Source of the DNA: Agrobacterium tumefaciens str. B6
GTDB taxonomy: Bacteria > Pseudomonadota > Alphaproteobacteria > Rhizobiales > Rhizobiaceae
Length of the DNA stretch: 64,000 nucleotides
Reading direction: 5' to 3'
Assembly (NCBI RefSeq): GCF_001541315.1
Contig: NZ_LMVK01000050.1
Span: 62,001-126,000, forward strand
The position numbers were made by a program, and so were the translations under genes. This document shows, piece by piece, positions 1 to 64,000 of the stretch (position 1 is the first letter of the stretch; each line of letters begins with the position of its first letter). The notes beneath the pieces are model-generated. The model worked only from the letters and a program-made list of their open reading frames with translations, was not told the origin of the DNA and did not search any database.

Positions 1-413
1 GCCTTGGCGGTGAGCGTGTCGATCTTTTCCTTGAGGCCGATCTTGAACAGGGTGTGATCGATATCGTTGCGCGAGCGGGCCGTATGCAGGCGGCCGGCGA
101 CATCGACGCCGATACGGGCTTTCAGTTCCTTTTCGATCAGGAAGAAGAAATCCTCGACCTCGCCGGTATAGACAAGCTCCGATGGCTCGATGGTTCTGTC
201 TATGTCTTCGAGCGCGCCGGCGATTTTCGCCGCCGTTTCGGCGTCGAGAATTCCGGTTTCGCGCAGCATGACGAGATGCGCACGGTCGATGCGGCGAAAC
301 CCGTCGACATGGTGGTTCTTGGCGCCATCGAAAAGCGGGCGCAGCACTGTTTCCTTGTAGACCGGATCGGGAAACTTGCTGGTATCGGACAGGCGCGGGT
401 TGATATCGGCCAT
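1..413 (-). CDS. Argininosuccinate lyase-like protein, N-terminal part (cut by window edge)
   Basis: The reverse strand reads from an ATG at 413 off the left edge without a stop, giving about 137 residues of an aspartase/fumarase/argininosuccinate lyase superfamily protein. The start MADINPRLSDTSKFPDPVY and the stretch GRLHTARSRNDIDHT match the substrate-binding N-terminal part of argininosuccinate lyase (canonical form TGRSRNDQ). ArgH splits argininosuccinate into arginine and fumarate in the cytoplasm. The gene begins 4 bases after the stop of the upstream sugar-permease gene, so it is the last visible gene of that ABC operon. A housekeeping argH is not expected there. I infer a paralogue acting on a related amidino- or amino-linked substrate. 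The C-terminal half, with the catalytic serine loop, is outside the window. Confidence 0.8.
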   Translation of the reverse strand, partial: MADINPRLSDTSKFPDPVYKETVLRPLFDGAKNHHVDGFRRIDRAHLVMLRETGILDAETAAKIAGALEDIDRTIEPSELVYTGEVEDFFFLIEKELKARIGVDVAGRLHTARSRNDIDHTLFKIGLKEKIDTLTAK

Positions 414-417
414 GATA

Positions 418-1260
418 TTATCCTTTCAGACCCGCCAGCATCACACCGCGAACGATGTAGCGTTGCAGGACGATGAAGACGATAAGGGTGGGGATGGTCG
501 CAATGGCTGCGCCCGTCATGATCATTTCCCACTGGATCTGCTGTTCCACCGCAAAGCTCGAAAGCCCGACCGGCAGCGTATAGAGCTCCTTGCTTGTCGT
601 GACGATCAGCGGCCAGAAAAAGGCTGTCCAGTTGCCGAGGAAGGTGAAGATCGCGAGAGCGGAGAGCGCCGGCGTGACGAGCGGCAGGGCGACTTTCCAC
701 CAGATCTGGAACTCGTTGAGCCCATCGACGCGTGCGGCCTCGATGAAGTCGTTCGGAACCGTCTCGAAGAACTGCTTCATCAGGAAGGTGCCGAATGCCG
801 TCATCATTCCCGGGAACATGATGCCCCAGTAGCTGTCGAGCCAGCCCAGCTGGCTGGACATCAGATACCATGGAATGACAAGCATTTCCGTCGGAATCAT
901 CAGCGTCGACAGGATGGCGAGGAAGATGAAATAGCGGCCGCGGAACTCGAATTTCGCCAGCGTGTAGCCGACCAGACTGTCAAAAAAGCAGTTGGAAACG
1001 GTGACGATGACCGCAACCAGCATCGAGTTGAAGAACCATCGCAGGAAACGGCCGTCGGCCATCACGGTGACGTAGTTCGCAAGCGTCGGCGCAGCCGGGA
1101 TGAGCCTGAGGTCATAGACCTGATCCGCCGTCTTGAACGAGGTCGAGAACATGAAAAGCAGCGGTGAGATCATGATAAGGCCGCCGATGAACAGCAGCGT
1201 CCAGGTGACGATGCGGCCGGGGCGGATGCGGGCGTGGGAGAGTGGCGACGCTTCGCTCAT
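418..1260 (-). CDS. Carbohydrate ABC transporter permease, MalG type
   Basis: Inner-membrane permease of 280 residues with about six hydrophobic segments, the first at residues 17-37. The EAA loop, which contacts the ATPase, is seen in EAARVDGLNEFQIWWKVALP near residue 175. Its C-terminal end, MLAGLKG, is typical of MalG/UgpE/AraQ-type proteins. Its start overlaps the end of the upstream permease gene by 4 bases, so the two are translationally coupled and probably form the heterodimeric channel. No ATPase gene lies beside them in the visible part; a shared MsmK/UgpC-type ATPase or one beyond the left edge is likely. The substrate is not readable from the sequence. Confidence 0.9.
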   Translation of the reverse strand: MSEASPLSHARIRPGRIVTWTLLFIGGLIMISPLLFMFSTSFKTADQVYDLRLIPAAPTLANYVTVMADGRFLRWFFNSMLVAVIVTVSNCFFDSLVGYTLAKFEFRGRYFIFLAILSTLMIPTEMLVIPWYLMSSQLGWLDSYWGIMFPGMMTAFGTFLMKQFFETVPNDFIEAARVDGLNEFQIWWKVALPLVTPALSALAIFTFLGNWTAFFWPLIVTTSKELYTLPVGLSSFAVEQQIQWEMIMTGAAIATIPTLIVFIVLQRYIVRGVMLAGLKG

Positions 1261-2198
1261 TTCTTTTCCCTCAGGACCCAGAGCTGGACCAGCGATACGA
1301 CAAGAAGAATGGTGAACAGGACGACCGTCTGTGCTGCGGCATAGCCCATGGCATAGGAATTGAACGCGGTCTGGTAGATCATCAGCACCAGCGGCTTGGT
1401 TGAGCCGAGCGGTCCGCCCGGATCATTGGTGGTCATGTTGTAGACCTGGTCGAAGATGCGCAGGAAGCCGATCGAGGAAAAGACCACGAGGAAAACGGTG
1501 GTTGGTTTCAGGAGCGGCAGCGTGATCTTTCGAAGGATCGCCCATTCGCCGAGCCCGTCGATGCGGGCGGCTTCGTAGAATGTCGTCGGAATGGCGCGCA
1601 GGCCCGCCATGAAGATGATGATCTGGAAACCGAGCCCCGCCCAGATGGCTGTCACCATGACCGAATAAAGCGCCTGATCGGTGGAGCGGATGAAGGGCTG
1701 CTGCGGAATGCCGATCATGCCAAGCACATCGTTGATGATGCCGATCGGCGGCGGCTGGTAGAACCAGCGCCAGACCCAGGCCATGGCCGCTGCGGTCGTC
1801 AGATAGGGCAGGAAATAAAGCGCGCGGATGAAACCGTGCAGGATGCGGACCCGGTCAAGATAAAAGGCGATGACAAAAGCCAGCACCAGACTGATCGGCG
1901 TGCCGACGATGAGATAGGTGAAGGTATTCTTGAATACCTTCCAGAATTGCGGGTCCTTGAACAGCTTCACATAATTGGCGATGCCGATGAACTTCGCTGG
2001 CCGCAGAAGGTCCCAGTTGGTGAAGGACAGATAGAAGGCCTGTAGCGTCGGGTAAAAACGGATGACGCTGTAGAAGAGGATCGGGATCGCCAGAAAGCTC
2101 CAGATCCACAAAAGCCGTTTCGTGCGCATGGAAAGGCGATCCCCGAAGGAGCCGCCGGGGCGGCCGGATGCCGCCCCCTGTTGATCTATCGCTGTCAT
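1257..2198 (-). CDS. Carbohydrate ABC transporter permease, MalF/UgpA type
   Basis: Inner-membrane permease of 313 residues with a cytoplasmic N-terminus and a first membrane segment around residues 31-50 (LLWIWSFLAIPILFYSVI). The EAA loop reads YEAARIDGLGEWAILRKITLP near residue 210. It starts 17 bases after the binding-protein stop and overlaps the next permease by 4 bases. Gene order binding protein, MalF type, MalG type is the usual one for CUT1 sugar importers. There is no long periplasmic P2 loop, so it is closer to UgpA/LacF than to E. coli MalF. Confidence 0.9.
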   Translation of the reverse strand: MTAIDQQGAASGRPGGSFGDRLSMRTKRLLWIWSFLAIPILFYSVIRFYPTLQAFYLSFTNWDLLRPAKFIGIANYVKLFKDPQFWKVFKNTFTYLIVGTPISLVLAFVIAFYLDRVRILHGFIRALYFLPYLTTAAAMAWVWRWFYQPPPIGIINDVLGMIGIPQQPFIRSTDQALYSVMVTAIWAGLGFQIIIFMAGLRAIPTTFYEAARIDGLGEWAILRKITLPLLKPTTVFLVVFSSIGFLRIFDQVYNMTTNDPGGPLGSTKPLVLMIYQTAFNSYAMGYAAAQTVVLFTILLVVSLVQLWVLREKK

Positions 2199-2215
2199 GG
2201 TTGGACCTGCGGTTT

Positions 2216-3469
2216 TCAGGGTTTCGCCGCGTCGATGATTTCCTGCTCGGCCTCGGCGGCCTGCTTGATGGAATCCTCGACCGACTGGCCCTCGAGCAGG
2301 ACACGGTTGGTCATGTCGATGGCGTTCTGCCGCTGGGCCGCCTCATCCATGAACAGCGTCGTGTGGGCATATTCCAGACCCTTCAGGAACGGCGCGTAGA
2401 TCGGGTCCTTCAGGTTTTCTTCGGTCAGCGCCGCCGAGCGCCGTGCCGGCAACTCGCCCACCGTCTTCAGCCAGATCGCCATGGCTTCCGGGGAAGAGAT
2501 ATAGGCGAGGAACTTCTTGGAGGCCTCAAGCTCTTCACCCGTGGTCTTGGCGCTGATGCCATTGGCGAAGTAGCTGGCATAGTTGGAGCGGATATTCTTG
2601 TCATTGGTGGGAAGTTCGGTCACGCCCCACTCGAAATCCTTGATGGTGCGGAACGAGCCCAGCCGGAAGGTGCCATCGATGGTCATGCCGGCCTTACCGG
2701 CGCGGAAGGCCGCCTGGCCCTCATCCATGAAACCCACTTGGCCTATCTTCTTTTCAAGCTGTAGGCTGGTGTAGAATTTCAGCGCCTGACTGCCCGGCTC
2801 GCTATTATAGGCGACCTTCTGGTCATTATCGGTATAGGGCTCACCGCCATATTGGCGAATGAGGACTTCACGCCACCACTGGTGGTCCTGGCCGCCCATG
2901 TCGAGTGTGGACCCGGCAACGGTGAGGTTTCCGGCGGCGTCGTGCTTGGCGATTTTTTCCGCGGCAGCGACGAACTCATCGAGCGTCTTCGGCGGATTGG
3001 CTGGATCGAGGCCGGCTTCGGTGAAGAGCTTCTTGTTGTAGAACAGGGCGAGCGAACGAACCGCTGTCGGCAGGCCGTAGTAGTCGTCGCCGCGCTTCAT
3101 GGCGCTGATGATGGGGAAGAATTCGCTTTCGATCTTGTCATGCGGGAACGCGTCTGCCGGCAGCGGCTGCAAGATGCCGCCGGCTGCGAACTTGTCCAGC
3201 CAGCCGTAAAACAGCTGCATCACGTCAGGCCCCTTGCCGGACATGTTGGCGGCAATCACGCGGGTCTGGTAGTCGGCGTAAGGAAAGGTCACCTGCTTGA
3301 CGGTGATGTCAGGATTGGCCTTCTGAAACTCCGCGATCAGCTCGTCCATGGCTTTCACGCGTGTGTCGAAGACATATTGCCAATATTCGATTTCAACCGC
3401 CTGCGCGGCGTTGAATGCAAATGTGCTGAAACCGGCAACCAAGCCGGCGAACAGAGTTGCCCTGCGCAT
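2216..3469 (-). CDS. Sugar ABC transporter substrate-binding protein (family 1)
   Basis: Periplasmic solute-binding protein of about 417 residues. I chose the ATG at 3469, preceded by GGAGG five bases upstream; it gives a clean signal peptide (MRRATLFAGLVAGFSTFAF, cleavage after AQA). An in-frame ATG at 3481 would add four residues. The mature start VEIEYWQYVFDTRVKAMDEL and the later ADYQTRVIAANMSGKGPDV are typical of UgpB/MalE-like binders of sugars or glycerophosphodiesters. It is the first gene of the minus-strand ABC operon and is divergent from a ROK regulator, which probably controls it. The exact ligand is unknown. The ROK and deacetylase neighbours suggest an amino sugar or N-acylated sugar, which is inference. 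Confidence 0.9.
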   Translation of the reverse strand: MRRATLFAGLVAGFSTFAFNAAQAVEIEYWQYVFDTRVKAMDELIAEFQKANPDITVKQVTFPYADYQTRVIAANMSGKGPDVMQLFYGWLDKFAAGGILQPLPADAFPHDKIESEFFPIISAMKRGDDYYGLPTAVRSLALFYNKKLFTEAGLDPANPPKTLDEFVAAAEKIAKHDAAGNLTVAGSTLDMGGQDHQWWREVLIRQYGGEPYTDNDQKVAYNSEPGSQALKFYTSLQLEKKIGQVGFMDEGQAAFRAGKAGMTIDGTFRLGSFRTIKDFEWGVTELPTNDKNIRSNYASYFANGISAKTTGEELEASKKFLAYISSPEAMAIWLKTVGELPARRSAALTEENLKDPIYAPFLKGLEYAHTTLFMDEAAQRQNAIDMTNRVLLEGQSVEDSIKQAAEAEQEIIDAAKP

Positions 3470-3644
3470 GTAAGCCTCCATTTCCTCCGTCCGGTCTTCC
3501 GGATGCGGAGCGATCGTTCCCTTTATCCGCGCTTTCGCGCGCGCTCATCGATTTGCCGGCTGCGGAGTTTCCTCTTCCGCCCCAAACAAGCCTGACCCCC
3601 GGTCGCCCTCTACGGTTCTCTGAAGGCGCGCGTTTGTCAATAAG

Positions 3645-3662
3645 ATAATTTACTTGAATTAT
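3645..3662. promoter_or_regulatory. AT-rich inverted repeat, candidate ROK operator
   Basis: The divergent region between the sugar-binding protein and the ROK regulator contains ATAATT-TACTTG-AATTAT, a perfect 6-base inverted repeat with a 6-base spacer in an AT-rich stretch. NagC/XylR-type regulators bind AT-rich inverted repeats of this kind. It lies about 60 bases before the regulator start, so one site could control both directions. Binding is inferred. Confidence 0.45.
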
Positions 3663-3723
3663 TATATTGCGCTTATCGTCAATTCGACGCTATGAATTTT
3701 CTAAGAGACGGGAAGTTGAAGAG

Positions 3724-4950
3724 ATGACGGTGCACACGGTGGACGATTATCCCGTAGCAATCGGAAAAAATCCTGAGCGGAGCCGCGAACATAACCGGCG
3801 AGTCGTTCTAGACATTATCCGGCGGCACGGATCGCTCGGTCGCGCCCAGATTGCCAAGATCACGCATCTGACGCCGCAGGCGGTCGCCAATATCGTTGAT
3901 GAACTGATGGGCGAGGAATTGCTGAAGGAACTCGGCCGTCGTCGCACGGGCAGGGGCCAGCCGCCGGTCCAGTTCGCCGTCAACCCGGATGGTGGTGCGA
4001 CGATCGGTGTGGAAATCGCCGCCGACCATATGGTCACCGTTGGCCTCGATCTTGCCGGCGTGTTGCGCACCCATCGTGTTACCCCCCTCAAGGACACGAC
4101 ACCGGACGCCATATTCAAGACCTTTGCCGCCGAGCATGCCGCTGTTGCGAATAATCTCGGCTGCAGGCTGCTTGGCACCGGGGTCGTCATGCCCGGTCCC
4201 TTTGAGATCGACGGCATGACCTCCGTGGGACCGACGACGCTTTCCGGCTGGGGCGGCATCGATGCCCGGCAGATGCTGGGCGAAGCCTGCGGCCAGTCTG
4301 TCGTGGTCGAAAACGATGCGACTGCGGCAGCGGTCGGGGAACGCCTGTTCGGCGCGGGACTGGCTATCCCGAATTTCTGCATGATCTATTTCGGCGTCGG
4401 TATTGGCCTCGGCATCATTCAGGATGGCGCGCCCTATCGCGGTGCCTTCGGAAATGCCGGCGAAATCGGCCATGTGACCGTTTCGCCAAAGGGAAGGCCT
4501 TGCCCCTCCTGCGGGCAGAGAGGGTGCCTGGAAGCCTATGCCTCAGTCTATGTGCTGAAGGAAAAGCTTGTCTGCGCCGGTGTCGCTGATACGGAACTTG
4601 ACGATCTGGAAGCCCTGTTCAGGGCTGGCAATCCGGTGGTGATGGAATGGATAGAGGAGGCCGCCGTCCATCTCGCGCCCATGGTTGCGATGCTCGAGAA
4701 TATTCTTGATCCCCAGACGGTCATTCTCGGCGGCGCGCTGCCTGAGATCATCATCAGCGAGATCATTGCGCGGATGGGGCCTTTGCCGACGTCGGTTGCA
4801 AGCCGGCGGCAACGGGAGCTGCCGCGGGTCATCCACGGCAAGTCCGGGCAATTGACTGCGGCGCTCGGGGCCGCCGCCTTGCCGCTGTTCGACATCGTCA
4901 CACCGAAACTCGAGACATCCCCGGGAGCCGCAGCGCAGGCACCCGGCTGA
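3724..4950 (+). CDS. ROK-family transcriptional regulator
   Basis: About 408 residues from the ATG at 3724, which follows a GAAGAG ribosome site; an upstream ATG at 3667 is possible but extends into the promoter. The N-terminus is a winged helix-turn-helix (LGRAQIAKITHLTPQAVANI). The rest is a sugar-kinase-like ROK domain with the zinc-binding signature GHVTVSPKGRPCPSCGQRGC and the motif FGVGIGLGI. NagC/XylR/Mlc-type members respond to sugars or sugar phosphates. It is divergent from the sugar importer and directly upstream of the PIG-L-type gene, with 19 bases between them, so it probably regulates both operons and itself. Confidence 0.9.
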   Translation: MTVHTVDDYPVAIGKNPERSREHNRRVVLDIIRRHGSLGRAQIAKITHLTPQAVANIVDELMGEELLKELGRRRTGRGQPPVQFAVNPDGGATIGVEIAADHMVTVGLDLAGVLRTHRVTPLKDTTPDAIFKTFAAEHAAVANNLGCRLLGTGVVMPGPFEIDGMTSVGPTTLSGWGGIDARQMLGEACGQSVVVENDATAAAVGERLFGAGLAIPNFCMIYFGVGIGLGIIQDGAPYRGAFGNAGEIGHVTVSPKGRPCPSCGQRGCLEAYASVYVLKEKLVCAGVADTELDDLEALFRAGNPVVMEWIEEAAVHLAPMVAMLENILDPQTVILGGALPEIIISEIIARMGPLPTSVASRRQRELPRVIHGKSGQLTAALGAAALPLFDIVTPKLETSPGAAAQAPG

Positions 4951-4969
4951 ATATTGGAGGAGACCGCCC

Positions 4970-7372
4970 ATGCTTAACCCCCGGGAGCGCATCGAACGGC
5001 AGATGGCCGATCCGTGGCTCATTCGCCTGCATCGCAAGCTGAGCGCACTGAAATCCACCGTGACCGTCATGCATACCGGCGCGCATCCGGATGACGAGCA
5101 GAACGGGTTGCTTGCCTATTTCCGCATGGAGCTGGGCATGCGGATCATCATCGCCTGCTCCACACGCGGTGAGGGCGGGCAGAATGCGCTGGGGCCGGAA
5201 CGGCTGGGCGCGCTTGGCGTCATCCGGTCGCGGGAGCTGGAGGAGGCTGCGCGCGTCATCGATGCTGATATCAGCTGGCTCGGCCATGGCCCGGCGGATA
5301 TTATTCACGACTTCGGTTTTTCCAAGGATGGCGACCAGACCTTTAACCGCTGGGGGCAGCAGCGCATTGTCGAGCGGCTGGTTCGCGCCTACCGCAAGGA
5401 GCGGCCGGATATCGTCATTCCGACATTTCTCGATGTGCCGGGACAGCACGGGCACCACCGGGCCATGACGCGGGCGGCGAAAAGCGCGATCGCGCTGGCG
5501 GCGGATCCTGCGGCCTATCCCGAGCATTTAGCCGAGGGGCTGAAACCGTGGCAGGTGGCCAAATATTACCTCCCCGCATGGTCTGGCGGTGGCGACACCT
5601 ATGATGACGAAGTGCCGCCGCCGGAGACTACGCTGATAGTCAATGCTCCGGGCAAGGAGGCGGCCACCGGTGCGCAATATGACCGCATCGGCGAATGGTC
5701 GCGTTATTATCATGCGTCGCAGGGAATGGGGCATTGGCCGAAGCGGGCGCAGGAGGTCTGGCCGCTGCATCTGGAACTCGCCAGTGAAGCGGCGGGCGAA
5801 GAGCACTCGATCCTCGACAGCCTGCCGTCTTCCCTGTCGGACCTTGCGGCTTTCCCCGGGCTGGATGCGGAATTGGCACAGGCGCTGGTCAAGGCGGAAC
5901 AGGCGATAAGCGAAGCAATCTCGGCCTTTCCCGACAGGGAGCGGATCACGGCGTTGCTTCTTGCGGCGGCGGCGCTTTTGCAGAAGGTTGACGAGGCCGC
6001 AGCTGCGGATTTCAAGGAGCTGCACGGCCATCGGATCGGGCGCAAGCGGGCGCAGGTCGACGCCGCTATCCTGACGGCGCTCGATGTTTTCGAGCGGGCC
6101 TATGCCGAGCCGGCGGAGATCGTTCCGGGCGGAACATCGGTTCTTTCCGTGGAGCTTTCAGACAAGGCGGCTGAACTTGATGTCGAGGTCACGCCGGTCC
6201 TGCCATCAGGTGTGTCGTCATCCATTCAGTCGCGTGGCGAGACGCTGGTCTTTTCGCTTGCTGCCGATAAGGATTCTGCTGTTTCGGGACTTTATCAGCC
6301 CGAATGGAAAGCATTGGGCGGCAATGGCCATGCCTCTGTGCTGCTTTCCGCAACGGTTGAAGGCAGAAAGGTTTCGGCGGCTTTCGATCTGGAGGAGCCG
6401 TTTTTCGTAACGCCCGCGCAGTCGCTGACGATCGCGCCTGATGCCCTTCTGGTTCCGTTTGGACAGGGGCAGGACACCCATGTCTTTCAGGCGCACATAA
6501 AGGGTGCCGATGCGCCGCTGTCGTTCAGGAATACGGGCGGCTGGGACCTGCGCAAGAGCGGTGGTGACTGGATTGCGGAACGCACTGGCGAGGCCAAGGC
6601 AGGCCTTGCCCAGATCGAAGCGCTTGTCGGTTCCCAACCCGCTTTCCAGATCACGCCCATCGCCTATCCGCATATCGGCAGGGCAAGGTTTCTGGCGCCG
6701 TCCGTTTTGAAAATCCTGTCGCTGGACCTCAAGCTGCCCGAGGGCGCTCGCGTCGGTTATGTCGGTGGCGGTGCCGACAGGGTGGGTCTTTGGCTGTCGC
6801 GCATGGGCCTCGATGTCAGCGAACTCGATGCCCAGGCGCTGGGCGGTGACCTGTCGTCCTTCACGACGATCGTTATCGGCATCTTTGCCTTCGGCATCCG
6901 CAAGGATCTGGCCGCCGCAACGGAAAGGCTTCACCGTTTCGTCGAGGATGGCGGCCATCTCGTTACGCTCTATCACCGGCCGACCGATGGATGGAACCCG
7001 GAGACGACGCCTGTGAGACGGCTCGAGATCGGCAAGCCTTCCTTGCGCTGGCGTGTAACCGATTCGCAGGCGGAGGTGACGGTGCTGGCACCCGAACATC
7101 CGCTGCTTGCAGGCCCCAACAGGATTGATGCCGCTGACTGGGCGGGCTGGGACAAGGAACGTGGGCTCTATTTCGCCGCGCGCTGGGATGATGTCTACGA
7201 GCCCTTGCTCGCCATGCACGATGTCGATGAGCAGCCGCTCAAGGGCGCGCTGGTTTCGGGTGTCATCGGCAAGGGCCGGCATACCCATACCAGCCTTGTG
7301 CTGCACCACCAGATGGACAAGCTCGTGCCCGGGGCCTTCCGCCTCATGGCCAATCTTGTGCAGCCGGCGTGA
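4970..7372 (+). CDS. Large PIG-L/LmbE-family deacetylase with extra C-terminal domains
   Basis: An 800-residue protein starting at an ATG after GGAGGAGA. The N-terminal ~260 residues are a PIG-L/LmbE zinc-dependent N-deacetylase domain: the metal motif AHPDDE (His39, Asp41, Asp42) and the second metal-binding stretch GQHGHHRAM near residue 160. Single-domain LmbE proteins are about 230-280 residues, so this is roughly three times longer. The middle looks like beta-rich sandwich sequence. The last ~170 residues (VGYVGGGADRVGLWL, then FVEDGGHLVTLYHRP) resemble a class I amidotransferase/ThuA-like fold. No signal peptide is seen, so it should be cytoplasmic. Its place after the ROK gene suggests it deacylates an imported N-acylated sugar or glycoconjugate. 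Confidence 0.82.
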   Translation: MLNPRERIERQMADPWLIRLHRKLSALKSTVTVMHTGAHPDDEQNGLLAYFRMELGMRIIIACSTRGEGGQNALGPERLGALGVIRSRELEEAARVIDADISWLGHGPADIIHDFGFSKDGDQTFNRWGQQRIVERLVRAYRKERPDIVIPTFLDVPGQHGHHRAMTRAAKSAIALAADPAAYPEHLAEGLKPWQVAKYYLPAWSGGGDTYDDEVPPPETTLIVNAPGKEAATGAQYDRIGEWSRYYHASQGMGHWPKRAQEVWPLHLELASEAAGEEHSILDSLPSSLSDLAAFPGLDAELAQALVKAEQAISEAISAFPDRERITALLLAAAALLQKVDEAAAADFKELHGHRIGRKRAQVDAAILTALDVFERAYAEPAEIVPGGTSVLSVELSDKAAELDVEVTPVLPSGVSSSIQSRGETLVFSLAADKDSAVSGLYQPEWKALGGNGHASVLLSATVEGRKVSAAFDLEEPFFVTPAQSLTIAPDALLVPFGQGQDTHVFQAHIKGADAPLSFRNTGGWDLRKSGGDWIAERTGEAKAGLAQIEALVGSQPAFQITPIAYPHIGRARFLAPSVLKILSLDLKLPEGARVGYVGGGADRVGLWLSRMGLDVSELDAQALGGDLSSFTTIVIGIFAFGIRKDLAAATERLHRFVEDGGHLVTLYHRPTDGWNPETTPVRRLEIGKPSLRWRVTDSQAEVTVLAPEHPLLAGPNRIDAADWAGWDKERGLYFAARWDDVYEPLLAMHDVDEQPLKGALVSGVIGKGRHTHTSLVLHHQMDKLVPGAFRLMANLVQPA

Positions 7373-8280
7373 ATGGCGACGCCCAGAGCGAAGAACAGGA
7401 AAACCCGCGCGAAACGGATACGCGCGCGGGCATTGGCTGGTTGTTGCTGGACATGACCCTTGTCGCGGGCGGAATGACCGCGCTCGTCAAGGCGCAGGGA
7501 GTTACCTATCCCGCCTTCCAGCTGGTCTTTATCAGGGCGATGATCGGTCTGATGTTCATCCTGCCGCTCATCTGGCGACACAGGGGAGAAATGGTGCGCG
7601 TCAAATATCCCTGGCGCAACATTTTCCGCATTTGCTGCAACGCCATTGCACTCACCAGCAATTTCATCGCCATCACCCTTTTGCCGCTTGCGACCGTCAA
7701 TGCCGTCGGTTTCTCCCGGCCATTGGTAACGATGGCGATGGCAGTTGCCTTTCTTGGCGAAAGTGTGAGCCGTTTTCGCTGGGCTGGGGCCTGTCTTGCA
7801 TTTGTCGGCGTTCTGGTTGTCATCGGGCCGGGCGGCACGGAGTTTGGCGCGGGCGTGATTGTTGTTCTGGTATCGGTGGTGTTCGGGGCGTTTGCGGTGA
7901 TTCAGACCCGGGCGCTGCGGCAGGAGAACACCACGGTCATGATGGTGTTCTACACGGTGGGCCTCGCCGTCATCACCGCCGTTCCGGCAATATGGACATG
8001 GAAGCCGGTTGTGTCATTTGACTGGGTTCCGCTGCTCGGCATCGGATTGCTGGCGCAGATGGGGCAATATTGCTTCCTGCGAGCCTATCGTGTCGCGGAT
8101 GCCAGTGTCCTTGCGCCGGTCAGCTATCTGTCGATCCTGTTTGTGATCGCTGTCGGATATTTTCTGTTCGATGAAGTGCCTGAAACCCGCGTGGTGTTCG
8201 GCATCGTCATTATTCTTGTGTCGCTGCAATCGACTGCCCTTGCGGAATATCTGCTGAAAAGGCTGCGCCGCAAAGGCTGA
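7369..8280 (+). CDS. EamA/DMT-family membrane transporter
   Basis: A 303-residue polytopic membrane protein with about ten hydrophobic segments in two EamA repeats (residues ~20-150 and ~165-300), the usual RhaT/YdcZ-like DMT topology. Start is a GTG whose last bases form the TGA stop of the preceding deacetylase gene, so the two are coupled. DMT proteins move small metabolites, often outward, across the inner membrane. In this operon it may export or import a product of the deacetylase pathway; the substrate is unknown. Confidence 0.85.
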   Translation: MNGDAQSEEQENPRETDTRAGIGWLLLDMTLVAGGMTALVKAQGVTYPAFQLVFIRAMIGLMFILPLIWRHRGEMVRVKYPWRNIFRICCNAIALTSNFIAITLLPLATVNAVGFSRPLVTMAMAVAFLGESVSRFRWAGACLAFVGVLVVIGPGGTEFGAGVIVVLVSVVFGAFAVIQTRALRQENTTVMMVFYTVGLAVITAVPAIWTWKPVVSFDWVPLLGIGLLAQMGQYCFLRAYRVADASVLAPVSYLSILFVIAVGYFLFDEVPETRVVFGIVIILVSLQSTALAEYLLKRLRRKG

Positions 8281-8296
8281 CGGTTGCGCTCTATCT

Positions 8297-8758
8297 CTAT
8301 TGCGCAAGGACCCGGAGCCGGATCCAATTCAGCGCCGCAAGTTTGAAGCGGTCGTAAAACGAACGTGCGAAACGCACATAGCGCATGATCCATGCGAGCC
8401 AGCCATAGGTGAGAAGCTTTTCCCGGCCCGCATGATAGATGCGCTCGACAATCAGGAAGGTGGAAAGGTGGGCAAGGATCGTCAGAACCAGCCCCGACTT
8501 GAAGGCGCCGTGGGCGATGAGGACGAGGCCGACGATCTTCATCGGTTCGGCAATCGCAAACGGAACGGCAAGACAGAGGAGAATGGCAAGACGCGGCAGT
8601 CGCTCGATCCGGTTCTCCAGCCGCTTTATAAATGTCAGGCCAGATATCGCTTTGATGACCGGTCGGTAGAGCGGACGGAAAATGCCGTCGAGAACAAGGG
8701 CGAAGATTATGATTGCCCTGATCGGAAAGACGAGGATCGTCCGGATTTTACTGTTCAC
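8297..8758 (-). CDS. Conserved hypothetical membrane protein
   Basis: About 153 residues from a GTG at 8758; a TTG at 8785 would add nine. I see hydrophobic stretches near residues 8-22 (ILVFPIRAIIIFALV), 60-80 (LAILLCLAVPFAIAEPMKIV) and 85-105, separated by basic segments, and a basic C-terminal tail. I do not recognise a named domain. It is convergent with the EamA gene, 16 bases away; TTGCGC/GCGCAA arms around its stop could form a weak hairpin. No function assigned. Confidence 0.65.
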   Translation of the reverse strand: MNSKIRTILVFPIRAIIIFALVLDGIFRPLYRPVIKAISGLTFIKRLENRIERLPRLAILLCLAVPFAIAEPMKIVGLVLIAHGAFKSGLVLTILAHLSTFLIVERIYHAGREKLLTYGWLAWIMRYVRFARSFYDRFKLAALNWIRLRVLAQ

Positions 8759-8835
8759 CTCGATCAGTCTCCAAAAAGGGCGCAACGCCTATCCTTAATC
8801 GCCTGAAACATGTCAAAACCAAGTCGCATTTTCTG

Positions 8836-9723
8836 TCAGCTCTGCCGAACGCTGGCATACATCCCGGTGGTGCGGAATTCGCTCGGGTTGGTGCCGTAGA
8901 GCCTGCGGAAGACCTTGGAGAAATAATTCGGATCCTCGAAGCCGCAAAGCACGGACACCTCCTTGATGGGAATGTTCGCAGCCGAAGTGAGAAGCTTGGC
9001 TGCGCGGCGCAGGCGTCGTTGCAGCACAAATTCCGCTGGTGACAGGCCTTCGCTGGCCGTGAAGATGCGGGAGAAATGCGCACGGCTCAAACCCGCCACA
9101 TCAGCAAGGTCGCTGACCGAAAGCCGTTCACCGAGATGGCTGTCTATGTAGCTCAGCACCTGCTGCATCGTGCGATACTCGCCACCAAAGGAAGGGTGCG
9201 AACCGAAGACATCATCATAAAGCGTCATCGCCGCCTCATAAGCGACGGCTGAGGCGGCACCTGGTGTTTCCGCGCCATTGACGAGACGTGAGCAGCATTC
9301 GGCGAGGTGATCCACCGTCTCGGGCTTGAGTTTGAAGATCGGCCCGGTGACGGAGAGGATATTGCGGTGAATGCGCAACGCTTCCTCGCCATTCATGGAA
9401 ATCCAGAAGAATTCCCATTCCTTGCCTTCTTCCAGCCAGTAGCGGTGATTGTGGGGAATGAGCAGCAGCAGGGTTTCGCCCGGCCTCACCACATAGTGGC
9501 GGTTCTCGTAACGGAGATTGCCCTGTCCGGCGATGCAATATTGCAGCACGGTGAAAGGCGTCTGGCCACGCTTGCGCCCGTCCCAGTCGTAATTGCCACT
9601 GCTGCGGATTTCATAACCGCTGCTGGTCGGCATGGTGTGCAGCGTCTGGCGGCCGCGCGGCAGCGAGACGGTTCGCATGCATGGCCCCTGATCGATCAAA
9701 TCCTGCAGCACAAAATTACCCAT
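8836..9723 (-). CDS. AraC-family transcriptional regulator
   Basis: A 295-residue regulator with an N-terminal cupin-like sugar-sensing domain (around VRPGETLLLLIPHNHRYWLE, residue 80) and a C-terminal pair of helix-turn-helices (LSVSDLADVAGLSRAHFSRI and IPIKEVSVLCGFEDPNYFSK, residues ~195-285). It is divergent from the galactoside operon, with about 200 bases between the starts. In Sinorhizobium the homologous agp/melA locus has an AraC activator, AgpT, in this role; that parallel is from memory. An alternative start is the Met at 9678. Confidence 0.9.
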   Translation of the reverse strand: MGNFVLQDLIDQGPCMRTVSLPRGRQTLHTMPTSSGYEIRSSGNYDWDGRKRGQTPFTVLQYCIAGQGNLRYENRHYVVRPGETLLLLIPHNHRYWLEEGKEWEFFWISMNGEEALRIHRNILSVTGPIFKLKPETVDHLAECCSRLVNGAETPGAASAVAYEAAMTLYDDVFGSHPSFGGEYRTMQQVLSYIDSHLGERLSVSDLADVAGLSRAHFSRIFTASEGLSPAEFVLQRRLRRAAKLLTSAANIPIKEVSVLCGFEDPNYFSKVFRRLYGTNPSEFRTTGMYASVRQS

Positions 9724-9921
9724 GAAAGCATAATCCTTCTCTGGTTCTATCGAACTTTATACGCATAATCCCGATCCGAGGAGACAGCCAGCGGGATATT
9801 GTTGCTGAAAAATTGGGATGAAGGCCGGTTTTCCGGGATTTCTTACGGGTATTTTTCTGCAGCGCCATTTCATGATCCTTCGGCCCGTTTCACCCGTTCG
9901 ATTTGCAACAGAGGTGGCGTC

Positions 9922-11388
9922 ATGAGTTTCAAAATCGCTATTATTGGCGCAGGCAGCGTCGGTTTCACGAAAAAACTGTTCACCGATCTCCTGTGCGTGC
10001 CGGAGTTTCGCGACATCGAAGTCGCGCTGACGGATATCAGCCAGCACAATCTGGATATGATCAGGGCGATCCTCGACAAGGTGGTTGAGGCCAATGGTTT
10101 TCCGGTAAAGGTGACCGCGCATACGGACCGCCGTCGGGCGCTGGAGGGCGCGAAATACATCATCAGCTGCGTGCGGGTCGGTGGGCTCGAAGCCTATGCT
10201 GACGACATTCGCATTCCGCTGAAATACGGTATCGACCAGTGTGTGGGCGATACGATCTGCGCCGGCGGCATTCTTTATGGCCAGCGCAACATTCCGGTCA
10301 TTCTGGATTTCTGCAAGGATATTCGCGAAGTCGCGGCACCCGGCGCAAAATTCCTGAACTATGCCAACCCCATGGCCATGAATACCTGGGCGGCCATCGA
10401 ATATGGCAAGGTGGATACGGTCGGTCTCTGCCACGGCGTGCAGCATGGCGCGGAACAGATCGCCGAAATCCTCGGCGCGAAATCCCCCTCCGAACTCGAT
10501 TACATCTGCTCGGGCATCAACCACCAGACATGGTTCATCGATCTGAGGCTCAACGGCCGCAAGATCGGCAAGGATGAGCTGGTCGCGGCCTTCGAAGCGC
10601 ATCCGGTCTTTTCGCAGCAGGAGAAGCTGCGCATCGACGTGCTGAAGCGTTTCGGTGTCTATTCGACCGAAAGCAACGGCCATCTCTCCGAATATCTGCC
10701 GTGGTATCGCAAGCGCCCGGATGAAATCGCCCGCTGGATTGACATGTCCGACTGGATCCACGGCGAAACCGGCGGTTATCTGCGTCACTCCCCCGGGACG
10801 CGCAACGGGGTCGACACGGAGTTTCCGCAGTTCCTCGCTTCCGCCGCCAAGCCGATCGATCCGGCCAAGCGCTCCAACGAACATGCGAGCCATATTCTGG
10901 AAGCGCTGGAGACGGGGCGGGTCTATCGCGGCCATTTCAACGTCAAGAACAATGGCGTCATCAGCAATCTGCCGGCGGATGCCATCATCGAATCGCCCGG
11001 TTTTGTCGATCGTTTCGGCATTAACAGGGTGTCGGGTGTGACCCTGCCGGAAGCCTGTGCTGCCACCTGCATGGCCTCCATCAATGTGCAGCGCATGTCT
11101 GTCCATGCGGCGGTGAGCGGCGATATCGATCTGCTGAAGCTCGCCGTGCTGCATGACCCGCTGGTGGGCGCCGTCGCCACGCCGGAGGAGGTCTGGCAGA
11201 TGGTGGACGAGATGGTTGTCGCGCAGGCGCGCTGGCTGCCGCAATATGCCGATGCCGTTCCGGCGGCGAAGGATCGGCTGGCGAAATCAACCGTCAAGAC
11301 CCGCGACTGGGCCGGTGCCGCACGCCGCAACGTGCGTTCCATCGAGGAATTGCGGGCCGAGAAATCGGCGCTGAAAAAGGCTGTTTGA
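9922..11388 (+). CDS. Glycoside hydrolase family 4 protein (CHGV type)
   Basis: 488 residues from the ATG at 9922, preceded by GAGGTGG; the reading frame is open upstream but has no better start. The N-terminal Rossmann motif IAIIGAGSVGFTKKL binds NAD, which GH4 enzymes use together with Mn2+ and a redox-elimination mechanism. Further family marks are NYANPMAMNTWA and the metal/substrate motif LCHGVQHG. As I recall, CHG-x is found in alpha-glucuronidase-type GH4 enzymes and CHSV in alpha-galactosidases, so this one may not be an alpha-galactosidase. It is the first gene of the transporter operon that ends with a CHSV-type GH4 enzyme. Cytoplasmic; no signal peptide. Confidence 0.87.
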   Translation: MSFKIAIIGAGSVGFTKKLFTDLLCVPEFRDIEVALTDISQHNLDMIRAILDKVVEANGFPVKVTAHTDRRRALEGAKYIISCVRVGGLEAYADDIRIPLKYGIDQCVGDTICAGGILYGQRNIPVILDFCKDIREVAAPGAKFLNYANPMAMNTWAAIEYGKVDTVGLCHGVQHGAEQIAEILGAKSPSELDYICSGINHQTWFIDLRLNGRKIGKDELVAAFEAHPVFSQQEKLRIDVLKRFGVYSTESNGHLSEYLPWYRKRPDEIARWIDMSDWIHGETGGYLRHSPGTRNGVDTEFPQFLASAAKPIDPAKRSNEHASHILEALETGRVYRGHFNVKNNGVISNLPADAIIESPGFVDRFGINRVSGVTLPEACAATCMASINVQRMSVHAAVSGDIDLLKLAVLHDPLVGAVATPEEVWQMVDEMVVAQARWLPQYADAVPAAKDRLAKSTVKTRDWAGAARRNVRSIEELRAEKSALKKAV

Positions 11389-11496
11389 AGGAAAAGACAT
11401 GGGAACAGGTCGGGCGGCGAAAGGGAGTTCGCCGCCACGGCCAGAATGATCACAGAGGGTGGGCGCTCGAAGAGCTGCCATTTGGGAGGAATGACG

Positions 11497-13584
11497 ATGT
11501 TACTTCAACGCAAGATCGGTATCATCTCGGCACTGGGGATCAGTGTTTCGATGATCGCACTCAATGCGAATGCCTTCGAGACCGCCACGCCGCCCGAGCC
11601 GCCGCAATTTCCGGCCGAAGGCAAGATCAATTACGTGGCGCGCGACTCGATCCTCGAATTCAAGGCGCTGCCTGATTACAGCGAGCCGGACTGGGTCACT
11701 GAGAAATTCGAAAAGACCGGCAAGCTGCCGCCGCTGAAGGAACGCCTGCCGGAAGAACCACTCGTCTACAAGACCGGCAACATGCCTGACGGTATGGGCG
11801 TTTATGGCGATACCATGCGTCATGTGGTCGGCGGCCGGCCGGAGGGCTGGAACTATATTGCCGGCCAGAGCCAGGGCTGGGGCGGCATCGATATCGCCCT
11901 TTCCGAATGCCTGACGCGTACCGCGCCGCTTTTCCAGGTGGATGCCAAGGATACCGAACCGCTGCCCAATCTGGCGAAAAGCTGGGAATGGTCCGAAGAT
12001 GGTCACAAGCTGACGATGCATCTCGTCAAGGGGGCCAAATGGTCGGACGGCGAACCCTTCAACGCCGATGATGTGATATTCTATTGGGAAGATGCCGTCA
12101 TCGATCCCAATGTTTCACCGCTTGGCGGCGGCGCCTCGCCGGAGGCCTTTGGTGAAGGAACGACGCTGAAAAAGGTCGATGATTACACCGTCGAATGGAC
12201 CTTCAAGGCCGCTTTTCCCAAGCAATATCTCTACACCATGGCCTATCCGAGCTTCTGCCCCGGTCCGTCGCATATCTTGAAGCCCCAGCATCCGAAATAT
12301 TCCAAGAACACCTATAACCAGTTCAAGAACGCTTTCCCGCCTGAGTATATGAACATGCCGGTCATGGGCGCATGGGTGCCCGTGTCCTACCGGCCCGATG
12401 ATCTCATCGTTCTGCGGCGCAATCCCTATTACTGGAAGGTGGATGAAAAGGGCCAGCAGCTGCCCTATCTCAATGAGGTCCACTACAAACTTTCCACCTG
12501 GGCCGACCGCGATGTGCAGGCCGTTGCGGGCTCGGGCGATTTCTCAAACCTCGAACAGCCGGAGAATTTCGTCGCCTCGCTGAAACGCGCCGCAGATCCC
12601 AATGCGCCGGCCCGCCTTGCCTTTGGGCCGCGCCTCATCGGCTATAATCTGCAGATGAACTTTTCCGCCAATGGCTGGGGCAATCCGGATGAGCGCGGAC
12701 AGGCCATTCGTGAGCTGAACCGCAATGAGGTATTTCGCCAGGCGGTCACTTCCGCTCTCGATCGAAAGGCGATCGGCGACTCGCTTGTGAAGGGGCCTTT
12801 CACGGCGATCTATCCGGGCGGCGTTTCGTCTGGCACCAGCTTTTATGATCGCGCCTCCACGGTCTATTACCCCTTCAACCTCGAAGCCGCCAAGGCCTCG
12901 CTCGCCACAATCGGCCTGAAGGACACCGATGGCGATGGGTTCCTGAATTTCCCCAAGGAAACGCTCGGCGGCCGCAATGTCGAGATTACCCTTCTCGTCA
13001 ATAACGGCTACGCGACGGACAAGAGCCTTGCGGAAGGCCTCGTTGGCCAGATGGCGAAACTCGGCCTGCGCGTCGTCATCAACAGCCTCGATTCCAACCA
13101 GCGCGATGCCGCCCATTATGGCGGGCAGTTCGACTGGCTGGTTCGCCGCAACTCCACCGAGCTTTCCTCGGTGGTGCAGAACACCGAGCAGCTGGCGCCG
13201 GTCGGCCCGCGCACAAGCTGGAACCACCGCTCGCCCGAGGGCAAGGAACTTGACCTGATGCCGTTCGAGAAAGAGATGGCCGATCTGGTCCGCAAGTTCA
13301 TTTCCTCGCAGGACAATGCCGAGCGGGCGGAACTGATGAAGCAATATCAGAAGGTCTATACGCAGAACCTCTATACGATTGGCCTCACCGAATATCCCGG
13401 TGCGCTCATCGTCAACAAGCGGTTCTCCAACGTGCCGCAGGGTACGCCGATCTTCATGTTCAACTGGGCCGAAGATTCCATCATCCGTGAACGCCTGTGG
13501 GTCGCAGCCGACAAGCAGGGCAAATACGAACTCTTCCCGCAGCAGCTTCCCGGCAAGCCGGGTGAGGGCGGCCCGATCAACTAA
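11497..13584 (+). CDS. Family-5 ABC substrate-binding protein for galactosides (AgpA/MelB-like)
   Basis: About 695 residues, longer than typical peptide binders (~530). The ATG at 11497 sits six bases after GGGAGGA and gives a signal peptide (MLLQRKIGIISALGIS, cleavage near NAFE). It is a periplasmic protein of the OppA/DppA fold (SBP_bac_5), as in ALSECLTRTAPLFQVD and NLAKSWEWSEDGHKLTMHL. A mature N-terminal extension contains GKLPPLKERLP, also present in the second family-5 binder at 58379. The operon partners are two GH4 glycosidases, so the ligand is a sugar rather than a peptide. The homologous A. fabrum and Sinorhizobium proteins bind melibiose, raffinose-family sugars and, in A. fabrum, galactinol; this is recalled from the literature. 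Confidence 0.87.
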   Translation: MLLQRKIGIISALGISVSMIALNANAFETATPPEPPQFPAEGKINYVARDSILEFKALPDYSEPDWVTEKFEKTGKLPPLKERLPEEPLVYKTGNMPDGMGVYGDTMRHVVGGRPEGWNYIAGQSQGWGGIDIALSECLTRTAPLFQVDAKDTEPLPNLAKSWEWSEDGHKLTMHLVKGAKWSDGEPFNADDVIFYWEDAVIDPNVSPLGGGASPEAFGEGTTLKKVDDYTVEWTFKAAFPKQYLYTMAYPSFCPGPSHILKPQHPKYSKNTYNQFKNAFPPEYMNMPVMGAWVPVSYRPDDLIVLRRNPYYWKVDEKGQQLPYLNEVHYKLSTWADRDVQAVAGSGDFSNLEQPENFVASLKRAADPNAPARLAFGPRLIGYNLQMNFSANGWGNPDERGQAIRELNRNEVFRQAVTSALDRKAIGDSLVKGPFTAIYPGGVSSGTSFYDRASTVYYPFNLEAAKASLATIGLKDTDGDGFLNFPKETLGGRNVEITLLVNNGYATDKSLAEGLVGQMAKLGLRVVINSLDSNQRDAAHYGGQFDWLVRRNSTELSSVVQNTEQLAPVGPRTSWNHRSPEGKELDLMPFEKEMADLVRKFISSQDNAERAELMKQYQKVYTQNLYTIGLTEYPGALIVNKRFSNVPQGTPIFMFNWAEDSIIRERLWVAADKQGKYELFPQQLPGKPGEGGPIN

Positions 13585-13629
13585 AGCATTTCCAGAAAAA
13601 CCGGACCCCGGTTTCCGTCCGGAAATGCG
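13585..13629. repeat. Intergenic palindromic repeat, GCATTTCC family (copy 1)
   Basis: Directly after the binding-protein stop, GCATTTCC and GGAAATGC form outer arms around inner CCGGACC/GGTTTCCGTCCGG sequence. The reverse complement of 37563-37651 shows the same framework (AGCATTTCCAG...GTCCGGAAAATGCG), so this is one member of a dispersed family. It sits between the binding-protein and permease genes, where a hairpin could stabilise the upstream mRNA. Confidence 0.7.
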
Positions 13630-13728
13630 AATACCTTGAAGTACTCCTCCCGGAGAACACCCGGTACCGGTCGCGCGTGAAGCGCGGCCGGAGACACACG
13701 GCCCATCCAAACGGAGGAAGACCGTTCG

Positions 13729-14736
13729 ATGCTGAGATTCCTGACGATACGCATAGGCTCCGCTATTCCGGTGCTGCTGATCCTGAGCGTGGTGACATTC
13801 GCCATCATTCAGGCGCCGCCCGGCGATTATGCAGACTACATCCGCTCGCAGCTGATGAACCAGGGCGGGGCTTCCTTCGAACAGGCGGAAGCGCAGGCGC
13901 AGGCCTATCGTATCGAACACGGCCTCGATAAGCCGCTCGTCATTCAATATTTCAACTGGATCGGCGGCATCATCACCCGCGGCGATTTCGGTTACAGTTT
14001 CTATTACAACAAGCCGGTCGCCGATGTGGTTGGCGAACGCCTGCCGCGCACCATCGCGCTGGCGCTGGTCTGCCACATCTTCGCATCTGTTCTCGGCATC
14101 GCCTTCGGAATCTGGGCCGCTACGCGGCAATATTCCTGGGTCGACAACCTGCTCTCCACCATCGCCTTTCTCGGCATGACGATACCGCGTTTCCTGATGG
14201 CGCTGATCCTTGTTTATCTCATGGTGTTTCATTTCGATGTGTCTGAGATCGGCAGCTTCTTCTCGCCGCAATATGGCGGCGCGCCGTGGTCGTGGGGCAA
14301 GTTCGTTGATCTGGTCAGCCATGTCTGGCCGGTGGTCGCCATCGCCGTCTTCGGCGGCCTCGCCTACAACATGCGGGTGATGCGCGGCAATCTGCTCGAT
14401 ACGCTGAATGCGCAATATGTGGAAACGGCGCGCGCAAAGGGTCTTTCGGAAGGCGCGGTCATCATGCGCCATGCCGTGCCGAATGCGGTGCACCCGCTCG
14501 TCATGTATCAGGGCGTTGTGCTGCCCTATATGCTGAGCGGCGAAATCGAGACCGCCATCATCTTCGCATTGCCGACCGTCGGTCCGGCCATTGTCGGCTC
14601 CATGGCGGTGGGTGATGTCTATGTCACCGCGACCTTCATGATGGTGCTGGCCGCCACGCTGATCGTCGGCAACATCATCGCCGACATGCTGCTCGCCATG
14701 TTCGACCCGCGCGTTCGCGAATTCGGGAGGGCTTGA
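13729..14736 (+). CDS. ABC transporter permease, DppB type
   Basis: A 335-residue inner-membrane permease with an N-terminal segment typical of DppB/OppB (MLRFLTIRIGSAIPVLLILS, then a PPGDYADY-like periplasmic motif) and about six membrane segments. The coupling loop reads ETARAKGLSEGAVIMRHAVP near residue 235. It follows the binding-protein gene after a 144-base gap that holds a palindromic repeat, and it ends one base before the next permease start. Confidence 0.92.
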   Translation: MLRFLTIRIGSAIPVLLILSVVTFAIIQAPPGDYADYIRSQLMNQGGASFEQAEAQAQAYRIEHGLDKPLVIQYFNWIGGIITRGDFGYSFYYNKPVADVVGERLPRTIALALVCHIFASVLGIAFGIWAATRQYSWVDNLLSTIAFLGMTIPRFLMALILVYLMVFHFDVSEIGSFFSPQYGGAPWSWGKFVDLVSHVWPVVAIAVFGGLAYNMRVMRGNLLDTLNAQYVETARAKGLSEGAVIMRHAVPNAVHPLVMYQGVVLPYMLSGEIETAIIFALPTVGPAIVGSMAVGDVYVTATFMMVLAATLIVGNIIADMLLAMFDPRVREFGRA

Positions 14737-14737
14737 G

Positions 14738-15874
14738 ATGGTGGCCGTTGACAACATGAAGACCGAAACCACCGCCACACCCAAGCCTGAACGCGGCACG
14801 CAGGGCAACGAGTCCTATTTCGCCCTGGTATGGCGGCGTCTGAGGCGGTCCTTCACCGGCATGCTGGGGCTGGTGCTGGTCGTGCTCTTGATCCTGATCG
14901 CAATTTTCGCCGATTTCTTCGCGCCGATGAACCCGCTGGAAACCAATGCCAGCTTCTCGCCGCCGCAGGTGGTGCGTTTTTCTGACAAGGACGGCAATAT
15001 CAGCCCTTTCCCCCGGGTTTATGCGACTGCCGAGACCGAAGAACTCGATCCGGTGACGTTCCAGCCTATCGTCGGGCCGGACTACGACAATCCCGTCTAT
15101 CTCGGCTTCCTCGTCAAAGGCGCGGAATACAGGCTTTTGGGCCTCATCCCGATGAGCCGTCACTTCTTCGGCTCGACCGACGGCCAGCCGGTGCATTTTC
15201 TCGGAACCGACAAGTTCGGGCGCGATGTGCTGTCGCGCGCCATATACGGTTCGCGCATCTCGCTCGCGATTGCGCTTAGCGTCGTCGCCATCGTCACCGT
15301 CATCGGTACCAGTGTCGGCTTGATATCAGGGTATTTCGGCGGGCCGCTGGATGCCTGGGTGCAGCGTTTCGTGGAGGTGGTGCTCGCCTTTCCGCAATTG
15401 CCGCTTTATCTCGCGCTGACATCGCTCATTCCCGTCACCGCGCCGACCACCGTTTTCCTCGTCTTCGTGGTTGGCGTCATGTCGGCGCTCGGCTGGGCGC
15501 AGATGTCACGCGAGGTGCGCGGCAAGACGCTGGCGCTGGCGCGTATTGATTATGTCCGGGCGGCGATTGCCGTCGGGGCCACCGACCGGCGCATCATTTT
15601 CCAGCACATTCTGCCGAATGTGATGAGCCACGTGATCGTCGCCGTCACCCTGCATATTCCAAGCGTCGTGCTCTTGGAATCCTTCCTCGGTTTCCTCGGT
15701 TTTGCGGTGAAACCGCCGCTCATCTCCTGGGGGCTGATGCTGCAGGATACCGCGACCTATTCCGTCATCGGTTCCTATCCATGGATCCTCGCGCCGGTCG
15801 GTTTCGTGCTGGTCACAGTCTTCGCCTTCAACGCGCTGGGCGATGGCCTGCGCGATGCCGTCGATCCCTATTGA
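14738..15874 (+). CDS. ABC transporter permease, DppC type
   Basis: A 378-residue permease of the DppC/OppC type: a hydrophilic N-terminus, a first membrane segment at about residues 45-65 (MLGLVLVVLLILIAIFADF), then a long periplasmic segment to about residue 140 and five more membrane spans. The coupling loop reads YVRAAIAVGATDRRIIFQHI. The periplasmic insertion is longer than in typical DppC (~300 residues total) and is shared with the second importer's DppC-like subunit at 61446. It pairs with the preceding DppB-type subunit. Confidence 0.92.
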   Translation: MVAVDNMKTETTATPKPERGTQGNESYFALVWRRLRRSFTGMLGLVLVVLLILIAIFADFFAPMNPLETNASFSPPQVVRFSDKDGNISPFPRVYATAETEELDPVTFQPIVGPDYDNPVYLGFLVKGAEYRLLGLIPMSRHFFGSTDGQPVHFLGTDKFGRDVLSRAIYGSRISLAIALSVVAIVTVIGTSVGLISGYFGGPLDAWVQRFVEVVLAFPQLPLYLALTSLIPVTAPTTVFLVFVVGVMSALGWAQMSREVRGKTLALARIDYVRAAIAVGATDRRIIFQHILPNVMSHVIVAVTLHIPSVVLLESFLGFLGFAVKPPLISWGLMLQDTATYSVIGSYPWILAPVGFVLVTVFAFNALGDGLRDAVDPY

Positions 15875-15886
15875 GAGGAGCATGAC

Positions 15887-17554
15887 ATGGTAGCTAGCCA
15901 GAACAACGCCTACGCCCCCGCCATCCGCCTCGATGCCGATGATCGCAAGGACAATGCCATCATCGATGCCCGCAACATTGCCGTGACCTTCAAGGTGGAG
16001 CACGGAACGGTGGAGGCGGTGAAAGATATTTCCTTCCAGCTCTATCGCGGCGAGACGATTGCCATCGTCGGCGAGTCCGGTTCGGGGAAATCCGTCACGG
16101 CTCGCACCGTCATGGGCCTTCTGACGAAGCGGGCAACGATTTCGAAATCGGCAGTCGTGCGCTTCAACGGCGAGGACATCCTGAAATTCTCGTCACGCCA
16201 GCGCCGGGCGCTGCGTGGCAACCGGATTTCGATGATCTTTCAAGAGCCGATGAGTTCATTGAACCCGATCTATACGATCGGCAGCCAGATCGTCGAGGCG
16301 ATCCGGGTGCACTCGAAACTCAGCCGCAAGGAAGCCGAGGCGAGGGCGCTCGATCTTCTGCGGCAGGTGCAGATACCGGAGCCGGAAGCACGGCTGAAAC
16401 AATATCCGCACCAGCTTTCCGGCGGCCAGCGACAGCGTGTGATGATCGCCATGGCGCTCTCCAACGATCCTGATGTGCTGATTGCCGACGAACCCACCAC
16501 CGCGCTCGATGTGACGGTGCAGGCGCAAATCCTCAATCTCATCCGCGACCTGCAGAAGAAACGCGGCATGGCCGTGGTCCTCATCACCCATGACCTGACG
16601 ATCGTGAAGCAGTTTTCCGATTACGTTTACGTCATGCAGCATGGCGAGATGCGCGAACATAACACCACCGAACAGCTGTTTGCAGCACCGCAACATCCAT
16701 ATACGAAGAAGCTGCTCGCTTCCGAACCACAGGGAACGGCAAAGCCGCTGCCGGAGAATTCCGGCGTGCTGCTCACGGCAAGCGGCGTGCGCGTCTCCTT
16801 CATGATGCGTTATGGCGGGCTGTTCAAACCCGAATTGAAGGAACTGATCGCCGTCGACAGTCTCGGGCTCACCCTCAACAGGCACGAGACTTTAGGGCTC
16901 GTCGGTGAATCCGGTTCCGGCAAGACGACCTTCGGGCAATCGCTGCTGCGGCTGAACGAGCCGGTGGGCGGCGAGGTGATCTTTGACGGGGAGAGGGTGG
17001 ATGGCCGCTCCCGCGCTGAAATGCGGCCCCTGCGTTCGCGCATGCAGATCGTGTTTCAGGACCCCTTCGCATCACTCAATCCGCGCATGACAATCGGCCA
17101 GATCATCGAGGAAGGGCTGATCATCAACGGCCTTGGCCGGACCAAGGCAGAAAGGCTGGATCGGGTGCGTGATGCGCTGGAGGCGGCCGGCATGCCCGGT
17201 AACATCCTCTCACGTTTCCCGCATGAATTCTCCGGTGGCCAGCGCCAGCGCATCGCCATTGCGCGCGCCGTGGCGCTGGAGCCGGAATTCATCCTGCTCG
17301 ATGAGCCGACCTCGGCGCTCGATCTTTCCGTGCAGGCGCAGATCATCGATCTGCTGCGCAAGCTGCAGGATGAGCGGGGCCTGAGCTACCTGTTCATCTC
17401 CCACGACCTGAAAGTGGTCCGCGCGCTCTGCCACCGCGTCATCGTCATGCAGCGCGGGCAGATAGTCGAGCAAGGGCCTGTCGAGGATGTGCTGACAAAC
17501 CCAAAAACAGAATATACTCAGCGGCTTGTACGGGCCGCCTTCGAAATCGCTTGA
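15887..17554 (+). CDS. Fused double ATPase of the Opp/Dpp type (DppD-DppF)
   Basis: A 555-residue cytoplasmic protein with two complete ABC cassettes. First: Walker A GESGSGKS (~residue 64), signature LSGGQRQR, Walker [10 protein letters not shown]. Second: Walker A GESGSGKT (~342), signature FSGGQRQR, Walker B ILLDEPTS. In many Opp/Dpp systems these are two separate proteins; here one chain energises the two permeases. It starts 12 bases after the DppC-type gene with AGAGGAG as ribosome site. Confidence 0.93.
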   Translation: MVASQNNAYAPAIRLDADDRKDNAIIDARNIAVTFKVEHGTVEAVKDISFQLYRGETIAIVGESGSGKSVTARTVMGLLTKRATISKSAVVRFNGEDILKFSSRQRRALRGNRISMIFQEPMSSLNPIYTIGSQIVEAIRVHSKLSRKEAEARALDLLRQVQIPEPEARLKQYPHQLSGGQRQRVMIAMALSNDPDVLIADEPTTALDVTVQAQILNLIRDLQKKRGMAVVLITHDLTIVKQFSDYVYVMQHGEMREHNTTEQLFAAPQHPYTKKLLASEPQGTAKPLPENSGVLLTASGVRVSFMMRYGGLFKPELKELIAVDSLGLTLNRHETLGLVGESGSGKTTFGQSLLRLNEPVGGEVIFDGERVDGRSRAEMRPLRSRMQIVFQDPFASLNPRMTIGQIIEEGLIINGLGRTKAERLDRVRDALEAAGMPGNILSRFPHEFSGGQRQRIAIARAVALEPEFILLDEPTSALDLSVQAQIIDLLRKLQDERGLSYLFISHDLKVVRALCHRVIVMQRGQIVEQGPVEDVLTNPKTEYTQRLVRAAFEIA

Positions 17555-17575
17555 ATTCCAATGCCGGAGGTAGAC

Positions 17576-18949
17576 ATGGCAAGAGATCCCAGGATCACAT
17601 TTATCGGCGCAGGCTCCACGGTGTTCATGAAGAACATCGTCGGCGACGTGCTGCAGCGTCCGGCCCTTTCGGGCGCCACCATCGCACTCATGGATATCAA
17701 CCGTGAAAGGCTGGAAGAAAGCGCCGTCGTCGTCAACAAGCTGATTTCGACGCTGGGGGCAAAGGCGAAGGCCGAGACCTATACCGACCAGAAAAAGGCG
17801 CTTGCCGGCGCGGATTTCGTCGTCGTCGCCTTCCAGATCGGCGGTTACGAGCCCTGCACGGTCACCGATTTCGAGGTGCCGCGCAAATATGGCCTGCGCC
17901 AGACCATTGCCGATACGCTCGGCGTCGGCGGCATCATGCGCGGTCTTCGCACCGTGCCGCATCTGTGGAAGATCTGCGAGGACATGCTGGCCGTCTGCCC
18001 GAATGCGATCATGCTGCAATATGTGAACCCCATGGCGATCAACACCTGGGCGATTGCCGAGAAATATCCGACGATCCGGCAGGTGGGCCTTTGCCATTCG
18101 GTTCAGGGCACGGCCATGGAACTCGCCCATGATCTCGATATCCCTTACGAGGAAATCCGTTACCGTTCGGCGGGCATCAATCACATGGCGTTCTTCCTCG
18201 AATTCGAACATCGCCAGCCGGATGGCAGCTACAGGAGCCTTTATCCCGATCTCGTGCGCGCCTATCGCGAAGGCCGCGCGCCAAAACCCGGCTGGAACCC
18301 GCGCTGCCCCAACAAGGTGCGTTACGAGATGCTGACGCGGCTCGGTTATTTCGTCACCGAAAGTTCCGAGCATTTTGCCGAATATACGCCCTATTTCATC
18401 AAGGAAGGGCGCGAAGACCTGATCGAGAAATTCGGCATCCCGCTTGATGAATATCCCAAGCGCTGCATCGAACAGATCGAGCGCTGGAAGGGTCAGGCGG
18501 CCGCCTATCGCTCGGCCGAGAAGATCGAGGTCAAACAGTCGAAGGAATATGCCTCCTCCATCATCAACTCGGTCTGGACCGGCGAACCCTCGGTCATCTA
18601 CGGCAACCAGCGCAACAATGGCTGCATCACCTCGCTGCCATCAGATTGCGCGGCTGAAGTGCCCTGCCTTGTTGACCATAACGGCATACAGCCGACCTTC
18701 ATCGGCGAATTGCCGCCGCAACTGACAGCGCTGATGCGCACCAACATCAATGTCCAGGAGCTGACGGTTCGGGCGCTGATGAGCGAAAACCGCGAACACA
18801 TCTTCCATGCCGCGATGATGGATCCGCATACGGCAGCCGAACTTGACCTCGACCAGATCTGGTCGCTGGTGGACGATCTGCTGCTCGCCCATCGAGACTG
18901 GCTGCCGGAATGGACGCAGGCGGAGGTGAAGCGGGTGCGGGCGGTGTGA
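17576..18949 (+). CDS. melA: Alpha-galactosidase, GH4 family (MelA-like)
   Basis: 457 residues from the ATG at 17576, chosen because GGAGG lies five bases upstream; an ATG at 17561 is less well placed. NAD-binding motif ITFIGAGSTVFMKNI, Asp at the end of strand 2 (ALMDINRER), NPMAINTWA and the CHSV motif (LCHSVQGT) that marks GH4 alpha-galactosidases. The reaction is hydrolysis of alpha-galactosides such as melibiose or raffinose with NAD and Mn2+ in the cytoplasm. It is the last gene of the galactoside transporter operon, which fits intracellular cleavage after uptake. Confidence 0.9.
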   Translation: MARDPRITFIGAGSTVFMKNIVGDVLQRPALSGATIALMDINRERLEESAVVVNKLISTLGAKAKAETYTDQKKALAGADFVVVAFQIGGYEPCTVTDFEVPRKYGLRQTIADTLGVGGIMRGLRTVPHLWKICEDMLAVCPNAIMLQYVNPMAINTWAIAEKYPTIRQVGLCHSVQGTAMELAHDLDIPYEEIRYRSAGINHMAFFLEFEHRQPDGSYRSLYPDLVRAYREGRAPKPGWNPRCPNKVRYEMLTRLGYFVTESSEHFAEYTPYFIKEGREDLIEKFGIPLDEYPKRCIEQIERWKGQAAAYRSAEKIEVKQSKEYASSIINSVWTGEPSVIYGNQRNNGCITSLPSDCAAEVPCLVDHNGIQPTFIGELPPQLTALMRTNINVQELTVRALMSENREHIFHAAMMDPHTAAELDLDQIWSLVDDLLLAHRDWLPEWTQAEVKRVRAV

Positions 18950-18973
18950 GGCGCGGTCGCTACGACAAATACG

Positions 18974-19004
18974 AGGCCGCGGGCTTCACCCTGCGGCCTT
19001 TGGC
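18974..19004 (+). terminator. Candidate terminator of the galactoside operon
   Basis: AGGCCGC and GCGGCCT arms, extended by GGG/CCC with one bulged base, form a GC-rich hairpin 25 bases after the melA stop, followed by a short T-rich stretch (TTTGGC). The U-tract is weak, so termination strength is uncertain. Confidence 0.45.
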
Positions 19005-19020
19005 TATTTAAGTACAGACC

Positions 19021-19146
19021 CTCTCCTCCGTCATGCCGGACTTGATCCGGCATCCAGTTACGGCGCGTCTGCGCCGTGAGAGGATTCTCCTGCGATCAAG
19101 GACTTGATCGCGCTAGACCCCGGATCAAGTCCGGGGTGACGGGGTG
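19021..19146. repeat. Mosaic intergenic repeat, family A (copy 1)
   Basis: The element begins CCTCCGTCATGCCGGACTTG and ends with CCCCGGATCAAGTCCGGGGT plus GACGGGG. Inside are palindromic modules ACGGCGCGTCTGCGCCGT and GATCAAGGACTTGATC. The copy at 29974-30104 has the same module order. Such elements are common between rhizobial genes and give spurious peptides such as MPDQVRHDG when translated. It occupies much of the 443-base gap between melA and the efflux operon. Confidence 0.85.
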
Positions 19147-19201
19147 CGGATGATGCGGCTTTGCCAAACGAGGCGGTTTCACAGGGCTTTGCAACCTCTA
19201 C

Positions 19202-19237
19202 GGTTTGCAAACCCTCAAGGCATTTGACTTGTGTCAA
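19202..19237. promoter_or_regulatory. Two palindromes upstream of the efflux operon
   Basis: GGTTTGCAAACC (19202-19213) is a perfect 12-base palindrome, and TTGAC-TTGT-GTCAA (19224-19237) is an inverted repeat with a 4-base spacer. Both lie 155-190 bases before the HlyD-type gene in otherwise non-coding sequence. One may be an operator for a TetR- or MarR-type regulator not encoded nearby; the TTGAC could also serve as a -35 element. No direct evidence. Confidence 0.35.
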
Positions 19238-19392
19238 GGCCACAAAACACCACGACACCTAAACAGCCCATGACCCGGTCCATTCCCTTAAACAGGAGAA
19301 ATACCGGGCACAGATTCTAAACGCGATGGTGGCTGGCTTCTTCGGTTTTTACGTATTACGGTTGAAACCTGAAGGGTTCATGGGGAAGACGG

Positions 19393-20457
19393 ATGTCTAA
19401 AAAAGGCTTGCTCATTGGTCTGGTGGTTCTGGTTGTTGCCATTGCCGCTTACTTTGCCTGGTCGAAGCTAAAGGGGGAGGGGCTGCCTTCCGGGTTCGCG
19501 TCCAGCAACGGCCGGATCGAGGCGGTCGAGATCGATATTTCCACCAAGACCGCCGGCCGCCTTCAGGACATCTTGGTGCGCGAAGGCGATTTCGTGAAGG
19601 CCGGGCAGGTGCTGGCACAGATGGACACCGCCCAGTTGGAAGCGCGGAAGCGTCAGGCCGAAGCACAGTTCCGCCGTGCGAAAATAGCAATCGATACGGC
19701 CAACAGCCTTGTCGCCCAGCGGGAGGCGGAAAAGACCTCGGCGCTGGCGATAGTGGAACAGCGCAAGGCCCAGCTTGATTCCGCCTCCAAGACCTATGCG
19801 CGCTCGAAGCAGCTGCTGACGGGCAACGCCGTCTCGCAACAGATCGTCGACGACAGTGAAGCCGCCGAGCAATCCGCCCGCGCCACGCTCGCCTCCGCGC
19901 AGGCCTCGCTTGCTGCCTCCGACGCCGCAATCAATGCCGCCAAAGCGCAGATCGTTGATGCCGAGGCGGCGGTCGATGCCGCGCAGGCCGATATTGAAAG
20001 CATTGAGACTGACATAGCCGATGCGACGCTGAAATCGCCCCGCGACGGCCGCGTGCAATATCGTATCGCCCAGCCCGGAGAGGTGCTTTCCGCCGGTGGA
20101 CGGGTTCTGAACCTCGTCGATCTCGGAGACGTTTACATGACGTTCTTCCTGCCGACGGCCGAGGCTGGCCGCACGTCCATGGGCTCCGATGTGCGCCTGA
20201 TACTGGATGCCGCCCCGCAATATACCATTCCGGCGAAAGTTTCCTTCGTCGCCGATGTCGCTCAGTTCACGCCGAAAACGGTTGAAACCGAAGAGGAACG
20301 CCAGAAGCTGACATTCCGGGTGCGCGCGCAAATCCCGCAAGAGCTGCTGCAGAAATATATCCAGTATGTCAAAACCGGACTGCCCGGCATGGCCTATGTC
20401 CGGCTTGATCCGCAGGCCGCCTGGCCGGAAAACCTCGAACGCAATCTCGTCAAGTGA
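19393..20457 (+). CDS. HlyD-family membrane fusion protein of an ABC efflux system
   Basis: 354 residues. An N-terminal membrane anchor (residues ~4-22, [20 protein letters not shown]) is followed by a biotinyl-lipoyl-like half motif ([20 protein letters not shown]), a long alanine- and glutamine-rich coiled-coil hairpin (~80-210) and the second half ([20 protein letters not shown]). This is the periplasmic adaptor architecture of YhiI/YbhG. Its stop overlaps the GTG start of the following ATPase by 4 bases. It likely links an inner-membrane exporter to an outer-membrane channel such as TolC, which is not in the window. Confidence 0.9.
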
Positions 20458-23237
20458 CGGTGGCCACCATGGTCGCCTCTCCCGCAACGAATGACAGGAA
20501 CGCACCGGTCGCGCGATTGACCGATGTGCGGCTGACCTTCGGAAGTACCATTGCGCTGGCCGATATATCGGTCGAGATTCCCGCAGGGCGGATGATAGGG
20601 CTTATAGGGCCTGACGGTGTCGGCAAATCGAGCCTGTTGTCGCTCGTCTCCGGCGCGCGGGCCATCCAGAAGGGCAAGGTAGTGGTTCTGGGCGGCGACA
20701 TGTCCGATCCGCGCCACCGTGAGGATACCTGCCCGCGCATCGCCTATATGCCGCAGGGTCTTGGCAAGAACCTTTATCCCACCCTGTCCGTCTTCGAAAA
20801 TATCGACTTTTTCGGCAGGCTGTTCGGACAGGGCAGCAGGGAGCGGCAGGCGCGCATCGCTGAATTGCTGAAGAGTACCGGCCTCGAACCATTTGCCGAT
20901 CGCCCCGCGATGAAGCTTTCCGGCGGCATGAAACAGAAGCTGGGGCTCTGCTGCGCGCTGATCCACGATCCGGACCTGCTTATCCTCGATGAGCCGACCA
21001 CAGGCGTAGACCCGTTGTCGCGCCGGCAGTTCTGGGAATTGATCGATTCCATCCGGGCCGGGCGTCCGGGCATGAGCGTCATCGTTGCAACGGCCTATAT
21101 GGAAGAGGCCGCCGGTTTCGACTGGCTGGTTGCCATGGATGGCGGCAAAATACTGGCCACCGGTTCGCCTGCCGAACTTCTGGAGCGCACGTCAGCACCT
21201 AATCTCGATGCAGCCTTCATCGCGCTTCTCCCCGAAGAAAAGCGCAAGGGATACCACGAAGTCCATATCGCGCCGCGCAAGGTGACCGGTGAGGGCGATT
21301 ATGCCATCGAAGCGTCGCATCTCAGCATGCGGTTCGGCGATTTCACCGCCGTCGACAATGTCAGCTTCAAGATTCCGCGCGGCGAGATTTTCGGCTTTCT
21401 CGGTTCGAACGGTTGCGGAAAATCCACGACCATGAAGATGCTGACCGGGCTTCTGGCGGCCAGCGAAGGCGAGGCCAAGCTCTTCGGGCACAAGGTGGAT
21501 GCCAGCGACATGGCGATCCGTCATCGCGTCGGTTACATGAGCCAGGCCTTTTCGCTTTATTCAGAACTGACGGTGCGGCAGAACCTCGATCTTCACGCGC
21601 GCCTGTTCAAGCTGCCGGAAGAAACCATTCAGCCGCGTATCGCCGAAATGGCCGAGCGCTTCGATCTTGGCGCGGTCATGGAGACACTGCCGGACGACCT
21701 GCCGCTCGGCATCCGCCAGAGGCTGTCGCTGGCGGTGGCGATGATCCATTCGCCTGACATTCTCATCCTCGATGAGCCGACCTCCGGCGTCGACCCGGTG
21801 GCGCGCGACGGGTTCTGGCAAATCCTCGCCGACCTCTCGCGCAACGACAATGTCACCATCTTCATCTCCACCCATTTCATGAACGAGGCGGAGCGCTGCG
21901 ACCGTATTTCGCTGATGCATGCCGGCAAGGTGCTGATCAGCGATACGCCTGATGCGATCACCAAGAGCCGAAATGCCGCAACGCTTGAAGAGGCTTTCGT
22001 CGCCTATCTCGAGGATGCCTCGGGTGTGAAAAAAGTGGAACCCGTCGCACCGTCCGCTCCGGCAGCTGAGGTGCCCACGACACAACATGCCCCCCCCGTC
22101 CCCGAGTGGTTTTTCGATTTCAGGCGCTTGTCCAGCTATCCCCGCCGTGAGGCGCTGGAATTGCAGCGTGATCCCATTCGCGGAACGCTGGCGGTGCTCG
22201 GCAGCGTCATCCTGATGTTTGTCATCGGATACGGTATCAATCTCGATGTCGAGGACCTGACCTTTGCGGTGCTGGACCGTGACGATTCCACCATCAGCCG
22301 GGATTATGTGCTCGATATCGCCGGCTCGCGTTATTTCATCGAGAAGGAACCTATCCGCGACTATGCCGATATGGACCGGCGGATGCGCGACGGGGAACTG
22401 AGCCTTGCCATTGAAATTCCCCCCGGTTTCGGCCGCGATGTCTTGCGCGGCAAGACGGTGGAGGTGGGCGCCTGGATCGACGGCGCCATGCCGCAGCGGG
22501 CAGAGACCGTGCGCGGTTATGTGCAGGGCATGCACCAGACATGGCTGGCGCGGAAGGCCGCCGAGATTTACGGCAGCGCCGCCACGCAAAACAGCTTCAG
22601 CATCGAAACGCGGTATCGTTACAATCCTGATGTCAAAAGCCTCGTCGCCATGGTGCCGGCGGTCATTCCGCTGCTGCTCATGCTCATTCCCGCCATGCTG
22701 GCGGCCCTCAGCGTCGTCAGGGAAAAGGAGCTTGGCTCCATCGTCAATCTTTATGTGACGCCAACCACGCGGCTGGAATTCCTGATTGGCAAACAGCTTC
22801 CCTATGTCGCCCTCGGCATGCTCAACTTCCTGCTTCTGACAGCATTTGCGGTCTTCGTCTTCCAGGTGCCTTTCACCGGAAGTTATCTCACCTATGCGGC
22901 GGCAGCGTTGCTCTATGTCATCATCGCCACCTCCATTGGCCTTCTCATGTCGTCCTTCATGAAGAGCCAGATCGCGGCGATCTTCGGCACGGCCCTGCTG
23001 ACGCTTATTCCGGCCACGCAATATTCCGGCATGATTGATCCCGTCTCATCGCTGCAGGGTGCCGGCGCCTTTATCGGCAACATCTATCCCGCGACCTATT
23101 TCATGACCATTTCGCGTGGGACCTTCTCGAAGGGGCTTGATTTCGCCGGGCTTTCCGGCTCGTTCCTGCCGCTTCTCATAGCCATTCCGCTGCTGCTCAT
23201 TGCCGGTGCCGCACTTTTGAGGAAACAGGCGTCATGA
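20454..23237 (+). CDS. Double ATPase-permease fusion, RbbA/YhiH-like
   Basis: 927 residues with two ABC cassettes followed by an ABC-2 type membrane domain. First cassette: Walker [10 protein letters not shown], signature LSGGMKQK, Walker [14 protein letters not shown]. Second: Walker [10 protein letters not shown], variant signature LPLGIRQR, Walker [14 protein letters not shown]. The C-terminal ~370 residues carry one membrane span, a large periplasmic loop and about five more spans. The order HlyD, this protein, ABC-2 permease equals the E. coli yhiI-rbbA-yhhJ operon. Start is GTG at 20454 (coupled), or ATG at 20469. The exported substrate is unknown; a ribosome role claimed for RbbA should not be assumed here. 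Confidence 0.9.
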
Positions 23238-24352
23238 GGCTGTTTTCGTCCAACATCTTCCAGCTCGGCATCAAGGAACTGCGCGGCCTTGCGCGTGACG
23301 GCATGCTGCTGCTCCTCATCGTTTATGCCTTCACGCTGCAGATCTATACCGGCTCCAGCGCGCTGCCGGAAACGCTCAACAATGCCGCCATCGCCATTGT
23401 CGATGAGGATCAGTCGCCGCTTTCCGGTCGCATCAGCACGGCGTTTTATCCACCTTATTTCGCGCCACCGAAGCAGATTTCCATCGCGGAAATGGACAAG
23501 CGCATGGATGCGGGCCTCGATACCTTCGCGCTCAACATCCCGCCGGATTTCCAGCGTCGGCTGATGGCGGGTCAGCAGCCGGCCATCCAGCTCAATATCG
23601 ACGCCACCCGCATGAGCCAGGCCTTCAGCGGCGGCGGTTCTGTGCAGAGCATCGTGACCAGCGAAGTTCAGGAATATGTCAACCGTTATCGCGGTGCGAC
23701 TTCGGTGCCGGTGGACCTCACCCTGCGCTCCCGCTTCAATCCGGAGCTGGACAAGTCCTGGTTCGGCTCGATCAATAACATCATCACCGCCATCACCATG
23801 CTGTCGATCGTGCTGACGGGGGCGGCGCTCATTCGCGAGCGGGAGCATGGCACGGTCGAGCATCTGCTGGTCATGCCGGTCACGCCGCTGGAAATCATGC
23901 TCAGCAAGGTCTGGTCCATGGGCCTTGTCGTGCTGGTGGCTTCTGCGTTTTCACTCTTTGTCGTCGTCAAGGGGCTGCTTGCCATTCCGATCGAAGGCTC
24001 GCTTTCGCTTTTCCTGCTCGGAACGGCATTGCAGCTCTTCGCCATGACCTCGATGGGCATATTCCTGGCGACCGTCGCCGGTTCCATGCCGCAATTCGGC
24101 ATGTTGCTGATCCTGTTCCTGCTGCCGCTGCAGGTGCTCTCCGGCGCCATGACGCCGCGTGAAAGCATGCCTGATATCATCCAGTACATCATGCTTCTTG
24201 CGCCAAACACCCATTTTGTCATTCTGGCGCAATCTGTGCTTTTCAGAGGGGCGGGGCTGGATGTGGTCTGGCCGCAACTGCTGGCGCTGCTGGCCATCGG
24301 CTCCGCGCTCTTCGTTTTCGCACTACGCCGTTTCAGGCGGTTCCTGCGCTGA
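23234..24352 (+). CDS. ABC-2 type permease, YhhJ-like
   Basis: 372 residues: one N-terminal membrane span ([15 protein letters not shown], ~30-45), a periplasmic domain to about residue 185, then five spans including [14 protein letters not shown]-type loop sequence before them and [19 protein letters not shown] near residue 300. It overlaps the fusion ATPase by 4 bases (ATGA). It probably dimerises with the membrane half of the preceding protein to form the efflux pore. Confidence 0.9.
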
Positions 24353-24489
24353 CAGCAACCGGATATTACGCTTGTTTTGCCCATTTCCGCGCAAGTTGAA
24401 TTAATTGTGTTCGGTAACGGTATGTTCGCCTTCCCTGAATATGCCTATGAGGACGGCTGGGTAAGCGGGCTTTGTTCAGGAGTAGCAAA

Positions 24490-25092
24490 ATGAATATTGC
24501 AGCACGTCTGTCGCTGGTTGGCATGATCGCACTGGCAGCAACACCATCTCTCGCGTCGGAAGATATGACGTCGGAGACGAGCAAAGCGATATTCGGTTTC
24601 GGCGGCGCCCTGACGAAAGAAGACATGCTGAAAAGTGCAGCCCTCTTTCCGGTGGAATATGAGCGCAACGCCATTCTGGGCGGCGGCTACCAGTTTTATC
24701 CCTACCGTATCGGCAATGTGAAACTCGGTGGCGAAATCGGCGTCGCTGCCAGATTTGGCAAGGGCTTTACGGGTGAGGTCTGGGTGGGTCCGGTTGCGCG
24801 TTACGAGCAGATCAGGCTCGGAGAGCGGCTGTTCATCACGCCAAGCTTTACCGCCGGCCTCAGCCTTGTCACGGATGCGCAGCGGGGCCGCGAGCGCGAA
24901 CAGGAAATCAAGGACGACGGCAATGCCAATGTCCTGTTTTATCTGGGGCCGGAAATCAACGTGTCCTTCAGCGAGGATTCCTCGACTGAATTCTTCTGGC
25001 GTCTTCACCACCGTTCCGGCGGTGGCAAAACATTGGGCAATATGAAAGGCGCCACAAACGCCAACGTATTCGGCGTCCGCTACAAGTTCTGA
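24490..25092 (+). CDS. Outer-membrane beta-barrel protein, weakly PagL-like
   Basis: About 200 residues from the ATG at 24490, seven bases after CAGGAG. Signal peptide at residues 1-22 (MNIAARLSLVGMIALAATPS, cut after LAS). The rest alternates polar and hydrophobic residues and ends GVRYKF, an outer-membrane C-terminal signature. The segment WRLHHRSGGGKTLGNMKGAT has the His-x-Ser arrangement of lipid A 3-O-deacylase PagL, but I do not see the third catalytic residue (Glu) in the expected place. Lipid A deacylation is therefore only a possibility. It is a single-gene unit between the efflux operon and the DUF1127 gene. Confidence 0.7.
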   Translation: MNIAARLSLVGMIALAATPSLASEDMTSETSKAIFGFGGALTKEDMLKSAALFPVEYERNAILGGGYQFYPYRIGNVKLGGEIGVAARFGKGFTGEVWVGPVARYEQIRLGERLFITPSFTAGLSLVTDAQRGREREQEIKDDGNANVLFYLGPEINVSFSEDSSTEFFWRLHHRSGGGKTLGNMKGATNANVFGVRYKF

Positions 25093-25171
25093 GCGGCAGG
25101 GACGGTCCCAAGCCCGGTGAACTGTCTGAATTTCAGTCACGTTTCTTTTTCGCCGCAAACCGTCATGGGGA

Positions 25172-25194
25172 ACCCGTGCATGTAGTGCATGGGT
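25172..25194. promoter_or_regulatory. Imperfect inverted repeat upstream of the DUF1127 gene
   Basis: ACCCGTGCA and TGCATGGGT around TGTAG form a 9-base stem with one wobble pair. It lies about 115 bases before the DUF1127 start, so it could be an operator or a leader hairpin. It has no T-run and is not a convincing terminator for the preceding gene. Confidence 0.3.
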
Positions 25195-25309
25195 GGATTG
25201 CCTTATTCTGCCTGTTAATGCGTCATCGAAAAGCGCATATAGAGGACATCAAAGGACGCCGGGACGAAAACGTTACTGACGTCACCTAAACCTCAGAAAG
25301 GGTAATGTC

Positions 25310-25456
25310 ATGAACGTAGCACGCAGCTTCAACAATTGGCGCAAATATCGTCAGACCATCAACGAACTCGGCCGTATGAGCAGCCGTGAACTGCACGATC
25401 TCGGTATCGATCGCAGCCAGATCACCAGCGTCGCCCGCGCCGCCGTCGGTAAGTAA
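25310..25456 (+). CDS. Small DUF1127 (YjiS-like) protein
   Basis: A 48-residue open frame starting MNVARSFNNWRKYRQT, with the DUF1127 core RMSSRELHDLGIDRSQI and ending AVGK. AAAGGG lies 7 bases before the start. These arginine-rich peptides are abundant in alphaproteobacteria; some are stress-induced and affect RNA turnover or phosphate metabolism in Rhodobacter and Agrobacterium (recalled). The gene is followed by a strong terminator and then by the multi-hairpin sRNA, the same order as ccaF1-ccsR1-4 in Rhodobacter. Confidence 0.92.
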   Translation: MNVARSFNNWRKYRQTINELGRMSSRELHDLGIDRSQITSVARAAVGK

Positions 25457-25486
25457 TCATAACGATATTGCCGCTATTGAATGCCC

Positions 25487-25516
25487 AAACGCCCGCTTTG
25501 CGGGCGTTTTTGTTTT
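25487..25516 (+). terminator. Rho-independent terminator of the DUF1127 gene
   Basis: Perfect 10-base stem AAACGCCCGC / GCGGGCGTTT with a TTT loop, followed by TTGTTTT. It lies 30 bases after the DUF1127 stop. Confidence 0.93.
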
Positions 25517-25521
25517 GGAAG

Positions 25522-25608
25522 CCTCTCCTCCGTCATCCTCGGGCTTGACCCGAGGATCCATTGCTTTCCACGGGTGAGGATCCTCGGGTCAAGCCCGAGG
25601 ATGACGTT
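25522..25608. repeat. Mosaic intergenic repeat, short family A variant
   Basis: CGTCATCCTCGGGCTTGACC followed by CGAGGATCC at the left mirrors GGATCCTCGGGTCAAGCCCG plus AGGATGACG at the right, with about 20 bases between. The terminal arms are each themselves palindromic. It lacks the inner modules of the copies at 19021 and 29974. It sits between the DUF1127 terminator and the sRNA. Confidence 0.8.
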
Positions 25609-25767
25609 GAGTATGTGCAAAGCGATGTCATTCCACGCCCGAGGACGACTGAAGCGAACCAATCGCCAGGAATTTTCGACGATGAATATTGCCATGCACA
25701 AAACGCATATCTGTGCTGCAACCTTGTGCCTGTCAAACGCGCAGAAAAATGGTATCTTCAAATCATC

Positions 25768-25930
25768 GAAACGGATGTACCTCCTCCCACATCCTTTCGG
25801 TAATGCGGGTGATCCTACTCCTCCTCCCAAAGGGTTGCCCCGGGGACAGCGGTTTTCCTCCTCCCATATCGCTGTTCATTTTTTTAAAAAAGCCTGCCGC
25901 ACCTCCTCCCGCGGCAGGCTTTTTTGTTTT
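25768..25930 (+). ncRNA. Multi-hairpin sRNA with four anti-Shine-Dalgarno loops (alpha-r14 / cuckoo type)
   Basis: Four successive hairpins each expose CCTCCTCCC in the loop, at 25780-25788, 25820-25828, 25857-25865 and 25902-25910. Stems: CGAAA-C-GGATGT/ACATCC-TTTCG; GGGTGATCCT/AGGGTTGCCC (10 pairs with three wobbles); GGACAGCG/CGCTGTTC; and AAAAAAGCCTGCCGC/GCGGCAGGCTTTTTT followed by GTTTT, which also serves as the terminator. CCUCCUCCC can pair with the GGAGG of ribosome-binding sites. The layout matches alphaproteobacterial alpha-r14 (NfeR1) and CcsR/cuckoo sRNAs, the latter encoded after DUF1127 genes. The 5' end is not visible; transcription could begin anywhere from about 25610 to 25765. 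No convincing sigma-70 box was found. Confidence 0.85.
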
Positions 25931-25960
25931 CGGAAACTTCCCTTTATTTTCAGGATTATC

Positions 25961-26404
25961 TCAGTCGAAAGCCATCATGCCGATGGGCGTTACGGCATGG
26001 GTGCCTGCGCGTCTGGCAAGGGCGTAAGCAAGGCACTGCTCCACGGCATCCTGCGGCACGGGCTTGGCGATCACGCCGGCTCCTATGCCGAGATTGACGA
26101 CGACTTCGGGGTTCGCCGTCATGAAGATCACCACCACGCCATGGTCTTCGGAAAGCCGCCGCCCGATTTCAGGGCCGGTCTGTCCATCGGCAAGATTGAC
26201 GTCGACGAAGGCGATATCGGCGCGGCTACCAAGCGCCACGGCCTCTTCCAGCCGGTTGGCGATGCCGATGACGTCCGCCTCTTCTTCCGCCTGCAAAATG
26301 GAATCCTCTATATCCATGGCGATGAGGAATTCGTCTTCCACGATCAGCACACGCGGCTGTTCCGTGTGGAAACCCGGTTCGTTCTGCAAGACGTCCGCCA
26401 ACAT
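25961..26404 (-). CDS. Single-domain response regulator
   Basis: 147 residues consisting of one receiver domain: acidic pocket VLIVEDE near residue 22, phosphoacceptor Asp in IAFVDVNLADG (~67), Thr in IFMTANPE (~95) and Lys in GVIAKPVP (~113). There is no output domain, so it acts by protein contact or as a phosphate sink. No histidine kinase gene is in the window, so it is an orphan. It is convergent with the sRNA terminator and divergent from ftsZ. Confidence 0.88.
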   Translation of the reverse strand: MLADVLQNEPGFHTEQPRVLIVEDEFLIAMDIEDSILQAEEEADVIGIANRLEEAVALGSRADIAFVDVNLADGQTGPEIGRRLSEDHGVVVIFMTANPEVVVNLGIGAGVIAKPVPQDAVEQCLAYALARRAGTHAVTPIGMMAFD

Positions 26405-26882
26405 ATGCCTGTCTCCATTCTGTGTGCTTCAGAGCACCGGACCGAAAAGTGCAGCGCGGTTTTCGGGCCTTCGATGCGTCAACTATGCCTGGAGCGGGAA
26501 GGGCCGGTTCCGTTTTATCTCCCACCGCTCCAGCGCGGTCGGCAAGCAAACACTTGTCGGCGTAACTCGTTCCAAAGTGAGATAAACATAGTGAATGGAG
26601 TGTAAACGGCGCGCCTTTTCGGCTATCACCTCTAGGAAGCGAAGCAGTTGATTCGGTTCGGTTTTCATCCGGGGAAGGGGTCGGAGAACGTCGCCGTGGA
26701 GCATCTTTCGCCCCCTGGAACGCCGGTCTTTCGCCATTATGGGGCGATAGGCTGCATGAAAATTCAAAGCGTTACAGCCTCTTTCCCGCTCGGGGAGGAA
26801 GCGCTGGGACCTTGCCGATCATTCGCGTGCCGCGGTCAAAAAACGGCGCGGGACCCTATGAGTTTAGAAAGAGAATAAGACG
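26405..26882. other. Intergenic region between response regulator and ftsZ-like gene
   Basis: 478 bases without a credible gene. At 26442-26466 CCGAAAA and TTTTCGG flank GTGCAGCGCGG, resembling the centre of the GCATTTCC-family repeat. TGGAGCGG (26490-26497) and CCGCTCCA (26525-26532) are inverted arms of a possible hairpin. The ribosome site for the ftsZ-like gene is AGAAAGAGAAT. I could not identify a sure promoter. Confidence 0.6.
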
Positions 26883-27845
26883 ATGACCCAGTCTCCGCGC
26901 GCCACCATTGCCCGCAACACGCCCAATATCGCCGTCGTCGGCGTCGGTGGCGGTGGCGGCAATGCGATCAACAACATGATTGCGGAGGGCATTAGCGGGG
27001 TGGATTTCATCGCCGCCAATACGGATGCACAGGCGCTGAAGAAGACCAACGCGCCGCGGCTCGTGCAGTTGAGCTCCGAGCTGACCGGCGGTCTGGGCGC
27101 GGGCGCCGATCCCGAGGTCGGCCGTCAGGCGGCGATCGATTCCCTCGACGAGATCATGGATCACCTGAGCGGCTATGACATGTGCTTCATCACCGCGGGC
27201 ATGGGCGGCGGCACCGGCACGGGTGCGGCTCCCGTCATCGCTGAAGCCTGCCGGGCGAAGAACATCCTCACCGTCGGTGTCGTCACGCTTCCCTTCAGCT
27301 TCGAGGGCGCGCGCCGCATGCGGGCTGCCGAATATGGCTTTGCCAACCTGCTCAACACGGCCGATACCGTCATCGTCATTCCCAACCAGAACCTGCTGCG
27401 CATTGCCGATGCCGGTACCACCTTTGAAAATGCGCTGAAGACGGCCGACAAGGTCCTGTCGCTTGGCGTGCGCTGCATCACCGATCTCATCCTGCGCGAA
27501 GGCCTCGTCAATCTCGATTTCGCCGACGTGCGCTATGTCATGAAGAATGGCGGCCGGGCGCTGATGGGCACGGCGCAGGCCAAGGGTCCGAAACGCGCCT
27601 CGGAAGCGGCGGCCGCAGCCATCGCCAATCCGCTGCTCGGCGAACCCTCGCTGAAGGAGGCGCGTGGCGCGCTGGTATCCATCTCGGGCGGCAACGATCT
27701 GACGCTTTATGAAATCGACGAGGCGATGACGCTGGTGCGCGAAGCTGTGAGCGAAGAGACCGACGTGGTCATGGGCGCTTCCTTCGACCCCACGCTTGAT
27801 GGTGCCTTCAAGATTTCCGTCGTGGCCACCGGCCTGCGCAACTAA
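26883..27845 (+). CDS. FtsZ-like protein lacking the C-terminal tail
   Basis: 320 residues. GTP-binding tubulin/FtsZ core with the N-terminal loop VGVGGGGGNAINNMI, the tubulin signature AGMGGGTGTGAAPVIAEA (~107-124) and the catalytic T7 loop region LVNLDFADVRYVM. Normal FtsZ is about 380 to over 550 residues with a linker and a conserved C-terminal peptide that binds FtsA and ZipA; here the chain ends just after the globular domain (VVATGLRN). Such short paralogues exist beside the essential FtsZ in Agrobacterium and Sinorhizobium (FtsZ2). A role in division is uncertain; polymer modulation or redundancy is possible. It is a single-gene unit with its own terminators. Confidence 0.93.
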   Translation: MTQSPRATIARNTPNIAVVGVGGGGGNAINNMIAEGISGVDFIAANTDAQALKKTNAPRLVQLSSELTGGLGAGADPEVGRQAAIDSLDEIMDHLSGYDMCFITAGMGGGTGTGAAPVIAEACRAKNILTVGVVTLPFSFEGARRMRAAEYGFANLLNTADTVIVIPNQNLLRIADAGTTFENALKTADKVLSLGVRCITDLILREGLVNLDFADVRYVMKNGGRALMGTAQAKGPKRASEAAAAAIANPLLGEPSLKEARGALVSISGGNDLTLYEIDEAMTLVREAVSEETDVVMGASFDPTLDGAFKISVVATGLRN

Positions 27846-27879
27846 CGTCTTGTTTGAGGGGCGGCATTGCTGGGCGTTT

Positions 27880-27900
27880 CTTCTCCCCGCCGGGGAGAAG
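27880..27900. repeat. Short hairpin CTTCTCCCC/GGGGAGAAG
   Basis: A perfect 9-base inverted repeat with a GCC loop, 35 bases after the ftsZ-like stop. The sequence is typical of a short dispersed hairpin seen after many Rhizobiales genes. It has no T-run, so it may protect the mRNA 3' end rather than terminate. Confidence 0.6.
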
Positions 27901-27985
27901 GGACAAGCCGCGTATTCTTGGCTCCCTAGAGAAATCGTCTTTCCTTAAGCGGGGTAATAACGCCCACGCCACAAACCGAACGATT

Positions 27986-28030
27986 AAAAGCCGTCGCGGG
28001 CAATTTTCGCGACGGCTTTTTGTTGTTTTT
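27986..28030 (+). terminator. Rho-independent terminator after the ftsZ-like gene
   Basis: AAAAGCCGTCGCG / CGCGACGGCTTTT, a perfect 13-base stem with loop GGCAATTTT, followed by TGTTGTTTTTG. It separates ftsZ from the GntR gene. Confidence 0.92.
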
Positions 28031-28107
28031 GAACAATTATTCCGCCATTCGAAGAGGCGACGGCGCTGCGCGGCGTTGATTGCGAAAAAATATAATAGTA
28101 CTCTTTA

Positions 28108-28115
28108 TGTCGACA
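28108..28115. promoter_or_regulatory. TGTCGACA operator at the GntR gene
   Basis: The palindrome TGTCGACA lies 11 bases before the GntR start, just in front of its AGAGG ribosome site and about 15 bases after a TATAAT-like element (28091-28096). The same core occurs in front of the DapA-family gene at 28842-28849. A site in this place would allow autorepression. Confidence 0.6.
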
Positions 28116-28126
28116 AGAGGGATTTG

Positions 28127-28828
28127 ATGATGACGGATATAATTGCTTCTGCCGAGCGCAAGCGCGGCTCCGGCGTGAAGATGGTCTATGATCTGCTGCG
28201 CGACGAGATTCTCGATCTGGTTCTGCCGCCGGGCAGTCCCATTGATGAGGTGCAGCTTGCCGAGCGGTTCAAGATGTCACGCACGCCCATCCGCGAGGCA
28301 CTGGTGCGGCTTTCGGGCGAGGGGCTGATCGATACGCTGCCGAACCGCTCCACCATGGTGTCGAATATCGATTTCCTCAACATGCATACCTATTTCGATG
28401 CGCTTGTGTTGATGTACCGGGTAACGACCCAGCTTGCCGCGCAATATCACCGTCCGGAAGATCTGGCCGGAATCCGCGCCCACAACGCGGAATTCGCCAT
28501 CGCGGTCGAGGAGCAGGATGCGCTGGCGATGATTTCCACCAATGCCGCCCTTCACCTTTCCATCGCCGAAGCCGGGCGCAACCCCTATTTCACCAGCCTG
28601 TTCAAGCGGCTTTTGGATGAGGGACGGCGCATCCTCAGGCTTTATTACCAGTCCTATGATGATCGTCTGCCCAAGCGCTTCGTCGACGATCATGAAGAGA
28701 TGATTGCAGCAATTGCCGCTCGCGATATCGCTCTTTCCGAAAGGCTGGCGCGGGAGCATGCCGAACAGATCGTGCGGCAGGTGCAGAAGCTGCTGGTGCG
28801 AAACGAGCGGCTGGAAATAAATCTGTAG
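28127..28828 (+). CDS. GntR-family (FCD) regulator of the hydroxyproline cluster
   Basis: 233 residues from the ATG at 28127, six bases after AGAGG; an ATG at 28130 is equally possible. N-terminal winged helix (LAERFKMSRTPIREALVRLS, residues ~45-64) and a C-terminal all-helical FCD ligand domain with metal-ligand-like residues (NAALHLSIAEAGRNPYF, DDHEEMIAAIAARD). FCD regulators usually sense organic or amino acids. The DapA-family gene follows 109 bases downstream with a shared operator between. I infer it controls this enzyme and probably the transport and catabolic operon starting at 31674. Confidence 0.9.
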   Translation: MMTDIIASAERKRGSGVKMVYDLLRDEILDLVLPPGSPIDEVQLAERFKMSRTPIREALVRLSGEGLIDTLPNRSTMVSNIDFLNMHTYFDALVLMYRVTTQLAAQYHRPEDLAGIRAHNAEFAIAVEEQDALAMISTNAALHLSIAEAGRNPYFTSLFKRLLDEGRRILRLYYQSYDDRLPKRFVDDHEEMIAAIAARDIALSERLAREHAEQIVRQVQKLLVRNERLEINL

Positions 28829-28840
28829 CTTGTCGATTTC

Positions 28841-28850
28841 TTGTCGACAA
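28841..28850. promoter_or_regulatory. TTGTCGACAA operator upstream of the DapA-family gene
   Basis: A perfect 10-base palindrome. A partial copy CTTGTCGA lies one helical turn upstream (28829-28836 versus 28840-28847). It is 88 bases before the DapA-family start and fits the GT-N-AC half-site pattern of GntR-type operators. Confidence 0.6.
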
Positions 28851-28937
28851 ATAAAATACAAGATAGTAATGTCCTTGTTGAAAGGGTGGCGCGGACGTGC
28901 GTCCATTCCCGAAAAACATGTCCCTTAGGAGCTAGTA

Positions 28938-29903
28938 ATGACGGCCAGCATTTTTTCCGGCGTGATTCCCGCCTTGATGACCCCCTGCAAGGATGATCGC
29001 ACCCCTGATTTCGATGCGCTTGTTCGCAAGGGCAAGGAACTGATCGCCGATGGCATGTCGGCCGTGGTTTATTGCGGTTCCATGGGCGACTGGCCGCTCC
29101 TGACGGATGAGCAGCGCATGGAAGGCGTGGAGCGCCTGGTGAAGGCTGGCATTCCGGTCATCGTCGGCACCGGCGCGGTTAACACGGCGTCTGCCGTTGC
29201 CCATGCTGCCCACGCCCAGAAGGTTGGTGCCAAGGGTCTGATGGTTATTCCGCGCGTTCTGTCGCGCGGTTCGGTCATCGCCGCCCAGAAGGCTCACTTC
29301 AAGGCCATCCTCGCGGCTGCACCGGAAATTCCGGCCGTCATCTACAACAGCCCCTATTATGGCTTCGCCACCCGCGCCGATCTCTTCTTCGCGCTGCGCG
29401 CCGAGCACAAGAACCTCGTCGGCTTCAAGGAATTCGGCGGCCCGGCGGATATGCGTTACGCTGCTGAAAACATCACCAGCCGTGATGACGACGTCACTCT
29501 TATGATCGGCGTCGATACCGCCGTTTTCCACGGCTTCGTCAATTGCGGCGCAACCGGCGCCATCACCGGCATCGGCAACGTGCTGCCGAAGGAAGTCATT
29601 CACCTTTGCAAGCTGTCGCAGGCCGCCGCCAAGGGTGATGCGGATGCCCGCGCCCGTGCGCTGGAACTGGAACAGGCGCTCGCCGTTCTCTCGTCCTTCG
29701 ATGAAGGCCCGGATCTGGTTCTCTATTTCAAGCACATGATGGTGCTGAAGGGCGACAAGGAATACACGCTGCACTTCAACGAAACCGATGCCCTGACGGA
29801 CAGCCAGCGCGGTTATGTCGAAGCGCAGTTCAAGCTGTTCAACAGCTGGTATGCCGACTGGAGCAAGCTTCCGGGTGCCGTGCAGGCCTGCAAGGCTGCC
29901 TAA
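28938..29903 (+). CDS. DapA-family aldolase/deaminase, candidate pyrroline-4-hydroxy-2-carboxylate deaminase
   Basis: 321 residues, start six bases after AGGAG. TIM-barrel class I aldolase of the dihydrodipicolinate synthase family: Schiff-base Lys164 in VGFKEFGG and catalytic Tyr136 in VIYNSPYYG, plus CGSMGDWPLL in place of the usual GTTGE loop. Known family reactions include DapA, NanA, KDG aldolase and the deaminase that turns pyrroline-4-hydroxy-2-carboxylate into alpha-ketoglutarate semialdehyde in trans-4-hydroxyproline catabolism. The neighbours (FAD oxidoreductase, racemase-family enzyme, aconitase X, pyrroline reductase-like enzyme) favour the last. This is inference from context. 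Confidence 0.8.
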   Translation: MTASIFSGVIPALMTPCKDDRTPDFDALVRKGKELIADGMSAVVYCGSMGDWPLLTDEQRMEGVERLVKAGIPVIVGTGAVNTASAVAHAAHAQKVGAKGLMVIPRVLSRGSVIAAQKAHFKAILAAAPEIPAVIYNSPYYGFATRADLFFALRAEHKNLVGFKEFGGPADMRYAAENITSRDDDVTLMIGVDTAVFHGFVNCGATGAITGIGNVLPKEVIHLCKLSQAAAKGDADARARALELEQALAVLSSFDEGPDLVLYFKHMMVLKGDKEYTLHFNETDALTDSQRGYVEAQFKLFNSWYADWSKLPGAVQACKAA

Positions 29904-29923
29904 GCAGCCGCTGGCGTGAAAAC

Positions 29924-29951
29924 AAAAGGCCCGCAAATGCGGGCCTTTTTT
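29924..29951 (+). terminator. Rho-independent terminator after the DapA-family gene
   Basis: AAAAGGCCCGCA / TGCGGGCCTTTT with a very short AA centre, followed by TT. It lies 20 bases after the stop. Confidence 0.93.
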
Positions 29952-29973
29952 GCATGTCATGAGGTTTGATGTC

Positions 29974-30104
29974 TCCCCTCCGTCATGCCGGACTTGACCC
30001 GGCATCCAGCCACGGCGCGTCTGCGCCGTGAGGAATGAGTCTTTCGTGATCAAAGACTTGATCGCACTGGACCCCAGATCAGGTACGGGGTGACGGGGCA
30101 GGGG
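29974..30104. repeat. Mosaic intergenic repeat, family A (copy 2)
   Basis: Same module order as 19021-19146: CCTCCGTCATGCCGGACTTG, then ACGGCGCGTCTGCGCCGT, then GATCAAAGACTTGATC, then a diverged right arm (ACCCCAGATCAGGTACGGGG) and TGACGGGG. The right arm has decayed, so the outer hairpins are less perfect than in copy 1. It lies between two convergent genes. Confidence 0.85.
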
Positions 30105-30190
30105 ATGCTGTGCAGTCGCAAAAGACGCTGAGTGACTTTGTCATTGCAAGAAGGCCCGCGTTCACGAGCCTTCTTGTTCCCGCTTTGCGG

Positions 30191-31228
30191 TCAGGAGACC
30201 GCGTCCAGTCCCTTCTCCAGCAGTCGGTCGAGCCCGGCCACTTCTGCAGCGATCAGCGTAATACCTTCATTTTCCGATTTGGCGCGGGCGGCAAAGCGGC
30301 GGCCGGAGGGCAGGCGGGCACCCTGGCCGATGATGGCGTCAAACAGAACTTCCGCGCGCTGAAAGGGGTCTCCCGGCCGCCCCTTGGCAAAGGCTTCCGG
30401 GGAGAAGGCGACGATCAGTTCTCCATGGAAGGGCGCAAGCGTGGTGGTGCCGAGATAGTCCAGCACTTCGGGACTGGTGAGGTCGCCGATCATGATGCCG
30501 GCGAGAAGCTCGATCATGGTGCCGATGGCAAAACCCTTGTGGCCGCCAAAGGGCAGCATGGCGCCGGCAAGGGCCGCCTCCGGGTCCGTCGTCGGATTGC
30601 CGTCTGCGTCAACCGCCCAGCCTTCGGGTAAAGGTTTTCCCGCGCGCCGGTGCAGTTCTATCTCGCCGCGGGCGGCAACGGATGTCGCGAAATCAAAGAC
30701 GTAAGGCGAGGTGTCCTTGCGCGGCCAGCCGAAAGCGAAGGGGTTGGTGCCGAGCAGCGGTTTGGTTCCTCCCGTCGGCGCGACGGTGGAATAGCTCGGG
30801 CACATCACCAGCCCGGCCAGCCCGTTCGAGGTCAGTCCCTCCACCTCGGGCCAGAGCGCCGAAAAATGGGTGCAGTCATTGATGACGAGTGTGGCGACGC
30901 CCAGACGTTTCGCCCGCTCCACCAGCACCGGCAGGCCAAGCTCGAAGGCAGGATTGGCGAAGCCGCCATTGGCATTGACCTTCACGATCGCCGTACTGTC
31001 GTCCTCGGCCACATCGGGTGTGGCATCGGGCTTCACCTTGCCGGCCTTAACGGTGCGCAATGCGCCTTCAATGCGGTAAATGCCATGGGACTTGCAGGCG
31101 TCGCGCTCACCGGCGGTGATGACGCGCGCCAGCGCTCCCGACTGCACGGCATTTAAGCCAGCCCTGCGAAAAATCGCCTCCACCCGTTGAAATAGTTCGT
31201 CGATAGTCAAGGTGGTGGTGTCGCTCAT
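30191..31228 (-). CDS. Ldh2/YlbC-family dehydrogenase, candidate delta-1-pyrroline-2-carboxylate reductase
   Basis: 345 residues from the ATG at 31228, six bases after GGAGG; an ATG three bases earlier is too close. The NAD(P)-dependent malate/L-lactate/ureidoglycolate dehydrogenase family is recognised by VINDCTHFSALWPEVEGL, MCPSYSTVAPTGGTKPLLGT, NPFAFGWPRKDTSPYVFDFA and GGHKGFAIGTMIELL. In hydroxyproline-degrading clusters this family supplies the reductase that turns pyrroline-2-carboxylate into L-proline. That product would be made by the aconitase X and racemase-family dehydratases at 35853 and 37660. It is divergent from the ABC operon and shares a regulatory motif with it. Confidence 0.85.
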   Translation of the reverse strand: MSDTTTLTIDELFQRVEAIFRRAGLNAVQSGALARVITAGERDACKSHGIYRIEGALRTVKAGKVKPDATPDVAEDDSTAIVKVNANGGFANPAFELGLPVLVERAKRLGVATLVINDCTHFSALWPEVEGLTSNGLAGLVMCPSYSTVAPTGGTKPLLGTNPFAFGWPRKDTSPYVFDFATSVAARGEIELHRRAGKPLPEGWAVDADGNPTTDPEAALAGAMLPFGGHKGFAIGTMIELLAGIMIGDLTSPEVLDYLGTTTLAPFHGELIVAFSPEAFAKGRPGDPFQRAEVLFDAIIGQGARLPSGRRFAARAKSENEGITLIAAEVAGLDRLLEKGLDAVS

Positions 31229-31258
31229 CATAATCCTCCGATATCGGCTCGCACATTT

Positions 31259-31279
31259 TGAATACATAAAGTATACAAT
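31259..31279 (-). promoter_or_regulatory. TTGTATACT-nnn-TGTATT operator, copy 1
   Basis: Reading the minus strand, TTGTATACTTTATGTATT lies about 30 bases before the Ldh-type gene start. The plus-strand copy at 31577-31594 differs at only three positions. Matched motifs facing both transcription units argue for a shared regulator. Confidence 0.65.
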
Positions 31280-31359
31280 GGCGGGGGTAATGCAACGTGT
31301 CTTTTCGGTGCGGCTGTGTCAGGGCGGAAATCCACTTTATCGGACTCAAAGATTCCTTA

Positions 31360-31493
31360 GGCCCTCATTCCTGTGCTTGTCACAGGAATCCAGCAGACGC
31401 GCGTCTGCGCGTCGCAAAGACTCTATTCAGCCCAAAGACTTGGGCTGGCTGGATCCCAGTGACAAGCACAGGGATGAGGGGCCTTTGATGTTT
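31360..31493. repeat. Mosaic intergenic repeat, family B (copy 1)
   Basis: CCTCATTCCTGTGCTTGTCA at the left mirrors GTGACAAGCACAGGGATGAG at the right. Inner modules are CAGACGCGCGTCTGCG and CAGCCCAAAGACTTGGGCTG. The copy at 38707 has these modules in reverse order, so the two copies are in opposite orientation. It lies between two copies of the TTGTATACT operator, in a divergent promoter region. Confidence 0.85.
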
Positions 31494-31576
31494 CCGCTCA
31501 CCTTGTCGGCTCCTCGCGCCAGCTTTCGAAACTAATCCATTGAACCTCATCAGTTCGCACACGCACAAAATTCTTT

Positions 31577-31594
31577 TTGTATACTCATTGTATT
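31577..31594 (+). promoter_or_regulatory. TTGTATACT-nnn-TGTATT operator, copy 2
   Basis: TTGTATACTCATTGTATT lies 80 bases before the amino-acid-binding protein gene. Its TTGT-N2-AC core is the same pattern as the TTGTCGACAA sites near the GntR gene, so one regulator could bind all four. The 5' TTGTAT and 3' TGTATT are direct half-sites. Confidence 0.65.
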
Positions 31595-31673
31595 TTTATG
31601 TTGATTTATCGCTTTCTTGGGGAAATAGTGACCGCGCCTTCAAGGGCAGACCAATTCTGGGAGCAAATCAAGA

Positions 31674-32480
31674 ATGAAAAAATCGGTCATTTTCGCCGGC
31701 CTGCTGGCCGCCACCTCCGCTATCACCCCGGCCAAGGCCGACAAGCTTGACGACATTATTTCGTCCGGCACGCTGCGTTGCGCCGTTGTGCTCGACTTCC
31801 CGCCGATGGGCGCGCGTGATGACGCCAACAATCCTGTTGGTTTCGACGTCGATTATTGCAACGATCTCGCCAAGGCGCTCGGCGTCACGGCTGAAATTGT
31901 CGAAACGCCGTTCCCCGAGCGTATTCCGGCGCTGATGTCCGGCCGCGTCGATGTCGGCGTTGCGTCCACCTCCGATACGCTGGAGCGTGCCAAGACAGTC
32001 GGCATGACCGTGCCTTACTTCGCCTTCGAAATGGCCGTTACCGCCAACGACAAGTCGGGCATCAAGTCTTTCGAAGACATGAAGGGCAAGACCGTTGGCG
32101 CAACCGCCGGCACCTTCGAAGCCATCGCGCTCGAAAAGTCGGTCAAGGAGTGGGGCACCGGTGAATTCCGCCCGTACCAGACGCAGGCAGACGTGTTCCT
32201 CGCACTCAGCCAGGGCCAGATCGACGCCACCGTTTCCACCTCGACGGTTGCCCAGTCCAACGTGAAGGGCGGCAAGTTCGCCGGCATCTCCGTGGTCGGC
32301 AAGGCGCCTTACGACATCGACTATGTCGCGCTCTTCACCAACCGCGATGAATACGGCCTCATCAACTACCTGAACCTCTTCATCAACCAGCAGGTTCGCA
32401 CCGGCCGTTACGCCGAACTCTACGAAAAATGGGTTGGCGGCGAAGTGCCTTCGCTCACCGTCAACGGCGTTTATCGCTGA
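31674..32480 (+). CDS. Amino-acid-type ABC substrate-binding protein (family 3)
   Basis: 268 residues with a signal peptide (MKKSVIFAGLLAATSAITPA, cleaved after AKA). Periplasmic HisJ/GlnH fold: LRCAVVLDFPPMGARD at the start of the mature domain, GFDVDYCNDLAKALGV, and DVGVASTSDTLERAKTVGMT with the conserved Arg that grips amino acid carboxylates. It heads the operon binding protein, two permeases, ATPase, FAD oxidoreductase, aconitase X. I infer it binds hydroxyproline or a related amino acid. Ribosome site GGGAG, ten bases upstream. Confidence 0.92.
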   Translation: MKKSVIFAGLLAATSAITPAKADKLDDIISSGTLRCAVVLDFPPMGARDDANNPVGFDVDYCNDLAKALGVTAEIVETPFPERIPALMSGRVDVGVASTSDTLERAKTVGMTVPYFAFEMAVTANDKSGIKSFEDMKGKTVGATAGTFEAIALEKSVKEWGTGEFRPYQTQADVFLALSQGQIDATVSTSTVAQSNVKGGKFAGISVVGKAPYDIDYVALFTNRDEYGLINYLNLFINQQVRTGRYAELYEKWVGGEVPSLTVNGVYR

Positions 32481-32495
32481 TCAGGACTTTTCGTA

Positions 32496-32524
32496 AACGG
32501 CGCGGTCGAAATGATCGCGCCGTT
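32496..32524 (+). repeat. Hairpin between binding-protein and permease genes
   Basis: AACGGCGCGGTC and GATCGCGCCGTT pair over 12 bases (one wobble) around GAAAT, 15 bases after the binding-protein stop. No U-tract follows, so read-through is expected. It may block 3' exonucleases and raise binding-protein mRNA relative to the permeases. Confidence 0.8.
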
Positions 32525-32552
32525 GATCGTTTCTGAAAAGGCGGGACACTTA

Positions 32553-33218
32553 ATGTTCAACTATACATTCCACTGGAATCAGGCGCTGAAGGCTCTGCCG
32601 CAGCTTCTGGACGGTGCGGTGGTGACGCTGCAGATCGCCATTCTGTCGATGGTGATCGGTCTGACCTTCGCCATCGCGCTGACGCTGTTCCGGCTCTCCG
32701 GCAACCGCATCCTTGGCTCTTTCGCCTCCGTCTGGGTGGAAGTCGCCCGCAACACGCCGGCGCTGTTCCAGATTTACATGGCCCATTTCGGCCTTGGCAA
32801 TTTCGGCATTCATCTGAGCCCCTATACGGCGCTTCTGGTCGGTATCGCCTTCAACAATGCCGGTTATCTCGCGGAGAATTTCCGTGGCGCGCTGAAAGCC
32901 ATTCCCGATACGCAGACCCGTTCCGGCCGTTCGCTCGGCATGACGTCGATGCAGACCTTCCGTCTGATCATCATGCCGCAGATGCTGCGCGTTGCGTTTC
33001 TGCCTGCCACCAACCAGATGGTCTGGGCAATCCTCATGACCTCGCTCGGTGTCACCGTCGGCATGAATACGGATCTCGCCGGTGTCACGCAGGCCTTGAA
33101 CGCCCGTTCGTTCCGCACCTTCGAATTCTTCGCGCTCGCCGCGGTCATCTATTACGTGATCGCCAAGATCGTCACGCTTGCCGCCCGATTGCTGGCTGCG
33201 CGTCTGTTCCGTTATTGA
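32553..33218 (+). CDS. Polar amino acid ABC transporter permease
   Basis: 221 residues from the ATG at 32553; the frame stays open upstream through the hairpin, which I exclude. HisM/GlnP-type inner-membrane protein with about five spans and the coupling loop RGALKAIPDTQTRSGRSLGM followed by IMPQMLRVAFLP. It forms a pair with the next permease, 12 bases downstream. Confidence 0.9.
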   Translation: MFNYTFHWNQALKALPQLLDGAVVTLQIAILSMVIGLTFAIALTLFRLSGNRILGSFASVWVEVARNTPALFQIYMAHFGLGNFGIHLSPYTALLVGIAFNNAGYLAENFRGALKAIPDTQTRSGRSLGMTSMQTFRLIIMPQMLRVAFLPATNQMVWAILMTSLGVTVGMNTDLAGVTQALNARSFRTFEFFALAAVIYYVIAKIVTLAARLLAARLFRY

Positions 33219-33230
33219 GAGAGGTGAGCC

Positions 33231-33884
33231 ATGTTTGAAACCGCTCTCACTTGGAGTGATCTCGCCTTCCTGGCCAAGGGTGCCGGCATGACGCTTGCCG
33301 TCACCGCCGTCGCCGTCACGGCAGGCACTATCATGGGGATCATCTTCGGCGTCATCCGCTTCCAGTTCGGCCCCTATTGGTCGCTGCCGCTGACCTTCAT
33401 CCTGGATATTTTCCGTTCCGTGCCGCTGCTCATCCAGCTGGTGCTCGGCAATGCCTTCCAGTCGATCGCCAAGCTCGGCTGGCCGCCATTCACCACCTCC
33501 TGCGTGGTGCTGTCGCTTTATACGGCGGCTTATTGCACCGAGATCGTGCGCGGCGGCATCGGTGCGGTGCCGTCGAATACGCGGCGCGCCTGCCGGTCGC
33601 TCGGCATGACGTGGTCGCAGGACATGCGCTACATCGTGCTGCCGCTTGCCACCCGCGTGTCGCTGCCCTCCTGGATCGGCCTGACGCTCGGCGTCATGAA
33701 GGATTCGGCGCTGGTGCTGTGGCTCGGCCTCATCGAGCTTCTGCGTGCCTCGCAGATCCTCGTCACCCGCCTGCAGGAACCGCTGACCATCCTGATGATC
33801 TGCGGCGCCATTTACTTCCTTATCAGTTTCCCCATCGCCCGTTTCGGCGGGTATCTCGAAAGACGGTGGTCCCCCAATGATTGA
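33231..33884 (+). CDS. Polar amino acid ABC transporter permease
   Basis: 217 residues, start after GAGAGGTGAGCC. HisQ/GlnP-type permease with about five membrane spans and the loop RGGIGAVPSNTRRACRSLGM ahead of IVLPLATRVSLPSWI. It overlaps the ATPase gene by 8 bases. Probable partner of the preceding permease. Confidence 0.9.
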   Translation: MFETALTWSDLAFLAKGAGMTLAVTAVAVTAGTIMGIIFGVIRFQFGPYWSLPLTFILDIFRSVPLLIQLVLGNAFQSIAKLGWPPFTTSCVVLSLYTAAYCTEIVRGGIGAVPSNTRRACRSLGMTWSQDMRYIVLPLATRVSLPSWIGLTLGVMKDSALVLWLGLIELLRASQILVTRLQEPLTILMICGAIYFLISFPIARFGGYLERRWSPND

Positions 33885-34599
33885 GATCGAAAACGTCCGC
33901 AAATCCTTCGGCCCGCTGGAGGTTCTGAAAGGGATCAACCTTACCGTCAACAAGGGCGAGGTCGTCACCATCATCGGCGGCTCCGGTTCCGGCAAGTCGA
34001 CGCTGCTCACCTGCATCAACGGCCTCGAGCCGATCGACAGCGGCAAGATCGTCATCGACGGCACCGAGGTGCACGCCAAGTCGACCGACCTCAACAAGCT
34101 GCGCCGCAAGGTTGGCATCGTCTTCCAGCAATGGAACGCCTTTCCGCATCTGACCGCGCTTGAAAACGTCATGCTGGCGCCGCGCAAAGTGCTCGGTATT
34201 TCCAAGGAGAAGGCTGAGGAAATCGCCGTCAAGCAATTGACCCATGTCGGCCTTGCCGAAAAGCTGAAGGTCTATCCGAACCGCATGTCCGGCGGCCAGC
34301 AGCAGCGTATGGCGATTGCCCGCGCGCTTGCCATGTCTCCGGAATATATGCTGTTCGACGAGGTCACCTCTGCGCTCGACCCGATGCTGGTGGGCGAGGT
34401 GCTCGATACGCTGAAGATGCTGGCGGATGAAGGCATGACGATGATCTGCGTCACCCACGAAATGGCCTTCGCCCGCGATGTCTCGAACCGCGTCGCCTTC
34501 TTCCATCAGGGCGTGATGGCGGAAATCGGCACACCGGACCAGCTGTTCGGCGCACCGCAGCATGCTGAAACCCAGAAGTTCCTGGCGAGCGTGCGGTAA
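33877..34599 (+). CDS. Polar amino acid ABC transporter ATPase
   Basis: 240 residues with Walker A GGSGSGKST (~residue 36), Q-loop VFQQWNAFPHLT, signature MSGGQQQR, Walker B YMLFDEVTSALDP and switch His in CVTHEM. GlnQ/HisP type: Glu-Val in place of the usual Glu-Pro after Walker B is common in this subfamily. Its stop overlaps the FAD oxidoreductase start by one base (TAATG), tying transport to catabolism in one transcript. Confidence 0.93.
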   Translation: MIEIENVRKSFGPLEVLKGINLTVNKGEVVTIIGGSGSGKSTLLTCINGLEPIDSGKIVIDGTEVHAKSTDLNKLRRKVGIVFQQWNAFPHLTALENVMLAPRKVLGISKEKAEEIAVKQLTHVGLAEKLKVYPNRMSGGQQQRMAIARALAMSPEYMLFDEVTSALDPMLVGEVLDTLKMLADEGMTMICVTHEMAFARDVSNRVAFFHQGVMAEIGTPDQLFGAPQHAETQKFLASVR

Positions 34600-35840
34600 T
34601 GCCTGCACATGATGTCATCGTCATCGGGGCCGGCGTCGTCGGCCTCTCGGCGGCAATCGCGGCGCAGGGCCGCGGTCTTTCGGTCACGGTCATCGACCGC
34701 GAAGGACCGGCAGCGGGCGCCTCGGCCGGCAATGCCGGCGCTTTCGCCTTCACCGATATTCTGCCGCTCGCATCGCCCGGCATTCTCTGGAAAGCACCGA
34801 AATGGCTACTTGATCCGCTTGGTCCGCTCAGCGTGCCGCCTTCCTATGCGCTGAAGATCGCGCCGTGGATGTTCCGGTTCTGGCGGGCCTGTGCGGCATC
34901 GAAGGTGGAACATTCCACCGCCGCCCAGACGGCGCTGATGGATCTGTCGAAGGTCGAGCTGGAGCCATTCCTGAAAAAGACCGAGACAACAGCCATGCTG
35001 CGCAAGGAGGGCAACCTCCAGGTCTATGAAAGCGATGCGGAGTTCGAAAGTTCGCTTCCCGGCTGGAAGGCACGTGAGCGCCACGGTATCGAGTTCCGGC
35101 ATCTCAATGCCGAACAGATGGCCGAGATACAGCCCGGCATCGCGTCGCGTTTCACCTGCGGCACGTTCACGCCGGGATGGTATTCCATCGCCGACCCGAA
35201 GCTCTACACGCTGGCGCTGGCCGAACATTTCCGCGCCATTGGCGGGCGCATCGAACGCCTCGATATCGCGTCGCTCAGGCCGCTTGAAGATGGTGTCGAG
35301 GTGGTGAGCCATGACGGTCGTACCCGCAACGCCGCCAAAGTGGTGCTGGCGGCGGGCGCCTTTTCGCATCGCATCGCCCGTTCACTCGGGGAAAAAATTC
35401 CGCTGGAAACGGAACGGGGGTATAATACCACATTGCCGTCCGGGGCTTTCGATCTGCGCACGCAGGTGACCTTCGGCGGCCATGGTTTCGTCGTCACGCG
35501 GCTTTCTTCCGGCATCCGCGTCGGCGGTGCGGTCGAGCTGGGCGGGCTTGAGCTTCCGGCCAATTTCGCCCGTTCCGAGGCGCTTCTGGCCAAGGCGAAA
35601 GCATTCCTGCCGGGCCTGAAAACCGAGGGCGGCAAGCAGTGGATGGGTTTCCGGCCGCCCCGGCCGGACAGCCTGCCGGCCATGGGCGAAGCACGGCACA
35701 CTGCGCGGGTGGTTTATGCTTTCGGCCACGGGCATCTGGGGCTGACGCAATCGGCGGGCACGGCCCGCATCGTCGCCGATCTTCTGACGGGGCAAAAACC
35801 CGCCCTCGATACAAGGGCATTTTCGCCGCAACGTTTCTGA
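34599..35840 (+). CDS. DadA-like FAD-dependent oxidoreductase, candidate D-hydroxyproline dehydrogenase
   Basis: 413 residues. N-terminal FAD-binding motif VIVIGAGVVGLSAAIAAQGR and the family's second motif GNAGAFAFTDILPLASPG; C-terminal FAD contact YAFGHGHLGLTQSAGTARIV. D-amino acid dehydrogenase/DAO-type fold, with no membrane anchor. In trans-4-hydroxyproline breakdown such a flavoenzyme oxidises cis-4-hydroxy-D-proline to pyrroline-4-hydroxy-2-carboxylate, which the DapA-family enzyme at 28938 could take further. Whether this protein does so is inference; other D-amino acids or proline derivatives are possible. Confidence 0.85.
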   Translation: MPAHDVIVIGAGVVGLSAAIAAQGRGLSVTVIDREGPAAGASAGNAGAFAFTDILPLASPGILWKAPKWLLDPLGPLSVPPSYALKIAPWMFRFWRACAASKVEHSTAAQTALMDLSKVELEPFLKKTETTAMLRKEGNLQVYESDAEFESSLPGWKARERHGIEFRHLNAEQMAEIQPGIASRFTCGTFTPGWYSIADPKLYTLALAEHFRAIGGRIERLDIASLRPLEDGVEVVSHDGRTRNAAKVVLAAGAFSHRIARSLGEKIPLETERGYNTTLPSGAFDLRTQVTFGGHGFVVTRLSSGIRVGGAVELGGLELPANFARSEALLAKAKAFLPGLKTEGGKQWMGFRPPRPDSLPAMGEARHTARVVYAFGHGHLGLTQSAGTARIVADLLTGQKPALDTRAFSPQRF

Positions 35841-35852
35841 CGGAGATTTCCA

Positions 35853-37562
35853 ATGTCTTCTGCCGTTTCGCCAACAGCCGTTCCTGAAGCCCGCAGCATC
35901 CTGGCCGGTGCGGCCGAAGGCCCCGTGATCGCCACGACAGAAGCGTTGAGTTTCTGGGGTGGTGTCGATCCCGCCACCGGCAGGGTGATCGATGTGCATC
36001 ACCCGCTGCACGGCATCTGTCTCACCGGCGGCGTGCTGTTCATGCCGACCAGCCGCGGTTCGTGCACGGGGTCGGGCGTGTTGCTCGATCTCATCCTCAC
36101 CGGCCGCGCGCCGTCCGCACTGGTTTTCTGCGAAGCGGAAGATGTGCTGACGCTGGGCGCACTTGTGGCGGCGGAAATGTTCGACCGGGCGCTGCCGGTC
36201 ATCCGCCTCGACGCCGAAAATTTCACCCGCTTTTCCCGGGCCACCCATGCCCGCATTGATGGAAACAGCATCGAGGCCGATGGCCTGTCGCTTGCCATCG
36301 CGCCGCCGGCGATTGCCCATCTCGACCGTAATGATGAGGACCGGGCGATGCTCGAGGGTCGGGATGGCATTGCCGTGCGTCAGGCCATGCGCATCATCGT
36401 CGCCATGGCGGCCCAGCAGGGGGCGTCTGCGCTCATCGATATCACGCAGGGTCACATTGACGGCTGCATCTATGCCAGCCCCGCCAACCTCACCTTCGCG
36501 GAAAAGATGGCTGATATGGGCGGCAGGGTGCGGGTGCCGACGACCATGAACGCCATTTCGGTGGACAAGGCGCACTGGCGGGCGCAGGGCGTGCCTGATG
36601 ATTTCGGCGATCCGGCCGCGAGACTGGCGGATGCCTATGTGCGCATGGGCTGTCGGCCCACTTTCACCTGTTCGCCTTACCTGCTCGATAGCGCGCCGAG
36701 TGCCGGCGAATCGATCGCCTGGGCGGAATCGAACGCGGTGATCTTCGCCAATACGGTGCTCGGCGCGCGCACTGCCAAACATCCTGACTTTCTCGATCTC
36801 TGCATTGCGCTGACGGGCAGGGCGCCGCTTTCGGGCGTCTATCTCGAAGAAAACCGTCGTCCGCAGCGCATTGTCGATGTGGCTTTGCCTGAGGGCATCA
36901 ACGACGCCTTCTGGCCGCTTGTCGGTTATCTCGCCGGTAAGGCTGCGCCGGATTGTATTCCGCTGCTGCGCGGCCTCGGCTCTGCAAAGCCGTCTCGGGA
37001 TGATTTGAAGGCGCTCTGCGCTGCTTTTGGCACTACCTCCGCAGCACCCATGTTGCATATCGAGGGCGTAACGCCGGAAGCCGGGTTGACCCCGTTTGAC
37101 ACGGCTGACGCCGTCACCATCTCGCTTGCCGATATGGCCGCCGGCTGGTCGCTTCTCAACGAAGGACCGGAAGAGGTGCAGCTTGTCGCCATCGGCAGTC
37201 CGCATGCCTCGCTGGAGGAGTGCCACGCGCTTGCGGCTGAATTTGCCGGCCGCAGACGCCATGCGGATGTCGCCGTCATCGTCACTGCCGGTCAGCAGGT
37301 CATCGATGCGGCCGGGCAGGACGGCACGCTGCAAAGCCTGCATGGCAGCGGCGTGCAGGTGCTGCCTGATCTCTGCTGGTGCTCCATTTCCGAGCCGGTC
37401 TTCCCAACGAAGACACGCGCCCTGATGACCAATTCCGGCAAATACGCCCATTACGGGCCCGGCCTCAGCGGCCGCGCGGTGCGCTTCGGCAGCCTTGCCG
37501 ATTGCGTTGAAAGCGCGCTGACCGGCCGAGCTGATTCCCGTCTTCCCGCCTGGCTTTCCTAG
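35853..37562 (+). CDS. Aconitase X fusion protein, candidate cis-3-hydroxy-L-proline dehydratase
   Basis: 569 residues joining the small swivel domain (DUF126, residues ~15-140, with [18 protein letters not shown]) to the large aconitase X domain (DUF521, ~160-560) in one chain; in many organisms they are separate subunits. Marks of AcnX include [31 protein letters not shown] and the terminal [14 protein letters not shown]. AcnX proteins in soil proteobacteria dehydrate cis-3-hydroxy-L-proline to pyrroline-2-carboxylate using an Fe-S cluster (recalled). The cluster context supports that role. Starts 12 bases after the FAD oxidoreductase. Confidence 0.87.
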
Positions 37563-37651
37563 AGCGCGTTCAGACGCGCGCTCGATCTTTCGTTTTCCGC
37601 ATTTTCCGGACGTAAAACCGCTACGCACTTTTACTGGAAATGCTCTTGAGG
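37563..37651. repeat. Intergenic palindromic repeat, GCATTTCC family (copy 2, reversed)
   Basis: Between aconitase X and the racemase-family gene. Its reverse complement begins AGAGCATTTCCAGTAAAAGT and continues through GCGTAGCGGTTTTACGTCCG to GAAAATGCG, matching 13585-13629. The left end carries another palindrome, GCGCGTTCAGACGCGC. The element immediately precedes the GAGGAG ribosome site of the next gene. Confidence 0.75.
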
Positions 37652-37659
37652 AGAATTCA

Positions 37660-38688
37660 ATGCGCAGTATCAAGACCGTTCACGTCATCTCCGCCCATGC
37701 GGAAGGCGAGGTGGGGGATGTGATCGTCGGCGGCGTAAAGCCGCCACCGGGTGAAACGATCTGGGAACAGAGCCGTTTCATCGCTCGCGATAAGACCCTG
37801 CGCAATTTTGTGCTCAACGAGCCGCGCGGCGGCGTGTTCCGCCACGTCAACCTGCTGGTGCCGCCGAAACATCCTGACGCGGACGCCGCCTTCATCATCA
37901 TGGAGCCGGAAGACACGCCGCCCATGTCCGGCTCCAACTCCATCTGCGTCTCCACCGTGCTTCTGGATGGCGGCATCGTGCCGATGCAGGAGCCGGAAAC
38001 CCATATGCTTCTGGAAGCTCCCGGCGGGCTGGTAAAGGTGCGCGCCGAATGCCGCAACGGCAAGGCCGAGCGTATTTTCGTGCAGAACCTGCCGAGTTTC
38101 GCCGCGAAACTCGATGCCGAACTTGAAGTCGAAGGCCTGGGTAAGCTCAAGGTTGACACGGCTTATGGCGGCGACAGTTTCGTCATCGTCGATGCCGAGG
38201 CTATGGGTTTCAGTCTGAAGCCGGAAGAGGCGCATGACATTGCCCGCCTCGGCGTGCGCATCACCAATGCCGCCAACAAGGCTTTGGGCTTCGACCATCC
38301 CGAAAATCCGGACTGGCGGCATTTTTCATTCTGCCTGTTCGCGGGCAAGGTGGAGCGCACGGCGGAGGGTCTGCGGGCTGGTGCTGCCGTCGCCATCCAG
38401 CCGGGCAAGGTGGATCGTTCGCCGACCGGCACGGCGCTTTCGGCCCGCATGGCGGTGCTGCATGCGCGCGGCGAAATGAAGGAAGGCGAAACGCTGACGG
38501 CGGTATCGCTGATCGGCTCCACCTTCACCGGACGCATTCTCGGAACGACAACGGTTGGCGACCGTCCGGCCATCCTGCCGGAAATTTCCGGCCGCGGCTG
38601 GATTACCGGCATCCATCAGCACATGCTTGATCCCTCCGATCCATGGCCGGAGGGGTATCGGCTGACGGATACCTGGGGCGCGCGGTAA
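37660..38688 (+). CDS. Proline racemase-family protein with Ser90/Thr256, candidate 3-hydroxyproline dehydratase or epimerase
   Basis: 342 residues with the diaminopimelate-epimerase-like double fold of the proline racemase family ([17 protein letters not shown], then [20 protein letters not shown]). At the first catalytic position the usual MCGH reads MSGS (Ser90), and at the second DRSPCGT reads DRSPTGT (Thr256). As I recall, racemases and 4-hydroxyproline epimerases have Cys/Cys or Ser/Cys and trans-3-hydroxyproline dehydratases have Cys/Thr, so Ser/Thr is unusual. Dehydration to pyrroline-2-carboxylate fits the Ldh-type reductase at 30191. No signal peptide. It may be co-transcribed with aconitase X through the intervening repeat. 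Confidence 0.85.
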
Positions 38689-38706
38689 GCGCGATACACC
38701 GCGCTT

Positions 38707-38825
38707 CCCTCATCCCTGTGCTTGTCACAGGGATCCAGTCAGCCCAAGTCCTTGGGCTGAAAAGTCCCTTTCGCCGCGCAGACGTGTGTCGGCTGGATTC
38801 CTGTGACAAGCACAGGAGTGAGGGA
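38707..38825. repeat. Mosaic intergenic repeat, family B (copy 2, reversed)
   Basis: CCTCATCCCTGTGCTTGTCA at the left and CTGTGACAAGCACAGGAGTG at the right, with inner modules CAGCCCAAGTCCTTGGGCTG and CGCGCAGACGTGTG in the opposite order to 31360-31493. It fills the space between two convergent genes. Confidence 0.85.
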
Positions 38826-38835
38826 AGGGAGTGGA

Positions 38836-39912
38836 TTAGCCGCCCGCCCGCTTCGTCGTCTCCCGCACGATCAGCTCGAACCCGACATCCACCCGCGCAC
38901 TCTCGGGAATGACAGCGTCCTTTTCTGCCTCCAATATCGAGAGCAGTAATTCGCCGGCCTTGCGGCCGATCATCTGGGCGTCGACCCTGATCGTGGAAAT
39001 CGCCGGATAACATTGCCTGCCGATGTCGAAATCACCAAAGCCGAGGATGGAAATCTGTTCGGGCACATGAATGCCACGACGGTGACATTCCATCAGCGCG
39101 CCGACGGCGGAGATGTCGGAGACGGCAAAGATTGCCTCAATATCGGGTTCCTTCACCAGCAACGAGCCGAGTGTTTTTGCCCCGTGATCGTAAGAGACGG
39201 GGGCGCTGCCTTCGCGAATGATGAGGTCGTCGGCAATGCCGGCTTCACGCAGCGCTGCACCAAAGCCAAGAAGACGGCTTTCGCCGCGCCAGTCCTTCAC
39301 ATCGCCATCGGCCCGGGAACCGAGTGCGCCTATTCTTTTAAATCCGAGCGATATCAGGTGTTTGGCGGCAGTTCTTCCCACTTCATAGTTGGAAAAACCG
39401 ACCGCGTGGTCGATCGGGTGTTCGGGAACATCCCAGATTTCCACGATCGGGATGCCGGCGCGCATCAGCACTTCGCTCGCCATCTTGGTATGCACCGTGC
39501 CGGCGACCACGATGGCATCGGGGCGGCGCTCCATCATGGTGCGGATGACGCGCTCCTCTTCCTGCAGATCATACATCGTATAACCGATCAGCAATTGATA
39601 ATCGGCGGCGCGAAGTGCGTTGGCGAGCCCTTGAGCGCTATCGGCGAAGTTGGAGTTGGTGAGCGTCGGCAGGATGGCGGTGATGAAATTGGTACGGCGG
39701 GAGGAAAGCGATCCGGCGATTCGATCCGGCACATAACCGAGCTTCTCGATGGCCTTCATCACCTTCTGGCGTGTCTCTTCAGACACCAGCGCAGGATCGG
39801 CCAGCACCCGCGAGACGGTCATCTTGGAGACGCCCGCGAGTTTCGAGACGTCGCTCATGGTAGCTTTTTTTGACGTGACTAACGCTGCGGCCAAGGGCGT
39901 GCGCTCCACCAA
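38836..39912 (-). CDS. LacI-family transcriptional regulator, gluconate-repressor-like
   Basis: 358 residues from a GTG at 39912 ten bases after GGGAG; an internal ATG at 39858 is an alternative. N-terminal LacI helix-turn-helix (MSDVSKLAGVSKMTVSRVLA) with hinge helix (YVPDRIAGSLSSRRT), then a periplasmic-binding-protein-like effector domain with GFGDFDIGRQCYPAISTIRV. The sequence style is close to GntR/IdnR-type members of the LacI family. It carries GAACCGGTTC in its own promoter. The divergent region at 40336-40631 has two ATGnTA..TAACAT-like sites resembling gluconate-repressor boxes, so it likely controls that operon. Confidence 0.9.
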   Translation of the reverse strand: MVERTPLAAALVTSKKATMSDVSKLAGVSKMTVSRVLADPALVSEETRQKVMKAIEKLGYVPDRIAGSLSSRRTNFITAILPTLTNSNFADSAQGLANALRAADYQLLIGYTMYDLQEEERVIRTMMERRPDAIVVAGTVHTKMASEVLMRAGIPIVEIWDVPEHPIDHAVGFSNYEVGRTAAKHLISLGFKRIGALGSRADGDVKDWRGESRLLGFGAALREAGIADDLIIREGSAPVSYDHGAKTLGSLLVKEPDIEAIFAVSDISAVGALMECHRRGIHVPEQISILGFGDFDIGRQCYPAISTIRVDAQMIGRKAGELLLSILEAEKDAVIPESARVDVGFELIVRETTKRAGG

Positions 39913-39931
39913 AGCATGTCTCCCTAAATTC

Positions 39932-39941
39932 GAACCGGTTC
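39932..39941. promoter_or_regulatory. GAACCGGTTC palindrome upstream of the LacI-type gene
   Basis: Perfect 10-base palindrome with the central CG typical of LacI/GalR operators, 20 bases before the regulator start. Suggests autoregulation. Confidence 0.6.
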
Positions 39942-40015
39942 AGGACAAGACATACACGAAGATATCAAGGGAAAGCACGCCGCATGATTGCAAATCGGTG
40001 CGGCGTGCACCGGAT

Positions 40016-40336
40016 TTATGCGACGCGGCTATAGACCAGATGGTAAAAGCGGCCGTCGCACATGCTCATCATCTCATCCGTCAGCACGCGGCCTTCCAGC
40101 CGGACGGGAGAAACCAGTGCTTCCTCCACCGCCTCCATCGACGGATAGTCGATTTCCTGTACCATAATGATCGAGGCCGCATCCGGGTCGGTGCGCTCCG
40201 TGCGCATCACCCGCACGGCCTGCGCGTTCGGCATACGCTTCCAGACCGGCAGCAATTTCTCCTCCACGATGCGGAAAAACTCCTCCTCCCGACCGGGGTG
40301 AATCCTGCCTTCGAAAATTGCCGAGCGTGTGTACAT
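40016..40336 (-). CDS. Small dimeric alpha/beta-barrel protein (ABM-like)
   Basis: 106 residues from the ATG at 40336, preceded by GGGAGGAAAC; longer frames upstream lack a ribosome site. Sequence such as RIHPGREEEFFRIVEEKLLP and AASIIMVQEIDYPSMEAVEE has the ferredoxin-like alpha/beta pattern of stress-responsive A/B barrel, EthD or antibiotic-biosynthesis-monooxygenase proteins. I see no cofactor motif. It is divergent from the second amino-acid-type ABC operon with two LacI-type operators between, so it likely belongs to the same regulon. Function unknown. Confidence 0.75.
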   Translation of the reverse strand: MYTRSAIFEGRIHPGREEEFFRIVEEKLLPVWKRMPNAQAVRVMRTERTDPDAASIIMVQEIDYPSMEAVEEALVSPVRLEGRVLTDEMMSMCDGRFYHLVYSRVA

Positions 40337-40388
40337 GTTTCCTCCCGAATGATTGCCGACCGAAACAGTTCTGTAGATCGGACTTGCA

Positions 40389-40404
40389 ATGATACCGATA
40401 ACAT
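40389..40404. promoter_or_regulatory. LacI/GntR-type operator, site 1 (ATGATACCGATAACAT)
   Basis: A 16-base near-palindrome very similar to the E. coli gluconate-repressor box ATGTTACCGGTAACAT (recalled). It lies 53 bases before the small barrel-protein gene. Confidence 0.65.
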
Positions 40405-40547
40405 GCATTATTGGTCCTGCCAAGAACGTGAAACGGTGTCGAGCAGAGGAAAATCGATAACCAGCCGAAATTGTTGAATTTCATAGGGAATTCATCTGGT
40501 TTTGTGCTTTCGCGGTTTCTTGGGAGGAGTTTTTAGTCAATCGCGTT

Positions 40548-40569
40548 AAAATGTTATCGAGAACATTTT
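40548..40569. promoter_or_regulatory. LacI/GntR-type operator, site 2 (AAAATGTT-ATCGAG-AACATTTT)
   Basis: Perfect 8-base arms around ATCGAG; the core ATGTTATCGAGAACAT matches site 1 and the gluconate-repressor pattern. It lies about 60 bases before the binding-protein gene. The two sites are about 160 bases apart, which would allow repression of both divergent promoters and possibly looping. Confidence 0.72.
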
Positions 40570-40630
40570 CCGGTTTGCGCAAGGCCGCTGTTCCACTTTG
40601 GGCAGCCACTATAGGGTTGGAGGAGAAACC

Positions 40631-41434
40631 ATGAGCATATCCAGATTTTTGAAGAACATGACCGTTGCAGTCGGTGTTGTCGCAGCTTCGCTTGCTGCCA
40701 CCACGTCCGCCCATGCCGTCTCGCTCAGCGAGATCACGGCGCGTGGCAAGGTCAAGATCGGCGTTCTCACCGGTGCACCGCCGATGGGCATGGTGGACGA
40801 GAAGGGCAATCCTTCCGGTTATGACGTTGATGTCGCCAATCTGATCGGCTCTTACCTGTCGCTGCCGGTGGAACTGGTGCCGCTGACACCGCCGGCGCGT
40901 ATCCCGGCACTTCAGACCGGCAAGGTCGATTTCCTTGTCGCGACGCTTGCGCCGACCGGCGAACGCGCCAAGACCGTCATGTTCACGCAGCCCTACAGCG
41001 CGTTCAACATGGACATCATTTCCGGCAAGGACCAGAAGTTCGAAAATCTGGAGAGCCTGAAAGGGAAGCGCGTTTCGGTCAATCGCGGTTCCTCGCAGGA
41101 AACCGCGCTGCGCAAGGCCAATGTCGAAGGTCTTGAAATCGTCGTCTACGAAGACGATTCCACCAGCGCCCAGGCTCTGCTTGCCGGTCAGGTAGATGCT
41201 GTGGCCCTGCCGTCCACGGTTGGCGAAGCGATCATCAAGCAGCGTCCGGAAGCCGGTCTGCAGGTCGGTTTCACCTTCTTCCAGCAGGGCAATTCCATGG
41301 CGACCAAGATTGAGGATTTCGAGCTGCGCCAGTGGCTGAACACCTCCATCTATCTCATGAAGATGTCGGGCGATCTCGACCGTATCTCGGTGAAGTGGAC
41401 CGGCCGTCCGCTGCCGCAATTGCCAAGCTTCTGA
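40631..41434 (+). CDS. Amino-acid-type ABC substrate-binding protein (family 3)
   Basis: 267 residues from the ATG at 40631, after GGAGGAGAAACC. Signal peptide MSISRFLKNMTVAVGVVAAS, cleaved after AHA. Family-3 binder marks: KVKIGVLTGAPPMGMVDEKG, GYDVDVANLIGSYL and DFLVATLAPTGERAKTVMFT. The usual ligands are polar amino acids, opines or small organic acids. The LacI-type regulator and the hydroxyacid dehydrogenase in the same unit suggest a hydroxy or keto acid or an amino acid derivative. Confidence 0.9.
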   Translation: MSISRFLKNMTVAVGVVAASLAATTSAHAVSLSEITARGKVKIGVLTGAPPMGMVDEKGNPSGYDVDVANLIGSYLSLPVELVPLTPPARIPALQTGKVDFLVATLAPTGERAKTVMFTQPYSAFNMDIISGKDQKFENLESLKGKRVSVNRGSSQETALRKANVEGLEIVVYEDDSTSAQALLAGQVDAVALPSTVGEAIIKQRPEAGLQVGFTFFQQGNSMATKIEDFELRQWLNTSIYLMKMSGDLDRISVKWTGRPLPQLPSF

Positions 41435-41450
41435 TTGAGCCTTTCAACGT

Positions 41451-41476
41451 GCCCGCCGGGGAACATTCCGGCGGGC
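41451..41476 (+). repeat. Hairpin between binding-protein and permease genes
   Basis: GCCCGCCGG / CCGGCGGGC, a perfect 9-base stem with loop GGAACATT, 17 bases after the binding-protein stop and without a U-tract. Same position as the hairpins at 32496 and 60341. Confidence 0.82.
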
Positions 41477-41500
41477 CGGGAAATGTCAACGGAGTGACGC

Positions 41501-42202
41501 ATGTCCTATACATTTCAATTCGGCGCGCTTGCCCAATATCAGAACGAGATTCTGAACGGCATATGGCTGACGATCAAGCTGTCGGTCCTCTCCATCGTGC
41601 TCGGCTGCGCTTTCGGAATTCTTCTAGCCTCGCTGCGCTCCATCAATGGCGGCATCGTCCGTATCATCGTGGACGGTTATGTGGAGGTGATCCGCAACAC
41701 GCCGTTTCTGGTGCAGCTTTTCATCGTCTATTTCGGTTTGCCCGGTCTCGGCTTTCGCGTCGGGGCGGATACGGCAGCGCTGATCGGCATGACGATCAAT
41801 CTTGCTGCCTATTCGACGGAAATCATCCGCGCCGGCATCGAGGCGGTGCACAAGTCGCAGATCGAGGCGGGCGAGGCTCTGGGCTTCACAAAATACCAGA
41901 TCTACCGTCACGTCATCATCGTGCCTGCCATCGCCAAGGTCTATCCCTCACTTTGCAGCCAGTTTGTGCTGATGATGCTGGCATCGAGCATATGCTCGGC
42001 CATTTCCACCCATGAGCTTGCGGCCGCCGCAGCCTTCGTGGAATCGCAGACCTATCGCTCCTTCGAGGTCTATATCGTCGTCACGCTCATCTATCTTGCG
42101 CTGGCGCTCAGCCTGCGGCTCATCCTTGCCCTTGTCGGCATGTGGCTGTTCGGCCGCCGCGTGGCCCGCAAGACGATGACCGCCATGCCGGAGGTGCAGT
42201 GA
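41501..42202 (+). CDS. Polar amino acid ABC transporter permease
   Basis: 233 residues, HisM/GlnP type, with about five membrane spans and the coupling loop RAGIEAVHKSQIEAGEALGF before IIVPAIAKVYPSL. Its TGA stop overlaps the ATG of the second permease by one base. Confidence 0.92.
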   Translation: MSYTFQFGALAQYQNEILNGIWLTIKLSVLSIVLGCAFGILLASLRSINGGIVRIIVDGYVEVIRNTPFLVQLFIVYFGLPGLGFRVGADTAALIGMTINLAAYSTEIIRAGIEAVHKSQIEAGEALGFTKYQIYRHVIIVPAIAKVYPSLCSQFVLMMLASSICSAISTHELAAAAAFVESQTYRSFEVYIVVTLIYLALALSLRLILALVGMWLFGRRVARKTMTAMPEVQ

Positions 42203-42861
42203 TGACTCTTCGAACTTTTGGCTGGAACGAGTTCGGCTTCCTGCTGACCGCCCTGCAATGGACCGTGCTTCTGACGATCATTGCGCTCATCGGCGGCGGC
42301 CTCGTCGGTTTCTTCGTGGCGCTGGCCCGCACCTCGAATTTCAAGGCGCTGCGCATTGCCGCCGGCACCTATATTCAGGTGATCCAGGGTATTCCGGTGC
42401 TGATGATCCTGTTCCTGTCCTATTACGGCCTCAGCCTTGCCGGACTGGAACTGCCGCCGTTGATCGCCGCCGGCGCATCAATGACAATCTATACGTCAGG
42501 TTATCTCGCCGAAATCTGGCGCGGCTGCATCCAGGCGGTGCCGAAGCAGCAGTGGGAAGCATCGGAATCGCTGGCGCTCACCCGCGCCCAGCAATATCGC
42601 TACGTCATCCTGCCGCAGGCGATCCGCATTTCCCTGCCGCCGACCGTCGGTTTTGCCGTTCAGGTCGTCAAGAATACGTCCATCGCATCGATCATCGGTT
42701 TCGTCGAACTGGCGAGAGCGGGGCAGCTCATCAACAATGCCACGTTCCAGCCGTTCCGCGTCTTCGTCGCGGTGGCCGTGCTTTATTTCATCGTCTGCTA
42801 CCCGTTGTCCCAGCTGTCGCGTTGGCTGGAAAGGAGGCTTCATGCCGGAAGTAATCGTTGA
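42202..42861 (+). CDS. Polar amino acid ABC transporter permease
   Basis: 219 residues from the ATG at 42202, coupled to the upstream stop and preceded by GGAGGTG. HisQ/GlnP type, coupling loop RGCIQAVPKQQWEASESLAL then ILPQAIRISLPPTVGF. It overlaps the ATPase gene by 20 bases. Confidence 0.92.
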   Translation: MTLRTFGWNEFGFLLTALQWTVLLTIIALIGGGLVGFFVALARTSNFKALRIAAGTYIQVIQGIPVLMILFLSYYGLSLAGLELPPLIAAGASMTIYTSGYLAEIWRGCIQAVPKQQWEASESLALTRAQQYRYVILPQAIRISLPPTVGFAVQVVKNTSIASIIGFVELARAGQLINNATFQPFRVFVAVAVLYFIVCYPLSQLSRWLERRLHAGSNR

Positions 42862-43573
42862 AAACGTTCACAAGAGCTTTGGCGCTCTGGAAGTCCTGAA
42901 AGGCGTGTCGCTGACGGTCGGCCGTGGTGAAGTCTTCGCCCTCATCGGCCGCTCCGGCTCGGGCAAGAGCACGTTGCTGCGCTGCATGAACGGGCTGGAG
43001 AAGATCAATTCCGGTCGTATTGAAATTGCAGGTCACGCTATCGGAGAAGATGCCAAGGCGCTGCGCAAGCTGCGCACCGATGTCGGCATCGTGTTCCAGA
43101 GCTACAATCTCTTCCCGCATCTGACCGTCGGCGAAAACATCATGCTGGCCCCTCGCATCGTCAAGGATGTGGCGAAATCCGAAACGAAGGATATTGCCCG
43201 CGAGGTCCTGCAGCTCGTCGGCCTGTCGGAGAAGTTTGATTCCTATCCCGACCAGCTTTCCGGCGGCCAGCAGCAGCGTGTGGCGATTGCCCGCTCGCTC
43301 GCCATGCGGCCGAAGGTGATGCTGTTCGACGAGGTGACCTCGGCGCTCGACCCCGAGCTGACCGAGGAAGTGCTGACCGTGATGGAAAACCTCGCGAAAG
43401 ACGGCATGACGATGATCCTCGTCACCCATGAAATGGCCTTTGCGCGCCGCGTGGCGACCGAAACCATCTTCATGCACAAAGGCAAGATCTGGGAGCAGGG
43501 CCGTTCTTCTGAATTGTTCGCCAATCCGCAAACGCCGGAACTCCGGCAATTCGTCAAGGCCGATGTGAAGTAA
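42842..43573 (+). CDS. Polar amino acid ABC transporter ATPase
   Basis: 243 residues from the ATG at 42842 with GGAGG just upstream inside the permease gene. Walker A GRSGSGKST, Q-loop VFQSYNLFPHLT, signature LSGGQQQR, Walker B VMLFDEVTSALDP and switch region LVTHEMAF. GlnQ type; close in sequence to the ATPase at 33877. Confidence 0.94.
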   Translation: MPEVIVENVHKSFGALEVLKGVSLTVGRGEVFALIGRSGSGKSTLLRCMNGLEKINSGRIEIAGHAIGEDAKALRKLRTDVGIVFQSYNLFPHLTVGENIMLAPRIVKDVAKSETKDIAREVLQLVGLSEKFDSYPDQLSGGQQQRVAIARSLAMRPKVMLFDEVTSALDPELTEEVLTVMENLAKDGMTMILVTHEMAFARRVATETIFMHKGKIWEQGRSSELFANPQTPELRQFVKADVK

Positions 43574-43596
43574 TTCACCGGCGCAAAGGAAACTCC

Positions 43597-44532
43597 ATGA
43601 CCACTGAAATCGTGCAACTGTGCCCGCTGATCCCGGCACTGGAACAGGAACTTGCCGAGCGCTTCACCGTGCATCGCCTGTTCGAAGCCGCAGACAAGGC
43701 GGCGTTCCTTGCTGAAAAGGGCGGCGCGATCCGCGGCGTCGTCACCGGTGGCCACATCGGCTTGCCGACGGATATCGGCGCGGCGCTTCCCAATCTTGAA
43801 ATCGTCGCCATCAACGGCGTTGGTTTCGACAAGGTCGATCTGGCAGAAGCGAAACGGCGTGGCTTCCGCGTCTCCAATACGCCTGACGTGCTGACGGCCG
43901 ATGTTGCCGACCTCGCGCTTGGCCTCGTTCTGGCGCAGGCGCGCAAGCTGCCGCAGGCGGATCAGCACGTTCGCACGGGGCAATGGCTGAAGGGCGATAT
44001 GGGGCTTTCCACGCGCGTCGCCGGCCGCCGTTACGGCATTTTCGGCCTTGGCCGTATCGGCCAGGCGATCGCGAAGCGGCTCGAAGGCTTTGATGCGCAC
44101 ATTTCCTACACCGCGCGAAGCCGCCGCGATGTTGCCTATGACTATTATGACAGCATCGAAGCGCTGGCCGCCAATTGCGACGTATTGATCATCGCCGCCG
44201 CCGCCACCGCCGAAACGCGCCATATCGTCAATGCGGATGTGCTGAAGTCGCTTGGACCGCAGGGCGTGCTCGTCAATGTGGCGCGCGGTTCGCTCGTGGA
44301 TGAGAAGGCGCTGGTCGAAGCGCTTTCGAAGGGCGCGATCGGTGGCGCGGCGCTGGATGTCTTCGAGGATGAGCCGCGGGTGCCGGAAGCGCTTTTCGCC
44401 TTTGACAACGTCACACTCGCCCCGCATGTCGGCAGCGGCACGCACCAGACACGACGCGCCATGGCCGATCTTGTTCTCGCCAATCTCGATGCGCATTTTG
44501 CCGGCAAAGAGCTGCCGACACCGGTGGTGTGA
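43597..44532 (+). CDS. D-2-hydroxyacid dehydrogenase (GhrB-like)
   Basis: 311 residues. NAD(P)-binding motif YGIFGLGRIGQAIAKRLEG (residues ~147-165), catalytic Arg in VNVARGSLVDE, Glu in DVFEDEPRVPE and His in APHVGSGT complete the Arg-Glu-His triad. The family reduces glyoxylate, hydroxypyruvate or 2-ketogluconate. It follows the ABC ATPase by 23 bases and ends the operon. With a gluconate-repressor-like regulator nearby, a 2-keto-sugar-acid reductase role is plausible but not shown. Confidence 0.9.
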   Translation: MTTEIVQLCPLIPALEQELAERFTVHRLFEAADKAAFLAEKGGAIRGVVTGGHIGLPTDIGAALPNLEIVAINGVGFDKVDLAEAKRRGFRVSNTPDVLTADVADLALGLVLAQARKLPQADQHVRTGQWLKGDMGLSTRVAGRRYGIFGLGRIGQAIAKRLEGFDAHISYTARSRRDVAYDYYDSIEALAANCDVLIIAAAATAETRHIVNADVLKSLGPQGVLVNVARGSLVDEKALVEALSKGAIGGAALDVFEDEPRVPEALFAFDNVTLAPHVGSGTHQTRRAMADLVLANLDAHFAGKELPTPVV

Positions 44533-44559
44533 CGGACGACGAATTGCCCCTTTGGTCTG

Positions 44560-44590
44560 ACGGCGCAGCTTCTGCTGCGCCGTTTTCATT
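44560..44590 (+). terminator. Rho-independent terminator after the dehydrogenase gene
   Basis: ACGGCGCAGC / GCTGCGCCGT, a perfect 10-base stem with loop TTCT, followed by TTTCATT. Closes the operon that starts at 40631. Confidence 0.88.
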
Positions 44591-44720
44591 CAGGCAGGCG
44601 CGGCTTTATGGAGCCAGTTGCAAAGGGCGGGTTTCCCGGCAATCTCCTCCCGTCGTTCATATTTATATAACACGTATAATCCTACTATTCTGCTTCCTTG
44701 CAAAGTAATGAGGCGGAGAG

Positions 44721-46934
44721 GTGCGTTCCAAAGGCCCGAAGACAGCCGAGCAGAACCGGATGTCGCGAAAAAAGCGCGGTGTCACGCCATCTGCCACTCC
44801 TGCCATGAGCGAGAATGTCAATCCCTCCGACCGGCACGCGCTTCTGGAAGCGATGATCGACCACGTACCGGATTTTATCTATGCCAAGGATCTGGAAGGA
44901 CGCTTCCTTTTCGCCAATCGGGCCATCGTCACCGAAAACGGCTTTGACACGGTCGAGCAACTGATCGGGCTCACCGATTACGATATTAACGGTGAAGCGG
45001 CGCGGCGTGCCGGCATTCCCGATACCGAGGCGCGGGTCATGCGCACCGGCGAACCGGATCTCGGTTACGAGGAACGCGCCATGCGCGGTGATATCGACCG
45101 CTGGCTCATGATGTCGCGCGTGCCGCTGAAGGACAAGGCCGGCAACATCATCGGCGTGGTCGGCGCCTCGCGGGATATAACCCAGAAAAAGGCTTCGGAG
45201 AGACTGCTTCAGGCGCAGGCGTATATTCTTGAGATGATTGTCGCCGCCGCGCGTATCGAGGATTTTCTCGAAGAATTCGTCAAGGCTATCGAAAATCTCG
45301 CAACCGGACTGGCCTGCGCCGTGCGGGTGTTCGATGCGGCAGCTGGGGAGCCTTCCGTTTATGCCTCGCCCGCACTTGCGCAGGAGGAGGGGCTGGCCGC
45401 TCTTGTTTCCAGCGTCAGTGATCCTGAGTGCCTCACCCATCCGGCAGAACACATTGCCTTCAGTTTCGATATTCCCGCCAGCGAAGGCAAGGCGCACGGT
45501 TTCGTCTGGTGCATGCTGGCCAGCCGCAAGCCGGAGGCGGCGCTGCTGGAGTTTATCGGCGCTGCGGCACGTATGGCGGGCCTGGCGATTGACCGCAAAA
45601 GGGCGGCGGAACATATCGCCTTTCTGGCTGATCACGACATGCTGACCCGGCTGCCAAACCGTCGTTTCCTCGATACGAGATTGCCTGAAATTTTGGCCGC
45701 GGCGGCAAAGACGCACCGACGGGTCGGCATCGGCTTCCTCGATCTCGACAATTTCAAGCAGATCAACGATACGCTCGGCCACAGCATCGGCGATACGCTT
45801 TTGTCGAAAACCGCCGAGCGCATTGCGAAAAGCCTCCGGAAAAACGATCTCGTTCTCCGGGTAGGCGGGGATGAGTTCGTCGTCATTCTTGAAGAAGGCA
45901 GGAACGATGTCGAAGCCCGGCTGCAGCGCATCCGTGCCGCGGTCTCGCAGCCATTGCGCATTGGTAATTACGATATCAAGGTCACATGCAGCATCGGCAT
46001 GGCCTTTTTCCCGGAGCATGGGGAAACCACGGCGGAAATCGTCGCGGCCGCCGATCTTGCCATGTATGAAGCCAAACATAACGGGCGCGACAGCATTGCC
46101 ACCTTCACCCCCAATATGGCGGATGATCTGAGGAAGAAGTTCACCCGCATCGAGGAATTGCGCAAGGCCGTCAAGAGAGACGAGTTCGTGCTGCACTTCC
46201 AGCCGCAGGTCGATCTTGTCAGTGGCGCAATCAGCGGCGTGGAGGCGCTGGTGCGCTGGCAGCACCCCACGGAAGGTTTGCTTGGCCCTGCGGAATTCAT
46301 CGCGCTTGCGGAAGAAACCGGGCTGATCGTGGAACTCGGAGAAAGCATTCTCAGGAAGGCCTGTCGTCAGGCGCAGGCATGGGCGGCCGCCGGCCTCTTG
46401 CCCGTCAAGATGGCGGTCAATATCTCGCCGCGGCAGTTTCAGGGCGGGCTGGTGCAGCAGATCAGGTCGGTGCTGAAGGAAACCGGCCTTGCGCCATCGC
46501 TCCTGGAAATCGAAATCACCGAGACGCTCATCATTCAGGATGTCGAAACATCGGTCCGGATCATGCGGGCCATCAAACAGATGGGCGTCAGCCTGGCGTT
46601 GGATGATTTCGGGATCGGTTATTCCTGTCTTGGCATGCTGAAGACCTTTCCGCTGTCCTGCATGAAGATAGACCGCTCGTTTCTCACCCACCTGCCCGAA
46701 AAGACCAAGGACAGCGCCATCGTCTCGATCATGATCCAGCTTGCCGGGTCTCTGGGCATCGATGTCATTGCCGAAGGTGTGGAAGCCGGCGAACAGGCGA
46801 CATTTCTGCGTGATGCCGGTTGCCCCTATGGCCAGGGTTATTATTTCAGCCGGCCGGTGCCCGCAGAGGTGATTGAAGACATGCTGGCGAAGAAGACGAT
46901 ATTCCCCACCGGCTTGCCCGAAGACAGCAAATAG
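44721..46934 (+). CDS. PAS-GGDEF-EAL cyclic-di-GMP signalling protein
   Basis: 737 residues from a GTG; the ATGs at 44760 and 44805 are alternatives and none has a strong ribosome site. A PAS domain (~40-150, DHVPDFIYAKDLEGRFLFAN) is followed by a GAF-like region (~170-290), a GGDEF domain with intact VGGDEFVV (~382) and the inhibitory I-site RKND five residues before it. The EAL domain has VEALVRWQHP and DDFGIGYSCLGML. Both synthesis and degradation motifs look intact, so it may switch between diguanylate cyclase and phosphodiesterase under PAS control. No membrane segment. Stand-alone gene. Confidence 0.92.
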   Translation: MRSKGPKTAEQNRMSRKKRGVTPSATPAMSENVNPSDRHALLEAMIDHVPDFIYAKDLEGRFLFANRAIVTENGFDTVEQLIGLTDYDINGEAARRAGIPDTEARVMRTGEPDLGYEERAMRGDIDRWLMMSRVPLKDKAGNIIGVVGASRDITQKKASERLLQAQAYILEMIVAAARIEDFLEEFVKAIENLATGLACAVRVFDAAAGEPSVYASPALAQEEGLAALVSSVSDPECLTHPAEHIAFSFDIPASEGKAHGFVWCMLASRKPEAALLEFIGAAARMAGLAIDRKRAAEHIAFLADHDMLTRLPNRRFLDTRLPEILAAAAKTHRRVGIGFLDLDNFKQINDTLGHSIGDTLLSKTAERIAKSLRKNDLVLRVGGDEFVVILEEGRNDVEARLQRIRAAVSQPLRIGNYDIKVTCSIGMAFFPEHGETTAEIVAAADLAMYEAKHNGRDSIATFTPNMADDLRKKFTRIEELRKAVKRDEFVLHFQPQVDLVSGAISGVEALVRWQHPTEGLLGPAEFIALAEETGLIVELGESILRKACRQAQAWAAAGLLPVKMAVNISPRQFQGGLVQQIRSVLKETGLAPSLLEIEITETLIIQDVETSVRIMRAIKQMGVSLALDDFGIGYSCLGMLKTFPLSCMKIDRSFLTHLPEKTKDSAIVSIMIQLAGSLGIDVIAEGVEAGEQATFLRDAGCPYGQGYYFSRPVPAEVIEDMLAKKTIFPTGLPEDSK

Positions 46935-47240
46935 GCTGCCCCGGCGGCCGATTGTTTCAGATCGGCCAGACGTGGCTTTCCCGGAGAGGCCGGGCAGACG
47001 TTTTGCCGCCCCGTCGTCCGGAATACGGTTTCCATCGTTGAGTCCAGCTCGCTGGATGGTGGATTACCGCAGTTCAAAGCAGACTGACGTTATGGCTGTC
47101 CCCGCTTGAGGGAATTCGGTCTTGTCGTCAGCGCACGGTTTGCAGGAAAATATCCGCATCCATTTGCGGGCTTCCCCGCCTCGCTTTAGTGTTCTTCTGC
47201 TCGCACCATCCGCATGGTCGCGAGTCACGCGGGAGGACGC
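46935..47240. other. Intergenic region before the LysR gene
   Basis: 306 bases. I see no credible ORF, clear terminator or repeat. The LysR ribosome site GGGAGGACGC is at its right end. Confidence 0.5.
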
Positions 47241-48164
47241 ATGATCGACAAGCTGGAATTTTTCATTGCATTGGCACGAACAGAGCATTTCGGCCGTGCC
47301 GCGGAGGAGTGCGGCGTTTCCCAACCAAGTCTCTCGGCCGCGATCCGGCAGCTGGAGGACCAACTGGGTGTCGTTCTGGTGGTGCGCGCGGCGCGTTTTC
47401 AGGGGCTGACACCGGAAGGCCAGCGTGTCCTCGAATGGGCGCGCCGCATCGTTGGCGATACGCGCACCATGCGTGAGGAAATGCGCGCAGCCCGCAAGGG
47501 TCTGGCGGGCCACATCCGGCTTGCCGTCATTCCGACGGCGCTTGCGATGGTGCCGCGATTGACGGAGTCCTTCCAGGCGCGTCATCCTGATGTGACCTTT
47601 TCAGTCACGTCGCGCACCTCGCTTCAGGTGTTGAGCCAGATCGAAAACCTCGAGATCGATGCGGGAATCAGCTATCTCGACAACGAACCACTTGGCCGAG
47701 TGACCACGGTGCCGCTTTATTCGGAGCGATATCACCTCATCACGGCAGGCGGAACGCCGCTCGCCGATCAGGAATGCGTTACCTGGAAGCAGGTTTCCGG
47801 TCTTAGGCTATGCCTATTGACTTCGGATATGCAGAACCGTCGCATCATCAACAAGCATATGGCCGAGGCAGGCGTGGAGGCAAAGCCGACGCTCGAATCC
47901 AACTCCATGATCGTACTGTTTTCTCATATACGAACCGGACAATGGGCTTCAATAATGCCGCGTAACCTTGCGGAATCATTTGGTTTCCCGAAACAGATAA
48001 AAATCATTCCGATCACCGAACCGGACGCGGAGCATCTCGTGGGGCTGATTGCTACACACCGCGAGCCACACACGCCGCTTGTTTCCGCGCTGCTTCACGA
48101 GGCCCGTCAGCGGGCTGCAGAAAAGGCGTTTGATAGGAATTTCCTATCAACTGACGGAAACTGA
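47241..48164 (+). CDS. LysR-family regulator of the formate dehydrogenase operon
   Basis: 307 residues from the ATG at 47241, right after GGGAGGACGC. N-terminal winged helix (HFGRAAEECGVSQPSLSAAI, residues ~18-37) and a two-lobed effector domain (RLAVIPTALAMVPRLTESFQ onward). It lies 117 bases before fdsG on the same strand, matching FdsR-type regulators beside fds operons. Its own last codons contain a long palindrome that looks like its binding site. Confidence 0.88.
   Translation: MIDKLEFFIALARTEHFGRAAEECGVSQPSLSAAIRQLEDQLGVVLVVRAARFQGLTPEGQRVLEWARRIVGDTRTMREEMRAARKGLAGHIRLAVIPTALAMVPRLTESFQARHPDVTFSVTSRTSLQVLSQIENLEIDAGISYLDNEPLGRVTTVPLYSERYHLITAGGTPLADQECVTWKQVSGLRLCLLTSDMQNRRIINKHMAEAGVEAKPTLESNSMIVLFSHIRTGQWASIMPRNLAESFGFPKQIKIIPITEPDAEHLVGLIATHREPHTPLVSALLHEARQRAAEKAFDRNFLSTDGN
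48130..48150. promoter_or_regulatory. LysR-type operator inside the lysR 3' end
   Basis: TTGATAGGA-ATT-TCCTATCAA: perfect 9-base arms with a 3-base centre. The inner TAGGAATTTCCTA is a textbook T-N11-A LysR box. It lies about 130 bases before the fdsG start and overlaps the last codons of the regulator gene. Confidence 0.72.
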
Positions 48165-48281
48165 TTATTGACCTGATCCCGCCGATCTCGACATTCTTCC
48201 AAACGATGCAGGGGCTGCGAAGGGATTTCACCATATCCCGCTCATCATTCCTTGCCCCCGTCGGTTTGGGAGGACTGGCTT

Positions 48282-48761
48282 ATGAATATCAGAGCGGTTG
48301 CCGCAGATGAGGCGGCCCGTGTTTCCGTCGTGATTGAAGAACATCTCCACCTGGAGGGGCCGCTGCTGCCCATTCTGCACGCTGTGCAGGAAGAATTCGG
48401 CTACATCCCGGAAAGCGCCAAACAGATCATCGCATCCGCGTTGAACATCTCACGCGCGGAAGTCCATGGCGTCATAACCTTCTATCCCGATTTTCGCGAT
48501 CATCCTTCCGGCCGACATGTCTTAAAGCTCTGTCGCGCCGAGGCCTGCCAGTCGATGGGTGGCGAGCCTATTGCGGACACCATCAAGACCCGGCTCGGCC
48601 TTGACTGGCACGAAACCGCCGCTGACGGCTCCGTCACGCTGGAACCGGTCTTCTGCCTCGGGCTCTGTGCGCAGGCGCCCGCCCTGATGCTGGACGGCGA
48701 AGTCCATGCCCGCCTTGACGAGGACTGTCTTGGCGACATTCTGGCGGAGGCGCGCCGATGA
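48282..48761 (+). CDS. fdsG: NAD-dependent formate dehydrogenase, gamma subunit
   Basis: 159 residues from the ATG at 48282 after GGGAGGACTGG. NuoE-like thioredoxin-fold protein that binds a 2Fe-2S cluster through CRAEACQSMGG and CLGLCAQAPA (four cysteines). It accepts or relays electrons with the NuoF-like beta subunit. First gene of the fds operon; overlaps fdsB by 4 bases. Confidence 0.92.
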   Translation: MNIRAVAADEAARVSVVIEEHLHLEGPLLPILHAVQEEFGYIPESAKQIIASALNISRAEVHGVITFYPDFRDHPSGRHVLKLCRAEACQSMGGEPIADTIKTRLGLDWHETAADGSVTLEPVFCLGLCAQAPALMLDGEVHARLDEDCLGDILAEARR

Positions 48762-50314
48762 GTGTCACCGTTTTTATTCCCGGCGATTCCGCCGCGCTGG
48801 CCGTCGGCGCAAACCGCGTGGCCGAAGCGATCAGCCGCGAGGCGACCAGCCGCAATCTCGATGTGCATATTGTCCGCAACGGTTCCCGCGGCATGCTCTG
48901 GCTTGAGGTGCTGGTGGAAGTGCGCACCGAGCATGGCCGTATTGCCTACGGGCCGGTCAAAGCGAGCGACGTTACTTCGCTCTTCGATGCAGGGTTTCTC
49001 ACCGGCGGCGAGCATCGTCTCTGTCTCGGGCCGACAAAGGATATCCCCTTCCTGAAAAGCCAGACGCGTCTCACATTTGCGCGTTGTGGGGTCACCGATC
49101 CGCTGTCGCTTGAGGACTATCGCGCCTATCAGGGCATGAAAGGCCTTGAAAAAGCCGTCGCCATGGCACCGCTGGACATTGTTGCCCAGGTGACCGAGAG
49201 CGGCCTGCGCGGACGTGGTGGCGCGGGTTTCCCGACGGGTATCAAATGGAAGACCGTTGCGGATGCGGTCGCGGACCAGAAATACATCGTCTGCAATGCG
49301 GACGAGGGCGATAGCGGCACCTTCGCCGACCGCATGATCATGGAAGGCGATCCCTTCGTGCTGATCGAAGGCATGGCGATTGCCGGCCTTGCCGTCGGCG
49401 CGACGAAGGGCTTCATCTATACGCGTTCGGAATATCCTTACGCTATCAAGGTCATGGAACAGGCGATCGAGATCGCCCGGCGCGAAGGCATTCTTGGCCC
49501 GTCCGTGCTCGGCTCCGGCCGCGCCTTCGATATGGAAGTACGCATGGGCGCGGGCGCCTATGTCTGCGGCGAGGAAACCTCGCTTCTGAACAGTCTTGAA
49601 GGCAAACGCGGCACGGTGCGCGCCAAGCCGCCACTGCCCGCCCTGCAGGGCCTGTTCGGCAAGCCCACCGTCGTCAACAATGTGATTTCGCTCGCCTCCA
49701 TTCCAGTCATCATGGATCGCGGCGCGGCGTTTTATCGCGATTTTGGCATCGGCCGTTCGCATGGCACCATCCCGATCCAGCTTGCCGGAAACATCAAACA
49801 TGGCGGGCTTTACGAGACCGCCTTCGGCCTGCCGCTCGGACGGCTCGTCAATGATATCGGCGGCGGCACGATCACCGGCCGCCCCGTCAAGGCGGTGCAG
49901 GTGGGTGGTCCGCTCGGGGCCTATTTCCCGGTTTCCTTATTCGACACGACCTTCGACTATGAGGCCTTTACCGCTGCCGGTGGCCTGATCGGCCATGCGG
50001 GTATCGTGGTTTTCGATGACACGGCCGACATGCTCCATCAGGCGCGGTTTGCGCTTGAGTTCTGTGCCGTCGAAAGCTGCGGCAAGTGCACGCCCTGCCG
50101 CATCGGCTCGACGCGCGGCGTCGAGACGGTGGACAAGATCGCGCTCGGCATCGAGCGGGAGAAAAACACCGCACTCCTCGAAGACCTCTGCGAAACCATG
50201 AAATTCGGTTCACTCTGCGCGCTCGGCGGCTTCACGCCCTATCCCGTCATGAGTGCGCTCCGGCATTTCCCTGCTGATTTTGCCCCCATCCCACGTGTTG
50301 AAGCGGCGGAGTAA
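48758..50314 (+). CDS. fdsB: NAD-dependent formate dehydrogenase, beta subunit
   Basis: 518 residues. N-terminal ~110 residues form a thioredoxin-like domain; then the NuoF-type FMN/NADH site (GLRGRGGAGFPTGIKWK, ~residue 150; GAGAYVCGEETSLLNSLEG) and a 4Fe-4S site ESCGKCTPCRIGSTRG near residue 450. It passes electrons from formate oxidation to NAD+. Overlaps fdsG by 4 bases; fdsA starts 4 bases after its stop. Confidence 0.94.
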   Translation: MSVTVFIPGDSAALAVGANRVAEAISREATSRNLDVHIVRNGSRGMLWLEVLVEVRTEHGRIAYGPVKASDVTSLFDAGFLTGGEHRLCLGPTKDIPFLKSQTRLTFARCGVTDPLSLEDYRAYQGMKGLEKAVAMAPLDIVAQVTESGLRGRGGAGFPTGIKWKTVADAVADQKYIVCNADEGDSGTFADRMIMEGDPFVLIEGMAIAGLAVGATKGFIYTRSEYPYAIKVMEQAIEIARREGILGPSVLGSGRAFDMEVRMGAGAYVCGEETSLLNSLEGKRGTVRAKPPLPALQGLFGKPTVVNNVISLASIPVIMDRGAAFYRDFGIGRSHGTIPIQLAGNIKHGGLYETAFGLPLGRLVNDIGGGTITGRPVKAVQVGGPLGAYFPVSLFDTTFDYEAFTAAGGLIGHAGIVVFDDTADMLHQARFALEFCAVESCGKCTPCRIGSTRGVETVDKIALGIEREKNTALLEDLCETMKFGSLCALGGFTPYPVMSALRHFPADFAPIPRVEAAE

Positions 50315-50318
50315 GACC

Positions 50319-53201
50319 ATGGCCCTTGTGACAGAATTCGACTATGGAACCCCCAAATCCCTCGCGACTGACATGGTGACGCTCACCATCGACGGACGTC
50401 AGGTAACCGTCCCGGCCGGAACGTCGATCATGCGCGCCTCGCGCGAAGCGGGCATCGCTGTTCCCAAGCTCTGCGCCACCGATATGGTGGATGCCTTCGG
50501 CTCCTGCCGTCTCTGTCTTATCGAGGTGGAGGGCCGCAATGGCACCCCCGCCTCCTGCACCACGCCGGTCGCTGCCGGTCTCGTCGTGCACACGCAGACG
50601 GAGCGGCTGAAGCAGATCCGCAAGGGTGTGATGGAGCTTTATATCTCCGATCATCCGCTCGACTGTCTGACCTGCGCCGCCAATGGCGACTGCGAGCTGC
50701 AGGATATGGCGGGTGCCGTTGGCCTGCGCGATGTGCGTTACGGTTATGAAGGCGACAACCACGTCAAGGCCCGCGGCGGTGATGGCGATCTCAATGCCCG
50801 CTGGATGCCGAAGGACGAAAGCAATCCCTATTTCACCTATGATCCTTCCAAATGCATCGTCTGTTCCCGTTGCGTGCGCGCCTGCGAGGAAGTGCAGGGC
50901 ACCTTCGCACTGACGATCGAAGGGCGCGGCTTTGAGAGCCGGGTGTCGCCCGGCGCGCATGAAGCGTTCCTCGACTCCGACTGTGTTTCCTGCGGCGCCT
51001 GCGTGCAGGCTTGTCCGACGGCGACGCTCACCGAAAAATCGGTGATCGCGATTGGCCAGCCGGAACATTCGATGGTCACGACCTGCGCCTATTGCGGTGT
51101 GGGCTGCTCCTTCAAGGCGGAAATGCGCGGTGAAGAGCTGGTCCGCATGGTGCCGTGGAAGGACGGGCAGGCCAATCGCGGCCATTCCTGCGTCAAGGGT
51201 CGCTTTGCTTATGGTTATGCCACCCACAGGGATCGCATTCTCAACCCGATGATCCGTGAAAAGATCAGCGATCCATGGCGGGAAGTCACGTGGGAGGAGG
51301 CCTTCTCTCACGTTGCCTCGGAGTTCCGGTGCATTCAGGGGCAATATGGCCGGGAATCCATCGGCGGCATTACCTCGTCCCGCTGCACGAATGAAGAAAC
51401 CTTCCTCGTCCAGAAACTCATCCGCGCCGGCTTTGGTAACAACAACGTCGATACCTGCGCCCGCGTCTGCCATTCGCCGACGGGTTATGGTCTCGGGCAG
51501 GCTTTCGGCACCTCCGCCGGCACGCAGAATTTCGACAGCGTCGAGCAGTCCGATGTGGTGCTTGTCATCGGCGCCAATCCGACGGATGGCCACCCGGTTT
51601 TCGGCTCGCGGCTGAAGAAGCGGCTGCGTCAGGGCGCGAAACTGATCGTCATCGATCCGCGCCGCATCGATCTCGTCCGCACGCCGCATGTGGAGGCGTC
51701 CTTCCACCTGCCGCTGAAGCCCGGAACCAACGTCGCGGTGCTGACCTCGCTTGCACATGTCATCGTCACGGAAGGGCTGTTCAACGAGGCCTTCATCCGC
51801 GAGCGCTGCGACTGGTCGGAATTCGAGGACTGGGCCGCCTTTGTTGCAGAACCCCAGCACAGCCCGGAAGAAACCGAAAGTTTCACCGGCGTGCCGGCGG
51901 AAGAGTTGCGCGGCGCCGCCCGTCTTTATGCCAAGGGCGGCAATGGTGCTATTTATTATGGCCTCGGTGTTACCGAACACAGCCAGGGATCAACCACTGT
52001 CATGGCGATCGCCAACCTCGCCATGGCGACCGGCAATATCGGCCGCCCCGGTGTGGGGGTTAATCCGCTGCGCGGTCAGAACAATGTTCAGGGCTCCTGC
52101 GACATGGGGTCTTTCCCGCACGAGCTTCCGGGTTACCGCCATATCTCCGACGATGCGACGCGTGACGTCTTCGAAAAACTCTGGGGTGTGAAGCTCAACA
52201 ACGAGCCGGGGTTGCGTATCCCCAATATGCTCGATGCGGCCGTGGATGGCAGCTTCAAGGGCATCTACATTCAGGGCGAGGACATTCTGCAATCCGACCC
52301 GGATACGAAACATGTGTCCGCCGGTCTCGCAGCCATGGAATGTGTCGTGGTGCACGATCTCTTCCTGAACGAGACGGCGAATTATGCCCATGTCTTCCTG
52401 CCGGGTTCCACCTTCCTTGAAAAGGACGGCACCTTCACCAATGCCGAGCGCCGCATCAACCGCGTGCGCAAGGTCATGTCGCCGAAGAACGGTTATGCCG
52501 ACTGGGAAGTAACGCAGAAGCTGGCGCAGGCCATGGGTCTTGCGTGGAATTACGCCCATCCGTCCGAGATCATGGATGAGATCGCCGCGACGACGCCGAG
52601 CTTCGCCAGTGTTTCCTACGCTTATCTGGAAGAGAAAGGCTCGGTGCAGTGGCCCTGCAACGAGAAATTCCCCGAGGGTTCGCCGATCATGCATGTGGAC
52701 GGTTTCGTGCGCGGCAAGGGCAAATTCATCCGCACGGAATACGTGGCGACGGACGAACGCACGGGGCCGCGTTTCCCGCTGCTCCTCACCACCGGCCGCA
52801 TCCTGTCGCAATACAATGTCGGCGCGCAGACACGGCGCACCGAAAACGTCGTCTGGCATGAGGAGGATCGTCTCGAAATCCATCCGCATGATGCCGAACA
52901 GCGCGGCGTGAAGGATGGCGACTGGATCAAGCTCGTCAGCCGGTCTGGAGACACGACGCTGAGAGCGCTGATCACCGACCGTGTGGCGCCGGGTGTGGTC
53001 TATACGACCTTCCACCACCCCGGCACACAGGCAAACGTCATCACCACCGACTTCTCCGACTGGGCGACCAACTGTCCCGAATACAAGGTGACCGCCGTGC
53101 AGGTGTCGCCCTCCAACGGGCCGACGGAATGGCAGGAGGAATATGATGCGCTTGGCCGCCGTGCACGGCGCATCGCCGGCAAGCTCGAAGCGGCGGAATA
53201 A
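50319..53201 (+). CDS. fdsA: NAD-dependent formate dehydrogenase, catalytic alpha subunit
   Basis: 960 residues from the ATG at 50319. In order: a NuoG-like 2Fe-2S domain (Cys52, Cys63, Cys66, Cys80), a His-Cys3 4Fe-4S motif (HPLDCLTCAANGDCELQDM), two ferredoxin 4Fe-4S sites (CIVCSRCVRACEE, CVSCGACVQACPT), the molybdopterin-oxidoreductase 4Fe-4S site (CAYCGVGCSFK) and the bis-MGD domain. The metal ligand is Cys (~384) with neighbouring His in ARVCHSPTGYGL, not selenocysteine. It oxidises formate to CO2 in the cytoplasm. Confidence 0.95.
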   Translation: MALVTEFDYGTPKSLATDMVTLTIDGRQVTVPAGTSIMRASREAGIAVPKLCATDMVDAFGSCRLCLIEVEGRNGTPASCTTPVAAGLVVHTQTERLKQIRKGVMELYISDHPLDCLTCAANGDCELQDMAGAVGLRDVRYGYEGDNHVKARGGDGDLNARWMPKDESNPYFTYDPSKCIVCSRCVRACEEVQGTFALTIEGRGFESRVSPGAHEAFLDSDCVSCGACVQACPTATLTEKSVIAIGQPEHSMVTTCAYCGVGCSFKAEMRGEELVRMVPWKDGQANRGHSCVKGRFAYGYATHRDRILNPMIREKISDPWREVTWEEAFSHVASEFRCIQGQYGRESIGGITSSRCTNEETFLVQKLIRAGFGNNNVDTCARVCHSPTGYGLGQAFGTSAGTQNFDSVEQSDVVLVIGANPTDGHPVFGSRLKKRLRQGAKLIVIDPRRIDLVRTPHVEASFHLPLKPGTNVAVLTSLAHVIVTEGLFNEAFIRERCDWSEFEDWAAFVAEPQHSPEETESFTGVPAEELRGAARLYAKGGNGAIYYGLGVTEHSQGSTTVMAIANLAMATGNIGRPGVGVNPLRGQNNVQGSCDMGSFPHELPGYRHISDDATRDVFEKLWGVKLNNEPGLRIPNMLDAAVDGSFKGIYIQGEDILQSDPDTKHVSAGLAAMECVVVHDLFLNETANYAHVFLPGSTFLEKDGTFTNAERRINRVRKVMSPKNGYADWEVTQKLAQAMGLAWNYAHPSEIMDEIAATTPSFASVSYAYLEEKGSVQWPCNEKFPEGSPIMHVDGFVRGKGKFIRTEYVATDERTGPRFPLLLTTGRILSQYNVGAQTRRTENVVWHEEDRLEIHPHDAEQRGVKDGDWIKLVSRSGDTTLRALITDRVAPGVVYTTFHHPGTQANVITTDFSDWATNCPEYKVTAVQVSPSNGPTEWQEEYDALGRRARRIAGKLEAAE

Positions 53202-53273
53202 GGAGGGGCCGGGTGCGCCCGGCCTTGTCACACACAGAGGCGTCGGCTGACGGTCGGCGCGGGGGAATAGGTC

Positions 53274-53618
53274 ATGTTGCTCAACCACACCGATGAAAAA
53301 CTGGTGAGAATGGCGAACCAGATCGCGACATTCTTTCTGTCGCAGCCGGAAGATATTCGCATCGACGGTGTTGCCACGCACATCAACAAGTTCTGGGAGC
53401 CGCGCATGCGGCGCCGGTTCTTCGAGATGGTGGATGCCGGGGCCGGTGATTTTCTGCCGCTTGTGCTTGCGGCGTCGAAGGAGATCAAGCGGCCCGGTGA
53501 TCCGGCAGCCGATGCGGTTGGTCTCGGCTATGATGCGAAGGGCGCGCCGGGCGGGAAAGGACCAATTGCGGGCGAGTCCCTTTCGGAACCAAGCATACCT
53601 GAAAACACGGGGGCGTGA
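53274..53618 (+). CDS. fdsD: Formate dehydrogenase, delta subunit
   Basis: 114 residues with the FdsD pattern: MVANQIATFF-like start (LVRMANQIATFFLSQPED), THINKFWEPRMRRRFFEMVD in the middle and a Gly/Pro-rich tail. FdsD is a small subunit needed for activity or stability of the complex. It follows fdsA by 72 bases. The sulfurtransferase gene fdsC/fdhD that often lies between fdsA and fdsD is absent here. Confidence 0.9.
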   Translation: MLLNHTDEKLVRMANQIATFFLSQPEDIRIDGVATHINKFWEPRMRRRFFEMVDAGAGDFLPLVLAASKEIKRPGDPAADAVGLGYDAKGAPGGKGPIAGESLSEPSIPENTGA

Positions 53619-53733
53619 GCGGCACGACCGGAAATCAGACTTTTCGCCGGACAGGAGGACGTCCGGTGATATCGATGTTCGCCTGGCGGGGTGAACTTGA
53701 GATGTCCAGACATTCACGAGGGAGGTAATGTCA

Positions 53734-55386
53734 ATGGCAGTAGCAGATGCAACGGCGGGAGAGGCGGGGCCGGCCGGGGTTTTGGACCGCGAACGAATAA
53801 ACGCAAGACCTGGTTTCAATCGCTGGCTGGGCCCCCCGGCGGCCCTTGCCATTCATCTATGCATCGGCATGGCCTATGGCTTCAGCGTGTTCTGGCTGCC
53901 GCTGTCGAAGGCGCTGCCGGCGACGGACCCCAGCTGTTCCAGCCTTACCCTTCTGGGCGCGCTGTTCACCACCGAGTGCAACTGGCGCGTGGCCGACCTC
54001 GGCTGGATCTATACGCTGTTCTTCGTGCTTCTCGGCTGCTCGGCGGCCATTTGGGGCGGCTGGCTGGAAAGAGTGGGGCCGCGCAAGGCCGGCTTCGTTT
54101 CCGCCTGCTGCTGGTGCGGTGGCATTCTGGTGGCGGCTGTCGGCGTCATGACCCATCAGCTATGGCTGATGTGGCTGGGCGCTGGTGTCATCGGCGGCGT
54201 CGGGCTCGGCCTTGGCTATATTTCGCCGGTATCGACGCTAATCAAATGGTTCCCGGACCGTCGCGGCATGGCGACTGGCATGGCCATCATGGGCTTCGGC
54301 GGTGGGGCGATGATCGGCGCGCCGCTCGCCAATCTTCTGATGAACAGCTTCAAGACGGATGTTTCGGTCGGCGTCTGGCAGACCTTCGTCGTGATGGCCC
54401 TGATCTATTTCGTCTTCATGATGGCGGGCGCCTTCGGTTACCGCATTCCGCCATCGGGCTGGCGTCCGGAAGGCTGGACGGCGCCTTCCGCCAAGAGCGC
54501 CATGATAACCCATCGCCATGTGCATCTGCGCGATGCGCACAAGACGCCGCAGTTCTGGCTTATCTGGGCGGTGCTGTGCCTCAATGTATCGGCGGGCCTC
54601 GGCGTTATCGGCATGGCCTCGCCCATGCTGCAGGAAATCTTCGCCGGTTCGCTGATCGGCCCGCCCGGTGTGGGTTTTGCGGATCTTGATGCCGGGCAGA
54701 AGGCGCAGATTGCGGCAATTGCTGCCGGTTTCACCGGCCTGCTTTCGCTGTTCAACATCGGCGGCCGTTTCTTCTGGGCGTCGATGTCCGACAAGATCGG
54801 CCGCAAGAACACTTATTTCTGCTTCTTCATTCTCGGCATCATTCTTTATGCGCTGGCGCCGACGCTGGCGACGATGGGTAACAAGGCGCTGTTCGTTCTG
54901 GCCTTCGGTATCATCCTGTCCATGTATGGCGGTGGTTTTGCGACCATTCCCGCTTTTCTCGCCGATATCTTCGGCACGCAGTTCGTCGGCGCAATCCACG
55001 GCCGCCTGCTGACGGCCTGGGCGACTGCCGGCATTGCCGGTCCGGTCGTTGTCAACTATATCCGCGAAGCGCAGATCGCGGCGGGCGTTGCACCTGGGCC
55101 GGCGCTCTACACCAGCACCATGTATATCCTGGCGGGCATGCTGGCGATCGGCCTTGTGGCCAATGCTTTCGTGCGGCCGCTTTCGGACAAGGGGTTCATG
55201 CCGGACGCGGAGGTCGCGGCGCTGCAGGCAAAGACGGCGGCGGCCAATGCAGGCCCCACGGGCTCCTTCGGCATCGGACGCGGCGGGCTGGACACCAAGG
55301 CGGCACTGGCCTGGATTGCGGTCGGCATTCCGCTTCTCTGGGGCGTGTGGGTGACCGTGAAGAGCAGTCTGGCTCTGTTCGGCTGA
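53734..55386 (+). CDS. MFS transporter, oxalate/formate antiporter type
   Basis: About 550 residues from the ATG at 53734, eight bases after GGAGG; the ATG at 53728 is too close. Twelve or more membrane spans of the OxlT-like MFS family: LAIHLCIGMAYGFSVFWLPL in the first span, YISPVSTLIKWFPDRRGMAT between spans, and NIGGRFFWASMSDKIGRKNT in the second half. A large hydrophilic loop lies between residues ~235 and 260. Immediately after fdsD, it may bring formate or oxalate into the cell. Substrate not proven. Confidence 0.85.
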   Translation: MAVADATAGEAGPAGVLDRERINARPGFNRWLGPPAALAIHLCIGMAYGFSVFWLPLSKALPATDPSCSSLTLLGALFTTECNWRVADLGWIYTLFFVLLGCSAAIWGGWLERVGPRKAGFVSACCWCGGILVAAVGVMTHQLWLMWLGAGVIGGVGLGLGYISPVSTLIKWFPDRRGMATGMAIMGFGGGAMIGAPLANLLMNSFKTDVSVGVWQTFVVMALIYFVFMMAGAFGYRIPPSGWRPEGWTAPSAKSAMITHRHVHLRDAHKTPQFWLIWAVLCLNVSAGLGVIGMASPMLQEIFAGSLIGPPGVGFADLDAGQKAQIAAIAAGFTGLLSLFNIGGRFFWASMSDKIGRKNTYFCFFILGIILYALAPTLATMGNKALFVLAFGIILSMYGGGFATIPAFLADIFGTQFVGAIHGRLLTAWATAGIAGPVVVNYIREAQIAAGVAPGPALYTSTMYILAGMLAIGLVANAFVRPLSDKGFMPDAEVAALQAKTAAANAGPTGSFGIGRGGLDTKAALAWIAVGIPLLWGVWVTVKSSLALFG

Positions 55387-55433
55387 ACGTTCATCACCTT
55401 CGGTGGCGCAGGAACGGTGCGCCACCCGGAACG

Positions 55434-55460
55434 AACATGCCGGCCGATGGCCGGCATGTT
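55434..55460. terminator. Hairpin between convergent genes
   Basis: AACATGCCGGCC / GGCCGGCATGTT, a perfect 12-base stem with loop GAT, between the MFS gene and the DapA-family gene on the opposite strand. A second small hairpin (TGGCGCA/TGCGCCA, 55403-55423) precedes it. Neither has a U-tract on either strand, so termination would be inefficient or Rho-assisted. Confidence 0.5.
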
Positions 55461-55496
55461 ACATAAACAAAATGCGGCTTGCCGGTAACTGGTCTG

Positions 55497-56393
55497 TCAA
55501 CGCCAGCTGGCGAGCAGCCCTTCAAGCGTCTTACGATCCTGTTCGTCCAGACGGGCAAGTCCCGGCGCTCGAACCGGGCCAACCCTGAGGCCAAGGATTT
55601 CCATGGCTTCCTTCACCACCGTCACGTTTGCGCCGTTGCGATAGCGCGTCCGCAGCCGCTCGAAGAGTTCGATCTTTTCAACGACCTTCCGTGCCGCCGA
55701 AAAATCGCCTGACGTCAGGGCTTCATGAACCTGCAGTGAGAATTGCGGAGCCACGTTGACGAGGCCGGATGTGAAGCCGCGTGCGCCGACAGCCGAAAAG
55801 GCGGGCGCCCAGCTTTCCGCGAGGCCGCAGACATAGAGCGCGCCCTTCGGATCGGAAGCGGCAATCGCGCGCGACAGAAGCATGATGTCGGTCGTTGCGA
55901 ACTTGATGCCTGCAACATTCGGATGGCTGGCAAGCCTCACCATGTCATCGACCGAAAAACCGTCGGCACGGACATAGGCCACCAGCGGCAGCTCGCTGCC
56001 GTCAGCCAGGCCGAGAAAATAGTCGATCTGGGATTGCGGTGCCGCAAAGGGGTCGACCGGTTGATGGGACATGACGGCGGATGCGCCCATCTCCCTTGCC
56101 TGGCGCGCCATGGCGAGAGCCTCGCGCTGCGAGCGTCCAATCGCCGCCGTGACCGGAGCTTTGCCATCAACACCTTTTATCGCGGCTTCGTAGACCCTGA
56201 GAATCTCGGCCGGTGTGAGAGCGTAGAATTCGCCGGTATTGCCGGCTGCAACGATGTTGTGGATGCCCGCCCTTGCAACGCGGGCGTAGACCTCTGTCGT
56301 GACACCAATATCGACTTCCCCGCCCGCCTCATAGGCTGTTACGGGAACGCCGGAGATGCCGTGCAGAGCCTGGCGAAAATCAAATGTCGTCAT
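55497..56393 (-). CDS. DapA-family sugar-acid aldolase/dehydratase
   Basis: About 298 residues from the ATG at 56393 (a TTG one codon earlier is possible). Class I aldolase TIM barrel with Schiff-base Lys164 in GIKFATTD, Tyr140 in LVAYVRAD and the GNTGEFYALT loop. The sequence is nearer to 5-dehydro-4-deoxyglucarate dehydratase or KDG aldolase-type members than to DapA. It is the last gene of the GntR, SMP-30, DapA-family operon, which fits sugar lactone to sugar acid to keto-deoxy acid breakdown. It is not closely similar to the other family member at 28938. Confidence 0.85.
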   Translation of the reverse strand: MTTFDFRQALHGISGVPVTAYEAGGEVDIGVTTEVYARVARAGIHNIVAAGNTGEFYALTPAEILRVYEAAIKGVDGKAPVTAAIGRSQREALAMARQAREMGASAVMSHQPVDPFAAPQSQIDYFLGLADGSELPLVAYVRADGFSVDDMVRLASHPNVAGIKFATTDIMLLSRAIAASDPKGALYVCGLAESWAPAFSAVGARGFTSGLVNVAPQFSLQVHEALTSGDFSAARKVVEKIELFERLRTRYRNGANVTVVKEAMEILGLRVGPVRAPGLARLDEQDRKTLEGLLASWR

Positions 56394-56422
56394 CAACTGG
56401 TTTCCTCAAGATGAAAGCGTCT

Positions 56423-57304
56423 TCAGATGGAAAACTTGTGTACGGCTGCCCCCGCGACAGGCGCATCAAAGGCAACAAGCGTGCCCGGCGTGGCAATTCC
56501 GTCCGTCTCGGTGACGAGACTTGTGAGATAGATCGTCTTGAGGTCCGGACCGCCGAAACACGGCATGGTCGGCCCTTTGAACGGCAGCCTGTAGATCTCG
56601 AACAGTTCGCCATCCGGTGAAAAACGGTTGAGACGTCCGGCCTGAACGCCGGCGCTCCAGTAACAGCCTTCGCCATCGGTCGCCGCGCCATCGGGCCTGC
56701 CTTCGTCCGGTGCGAAATCGTGAAGACGTTCGGCCGGACCGAGCCTGCCCGTCGCGACATCGAAATCGAACGCCTGATACATCAGCCCGCTGCTGTCGGA
56801 ATGATACATGCGTCTGCCATCCGGGCTCCAGGCGAGCCCGTTTGAGGTGAACATGTCGCCATCGATGATGTGTTCGACGCCGCCATCCGGCGCGACGCGA
56901 TAGAGGCGCGCATTGCCTGTCTGTATCGCAGCCTCGTCGCGGGTCCCCACCCAGAAATGGCCGTCGGGGCCGACCTTTCCGTCGTTGAGGCGGCTGTCAG
57001 GTCGCCCTTCGTCCGGGTCACACAGAAGTTCAAGTTTTCCGCTTACGGGATCGAGAAGGTGCACGCCGGTCTTCAGGCCCGCCACGATCAGGCCATTGTC
57101 GCAAAGACCGAGACATCCCACCTGGGCGGGCATATCATATCTGTCGAGTTTTCCGCCCGGATGCAGGCAGAAAATGGCGGGGGCGAGAATATCGACGAAC
57201 CAAAGATTGCCCGTCCGCTCGTCCCATGCCGGTGATTCTCCAACCTTCAACGGCGTATCGATAAGGGAGCGGAGTTTCGGCTCTATGATGCGCGGCTGGC
57301 TCAC
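56423..57304 (-). CDS. SMP-30/gluconolactonase-family lactone hydrolase
   Basis: 293 residues forming a six-bladed beta-propeller of the SMP-30/LRE family. Metal-site stretches are visible: Glu in GESPAWDERTGNLWFVDI (residue ~20), Asn in DSRLNDGKVGPDGHFWVGT and NGLAWSPDGRRMYHSDS with its Asp. These enzymes hydrolyse sugar lactones to acids with Ca2+ or Zn2+. It lies between the GntR gene (54 bases) and the DapA-family gene (29 bases), so the three form one operon. Confidence 0.9.
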   Translation of the reverse strand: MSQPRIIEPKLRSLIDTPLKVGESPAWDERTGNLWFVDILAPAIFCLHPGGKLDRYDMPAQVGCLGLCDNGLIVAGLKTGVHLLDPVSGKLELLCDPDEGRPDSRLNDGKVGPDGHFWVGTRDEAAIQTGNARLYRVAPDGGVEHIIDGDMFTSNGLAWSPDGRRMYHSDSSGLMYQAFDFDVATGRLGPAERLHDFAPDEGRPDGAATDGEGCYWSAGVQAGRLNRFSPDGELFEIYRLPFKGPTMPCFGGPDLKTIYLTSLVTETDGIATPGTLVAFDAPVAGAAVHKFSI

Positions 57305-57358
57305 TGATTATTCTCCATTGCCCCATAGGGCCTCGTCCTTCGAATTGCGGAAACGCTT

Positions 57359-58078
57359 CTAGCCGCCGACGCCCTGAAACATGCGGGCGCGCGCCTTCAG
57401 GATGTGGTCTTTCATCGCGTCATGCGCAGCCTGCTCCTGGCGCGCAAAGATCGCTTCCACGATTGCCGTATGCTCGTTCTGCACCTCGCGCACATGTTGC
57501 GGCGTCCGCTTGAGGCTGAGGCTGCGTGTCACCGACTGGCCGATCGCGAAATGCGGCTTGAACCAGATCCGCACCGTGATGTGGAACTGGTTATGGCTCG
57601 CCTTCGCAATGGCTTCGTGCAGGGCAAAGTCTTCCTCCGCACCGAGATCGTTGCGTTCCAGACATTGTTCCAGCGCCGCAATGGCCTGCTCGATGCGGGT
57701 TTTGTCGGCGGCCTGCCAGTTGCGTGCCGCAAGTTCGGCCGCCGAAGATTCAAGACCGGACCGGAATTCGAAAAACCGCTGCACGTCTGCAAGCGAGCCG
57801 CCAGGCACCTGTTGCAACACGGACGAATCCGGCTGCTGGCGCACATAGGAGCCTGACCCTTTCTGGGAGACGATGAGGCCATCGTTCCGCAGCCGCTCCA
57901 GGGCTTCGCGCACGACCGGCCGGGATGCGCCGAACAACGACGCCAGATTCTGTTCCGATGGCAGCCGTTCGTTCACGGGAAACCGCCCGTCCGAAATCAT
58001 GCCGATGATTTTTTCATAGATGATGTCGCTCAGCCGAGTCTCGCCTCGAGCGGCAGCAGATGCGGTTTGATTGTCCAT
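57359..58078 (-). CDS. GntR-family (FadR type) regulator
   Basis: 239 residues. Winged helix (LPSEQNLASLFGASRPVVRE then RLRNDGLIVSQKGSGSYVRQ) and a C-terminal FCD domain (GLESSAAELAARNW, FALHEAIAKASHNQFH) of the UxuR/ExuR/LldR kind. It begins the minus-strand operon and is divergent from the family-5 ABC importer 300 bases away, so it probably represses both. Ligand likely a sugar acid or lactone product. Confidence 0.9.
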   Translation of the reverse strand: MDNQTASAAARGETRLSDIIYEKIIGMISDGRFPVNERLPSEQNLASLFGASRPVVREALERLRNDGLIVSQKGSGSYVRQQPDSSVLQQVPGGSLADVQRFFEFRSGLESSAAELAARNWQAADKTRIEQAIAALEQCLERNDLGAEEDFALHEAIAKASHNQFHITVRIWFKPHFAIGQSVTRSLSLKRTPQHVREVQNEHTAIVEAIFARQEQAAHDAMKDHILKARARMFQGVGG

Positions 58079-58216
58079 CAGCAGCCCTTCCGTTGCAAAT
58101 CGCTGAAGTTAATGGGTTTCCTGCATTTCAATCGCAACAGAAATACCGGGGTTTTTGTGAGCGAGGGGGCTGTCGTGCCGATTTTTTCTTCAAGCCTGAT
58201 CCTGAAAACCTATCTA

Positions 58217-58245
58217 CGAATAAAAAATATGTAAAAAGCTGTCAA
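58217..58245 (-). promoter_or_regulatory. Candidate promoter of the GntR operon
   Basis: On the minus strand TTGACA (58245-58240) is followed after 17 bases by TATTCG (58222-58217). The -35 is perfect, the -10 weak. The surrounding 58079-58378 region is the shared divergent control region; it is AT-rich near 58210-58260. I found no clear palindrome for the GntR protein there. Confidence 0.45.
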
Positions 58246-58378
58246 TACTTGTAATCATCTGAAAACGCCCATATGGTCTGCCCTGCCGATGGAGGATCGG
58301 TATGCTGGCTGGCCGGGAGGGCTGTTGCGGCACGGTGAGAACCGTTTCGCTGCCGGTGATTTTTTGGGAGGATTGTCG

Positions 58379-60328
58379 ATGCGCGATGGCGAAGCATTTT
58401 CACTGGGCGTAACGCGCCGAACCTTTATGGCGGGGCTTGGCGGCGTGGCCGCCCTTTCCGTCATCGGGACCTCGGCGCGGGCTGCTGCCGGCAAGCAGGC
58501 GCCGCAACTGGAGGCGCTGGTAAAGGACGGTAAATTGCCGCCCTTGGCCGAACGTCTGCCGAAAAATCCGATGGTGGTGACACCGCACGAGAAAATCGGC
58601 TCCTATGGCGGCACGTTGCGCCGTGGCCTGCGCGGTTCGTCGGACCATAACGGCATCCTGCGCATGGTCGGCAATCAGGGGCTGGTTCGCTGGAATATGG
58701 ACTTCACCGAGGTTCTGCCGAACCTTGCGGTGAAGTGGGAAGTCAACGACGATGCTTCGCAATTCACCTTCCATTTGCTGGAGGGCGCAAAATGGTCGGA
58801 TGGTCATCCCTTCACCGCAGATGACGTGGTGTTCGCCATCGAGGACTGCATCAAGAACAAGGAGCTTTACAGCGCCACGCCGGCGCAGCTCTCCGTTGCG
58901 GGCAAGGCGGTCGATGTCGAAAAAGTCGATGATTTCACGGTAAAGTTCAAATTCGCAGCGCCGAATGCGCTTTATCTCGAAAACCTCGCCACGCCGCTCG
59001 GCCAGCATCCGACGCTGTTTCCCAAGCATTATTGCAGCAAGTTCCTGCCTAAATACAACACGGCGCTCGATGCCGATGTGAAGGCTGCGGGTGTCTCCAG
59101 CTGGACGGAACTGTTCCGGGCGAAGTGCGGCGATATCGAAATTCCGTCCCGCTGGTCGAATGTCGACAAGCCGACCCTTGATCCGTGGGTGGTGAAGGAA
59201 CCCTATTCCGGCGGTGCGACACGGGTGGTCATGACCCGCAACCCTTACTTCTGGCAGGTCGATACCGAAGGCAACCAGCTGCCCTATATCGATGAAATCA
59301 ATTTCGGCATTTCGCAGGATGTCGAATCGCTGATGCTGAACGTCATTTCCGGCAAGATCGATATTCAGGAGCGCCATATCAGCGTTCTCGCCAACAAGCC
59401 GACCCTGTCTCAGAACATGAAAAAAGGCGATTATCGCCTGCTCACTCTGGTGCCGTCTGCCGCGCAGCAATGCCAGATCTACCTGAACATCACCCATAAA
59501 GACCCGGCAATGCGCAAGATGTTCGCGGACAAGTCCTTCCGTCAGGCGCTGTCGATCGCGCTCAACCGGCAGGAAATCATCGACATCGTCTATTTCAGCC
59601 AGAGCGAGGGGTATCAGGCCGGACCACGCCCGACACACCCCTGGTATAATGAAAAGCTGGCGCGCCAGTTCACCGAATATGATGCCGACAAGGCGAATGA
59701 TCTTCTCGACAAGGCCGGTTACGACAAGAAGAACGGCAACGGCACGCGGTTGCGGCCTGATGGCCAGCCCGTCTTCTTCTCGATCGACGTCATCCCGACG
59801 CTCTATCCCGATCTGGTCGATGCGCTGGAACTGGTGAAGGCGCAATGGGCGCAGATCGGTGTCGACATCAAGGTCAACACCATCGAACGCGCGCTCTATT
59901 ATACACGCGGCGATGACAACGCCCATGATGCTGCCGTCTGGCCCGGCCCCGGCGGTCTCGACCCGATGCTTGATCCGCGCGATTTCTTCGCATTCCACCC
60001 GCAGGGTTCGCGTTACGCCATTCCGTGGGCGCTCTGGTACACCTCGAATGGCCAGAAGGGCGAAGAGCCGCCGGAAAGCCAGAAGAAGCGCTTCAAGCTG
60101 TTTGACGAGGCCCGCTCGACGGCCGACCTTGCCAAACGCGGCGAGAAGATGAAGGAAATCTTCGATATCGCGGCGGAAGAGTTCGAGACGATCGGCCTCT
60201 GCCTTGCCGTTGGTGGTTTCGGCATCATCCGCAATAATCTGCGCAATGTGCCGGAAACGGAACCCGACAGCTGGACATGGCCCAACCCCGGCCCGGCGCT
60301 GCCGCAACAGTTCACCTTCACAAGCTGA
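58379..60328 (+). CDS. Family-5 ABC substrate-binding protein with a Tat signal
   Basis: 649 residues from the ATG at 58379, eight bases after GGGAGG. The N-terminus VTRRTFMAGLGGVAALSVIG has a twin-arginine motif and an AxA site (ARA), so it is probably exported folded by Tat, unlike the Sec-type binder at 11497. OppA/DppA fold (SBP_bac_5): YGGTLRRGLRGSSDHNG, LLEGAKWSDGHPFTADDVVF. GKLPPLAERLP just after the signal repeats the motif of the galactoside binder, hinting at a sugar-type ligand. It heads the second Opp/Dpp-type importer. Confidence 0.9.
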   Translation: MRDGEAFSLGVTRRTFMAGLGGVAALSVIGTSARAAAGKQAPQLEALVKDGKLPPLAERLPKNPMVVTPHEKIGSYGGTLRRGLRGSSDHNGILRMVGNQGLVRWNMDFTEVLPNLAVKWEVNDDASQFTFHLLEGAKWSDGHPFTADDVVFAIEDCIKNKELYSATPAQLSVAGKAVDVEKVDDFTVKFKFAAPNALYLENLATPLGQHPTLFPKHYCSKFLPKYNTALDADVKAAGVSSWTELFRAKCGDIEIPSRWSNVDKPTLDPWVVKEPYSGGATRVVMTRNPYFWQVDTEGNQLPYIDEINFGISQDVESLMLNVISGKIDIQERHISVLANKPTLSQNMKKGDYRLLTLVPSAAQQCQIYLNITHKDPAMRKMFADKSFRQALSIALNRQEIIDIVYFSQSEGYQAGPRPTHPWYNEKLARQFTEYDADKANDLLDKAGYDKKNGNGTRLRPDGQPVFFSIDVIPTLYPDLVDALELVKAQWAQIGVDIKVNTIERALYYTRGDDNAHDAAVWPGPGGLDPMLDPRDFFAFHPQGSRYAIPWALWYTSNGQKGEEPPESQKKRFKLFDEARSTADLAKRGEKMKEIFDIAAEEFETIGLCLAVGGFGIIRNNLRNVPETEPDSWTWPNPGPALPQQFTFTS

Positions 60329-60340
60329 TACCACCACATG

Positions 60341-60368
60341 GGCGTCGCTGCCGTAACGCGGCGACGCC
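60341..60368 (+). repeat. Hairpin between binding-protein and permease genes
   Basis: GGCGTCGCTGC / GCGGCGACGCC pair over 11 bases (one wobble) around CGTAAC, 12 bases after the binding-protein stop, with no U-tract. Fourth case in this window of a hairpin at this position. Confidence 0.82.
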
Positions 60369-60449
60369 TCTCAGGTTGTTTCGACCACGCGCATACCGTT
60401 TCCTTAGTGGAAGGCGGTGCGTATGGCACAATGTGATTGCGAGAGCGAC

Positions 60450-61436
60450 ATGCTGCTTTTTATCGTAAAACGCCTGCTGTGGATGATACCGTCCCTGTTT
60501 GCCGTCAGTTTCCTTGCCTTTGTCCTGATCCAGCTGCCGCCCGGTGACTATGTGACGACCTATATCGCCACACTGGCTGCCTCCAACGAGGTCATCGACC
60601 ACAATACCGCGGCGCAGCTGCGTGAACGTTTCGGCCTCGACGATCCCATGATCGTGCAATATCTGAAATGGATATGGGGCATCATCAGCCGTGGCGATTT
60701 CGGCATCTCGTTCGAATGGCAGCAGCCGGTTTCGGGCCTTATCTGGGAGCGTATGGCGCTGACGCTGGTTCTGGCCATCGCAAGCCTTCTCGCCACCTGG
60801 GCCATCGCACTTCCGATCGGCGTCTTCTCCGCCGTGCGCAAATATTCGATCGGCGATTATCTCTTCACCGCCTTTTCCTTCTTCGGCCTTTCCATACCCT
60901 CGTTCCTGCTGGCGCTGGTGCTGATGTATGTGGCTGCGGTGGAGTTCGGGGCCGATGTCGGCGGGCTGTTTTCAGCTGAATATGAAACGGCCTCCTGGAG
61001 CATCGCCAAGATGGTTGACCTTATGGCTCATATCTGGCTGCCGGTCGCCATTCTTGCCGTGTCTTCCACCGCAAGCCTCATCCGCGTCATGCGCGCCAAC
61101 ATGCTGGACGAATTGCCCAAACCCTATGTGACCACGGCGCGGGCGAAAGGTTTGTCCGAGTTCAAGCTGCTGACGAAATATCCGCTCAGAATTGCGCTCA
61201 ACCCGTTCATTTCCACCATCGCATGGCTTTTGCCAAACCTTATTTCGGGCTCCGTGGTGGTCGCCATCGTGCTCAATCTGCCGACGGCCGCACCCCTGCT
61301 TCTGCAGTCGCTGATGGCGCAGGACATGTATCTCGCCGGCGCTTTCGTGCTTCTGATCTGCGCGCTGACGCTGATCGGATCGCTTATCAGCGACATCCTG
61401 CTTGCGCTGGTCGATCCGCGCATCCGTCTCGAATAG
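60450..61436 (+). CDS. ABC transporter permease, DppB type
   Basis: 328 residues from the ATG at 60450 (MLLFIVKRLLWMIPSLFAVS); an upstream in-frame ATG at 60417 adds a cysteine-rich hydrophilic piece and is less likely. PPGDYVTTYI-like periplasmic motif, about six spans and the coupling loop TTARAKGLSEFKLLTKYPLR. Ends 9 bases before the DppC-type gene. Confidence 0.92.
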   Translation: MLLFIVKRLLWMIPSLFAVSFLAFVLIQLPPGDYVTTYIATLAASNEVIDHNTAAQLRERFGLDDPMIVQYLKWIWGIISRGDFGISFEWQQPVSGLIWERMALTLVLAIASLLATWAIALPIGVFSAVRKYSIGDYLFTAFSFFGLSIPSFLLALVLMYVAAVEFGADVGGLFSAEYETASWSIAKMVDLMAHIWLPVAILAVSSTASLIRVMRANMLDELPKPYVTTARAKGLSEFKLLTKYPLRIALNPFISTIAWLLPNLISGSVVVAIVLNLPTAAPLLLQSLMAQDMYLAGAFVLLICALTLIGSLISDILLALVDPRIRLE

Positions 61437-61445
61437 GAGGGCGCC

Positions 61446-62570
61446 ATGAGCGATATCACCATTACCACCAATGCCCGGCAGGACCGCGCCGCCGTCGCCT
61501 CGCAGTGGCAGCTCATCTGGTGGGCATTCAAGCGCCACAAGCTGGCCATGGCCGCCCTGTTCATCACCATTGCCATGTATATCGTTGCGCTGGTGCCCGG
61601 CTTCTTCGCCATCAACGATCCGGTGCTGCAGAACGCCCGCGCCACCTTCCATCCGCCGCAGCGCGTCCATTTCGTCGATACGACCGAGGGTTTCTCGCTC
61701 GGGATGCATTATTATCCGCTGAAGCTGACCCGTAACCCCGAAACGCTGGCTGCCGTGTTCGTGGAAGATACGGCCAAGAAAATACCGATCCAGCTTTTTG
61801 GCAGGGGTTACGAATATTCCGTATTCGGCCTGTTCAACACGAATATCCACCTGCTGGCTTCCACCGACAAGACGCGCCCGCTTTTCCTGTTCGGCGCGGA
61901 CCGCCTCGGACGCGATGTCTTTAGCCGCGTGGTGCAGGGTGCGCAGGTTTCCCTGTCGATCGGTCTCGTCGGCGTGTTTTTCTCGCTGCTGCTCGGCGTC
62001 GTCCTGGGCGGTATCTCCGGTTATTATGGCGGCCGCATCGATTTCGTCATGCAGCGCGTGATCGATTTCGTGCTGTCGCTGCCCACCATTCCCATCTGGC
62101 TGGCGCTGGCCGCCGCCCTGCCGCAGGGCTGGCCTGCCACGCTTCAATACATGATGATCACCATCATCCTGTCCCTGACCGGCTGGGCGCAGCTTGCCCG
62201 CGTCGTGCGCGGCCGGTTCCTGTCGCTCCGAACCGAAGAATTCGTGGCCGCGGCGCGGCTGGATGGCGTGCCGGAAGGGCGCATCATCTTTCGCCATATG
62301 CTGCCGAGTTTTTCGAGCCATATCATCGCCTCGGTCACGCTTGCGGTTCCGGCGATGATCCTTGCGGAAACCTCGCTCTCATTCCTCGGTCTCGGTCTCC
62401 AGCCGCCGACGATTTCCTGGGGCGTGCTGCTTCGCGAGGCGCAGAATATCCGTTCGATTGCAACCGCGCCGTGGCTGTTCCTGCCGGGCGTCGCTGTTGT
62501 CATTGCCGTCATGGCGCTCAATCTGCTCGGTGACGGCCTGCGCGATGCAGCCGATCCCTATAATAAGTGA
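61446..62570 (+). CDS. ABC transporter permease, DppC type
   Basis: 374 residues after GGAGGGCGCC. First membrane span ~38-58, a long periplasmic insertion to ~150 (as in the protein at 14738), then five spans and the coupling loop [20 protein letters not shown]. Ends 8 bases before the fused ATPase gene. Confidence 0.92.
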
Positions 62571-62578
62571 GGTCCTGA

Positions 62579-64000
62579 TGAGCGACATTCTCTCCATGAA
62601 GCCCGCCAGGCCGCTGCTCGAAGTCCGCAATCTCGTAACCGAATTTCCGGTCCGAAACGGCGTCTTCCGGGCGGTCAACGATCTGTCTTTTTCCATCGAT
62701 CCCGGCAAGACCCTCTGCGTCGTCGGCGAAAGCGGCTCCGGCAAATCCGTCACCGCCCGCTCGATCCTGCAGATCATCGACACCCCCGGCCGCATTGCGT
62801 CCGGGTCGATCATCCTCAACCGCGCCGATGGCACCTCTTTGGATCTGGCAAAGCTTGATCCGCGCAGCCGGGCCATCCGCTCGGTGCGCGGCGCTGATAT
62901 CGCGATGATTTTTCAGGAGCCGATGTCGTCGCTTTCACCCGTGCATACGGTGGGTGATCAGATCACCGAGGTCCTGCGTCTGCATCTGAAAATGAGCAAG
63001 GCACAGGCGCGGGCCGAGGCCATCGAGCTGCTGCGGCAGGTGGAAATTCCCAATCCCGAAAAGGCGCTGGATCGTTACGCTTTCCAATATTCGGGTGGCA
63101 TGCGCCAGCGTGCGATGATCGCCATGGCGCTGGCCTGCAAACCGCAACTGTTGATCGCCGACGAACCAACGACGGCGCTTGACGTCACCACACAGGCCGA
63201 AATACTCGACCTGATATCGCGGCTGCAAAAGGCGCATGGCATGGCGGTGTTGTTCATCACCCATGACATGGGCGTGGTGGCGCAGATCGCCGATGACGTG
63301 CTGGTCATGCATCATGGTGTCGCCAAGGAATATGGCGCCGTCGAGCAGATATTCCACAGCCCGCAGGACCCCTATACCCGCATGCTGATCGGCTCCGTGC
63401 TGAAGCTGGAGCAGAAGGCGGAAATCCGGCTTGCGCGGCCTCCGCTCGATCTCACGGCTGCGCCGGTGCTCGAAGTGAACGACCTTTCCATGCACTTCGG
63501 TGAAATGAAGGCGCTGGATGGCGTGTCGATCAAGCTTCTGCCGGGCGAGACGCTTGGCATCGTCGGCGAAAGCGGCTCCGGCAAGACAACGATGGGCCGC
63601 TCCATCATGCGTCTTTACGATCCGACCGGCGGCGAGATGCGTTATCGCCGGGCGGATGGCACGGTGGTCGACTTGGCCAAAATCGAAGGTGCCGAACTGA
63701 AAGCCGCGCGGCGTGAATTGCGTATGGTTTTCCAGGACCCTTTCGGCTCGCTCAATCCGCGCATGACGGTGGCGCAGGTCATCGGCGAGCCGTTGCTGGT
63801 CAACGGCATTGCCAGGGGCAAGGAACTGGATGAACGCGTCTGCGCCCTGATGGAGCAGGTGGGTCTCGATCCGGCCGGGCGCGAACGTTACCCGCACGCC
63901 TTTTCCGGCGGACAGCGCCAGCGCATCGGGATTGCCCGCGCCATCACGCTGAAACCCCGCATCATCGTTGCGGATGAGGCGACGTCAGCGCTTGATGTTT
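62579..64000 (+). CDS. Fused double ATPase of the Opp/Dpp type (cut by window edge)
   Basis: The frame runs from the ATG at 62579 to the right edge without a stop, giving about 474 residues. First cassette: Walker A GESGSGKS (~residue 45), signature YSGGMRQR, Walker [10 protein letters not shown]. Second: Walker A GESGSGKT (~330), signature FSGGQRQR, Walker [14 protein letters not shown] at the very edge; Glu-Ala replaces the usual Glu-Pro. Same architecture as the fused ATPase at 15887. The remaining ~80-100 residues and any downstream genes are outside. Confidence 0.92.

Follow-up and report, generated by a model that had tools for sequence, protein, structure and literature searches.

The stretch of DNA analyzed here (64,000 nt, referred to as the window) corresponds to contig C50 from position 62001, within a genome of 5.65 Mb in 52 contigs. 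A small gene of the DUF1127 family is followed on the same strand by a terminator-like stem, a dispersed palindromic repeat and four consecutive hairpins, beyond which lies a convergent gene for a response-regulator receiver protein (Table 1). A DUF1127 gene upstream of the hairpins, separated from them by a terminator and a repeat, had been recognized in an earlier reading made from the sequence alone (the sequence-only reading), and each of these elements was recovered, with the DUF1127 open reading frame ending 323 nt before the first hairpin loop.

Table 1. Features of the DUF1127 and four-hairpin locus, in window coordinates.
Feature	Coordinates	Strand	Basis
LysR (VtlR/LsrB-type) box before the DUF1127 gene, GTGC-N7-GCAT-N3-TG-N3-TGC (candidate)	25176..25201	+	pattern
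Small DUF1127 protein gene, 48 aa	25310..25456	+	PF06568, E 2.8e-16, 59.4 bits
Terminator-like stem of the DUF1127 transcript	25487..25509	+	terminator scan
Dispersed palindromic repeat, two inverted CCTCGGGCTTGACCCGAGG halves (25537-25555 and 25582-25600)	25537..25600		genome half-site count
LysR (VtlR/LsrB-type) box before the sRNA, ATGC-N7-GCAT-N3-TG-N3-TGC (candidate)	25694..25719	+	pattern; published box
Possible sigma-70-like promoter, CTGTCA (25730-25735), 17 nt, TATCTT (25753-25758)	25730..25758	+	by eye
Hairpin 1, CCTCCTCCC loop 25780-25788; predicted sRNA start (predicted TSS ~25765)	25765..25801	+	MFE; covariation
Rfam ar14 (RF02344) match, hairpins 2-4 only	25801..25926	+	96.2 bits, gathering 58.8
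Hairpin 2, CCTCCTCCC loop 25820-25828	25807..25840	+	MFE
Hairpin 3, CCTCCTCCC loop 25857-25865	25844..25877	+	MFE
Hairpin 4, intrinsic terminator, CCTCCTCCC loop 25902-25910, stem ending in a T run	25885..25926	+	MFE
Response-regulator receiver protein, 147 aa, convergent neighbour	25961..26404	-	PF00072

The motif CCTCCTCCC was found four times within 131 nt of the window (25780-25910). According to a second-order Markov model of the window, 0.1 copies would be expected per 64 kb, with no pair 20-60 nt apart, and chance clustering of the motifs was therefore ruled out. The minimum free energy (MFE) fold consisted of four hairpins, each copy of the motif lying entirely within a hairpin loop, and its energy of -65.5 kcal/mol was not equaled by any of 200 shuffles (mean -40.1; z -7.09). 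The four-loop hairpin array of the sequence-only reading is thus real and confirmed. The last hairpin, as had been proposed, has the form of a terminator, with a 16-bp stem ending in a T run; it lay outside the reach of the terminator scan, its loop of 10 exceeding the loop length that the scan allows. The span given earlier, 25768-25930, was slightly shifted, given that the fold starts 3 nt upstream, at 25765, and that the terminator stem ends at 25926. When the array was compared with Rfam, the gathering score of ar14 (RF02344) was passed (Table 1), in agreement with the earlier proposal of an alpha-r14/NfeR1-like (cuckoo) structured sRNA. The alpha-r14 RNAs have three hairpins, each with CCUCCUCCC (PMC10746234), and the model spans hairpins 2-4 of the four found here, so that hairpin 1 falls outside it. 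Membership in CcsR1 (RF02791; 29.2 bits, gathering score 65.3) or ar7 (31.9 bits, threshold 60) was rejected, both matches being under threshold.

Three loci of the genome exceeded the ar14 threshold, namely two three-loop copies and the four-loop copy of the window. The 5' hairpin of the four-loop copy resembles by eye that of the three-loop paralogues, and its terminator hairpin is that of the paralogue L046; the extra module is therefore probably a middle one. Among 61 genomes searched, ar14 matches were present in all 37 of the same genus (own included). Fifty-six stretches were fetched around the matches, most of them matches of lower score, since a high score goes with three-loop copies, and the cluster was absent from four of these stretches. 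A four-loop copy with at most one mismatch per loop was found in the fetched stretches of 35 of the 37 genus genomes, or in 36 when the window was counted as its genome's own copy; the loops, whose lack of conservation in relatives would have spoken against the sequence-only reading, are thus conserved. At least one copy with four exact loops was present in 34 of the 37 genomes; the others were G002, G004 and G020, the last of which has only two ar14 matches, both three-loop. Certain four-loop copies in the genus have changed loops. The loci fell into two sequence types, type A, to which the window copy belongs, and type B, with a CATCGAAGCGATGC-like start; type A was initially listed by neighbouring-gene matches, and the loop-1 sequence was concordant except at L080, which was placed by its neighbours.

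Presentation of the motif in hairpin loops was assessed by two rules. Under the strict one (stems of at least 5 pairs), 126 of 145 motifs passed, and all motifs of a sequence lay in such loops in 21 of 38 distinct sequences, the window included; when the flanks were shuffled with the motifs fixed, none of 1140 shuffles achieved this. Under the looser one, which asks for a simple hairpin loop in the whole-RNA fold, the motif qualified in 37/37, 36/38, 34/34 and 20/20 unique modules 1-4, counted from 48 distinct four-loop genus sequences. When the structure of the window was placed on the alignment, 87.7% of the cells paired, compared with 37.6-51.2% with slid partners. The covariation was 0.200, against 0.143 in column shuffles (reached by 0 of 500) and 0.051-0.112 with slid partners, and 14 pairs were changed on both sides, against a shuffle mean of 10.0 (3 of 500 as high); further pair types went the opposite way, with 43 against 45.0 in the shuffles. 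Covariation in hairpin 1 was located at the alignment column pairs 19-40 and 24-35. Both-side changes were seen in 5 of the 10 pairs of hairpin 3, in which 98.9% of the cells paired, and likewise in 5 of 10 pairs of hairpin 2, where only 70.8% did, probably as a result of poor alignment of the type A against the type B stems. Hairpin 2, the stem of which differs between the two types, was missing from the RNAalifold prediction for this alignment. In hairpin 4, 96.2% of the cells paired and 9 of the 16 pairs were invariant; being almost invariant, the terminator stem yields no covariation. The loop sequence and its presentation are conserved while stems 1-3 drift, and the RNA structure is under selection.

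The neighbouring genes were followed in the 40 first-fetched loci and the window, the 16 later-fetched loci being left out. The DUF1127 gene and the convergent response-regulator gene were found at all 19 type A loci, and an upstream gene for a 206-aa protein, which gave no Pfam match, at 18 of them. At the type B loci, DUF1127 was found upstream by tblastn in 6 of 19, with L048 without any. The palindromic repeat occurred at this position in only two of the 19 type A loci (the window and L052) and is therefore regarded as an insertion, not as a component of the system; its half-sites number 27 in the genome, often as facing pairs about 45 nt apart. Matches to miRNA families at about 25510-25625 were below threshold, sit on this repeat and were discarded. 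Further downstream, at 26883-27845, the window encodes a protein of the FtsZ family (320 aa; Tubulin and FtsZ_C domains), which is short for a main FtsZ.

A possible promoter was recognized immediately upstream of the array (Table 1). Its TATCTT block is kept across the aligned type A loci, and a consensus promoter scan returned no sigma-70-like site on the sRNA strand. Candidate LysR boxes of the VtlR/LsrB type precede both the sRNA and the DUF1127 gene; the VtlR box as proposed in PMC7486931 reads GCAT-N3-TG-N3-T. The ATGC-N7-GCAT part of the sRNA-side box (25694-25708) spans about -71 to -57 relative to the predicted start and has the T-N11-A form of the box at about -72 to -57 through which LsrB is reported to activate NfeR1 (PMC10746234). 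The composite pattern RTGC-N7-GCAT-N3-TG-N3-TGC had exactly two matches in the genome, before the DUF1127 gene and before the sRNA (reversed control 0); having been built from the two sites seen, it shows their rarity and is not an independent prediction. A looser composite, likewise shaped by the two window sites, gave eight genome matches (control 1), three of which precede the DUF1127 gene of the window, its sRNA and a further small DUF1127 gene, respectively. Duplication of one promoter region was rejected as the origin of the pair, given that outside the box 13 of 26 positions are identical, which was matched by 430 of 63,843 windows.

The strict box (GCAT-N3-TG-N3-T) was found 40-115 nt before the first loop at 18 of 19 type A loci, the exception being L066, and at 11 of 19 type B loci. 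Among the control windows, 10 of 76 matched for type A and 11 of 27 on the DUF1127 side; overlap with the DUF1127 box is expected for some of the type A controls, and all controls are orthologous and therefore not independent. In both three-loop paralogues GCAT is replaced by GCAA, and this variant precedes the first loop by 76 nt, compared with 75 nt in the window.

To follow the arrangement more widely, sequenced genomes were scanned for three spaced motifs, which gave at least 120 stretches, examined as the first 80 loci and then the remaining 40. Among the matches listed, the first 80 loci held 89 clusters (59 three-loop, 16 four-loop, 5 five-loop and 9 with seven to ten loops), and the remaining 40 held 43, of which 25 were three-loop and 11 four-loop, the largest having 12 loops. 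The Streptomyces locus L103 is included in the 89-cluster loop census and was dropped from the DUF1127-distance and box counts; in the second set, the non-alphaproteobacterial clusters L180, L208 and L209 were left out of the group counts, and the L200 cluster was too close to the stretch end for the box test. Groups were assigned by hand (in the first set from record titles), the non-Rhodobacterales group being mainly Hyphomicrobiales plus a few unplaced MAGs, and the sets are not fully independent, as a few scan contigs, being equal in length, are probably identical to contigs of the other searched genomes (e.g., L124, L179 and L201). A DUF1127 match lay within 3 kb of 50 of 88 clusters in the first set (50 on the same strand, 0 on the opposite) and of 21 of 40 alphaproteobacterial clusters in the second (21 of 21 on the same strand), among the matches listed. 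Distances were taken from the point where the HMM match, and not the ORF, ends. On this measure, the DUF1127 match ended at most 70 nt from the first loop in 25 of 88 clusters of the first set and in 10 of the 40 alphaproteobacterial ones of the second, among the matches listed; these clusters are probably operons.

Several other arrangements were seen in the scan. At the Rhodobacterales loci L143, L152, L171, L175, L187 and L193, 9 to 12 consecutive CCTCCTCC motifs follow the DUF1127 match, at a distance of 31-34 nt (173 nt in L187). The order is reversed at L117, L122, L125, L129, L131, L154 and L155, where a three-loop sRNA is followed by a same-strand DUF1127 a few hundred bases downstream. 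Plasmid records matching the region numbered 431; in 19 of the 20 listed, all from Rhizobium, the match is confined to the sRNA part, within 25699-25940.

The box was also sought before the scanned clusters in the form GCAW-N3-TG-N3-T, chosen after both three-loop paralogues had been seen; because this rule was set after the fact, it was rerun unchanged on the 40 remaining loci. In the first set, among the matches listed, the GCAW box preceded 29 of 55 unfused clusters outside Rhodobacterales (controls 5/314), 0 of 14 DUF1127-fused clusters (9/81) and 0 of 18 Rhodobacterales clusters (2/101). The later loci gave 15 of 22 (1/123), 0 of 7 (4/42) and 0 of 10 (1/59), respectively, again among the matches listed, the box being missing from 26 of 55 and 7 of 22 unfused non-Rhodobacterales clusters in the two sets. 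The strict box was found upstream of DUF1127 in 7 of 14 operon-type cases outside Rhodobacterales, among the matches listed. Seven split-type cases were returned by script, three of which are second clusters at operon-type loci; of the four truly split loci among the matches listed, all carry the sRNA box and three (L121, L124 and L161, not L111) the strict box on the DUF1127 side.

Reinkensmeier and Giegerich reportedly described the cuckoo family in 2015 as having two to four hairpins. RFMSmelA075 and RFMSmelA099, with three and four hairpins and CCUCCUCCC loops, go back to Reinkensmeier et al. (2011), and the suggestion to group them as one family is reported there (PMC3927594). Compared by description, the array shares with RFMSmelA099 of Rhizobiales its four consecutive CCUCCUCCC hairpins, its variable stems and its several copies per genome (PMC3927594). 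The DUF1127-CcsR association has been named CIN1 in a paper citing the 2015 work of Reinkensmeier and Giegerich (PMC10253847), and the window carries a CIN1 locus in the loose sense of a short DUF1127 gene beside CcsR-like hairpins. The idea that four loops in one transcript might be a distinct arrangement was therefore not supported: RFMSmelA099 and CIN1 were already in print, and four-loop clusters amounted to 27 of 132 among the matches listed (16/89 and 11/43). With alpha-r14/NfeR1, the RNA has in common the loop motif, the terminator hairpin, the Rfam match and a LysR box placed at about an equal distance from the start, which is a predicted one here, whereas the former has three hairpins and not four. 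In the ccaF1-CcsR1-4/CIN1 locus of Rhodobacter (RF02791), a DUF1127 gene is likewise followed by same-strand CCUCCUCCC hairpins; however, these belong to four separate, co-transcribed CcsR RNAs, while here four loops lie in one RNA with a separate terminator-like stem and a putative promoter of its own. The analogy to ccaF1-ccsR drawn by the sequence-only reading thus held for the neighbourhood only, since the CcsR1 score is below threshold and the terminator-like stem and the conserved upstream block suggest separate transcription. Overall, its interpretation was partly supported. Since earlier work has described the family, its four-loop form and its association with DUF1127, the locus itself is ordinary; what appears to be added here is the matching VtlR/LsrB-type boxes at the DUF1127 gene and the sRNA.

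Taken together, we consider it likely that the array encodes a four-hairpin, trans-acting anti-Shine-Dalgarno sRNA of the alpha-r14/NfeR1 type of the cuckoo family, with its own promoter and probably co-regulated with the DUF1127 gene by VtlR/LsrB. We infer that an RNA of about 162 nt (~25765-25926) would be transcribed from this promoter and end at the fourth hairpin. Each loop would present CCUCCUCCC, an anti-Shine-Dalgarno sequence, and by pairing with the ribosome-binding sites of many mRNAs would block their translation, the four loops serving as four interchangeable pairing sites. A LysR regulator of the VtlR/LsrB kind would most likely activate both the sRNA and the DUF1127 gene, which would then form a co-regulated pair and not one operon.

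The loops are suited to Shine-Dalgarno pairing, as the sequence-only reading had held. GGAGGAG-N4-9-ATG occurs 153 times in the genome, compared with 32 times in the reversed control, and many pairable start sites are therefore available. The full 9-nt complement GGGAGGAGG before ATG was not enriched in the genome (4, control 3); pairing would therefore involve 7-8 nt, and a specific 9-nt target code was rejected. On these counts, the best reading is that of a broad translational repressor, which would act by short pairing to strong Shine-Dalgarno sites. NfeR1 is reported to silence mRNAs by pairing of its CCUCCUCCC loops with translation initiation regions, ntrB being paired at its translation start, and its loops are called redundant (PMC10746234).

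A different origin of the RNA would be an operon like ccaF1-ccsR, in which RNase E cuts the sRNA from the 3' part of the DUF1127 transcript and the DUF1127 protein aids its maturation. The same-strand position of every DUF1127 match within 3 kb of a listed cluster is consistent with such processing, and the short distances of at most 70 nt at part of the listed clusters are as expected for a CIN1 locus (PMC10253847). In the window, however, the gap of 323 nt contains a strong terminator-like stem and the repeat, the conserved LysR box and TATCTT block lie immediately 5' of the sRNA, and the CcsR1 score falls well below its threshold, which makes processing from the DUF1127 transcript unlikely here. 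The four-loop copy could also be a silent or degenerate extra without a function of its own, the three-loop paralogues doing the work. Only one of the six NfeR1 copies of S. meliloti was reliably detected by northern analysis under the conditions tested (reported in PMC7143759), and loops are altered in certain four-loop copies of the genus; against this stand the exact loops kept in at least one copy by nearly all genus genomes, the covarying stems and the conserved promoter block, and we regard a silent copy as quite unlikely.

Conserved loops on drifting stems 1-3 would equally fit a decoy or sponge, in which the loops bind not mRNAs but a protein (ribosomal, RNA-binding or DUF1127) or another sRNA, and the DUF1127 protein of Rhodobacter is reported to bind RNA (PMC10253847). 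In the closest studied relative, however, wild-type NfeR1 silenced an ntrB fusion and the variant NfeR1abc, taken to be the one with the three anti-Shine-Dalgarno motifs changed, did not (PMC10746234), and small DUF1127 proteins of A. tumefaciens are reported to bind, and to work via, the kinase PhoR (PMC12501420); a sponge is thus very improbable. Beside the anti-Shine-Dalgarno sRNA that we prefer, the DUF1127 partner may act on its own.

For the Hyphomicrobiales, a wider proposition, in our judgement evenly balanced between right and wrong, is that the DUF1127 gene and the cuckoo sRNA are both driven by one LysR regulator (VtlR/LsrB), with a single box before DUF1127 in operons and a box for each of the two at split loci such as this one. 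The distribution of boxes in and around the DUF1127 and sRNA loci fits the published activation of NfeR1 by LsrB, of DUF1127 genes in Brucella by VtlR (PMC12595884) and, in Agrobacterium, of the small-protein gene atu1667 by VtlR, this gene being described as an orthologue of two of the Brucella genes (PMC7486931). A literature search, in which subscription papers were mostly beyond reach, returned no title or abstract opening linking LysR boxes of DUF1127 and sRNA. If the proposition were true, the DUF1127 protein and the four-loop RNA would form the two arms of a single regulon, which would retune phosphate control and the uptake of nutrients. The locus offers a well-conserved example of a small DUF1127 protein gene and an anti-Shine-Dalgarno RNA that appear to be transcribed separately, with LysR boxes that match, and joint control would therefore be easily testable in Agrobacterium.

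The interval between atu4669 and atu4670 on the linear chromosome of A. tumefaciens C58 is possibly this same locus. It is the reported source of VrsA/L4, a VtlR-activated RNA of about 300 nt (PMC7486931). At L053, the copy of this locus in the relative G005 (~1377-1717; contig 2), a DUF1127 transcript of about 268 nt was predicted by eye, with a VtlR-type box upstream. In length, VrsA/L4 is better fitted by this predicted DUF1127 mRNA than by the 162-nt sRNA, and if the loci are the same, VrsA is more likely to be the DUF1127 mRNA than the four-loop sRNA. That VrsA is the DUF1127 mRNA of this locus would also be a corollary of the one-regulator proposition.
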